Shown here one piece after another: positions 1-9,040 of a stretch of DNA of 9,040 nt. Under the pieces are notes generated by a model. The model saw only the letters and a program-made list of their open reading frames with translations. It ran no database searches and had not been told where the DNA came from. How positions within the stretch are numbered: the stretch's first letter is position 1; each line of letters starts with the position of its first letter. The position numbers were made by a program, and so were the translations under genes. The DNA comes from Caldilineaceae bacterium (GTDB lineage Bacteria > Chloroflexota > Anaerolineae > Caldilineales > Caldilineaceae), in contig JAPPKT010000414.1 of assembly GCA_028819675.1 (NCBI GenBank), positions 1 to 9,040 of the forward strand. Reading direction: 5' to 3'.

Positions 1-1
1 A

Positions 2-115
2 GCGCAGATGCGCAATCATGCGGGCCTGATCGGGGGGGCGATGGCGGCACTCGCCTTGATCCAAGGAGGAGGCGACGAGGAGCTGGAACCTGCCGAACTC
101 TATGTGCCGGATTAA
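2..115 (+). CDS. C-terminal end of a ROK-family sugar kinase (probable glucokinase), 5' truncated by the window
   Basis: The window opens inside a reading frame that runs to TAA at 113-115 and gives 37 residues, with AQMRNHAGLIGGAMAALAL near its start. The pattern (R/G)xxAGLIGxAxxAL is the usual C-terminal helix of ROK kinases, the family of many bacterial glucokinases that phosphorylate glucose with ATP. The tail after it is acidic and ends in YVPD. The catalytic Asp and the ROK zinc site would lie upstream, so neither activity nor sugar specificity can be read here. A kinase making glucose-6-phosphate fits the isomerase and pentose-phosphate genes that follow on the same strand 164 bases later. 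ROK transcriptional repressors share this C-terminus and remain an alternative. Confidence 0.55.
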   Translation, partial: AQMRNHAGLIGGAMAALALIQGGGDEELEPAELYVPD

Positions 116-133
116 GATTGAAGGTCCAAACCC

Positions 134-157
134 TGTGCCAATTATCGGGTGGTCCAA
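134..157 (+). promoter_or_regulatory. Candidate operator upstream of tal: TGTGCCAAT-N7-TGGTCCAA
   Basis: The 164-base gap before tal contains TGTGCCAAT (134-142) and TGGTCCAA (150-157), 7 bases apart. An extra GGTCCAA copy lies at 123-129. The same two words, in the same order and orientation relative to the gene, lie upstream of the LysM gene with 17 bases between them, one helical turn more. They sit about 122 bases before the tal start, against about 145 bases in the LysM case. The only promoter-like element I see nearby is a -10-like TAGAAT at 190-195 with no well-spaced -35 box, so the transcription start is undetermined. No terminator for the upstream kinase is visible, and read-through into tal is possible. 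Binding by a shared regulator is inference. Confidence 0.35.
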
Positions 158-263
158 ATCATCTGACGGAAACGGCCTCTGACGCTGCCTAGAATTGAAT
201 CCGCCCTTACCGGGGAGAAACGAGGGGCGCGATCGAACAGTAACTCATCGCAGAGACGATATT

Positions 264-269
264 GAGGAG
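264..269 (+). promoter_or_regulatory. Ribosome binding site of tal (decides the start)
   Basis: GAGGAG lies 10 bases before ATG 280. This site favours ATG 280 over the in-frame TTG 262, which overlaps the site itself, and over ATG 289. Confidence 0.7.
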
Positions 270-279
270 AAGAGTAATC

Positions 280-1431
280 ATGACAAGAATGAACGAAGCG
301 GCTGCAGTTGGTCAGGCGATCTGGCTGGACTTCATCAGGCGCTCCTTCCTGGATTCCGGGGAGCTGGGCGAACTGGTCGCCAAGGGGCTGCGGGGTGTTA
401 CGTCCAACCCGTCGATTTTCCAGAAGGCGATAACGGCCAGCACCGACTATGATGCCGCGGTGGAGCGGCTGGTGGGTGAAGGCAGTTCGGTCAACGACAT
501 ATACGAGGCGCTCGCTATCCAGGACATCCGCCGCGCGTGCGACATCATGCGGCCGGTCTACGAGAGCACGGACGGGGTGGACGGCTATGTCAGCCTGGAG
601 GTAAATCCAAAGCTGGCCTACGACACGGAAGGCACGGTCATGGAGGCCCGCCGTCTCTCGTCGCTGGTGGACAGGCCGAACGTAATGATCAAGGTGCCGG
701 CCACACCGGAGGGTATCCCGGCGATCGAGACGCTCACCGGCGAGGGCATCAACATCAACGTCACGCTCATCTTCTCTCTGCAGCAGTACGAAGCCAGCGC
801 GATGGCCTATATTCGCGGCCTGGAGAAGCTGGCGGATGCGAACGTGGATTTCAGCCGGGTGGCGTCGGTCGCTTCATTCTTCGTCAGCCGGGTGGACGGC
901 AAGGTTGACCCGAAGCTGGTTGATCTCGGCAACAGCGCGCTCCAGGGAAAGATCGCCATCGCCAATGCCAAGATGGCCTATCACCGCTTCGGCGAGATTT
1001 TCAGCGGTCCTCGCTGGGAGGAACTGGCGGCGCAGGGCGCGCGGGTACAGCGGCCGCTTTGGGGAAGTACGAGCACCAAGAATCCCGACTACCCGGACAC
1101 GCTGTACGTGGACACACTGATGGGGCCGCACACGGTCAATACGGTGCCACCTGAGACCCTGGATGCGTTTCTGGACCATGGCTGCGCGGCGCGCACAGTG
1201 GATGCGGACGTGGAAGAGGCCCGGCAGCATCTGAAGCAACTGGCTGAACTCGGCATCGATCTCGGCGACGTCACCACGCAGCTGATGGGTGAAGGAGTGG
1301 ACGCCTTCGCCGACTCATTTGATGAGCTGATGTCGGGCATTGCCGAGAAGGTGGCCGCCATCGCAGGCGGTGACGAGAACCAGACAAGAGCACGCGCCGA
1401 TTTTTTTACGGTGCCCTCCGGAGCCAGATAG
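280..1431 (+). CDS. tal: Transaldolase (zero-frame product of a probable frameshifted tal-pgi gene)
   Basis: Transaldolase (EC 2.2.1.2) moves a dihydroxyacetone unit between sugar phosphates in the non-oxidative pentose phosphate pathway, in the cytoplasm, through a Schiff-base lysine. The 383-residue product from ATG 280 shows the barrel signatures in order: IWLDFIRR (14-21, conserved Asp17), GVTSNPSIF (39-47), a SLEVNP-type strand near 105-110, MIKVPAT (136-142, Lys138 the expected Schiff-base residue), NVTLIFS and VASFFVSRVD. It belongs to the longer bacterial type found alone or fused to phosphoglucose isomerase. The last seven residues after the T7 run at 1401-1407 (TVPSGAR) do not look conserved. 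The alternative -1 frame gives a linker typical of Tal-Pgi fusions, so this ORF probably ends by normal termination when frameshifting does not occur. Family assignment is firm; the two-product model is inference. Confidence 0.95.
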   Translation: MTRMNEAAAVGQAIWLDFIRRSFLDSGELGELVAKGLRGVTSNPSIFQKAITASTDYDAAVERLVGEGSSVNDIYEALAIQDIRRACDIMRPVYESTDGVDGYVSLEVNPKLAYDTEGTVMEARRLSSLVDRPNVMIKVPATPEGIPAIETLTGEGININVTLIFSLQQYEASAMAYIRGLEKLADANVDFSRVASVASFFVSRVDGKVDPKLVDLGNSALQGKIAIANAKMAYHRFGEIFSGPRWEELAAQGARVQRPLWGSTSTKNPDYPDTLYVDTLMGPHTVNTVPPETLDAFLDHGCAARTVDADVEEARQHLKQLAELGIDLGDVTTQLMGEGVDAFADSFDELMSGIAEKVAAIAGGDENQTRARADFFTVPSGAR

Positions 1432-1446
1432 AGAGCGCTCTGGAGG
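1401..1446 (+). promoter_or_regulatory. Candidate programmed -1 ribosomal frameshift signal: T_TTT_TTT heptamer plus stem-loop
   Basis: In the tal frame the codons are GAT (1399-1401), TTT (1402-1404), TTT (1405-1407), ACG. Bases 1401-1407 therefore form T_TTT_TTT in the exact phase needed for tandem -1 slippage. A 7-base spacer (1408-1414) leads to a stem pairing CCTCCGGAGC (1415-1424) with GCTCTGGAGG (1437-1446). The stem is ten continuous pairs, nine Watson-Crick and one G-U, with a 12-base loop containing the zero-frame stop TAG (1429-1431). After slippage the next codon is TAC at 1407 and the frame stays open to 3089. Slippery heptamer, 5-9 base spacer and downstream structure are the known ingredients of -1 frameshift sites. 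No clear Shine-Dalgarno-like stimulator precedes the heptamer. RNA polymerase slippage on T7, or a missing T, would give the same fusion. Confidence 0.6.
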
Positions 1447-3089
1447 AGATCGACAGGGAGCGGATCGTCACACGCATCTGGGCCAGAAGCCACAGCGTGT
1501 GGAGCGACAGGTCTGACGAGATCGTAAACCGGCTGGGCTGGCTGGACATTGCCGTCAGGATGGATGAGGAGCGGCACTGCATCGACGCCCTGTTGCAGGA
1601 CCTGCAGCAGGAGGGCTACACGCAGGCGGTCCTGTTGGGTATGGGGGGTTCCAGCCTGGCGCCGGAGGTGTTTGCGCGTACATTCGGCAACGGGCCGATG
1701 ACTTTGCGGATATTGGACAGCACGCACCCGGCGGCTGTCCAGGGGCTGGCGGACAGTCTGGATCCGGCGCGAACGCTGTTTATCGTGGCCACCAAGTCGG
1801 GCACCACGGCGGAAACGCTGTCCCTCTTCAAGTACTTCTACAAGCAGCTGCAGGACCAGCTCGGCGAGGCGGAGGCGGGTGCGCACTTCGTTGCGATAAC
1901 GGATGCGGGCAGCGAACTGGTCAAGCTGGGACAGGCGTGCAATTTCCGCGCAGTCTTCATCAATGATCCGAACATAGGCGGCCGCTATTCGGCGCTATCG
2001 CACTTCGGGTTGATTCCTGCGGCACTGGTGGGGGTCAATCTGCGACGCATGCTGCGGCGGGCCATAGAGACGAAGAATGACTGCGGACGGCACATAACCG
2101 GGTCCCTCAATCCCGGCGCGCAGATCGGCGTTGTGATGGCGGAGATGGCCAAGGCGGGGCGGGACAAGCTGACGGTCATCGCGGACGAGGAGGTGGCTTC
2201 GTTCGCCGACTGGCTGGAGCAGCTGATCGCCGAGAGCACCGGTAAATCGGGGACGGGGATCGTGCCGGTGGTGGGTGAGCCGGCGGCGTCACCGGAGGCC
2301 TACGGCGCGGACCGGTTGTTCGTTCATTTGCAATGGAGCGACGCCGGCGCGCAGGACGGGAAGGTGCAGGCGCTGATCGACGCCGGACATCCGGTAATCC
2401 GGGTGCGCTTCCGTGACCGGTACGACCTGGGGGGACAGTTTTTCCTTTGGGAGTATGCTACGGCGGTGGCGGGGGCGCGTTTAGGCATTCACCCGTTTGA
2501 TCAGCCGGATGTTGAGTCGGCGAAGCAGCAGTCGCGGCAGATGATGTCGGCCTATATGGAGAGCGGAAGCCTGCCGGCGCCGCAGCCGGCGCTGGAGGCG
2601 GGGGGCTTAAAGGTATACCTTGGCGATGGGGACGGGGAGAGGGCGCCGGGCAGTGCGGTCGAAGCGCTGGCGGCCTTTGTGAGTCAGGCGGCAGTGGGGG
2701 ATTACATCAGCATTCAGGCGTATATTCGGCCCTGTTCGCCCGTGAGCAGATTGCTTGGGACCCTGCAGGGACGCCTGCGGGACAGGACCAAGCTGGCAAC
2801 GACGATCGGTTACGGTCCCCGTTTCCTCCACTCTACGGGCCAGCTGCACAAGGGTGATCGCGGCAACGGTCTCTTCATACAACTTACTGACAGGCCCTAT
2901 GCGGACGCCGACATCCCCGACGAGCCAGGTTCGGCGGCGTCGGCGGTGCCATTCGGGGTTTTGATCCAGGCGCAGTCGCTGGGAGACCGGCAGGCGCTGA
3001 TGGATGCAGGGCGGCGCGTGTTGCGGATCGACCTGGGGGAAGAGGTACAGTCGGAACTTGAGCGGCTGGTCAGTTCGCTGGCGGCGTGA
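1407..3089 (+). CDS. pgi: Phosphoglucose isomerase domain, -1 frame extension of transaldolase (Tal-Pgi)
   Basis: Glucose-6-phosphate isomerase (EC 5.3.1.9) interconverts glucose-6-P and fructose-6-P. Counting from GTG 1497, the SIS-fold signatures are VLLGMGGSSLA (45-55), ATKSGTTAET (98-107, phosphate loop), IGGRYSALS (160-168) and EQLIAESTGK (241-250, with the expected catalytic Glu). Towards the C-terminus comes HPFDQPDVESAK with the usual active-site Lys. The frame is open from 1374 but has no ATG, GTG or TTG before GTG 1497. Homology clearly starts earlier: codons 1431-1500 encode ALEEIDRERIVTRIWARSHSVW, the linker of fused Tal-Pgi proteins, and the GTG is the Val of that motif. Joined at 1407, the product has 376 + 560 = 936 residues, close to the fused family's length. 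A conventional call of 1497-3089 (530 residues) would truncate the domain and has no ribosome binding site. rpiA follows after 102 bases. Confidence 0.9.
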   Translation, partial: YGALRSQIESALEEIDRERIVTRIWARSHSVWSDRSDEIVNRLGWLDIAVRMDEERHCIDALLQDLQQEGYTQAVLLGMGGSSLAPEVFARTFGNGPMTLRILDSTHPAAVQGLADSLDPARTLFIVATKSGTTAETLSLFKYFYKQLQDQLGEAEAGAHFVAITDAGSELVKLGQACNFRAVFINDPNIGGRYSALSHFGLIPAALVGVNLRRMLRRAIETKNDCGRHITGSLNPGAQIGVVMAEMAKAGRDKLTVIADEEVASFADWLEQLIAESTGKSGTGIVPVVGEPAASPEAYGADRLFVHLQWSDAGAQDGKVQALIDAGHPVIRVRFRDRYDLGGQFFLWEYATAVAGARLGIHPFDQPDVESAKQQSRQMMSAYMESGSLPAPQPALEAGGLKVYLGDGDGERAPGSAVEALAAFVSQAAVGDYISIQAYIRPCSPVSRLLGTLQGRLRDRTKLATTIGYGPRFLHSTGQLHKGDRGNGLFIQLTDRPYADADIPDEPGSAASAVPFGVLIQAQSLGDRQALMDAGRRVLRIDLGEEVQSELERLVSSLAA

Positions 3090-3191
3090 GGGCAGCGTAG
3101 GACTGGCGGCGTTCGCGATTGGGGGAAGGGCGCCATGTTCGTGGGTGGGAGCCCTGATTCCGGTCGCGTTCACATTTTGAAGCGGTGACAG

Positions 3192-3887
3192 ATGCAGATT
3201 CATGAGATAGAAGCTCTGAAGCGGCAGGCGGCCGAAGCTGCGGTGGCGCATGTCGAGTCCGGGATGATCGTGGGGTTGGGCGCGGGGAGTACGGCCCTGA
3301 AGGCGCTTGAGTGTATCGCGGAACGCTTGGCGATGGGTACACTCACAGGGATTCTCGGCGTCCCCTGTTCGGACCAGGTTGCGGCAGATGCGCGGCGGTT
3401 GGCAGTTCCGCTGACCACCCTGGCGTGTCATCCTCGCATTGACCTGACAGTTGACGGCGCAGATGAGGTAGACCCGCAGCTGCGTGTCATCAAAGGCGGG
3501 GGCGGCGCGCTCTTGCGCGAGAAGATTGTCGCCCAGGCGAGCGAACGGGAGATTATCGTCGTGGATGAGCGCAAGCTATCTGCGCGACTGGGCGAGAAGT
3601 GGGCCCTGCCGGTGGAGGCGCTTGCCTTTGGTCTGCGGGCCCATGTGGAGTACATTGAGCGGCTTGGCGCGGCAGTGGAGGTGCGGACGGGAGTGGATGG
3701 CAGTCCTTTTCGAACGGACAGCGGCAACTTGATCCTCGACTGTCAGTTTGGCCCAATGGACGATCCGGAGCATATTGCCGGCGCGCTGGAGAGGCGTGCC
3801 GGAGTCGTTGAGCACGGCCTATTCCTCGATCTGGTGACGGACTTGATCGTTGCCAGCCCCGCGGGTACGCAGCATCGATCCCGATAA
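3192..3887 (+). CDS. rpiA: Ribose-5-phosphate isomerase A
   Basis: RpiA (EC 5.3.1.6) interconverts ribose-5-P and ribulose-5-P. The 231 residues are a normal full length. Visible motifs are GLGAGSTA (28-35, phosphate-binding loop), DLTVDGADEVD (84-94), KGGGGALLREK (101-111) and VVDERK (123-128). By alignment with the well-studied E. coli enzyme, Asp88, Asp91, Lys101 and Glu110 correspond to its active-site Asp81, Asp84, Lys94 and Glu103. The start ATG follows GAAGCGGTGACAG, which has no strong Shine-Dalgarno sequence. No promoter or terminator is evident in the 102 bases after pgi, so co-transcription with tal-pgi is likely. With transaldolase and phosphoglucose isomerase next door, the cluster links hexose phosphates to ribose-5-P. 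The last residues after LIVASPAG are variable in the family. Confidence 0.95.
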   Translation: MQIHEIEALKRQAAEAAVAHVESGMIVGLGAGSTALKALECIAERLAMGTLTGILGVPCSDQVAADARRLAVPLTTLACHPRIDLTVDGADEVDPQLRVIKGGGGALLREKIVAQASEREIIVVDERKLSARLGEKWALPVEALAFGLRAHVEYIERLGAAVEVRTGVDGSPFRTDSGNLILDCQFGPMDDPEHIAGALERRAGVVEHGLFLDLVTDLIVASPAGTQHRSR

Positions 3888-3972
3888 CCGAAAAATCGAT
3901 CAGACAGATAAGGGCCCAGGGGATACCATTCTACGGTGGGCGGGATCCGCGCGTCTCTCGCTCAATTCAAGG

Positions 3973-3995
3973 GGCGCGGGAATCTTCCTCGCGCC
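3973..3995. terminator. Hairpin between convergent rpiA and LysM genes, probable two-way terminator
   Basis: GGCGCG (3973-3978) pairs with CGCGCC (3990-3995), and the stem continues inward as GGA/TCC with one bulged T and a small loop. On the + strand it is followed only by TGTTTGG, and on the - strand by CCCCTTGAATTG, so the U-tracts are weak. The position, between two convergent stop codons 144 bases apart, supports a termination role. Confidence 0.45.
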
Positions 3996-4031
3996 TGTTT
4001 GGAGGACCGGAGTCAGCCCAGATGGACGGAC

Positions 4032-5018
4032 TCACTGGGTCGACTGCGGGATAATCAGCTGATCACCGATGCGGAGCAGGTCGGCGTTGGAGATGTTGTT
4101 GGCCGCCTTGAGCGCGTCTACCGTGACGTCGAACTGCTGGGCAATGCCAAGAAGGGTATCTCCCTCCTGAACGGTGTAGAGCGTCTGATTCAGAATGTTT
4201 ACGTCGGCGGCGGACAGGCCGGGTATGAGAAGGACGGTATCGACCCTCACGACATGTGGATTGGTGATCGTGTTGCTATTGAAAGCGATCAGCTCGGCCA
4301 CGGTCACTCCGTACTGATCGGCGATGGAGGCGAGGGTTTCGCCGGGGCGGACGGTGTGGGTGCCCACCTGCCTAGAGAGGGCGGAATCGGCAGCGCCCCT
4401 TTGTGCGCTCGGCTGCCCGGTGGAAGCGCTCGAACTGGGGATCAGCAGTTCCTGGCCGATGGAGATGCTATGCTCGTCTCTAAGGTTGTTGAGACTGAGG
4501 ATGCGGTTCAAGGATACGTCGTAGCGAAGCGCAATCGACAGTAGGGTATCGCCCTCTTGAACAGTGTACTTGAACGGCTCAGGGGTGGGCGTAGGGATGC
4601 CTTCCGGCGTTGTCAGGCCGGGCACATAGGGCATACGCAGCACCTGCCCCACCTGGAGCGAGTCCGTGGTGAGCAGATTCATCTCCCGGATTCGCTGGAT
4701 CTCCGTGCCGAATTTTTCCGAAATTGTGGAGAGTGTATCTCCCGGTTTGACTTCATAGGTGACGGTGGACGGCACCGGAGTGTCTTCGGGAGTCGGAAGC
4801 GGTGTTTCGGTCGCCGCCGGTTGCGGCGTATCCGGTTCCATAACGACCGGTTCTTCTTGCGGCGGTTCCGAGGCGTTGCCCGCGTCCTCGGCCACGCGCT
4901 CACGGGTACATGCGGAGAGCAGGAGAATTGCCGCCAGCGTCAGGATGACGCCGGACATCCGCTTTGAGATCATTGACTGCGCTGCTGCTCTGACAAGTGA
5001 GCGCGACTGCGTTCCCAT
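4032..5018 (-). CDS. Secreted lipoprotein with four LysM domains
   Basis: The 328-residue protein starts at ATG 5018, chosen because GGAG lies 7 bases before it. An in-frame ATG at 5066 lacks support. The N-terminus has a basic region, a hydrophobic stretch (MSGVILTLAAILLLSAC) and a lipobox LSAC with Cys37, predicting lipid attachment and export. A Glu/Pro/Thr-rich linker (about 38-84) leads to four LysM repeats at about 86-130, 150-194, 220-266 and 290-324. Each begins with a YxVxxGDTL-type motif and ends in an LxIP-type strand. LysM modules bind N-acetylglucosamine-containing glycans such as peptidoglycan. No catalytic domain (NlpC/P60, M23 or amidase) follows, so it may be a cell-wall-binding or adaptor protein; the partner is unknown. 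Repeats 2 and 4 share YTVQEGDTLL, suggesting internal duplication. It reads away from the next gene and converges on rpiA. Confidence 0.9.
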   Translation of the reverse strand: MGTQSRSLVRAAAQSMISKRMSGVILTLAAILLLSACTRERVAEDAGNASEPPQEEPVVMEPDTPQPAATETPLPTPEDTPVPSTVTYEVKPGDTLSTISEKFGTEIQRIREMNLLTTDSLQVGQVLRMPYVPGLTTPEGIPTPTPEPFKYTVQEGDTLLSIALRYDVSLNRILSLNNLRDEHSISIGQELLIPSSSASTGQPSAQRGAADSALSRQVGTHTVRPGETLASIADQYGVTVAELIAFNSNTITNPHVVRVDTVLLIPGLSAADVNILNQTLYTVQEGDTLLGIAQQFDVTVDALKAANNISNADLLRIGDQLIIPQSTQ

Positions 5019-5025
5019 CGGTTTT

Positions 5026-5029
5026 CTCC
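5026..5029 (-). promoter_or_regulatory. Ribosome binding site of the LysM lipoprotein (decides the start)
   Basis: On the minus strand GGAG stands 7 bases before ATG 5018. It selects this start over the upstream in-frame ATG at 5066 and the downstream ATG at 4973. Confidence 0.65.
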
Positions 5030-5080
5030 ACTCCTGGAATCCATTTGCCCAGTCTGTTCGGGTCAAAAATCCGGAAACCT

Positions 5081-5128
5081 GAGCCCAGAAGGCCTCACCA
5101 GCTGCCCCTGGGCTCTATTTTGTGTTTT
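5081..5128 (+). terminator. Hairpin with T-rich tail in the LysM leader region
   Basis: GAGCCCAG (5081-5088) pairs perfectly with CTGGGCTC (5108-5115) around a 19-base loop. On the + strand it is followed at once by TATTTTGTGTTTT, a plausible intrinsic terminator for transcripts running antisense through the LysM gene. On the - strand the same stem lies in the LysM 5' leader, with a TTTTT run about 10 bases after it, so it could instead act as a leader structure. The direction of action cannot be decided from sequence. Confidence 0.4.
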
Positions 5129-5170
5129 CTGCCTGTGGGGAACGGACAGAAGACGGCATGAAGTTGGACC

Positions 5171-5198
5171 ATGTGCCAATGCGTGCTGATTGGCACAT
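5171..5198. promoter_or_regulatory. Perfect 10-bp inverted repeat, probable operator of the LysM gene
   Basis: ATGTGCCAAT (5171-5180) and ATTGGCACAT (5189-5198) are exact inverted copies separated by 8 bases. The site begins 4 bases downstream of the -10 box of the predicted minus-strand promoter, so it covers the expected transcription start, a classical position for repressor binding. The half-site TGTGCCAAT recurs upstream of tal. TTGGACCA (5164-5171) abuts it on the downstream side. The regulator is unknown. As RNA it could also form a hairpin at the 5' end of the leader. Confidence 0.55.
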
Positions 5199-5202
5199 TA
5201 AA

Positions 5203-5231
5203 ATGATAGCACACGCATAAATGGCCCGCAA
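5203..5231 (-). promoter_or_regulatory. Sigma-70-type promoter of the LysM gene
   Basis: Read on the minus strand, TTGCGG (5231-5226), a 17-base spacer and TATCAT (5208-5203) match -35 and -10 boxes with ideal spacing. The predicted start near 5196 would give a leader of about 180 bases containing the inverted repeat and the 5081-5115 stem. Confidence 0.5.
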
Positions 5232-5283
5232 GCAGTTTTGAGATTTGGTGCTGCTTCGAATTTGAGCGGGTCATTGTCTGAAT

Positions 5284-5320
5284 CAGGATTTGCAGGATTT
5301 CAGAGGATTTTCAGGATGGC
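5284..5320. repeat. Short degenerate CAGGATTT tandem repeat
   Basis: Four AGGATTT-like units follow one another: CAGGATTTG (5284-5292), CAGGATTTCAG (5293-5303), AGGATTTT (5304-5311) and CAGGATGGC (5312-5320). The block is AT-richer than the surrounding genes and lies in non-coding DNA between two divergent promoters. No function can be assigned. Confidence 0.6.
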
Positions 5321-5450
5321 AGACGATGGAGTGAGGCATATGAAGCGGGCCTCTGCGAGGGCCAGATGGGCAGAGCGCAAGGGAACCATATAGTAGGTGA
5401 GTTCAGAATTGCGGTGGGAGGCGAACCAGTCGTAAGCAAATGGTCCGATA
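5321..5450. other. Non-coding stretch without a convincing gene
   Basis: This is the middle of the 521-base divergent intergenic region. A minus-strand frame stays open from 5503 to a TGA at 5300-5302 (67 codons, including AYDWFASHRNSELTYYM). It has no start codon near its 5' end and no ribosome binding site. It could be a gene remnant, but I do not recognise a family. Nothing else was seen here. Confidence 0.4.
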
Positions 5451-5496
5451 ACGTTCCGACAGATGGCCGGAAAACTGTCCGGGAGGAACGTACAAT
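5451..5496 (+). promoter_or_regulatory. Nested inverted repeat touching a -10 box upstream of the Asp-box gene
   Basis: ACGTTCC (5451-5457) and GGAACGT (5485-5491) are inverted copies. Inside them GACAG (5458-5462) pairs with CTGTC (5475-5479), with CGGGA bulged on the 3' side. The outer right arm shares base 5491 with TACAAT (5491-5496), a good -10 element 44 bases before the gene start. No good -35 box lies 16-18 bases upstream, as expected of a promoter that needs an activator bound at such a site. That role is inference. Confidence 0.35.
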
Positions 5497-5539
5497 CATG
5501 GCATCAGTCGTCTGAAACGAAGTTTGAGGAGGACCAGCG

Positions 5540-6760
5540 ATGATACTACGAATACTCTTGACAGGAACGACCCTATTGCTGCTGACCCTGGTCGCATCCG
5601 TTGGCGCGGCGGGGGCTTCCGGGCCGAAAGGGATCCCAATTTCCGGGATGGAGAACGTTCGCGCGTATGCGGCAGCGGCGCAGGTGGGCGGGCGCAGCTA
5701 CGCGGTGGATGGCGGACGGCTCTATGGTGGGCTCAATGGTGTCTGGGTGCCGCTGCCGGCGCCGCACGGTGTGATCGTCAACGCGGTCGCGGTGGACCGA
5801 ATGGAGCAGGATACTGTATTCATCGGCGCGGCCGACAGGCTCAGCGTGTATGTTTCCCGGGATGGAGGCGAGGGGTGGAAGGAGTTTGCGCTGGATGCGG
5901 ACGCGATTGGGGGCGTTACCGCAATGGCCTTTGACGCGTTCAACCGGCTGTTGTATGTAGGGACGGTTGCCGATGGTGTTTACCGTCTGCGGGACATCGG
6001 CACGGGTCCAGGAAAGGGTCTGATTGCGAGCGGCCATCTGCTGCTGGAGGAGCCCGTGCTGGAGATCGCGGTTGACAGCACGGGGGCAGGGCTAGGCTTT
6101 GTGCGCACTCCGGAAAGGCTGTATCGGGCCGAGGCCTACGGTCTGCGCTGGCTGGTTGTTGACAGTCTGCCTGGTCCGCCGACGGCCGTCGCGGTGAGCG
6201 ACGTGTCGCCGCCGAAGGTCTATTTGGGCACTGCAGGCGGGGGCGTGCTCGTGAGCGAGGACGGCACGGCATGGCAGGGGGTCAATCAGGGTCTGGACGG
6301 CGCGGGGGCCGGTATGCTTGTGATCAACGATCTAGCGGTGGACCCAGCGCGGCCAGAGGTTCTGTATGCGGCGACGAGCCTCTCAGACGCAGAAGGGTTC
6401 CACGGACACTCCGGCAGTGTGGCAGTTAGCACCGACAGCGGCCGCAGGTGGGAGAGTCTGGCGGTTTTGGAGAATGCGCAGGTGGCAGAGCTGTTGCCGG
6501 TGACCGGACGGAGCGGGCTGGTGTACGCGCTGACGACTGCCAGCCGGAGGCCGGTGGCGGTAGGCGAGGTGCCGCCGCTGGTGATGCAGGAAACCGGCGG
6601 GTTGCCCGGAAGTGGTTTGAGAAGTCCCGGACTGCTGGCCTGGATTCTGGCAGGGCACGCTAGTGCGGCGCTCATCATTCTGGGTGTCAGCGAATTCAGA
6701 GGAGGAGACAGGCGGAGAGGCGGCACGGCTTACGGTCTGCGCACCGCTGAGGCGGGCTGA
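5540..6760 (+). CDS. Exported, membrane-anchored Asp-box beta-propeller protein
   Basis: A 406-residue protein of unknown function. ATG 5540 is preceded by a strong GAGGAGGA site (5526-5533) at 6 bases. Residues 1-27 form a signal-peptide-like hydrophobic segment rich in Leu and Ala. The body shows repeated strand pairs such as RLLYVGTVADGVYRL and KVYLGTAGGGVLVS. It has three Asp-box motifs, SRDGGEGW (106-113), SEDGTAW (239-245) and STDSGRRW (297-304), as in sialidase, BNR and photosystem-assembly-type propellers. Asp boxes are structural turns, so no enzyme activity follows from them, and I see no sialidase arginine triad pattern. Residues about 363-383 are a hydrophobic helix followed by an Arg-rich tail (RRGGDRRR type), predicting a C-terminal anchor with the propeller outside. 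It stands alone between a divergent and a convergent neighbour. Confidence 0.75.
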   Translation: MILRILLTGTTLLLLTLVASVGAAGASGPKGIPISGMENVRAYAAAAQVGGRSYAVDGGRLYGGLNGVWVPLPAPHGVIVNAVAVDRMEQDTVFIGAADRLSVYVSRDGGEGWKEFALDADAIGGVTAMAFDAFNRLLYVGTVADGVYRLRDIGTGPGKGLIASGHLLLEEPVLEIAVDSTGAGLGFVRTPERLYRAEAYGLRWLVVDSLPGPPTAVAVSDVSPPKVYLGTAGGGVLVSEDGTAWQGVNQGLDGAGAGMLVINDLAVDPARPEVLYAATSLSDAEGFHGHSGSVAVSTDSGRRWESLAVLENAQVAELLPVTGRSGLVYALTTASRRPVAVGEVPPLVMQETGGLPGSGLRSPGLLAWILAGHASAALIILGVSEFRGGDRRRGGTAYGLRTAEAG

Positions 6761-7018
6761 TGGAGATGGCCCGGTGCTGGTCAGGTCTGGGGTTTCAAGG
6801 CCCTGAGGCGGCAGTGCGAAGGCGCCCGCTCCCCCGCGGGCGTCTCCGAGATCTGTGATGCCTTTTGGAGTAGTGTGCGGGTGTTGGAACAGGACCGTTT
6901 CCCTTTGTGGACGAAGTCTTGTCCGGGCTTGCTGGCGTTTGCGTTGACGGAAATGTGGAAGGGCAAGACCGGGTCTATCCAGGGAGGGTTACAGAGGTTG
7001 AGGAAGGGCTATCAGGTA
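6761..7018. other. Intergenic stretch before the hairpin repeats
   Basis: These 258 bases follow the Asp-box gene. Apart from the stem at 6821-6844 no gene, promoter or RNA is evident. Open frames run through it on both strands, but they lack ribosome binding sites and on the + strand run into sequence antisense to the J-like gene. Confidence 0.4.
6821..6844. terminator. GC-rich stem downstream of the Asp-box gene, weak terminator candidate
   Basis: GGCGCCCGC (6821-6829) pairs with GCGGGCGTC (6836-6844), nine pairs including one G-U, around a six-base TCCCCC loop. It lies 60 bases after the stop codon. No T-run follows on either strand, so intrinsic termination is uncertain. Confidence 0.3.
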
Positions 7019-7144
7019 AACACGAGGGCACCCACAAGGGGTGCCCCTACGGGAGGGGTGAACGCCAGGGCACCCACGAGGGGTGCCCCTACGGGAGGGG
7101 CGAACACGAGGGCACCCACAAGGGGTGCCCCTACAGGGGGGTTC
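7019..7144. repeat. Three tandem 42-bp units, each containing a perfect hairpin
   Basis: Units at 7019-7060, 7061-7102 and 7103-7144 begin with AAC and share a core GGGCACCC-ACAAG or ACGAG-GGGTGCCC. In each unit the 8-bp arms pair perfectly around a 5-base loop (unit 1: 7026-7033 with 7039-7046). The few differences between units fall in loops and flanks, leaving the stems intact. The array lies between convergent genes. The 42-base period keeps frames open and would encode repeats of RAPTRGAPTGG. There is no start context and the frame continues into the antisense of the next gene, so a non-coding structural element is more likely. Confidence 0.8.
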
Positions 7145-7233
7145 AGACCGTTCCGGCCTTTGCATGGAATTGGGGTCGCCGGGGCTGTGTGCGCAGCTCA
7201 AGTGGACGGCGGGACCTTTTCAAGGCGGGCGTT

Positions 7234-7995
7234 CTATCTCAACTGGGGGAAAGCAGATGCGATGGTCAGGCCGGCAAAGAGGAGCAGCATCAGAAAGGCT
7301 CTACCGCCTGAAAGGAGGAAGAGAAGCGCCCAGGGCGCCACGCCCAGAATGATGCCGGCGATGGCCATGTGGGGCAGCTTGCGGCCGCGGCGGTTGCCCA
7401 CTGCGCTGCGGATGATGCGGGCGGCGAGCGTACCGGCGCCGGAACCGATGATGAATGCGATGAAGAATCCGAAGAAACCGATGCTACCGAGCAGAAAGCC
7501 GACGATGGGGGCGACGATCAGTGTAAGAACAAAGCCGACGGCGAGGGCGACGATGTTGTCCCGGCCCAGGGCATTGAAGTAGATGTTCTGCTGCTCGCGG
7601 ACACATTCGTTGCAGCGGTAGCCGACGGGGGTACGGACGGCGCAGGAGATGCAGATCGGTTTTCCGCACTTGTTGCAGCGCAGGAGCGTTTCCCGATCGG
7701 GGTGGTTGGCGCAGGTCAGACTTTCTGGTTCGCCGTCGCTGCCTACCTGGATTGGAGCCGGTCTGCCGTCATAGATGGCGCGCCGGGCGGGGTCGCCAAG
7801 GATTTCGTAGGCTTTTTCGATTTCAGCCAACTTCTGTTCAGCGTAGGCGCGGTCGGCGGCGGATTCCAGCGTGTCGGGCTGGTAGAGCTTCTGCAACCGT
7901 ATGAACTGCTGTGCGACTTCCTCCTGATCGGCATCTTCGCTCAAATCGAGAGTACGGTATAGCTCCTTATCGGTTTGGTTGGAACTGTCTGACAT
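7234..7995 (-). CDS. J-like domain, B-box-type zinc finger and transmembrane protein
   Basis: A 253-residue protein. ATG 7995 is chosen because the J-like domain starts just after it. The GTG at 8031 is an alternative, and neither has a strong ribosome binding site. Residues about 11-78 resemble a DnaJ J-domain (YRTLDLSEDADQEEV, then EIEKAYEILGDPARRAIYDG). The HPD tripeptide that stimulates Hsp70 ATPase is QPD here (39-41), so classical co-chaperone activity is doubtful. Residues 95-131 carry C95, H98, C107, C110, C115, C118, C128 and C131 in a B-box-like spacing, probably binding two zinc ions. Residues about 147-250 are very hydrophobic with three or four membrane segments and a basic loop (NRRGRK, 201-206). 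The soluble domains are probably cytoplasmic. It begins 64 bases after nadK on the same strand. No function can be assigned. Confidence 0.8.
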   Translation of the reverse strand: MSDSSNQTDKELYRTLDLSEDADQEEVAQQFIRLQKLYQPDTLESAADRAYAEQKLAEIEKAYEILGDPARRAIYDGRPAPIQVGSDGEPESLTCANHPDRETLLRCNKCGKPICISCAVRTPVGYRCNECVREQQNIYFNALGRDNIVALAVGFVLTLIVAPIVGFLLGSIGFFGFFIAFIIGSGAGTLAARIIRSAVGNRRGRKLPHMAIAGIILGVAPWALLFLLSGGRAFLMLLLFAGLTIASAFPQLR

Positions 7996-8059
7996 CAGAG
8001 TTTGCTTTCTACTAAATTGCGGTCCTTGCACAGGGGGCGCAATGTGGGCGTCAGGTTGA

Positions 8060-8926
8060 TCATTGCATCTTTTCCATCAGCGTCTGGTAAAAGTAGCTGC
8101 GCGGGCGAAGACGGACGAAGCGTGCTTGATAGGGGCTGCTGTCGACGACGATTTCGTCCGTGTCGTCCACTTCGACTTCGAACTGGCCGTCCACAGTGAG
8201 CATGGCGGAGTGGTCGCTGTAGACGCGCAGTCTGACCTCGGTGCCTTCGGAGAGGACGACGGCCCGGTCCATGCTCATGTGAGGGGCGACGGGGATCACG
8301 AGGATATTGCGCAGGTCGGGCGGCAGGATTGGGCCGCCTGCTGCGAGGGCGTAAGCGGTACTGCCGGTGGCGGTACTGACGATAAGGCCGTCGCAGGTAT
8401 AGGTGGTGAGGTAGCCGCCATCGAGGTTGGCGCTGACGCGGACGATGCGGGCGAGGCTGCCGCGGCTGAGAACGACGTCGTTGAGGGCGTCGAAGGTGCA
8501 GCGAACAGTGGGTTCGCCGCCGTTGGTGCTGGCTTTTTCCACGATTGCGCGAACCATGAGCCGTTCTTCGATCCAGTAGTCGCCGTCGAGCAGCTTTTCC
8601 AAGGGGGATGGCCAGTCCTGGGGAAAGATTTCGGCCAGAAAGCCGAGCCTGCCCATCTTTACACCCAGCATAGGCACGTTGAAGGCAGCGCCGAGCCGGG
8701 CGGCCCGCAGCATTGTACCGTCGCCGCCGAGGGTGATCAGCAGGTCGACGTCCGGGAGTCTGGACTTGATGACCTCGGAGTCCCAGGCGGAATGGCGCCA
8801 TGTTTCATTGACACCGGCACTGCGCAGAAACTGTTCCATTTGACCCGCCAGATCGAGGGATTCCGGTTTGCGAGGGTGGTGCAGGATGCCGATGCGTTGA
8901 AATGTGCAGGTTTCGTCGTCCATCAT
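8060..8926 (-). CDS. nadK: NAD kinase (ATP/polyphosphate-NAD 2'-phosphotransferase)
   Basis: NAD kinase (EC 2.7.1.23) makes NADP from NAD in the cytoplasm. The 288 residues are the normal length. Signatures are present in order: LLITLGGDGTML (62-73, with the GGDGT motif and Asp69), VKMGRLGFLAE (89-99), ALND (147-150, the NE/D motif), DGLIVSTATGSTAYALAAGG (179-198, NAD-binding loop), VAPHM (213-217) and VDGQ (245-248). The start is ATG 8926 or the adjacent ATG 8923; no strong Shine-Dalgarno sequence precedes either, only GGGAAAG about 12 bases upstream. It is the first gene of a minus-strand pair. Long open frames also exist on the opposite strand but carry no recognisable domain. Confidence 0.95.
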   Translation of the reverse strand: MMDDETCTFQRIGILHHPRKPESLDLAGQMEQFLRSAGVNETWRHSAWDSEVIKSRLPDVDLLITLGGDGTMLRAARLGAAFNVPMLGVKMGRLGFLAEIFPQDWPSPLEKLLDGDYWIEERLMVRAIVEKASTNGGEPTVRCTFDALNDVVLSRGSLARIVRVSANLDGGYLTTYTCDGLIVSTATGSTAYALAAGGPILPPDLRNILVIPVAPHMSMDRAVVLSEGTEVRLRVYSDHSAMLTVDGQFEVEVDDTDEIVVDSSPYQARFVRLRPRSYFYQTLMEKMQ

Positions 8927-8992
8927 GTCAAGTAATCTTTCCCAAAGAAAGTGGTTTAGTTACGGGCTCTGCTATTGGATATCGTTATATTC

Positions 8993-9021
8993 AGATAATA
9001 CATGTGACCGTTTGAGGTCAA
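8993..9021 (-). promoter_or_regulatory. Sigma-70-type promoter of nadK
   Basis: On the minus strand TTGACC (9021-9016), a 17-base spacer and TTATCT (8998-8993) form a good promoter about 65 bases before the nadK start. An overlapping TATTAT (9000-8995) with a 15-base spacer is a poorer -10 choice. Confidence 0.5.
9005..9020. promoter_or_regulatory. TGACC-N6-GGTCA palindrome inside the nadK promoter
   Basis: The 5-bp arms at 9005-9009 and 9016-9020 are perfect inverted copies. They overlap the -35 box and spacer of the nadK promoter, a position where a bound protein would block transcription. The arms are short, so chance occurrence is possible. Confidence 0.3.
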
Positions 9022-9040
9022 ATTCGGTCTGTGTTAAGAT
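9012..9040 (+). promoter_or_regulatory. Possible divergent + strand promoter at the window edge
   Basis: TTGAGG (9012-9017), 17 bases, then TAAGAT (9035-9040) gives a second promoter-like pair. Its -35 overlaps that of nadK on the other strand. Any gene it serves lies outside the window. Confidence 0.3.

Follow-up and report, generated by a model that had tools for sequence, protein, structure and literature searches.

The window analysed here is the whole 9040-base stretch of contig JAPPKT010000414.1, from a Caldilineaceae bacterium, with a GC content of 61.5%. It carries a transaldolase gene (tal) and, in the -1 frame relative to it, the coding sequence of a phosphoglucose isomerase (pgi), the features of the junction being collected in Table 1. 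The ATG at 280 was picked as the tal start by way of the conserved MTxM, the TTG at 262 being likewise open. In one relative (L004) a polyphosphate glucokinase gene (NF045942, 352 bits vs a cut-off of 250) precedes tal and rpiA comes after, and the surroundings of tal-pgi are a glucose-6-phosphate and pentose phosphate neighbourhood. Elsewhere the window encodes a LysM-repeat-like protein (4032-5066, minus strand), a protein with a weak F510_1955 glycosylhydrolase match (5540-6757, plus strand) and an NAD kinase-like protein (8060-8926, minus strand). A 42-base GC-rich unit is repeated in tandem, in about three copies, at 7015-7142, just past the 3' end of a minus-strand gene at 7234-8031 whose product has a DnaJ-like N-terminus.

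Table 1. Features of the tal-pgi locus, in window positions.
Feature	Positions	Strand	Remarks
tal, zero-frame transaldolase ORF	280..1431	+	383 aa, ends FFTVPSGAR-TAG; the termination product
Slippery heptamer T_TTT_TTT	1401..1407	+	in phase with tal
pgi, -1 frame phosphoglucose isomerase part	1401..3089	+	562 aa, predicted to be entered via frameshift; no start codon near its beginning
Spacer from heptamer to stem, 7 bases	1408..1414	+	length the same in 16/16 sequences, letters vary
Stem 5' arm CCTCCGGAGC	1415..1424	+	proposed stimulatory stem; 10 standard pairs in 16/16
tal zero-frame TAG stop	1429..1431	+	inside the loop of the stem
Stem 3' arm GCTCTGGAGG	1437..1446	+	unvarying in 16/16
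Predicted trans-frame product Tal-Pgi	280..3089	+	936 aa
rpiA, ribose-5-phosphate isomerase, downstream neighbour	3192..3887	+	NF001924, 229 bits vs cut-off 192

An earlier note on this DNA had claimed that homology passes from the tal frame to the -1 frame at T_TTT_TTT and that the run lies in slippery phase, and both observations were borne out. The family profile NF007080 (PRK09533), 949 positions long, is matched by the zero frame over positions 4-385 and by the -1 frame over 391-944. The two halves score 525.7 and 626.9 bits, respectively, each below the whole-protein cut-off of 712 because each was scanned alone. In the tal frame the codons at the border read GAT TTT TTT ACG GTG CCC TCC GGA GCC AGA TAG; one base back from the T7 they read TTT TTT TAC GGT GCC CTC CGG AGC CAG ATA GAG, and so on into Pgi. 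The T7 is the sole run of at least six T or A in the window. The heptamer is also the sole one that is in phase where both frames are open, as it is in each of the 16 sequences compared, ie the window, 14 related loci and the more distant locus L031. It reads T_TTT_TTT in 15 of the 16 and T_TTT_TTC in L031. In L031 a -1 frame TGA directly 5' of the heptamer leaves both frames open for just 28 nt, and T_TTT_TTC is the sole in-phase heptamer in that overlap. Three loci (L007, L008 and L013) have T8 through an A-to-T change directly after the run, with the frame unaltered. Both observed heptamers are in phase (16/16) and fit H_HH.U_UU.Y, a type that shifts in bacteria; passages of PMC4066793 place H_HH.U_UU.Y heptamers among the most efficient in E. 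coli. A degenerate pattern, made up of the heptamer and the beginning of the stem, gave one match per genome in 6/6 genomes, and the reversed control gave none.

The earlier note had placed the ten-pair stem, its TAG-holding loop and the 7-base spacer correctly. One of the ten pairs is G-U, and the loop of 12 bases includes the TAG. Folding of 1408-1460 gave -23.2 kcal/mol with a z score of -2.8, longer folds being less striking (z -1.2 for 1401-1470 and -1.6 for 1408-1500). Ten-pair stems are not unusual, 27 rows of them being found in the 9-kb window with nested registers included, so that, with the weaker longer folds, the case for the stem rests on comparison with relatives. A predicted downstream structure lies 7 nt past the heptamer, within the range of about 5-9 nt, in all 16 sequences. 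Among the ten relatives that were folded, L003 did not outdo its shuffled versions (z -0.32), and the scores of L001 (-1.79) and L010 (-1.54) were modest. The conservation that the earlier note had looked for in relatives was found for the phase, the spacer, the stem and the stop (16/16) and for the T7 except in L031 (T6 then C), but did not extend to compensatory changes, none being seen in the stem across the 16 sequences. Nine of the ten pairs are invariant and one is G-U in one sequence; with arms that hardly vary no compensatory change can be seen, and the structure is deduced from the conserved complementary arms.

Three further elements were considered. A pseudoknot between loop positions 1425-1429 and 1476-1480 would pair in 95% of cells; it shows no two-sided change, its 3' part encodes a conserved RIW, and a pseudoknot is not claimed. 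Neither is a lower helix (1409-1412 with 1449-1452), which has no two-sided change, four unpaired cells and a variable codon. A Shine-Dalgarno-like stimulator upstream of the heptamer is not conserved, any listed match in the 30 nt upstream being present in only 1/16 sequences.

A scan of genome contigs with the Pgi part as query gave 16 loci, of which 14 (L001-L014, all Caldilineaceae) hold the junction; L015 is a fragment without the junction, and L016 (Haloechinothrix) is a distant gene without this junction. The frame break is identical in all 14 of these junction loci and in L031. Two of them (L004 and L006) lie on single chromosome records of 5.4 and 5.95 Mb, and most others are on NODE or k141 contigs. 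A search at the rank of family covered 46 genomes, the same 46 as a search at the rank of order; 42 have a Pgi match and four do not. The frame break is present in 15 of the 42 (G001-G014 and G021), the most divergent being G021, which holds L031 and is 73% identical in Pgi. Nine others have one-frame fusions, in frames of 952-1137 aa, four have Pgi without an adjacent tal, one (G019) has a fragment, and 13 have a distant Pgi only. For G019, with its pgi fragment, no tal was found in the contigs searched; P0135, a database Tal from the same bin, ends ADFFTVPSGAR.

On its profile match (NF002881, 504 bits vs a cut-off of 367) the zero-frame product counts as a complete transaldolase, and it covers positions 1-283 of the 285 of PF00923. 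Its TAG lies at +28 from the first T of the run in 16/16 sequences. Codon 10 of pgi, which holds the TA of the TAG, encodes Val or Ile and is always GTA or ATA, codons which together make up 12% of the Val and Ile codons in these genes. When the 383-aa Tal was searched against the protein database, 79 entries reached E <= 1e-150, one of them being that of the window itself, and 76 of the 79 end exactly seven residues past FF. The exceptions are P0195 (374 aa, on a 1609-base contig), which stops just before the site, and P0198 and P0199, which are of other types. The S-x-A near the end of these Tal entries is SGA in 70, SRA in four and SEA in two. The six proteins that end SRA or SEA (P0184, P0186, P0190, P0193, P0194 and P0197) imply changes in the 5' arm of the stem. 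In the 14 genomes searched with PF00923, this tal was found together with one weak match of 61-65 bits in each (G001-G014), the latter possibly a fructose-6-phosphate aldolase or TalC-like protein. A search of viral contigs for tal gave no relative.

Synonymous variation was measured as the fraction of codon pairs with the same residue in which the two codons are different, over a codon alignment of 939 columns and 16 sequences, in 926 windows of 14 codons. The minimum was 0.054, compared with 0.365 overall and with 0.176 for the lowest value elsewhere, and each of the twelve lowest of the 926 windows begins within the stretch from tal codon 370 to pgi codon 7. Being related, the 16 sequences do not count as independent trials; when whole columns were shuffled, which keeps the relatedness, none of 2000 shuffles reached the observed minimum. 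By way of background, passages of PMC4066793 report reduced synonymous variability near the site in 2 of 56 non-mobile candidate clusters of E. coli, where low divergence may mask it.

In none of the 16 sequences does the -1 frame hold an ATG, GTG or TTG in the part that is open ahead of the T run, which is 0 to 26 codons long. The first start codon in the Pgi frame that is common to all 16 is the ATG at codon 54; before it, codon 33 is GTG in 13/16 and codon 17 is ATG in L031 alone (1/16). Over pgi codons 18-53, pS is 0.478 and dN/dS is 0.097, about as low as in tal (0.09), and in three stretches from codon 18 onward dN/dS is 0.097-0.147. Over codons 1-17, pS falls to 0.133 and pN stays at 0.10 (dN/dS 0.74), so that the nucleotides are held more than the protein. 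The -1 frame is under purifying selection 5' of any conserved start codon. Given this selection on codons 18-53 and the lack of a conserved start before codon 54, independent initiation of Pgi is a poor explanation. In the 14 frameshift genomes searched, PF00342 has exactly one match per genome, in the -1 frame. G021, a genome outside the PF00342 and PF00923 searches, gave one match with the Pgi part as query. By PF00342 detection, then, the Pgi in the -1 frame is apparently the cell's only phosphoglucose isomerase.

That Tal-Pgi exists elsewhere as a single-frame fusion, as the earlier note had it, is confirmed by the NF007080 family and by the nine one-frame fusions among the 46 genomes. The in-frame fusion nearest to the joined protein is 67% identical among the best 120 of 8000 scored; close relatives with a simple in-frame fusion, which would have spoken against frameshifting, were thus not found above that identity in these 120. 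The motif FFxGxLR occurs in none of the listed 120 (best 120 of 8000). A tree of 29 Pgi sequences groups all 16 that have the frame break together (support 100/100, and 100% of 200 bootstrap trees), with the nine one-frame fusions and four stand-alone genes outside it. The tree was midpoint-rooted for drawing, 6 of its 26 inner branches are unresolved, and it contains two long in-frame rows. The simplest history would be that one base was lost in the linker of an in-frame fusion and that the gene was kept via the slippery site and hairpin, which would show on the tree how an in-frame fusion is likely to have turned into a gene that depends on frameshifting. One genome with an in-frame fusion (G029) has two Tal-Pgi copies, the second being 56% identical to the query in Pgi.

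The class was surveyed more broadly in 396 sampled genomes, 246 of which have a Pgi match at E <= 1e-30, and 40 Anaerolineae regions were hand-picked among the matches listed with short open frames. No tal match was found upstream of pgi in 36 of the 40 regions, over about 1.5 kb where the contig allowed and over just 540 bases in L067. The other four (L074, L076, L061 and L055) have tal upstream of pgi, and in none of them do the frames and starts suggest a slippery junction. L074 and L076 have separate tal and pgi genes with a 4-base ATGA start/stop overlap (about 1480-1500, coding strand), an alternative coupling of the same two enzymes. In L055 possible pgi starts occur from 61 nt past the tal stop. 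In L061 (about 1426-1453, coding strand) tal and pgi are in one frame with a stop between them, an ATG follows 27 nt after the stop, and the tal match extends beyond the stop. Five class relatives (G198, G371, G366, G375 and G276) have one in-frame stop inside the Pgi match.

The earlier note's interpretation, a programmed -1 frameshift, is supported by the shared frame break, the anatomy of the signal, the collapse of synonymous variation and the selection on the -1 frame. On these comparisons a conserved, canonical -1 programmed ribosomal frameshift very probably gives Tal plus Tal-Pgi. Ribosomes translating tal would meet U_UUU_UUU (U_UUU_UUC in L031) with a strong hairpin 7 bases downstream, and in a fraction of passages the two Phe-tRNAs in the P and A sites would re-pair one base back. 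Ribosomes that do not shift would terminate at the UAG within the hairpin, giving the complete 383-aa transaldolase, and those that shift would continue to the 936-aa Tal-Pgi fusion. Since PF00342 finds no Pgi in these genomes other than this second half, frameshifting would both supply Pgi and fix the ratio of Tal to Tal-Pgi, with free Tal made whenever the efficiency is below 100%. We infer that slipping is done by the ribosome and not by RNA polymerase, that the hairpin probably stimulates the shift, that slippage sets the product ratio and that there is a metabolic benefit, for example that fructose-6-phosphate made by Tal is led by way of Pgi back into the pentose phosphate cycle. A more elaborate possibility is a regulated valve, in which the efficiency of frameshifting, ie the Pgi-carrying share of transaldolase, would vary with physiology, such as Phe-tRNA charging or growth state, and so steer fructose-6-phosphate between glycolysis and the cyclic pentose phosphate pathway; this we consider rather doubtful.

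The same two products could in principle come from RNA polymerase, which would add a U within the T7 in some transcripts, normal translation of these then giving Tal-Pgi. A T7 or T8 is kept in 15/16 sequences, poly-A/T runs are described in parts of PMC3711429 as slippery for RNA polymerase as well as for ribosomes, and according to passages of PMC4066793 E. coli genes contain less UUUUUUU than expected in every frame, possibly on account of such slippage. Some transcriptional slippage is possible both in the T8 species (L007, L008 and L013) and in the T7 species. A long homopolymer is not found in every member, however, since the run in L031 is only T6 followed by C within the same architecture. 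The T8 of the three loci arose by an A-to-T change that leaves the frame unchanged, and a slipping polymerase would need no codon phase, fixed 7-base spacer or stem. Mainly on account of the T6C in L031, this route to the fusion is judged to be distinctly unlikely.

Translation of pgi as a separate gene, by coupling or re-initiation after the TAG with GGAGG in the 3' arm as ribosome-binding site, has in its favour the likeness of that GGAGG (1442-1446) to such a site, the ATG at codon 54 in 16/16 and the other Anaerolineae with neighbouring tal and pgi, overlapping by ATGA in L074 and L076. The -1 frame has no start before the run in any of the 16, though, the codon 54 ATG is the first universal one, and codons 18-53 upstream of it are under purifying selection. 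Moreover, the stand-alone Pgi of L042-L045 has its start ATG two codons ahead of the place that corresponds to pgi codon 1, and that ATG is absent here. Two independently started genes are hence highly improbable. The earlier note had also weighed an indel, T8 to T7, as sequencing error or mutation; homopolymers are in general error-prone, and one more base would restore a single frame. An error in sequencing or assembly, or a recent one-base deletion that had left a pseudogene, fails for the clade, as the 14 related loci and L031 share the break. The same break thus occurs in 15 further genomes, and it is implied in 76 of the 79 database Tal proteins, 7 of the 79 rows having a longest contig listed at >5 Mb. 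Both halves are under purifying selection, and L031 shows the same break with a different heptamer, leaving this explanation a negligible chance.

No published case of frameshifting for transaldolase or phosphoglucose isomerase was found in the full-text literature (main texts, with few subscription journals), which agrees with the earlier note's statement that no case in this enzyme pair was known to it. The word 'transaldolase' is absent from the main texts of PMC3711429, PMC4066793 and PMC10885494, and from the first 300,000 characters of PMC5009743. According to the part of PMC3711429 that describes it, the GeneTack survey comprised 146 clusters chosen by seven A-rich heptamers. On its sequence features, tal-pgi is a clear candidate for -1 programmed frameshifting in a new gene and in a new, central metabolic setting. 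To our knowledge, few housekeeping genes of bacteria have a conserved programmed frameshift. The frameshift appears to control the output of Pgi, a core glycolytic enzyme, and its ratio to transaldolase, and a set ratio of Tal to Tal-Pgi would operate within the glucose-6-phosphate and pentose phosphate neighbourhood of the gene. The clade comprises the 16 sequences described here and dozens of database entries, the two partly overlapping. Frameshifting would also explain why named entries of the clade are called transaldolase, with no close Tal-Pgi fusion among the best 120 of 8000.

Several known systems resemble the arrangement. In E. coli dnaX, which encodes tau and gamma, a slippery heptamer and a downstream stem-loop give two products in a set ratio, for which the figure is 50%; the frameshift there yields the shorter product and is helped by an upstream Shine-Dalgarno-like stimulator. 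The heptamer with its downstream stem-loop is shared with tal-pgi, as the two products would be, but here the frameshift product would be the long one and an upstream stimulator is not conserved (1/16). The orfA-orfB pairs of insertion sequences of the IS3/IS911 type make a short zero-frame product and a long trans-frame fusion, using a heptamer and a 3' structure. Their geometry is similar to that of tal-pgi, which, unlike them, is a housekeeping gene of the pentose phosphate pathway and glycolysis and not a mobile element. U_UU.U_UU.C is itself among the insertion-sequence motifs given in passages of PMC4066793.

The in-frame Tal-Pgi proteins of PRK09533/NF007080 share the order of domains and have a similar length (936 aa vs 839-949 aa, all but one being at least 909 aa, in the best 120 of 8000), but are encoded in one open frame. 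No H_HH.U_UU.Y heptamer is present at the junction in any of the nine in-frame relatives examined, L035 having TTTGGGC, so that these fusions would make no free Tal by frameshifting. The closest known kind, as described in parts of PMC3711429 and PMC9227772, is the chlD gene of magnesium chelatase (fs-chlD), where a -1 frameshift at an A/T-rich site leads to two enzyme subunits, one short and one long. Those parts also describe a chromosomal biosynthetic gene, usually with a downstream structure and with single-frame fusions elsewhere, in all of which tal-pgi is alike. The three cassettes tested there are poly-A, however, and the products are subunits of one chelatase (PMC3711429, PMC9227772), whereas the site in tal-pgi is poly-U and its second frame encodes another enzyme of central metabolism.
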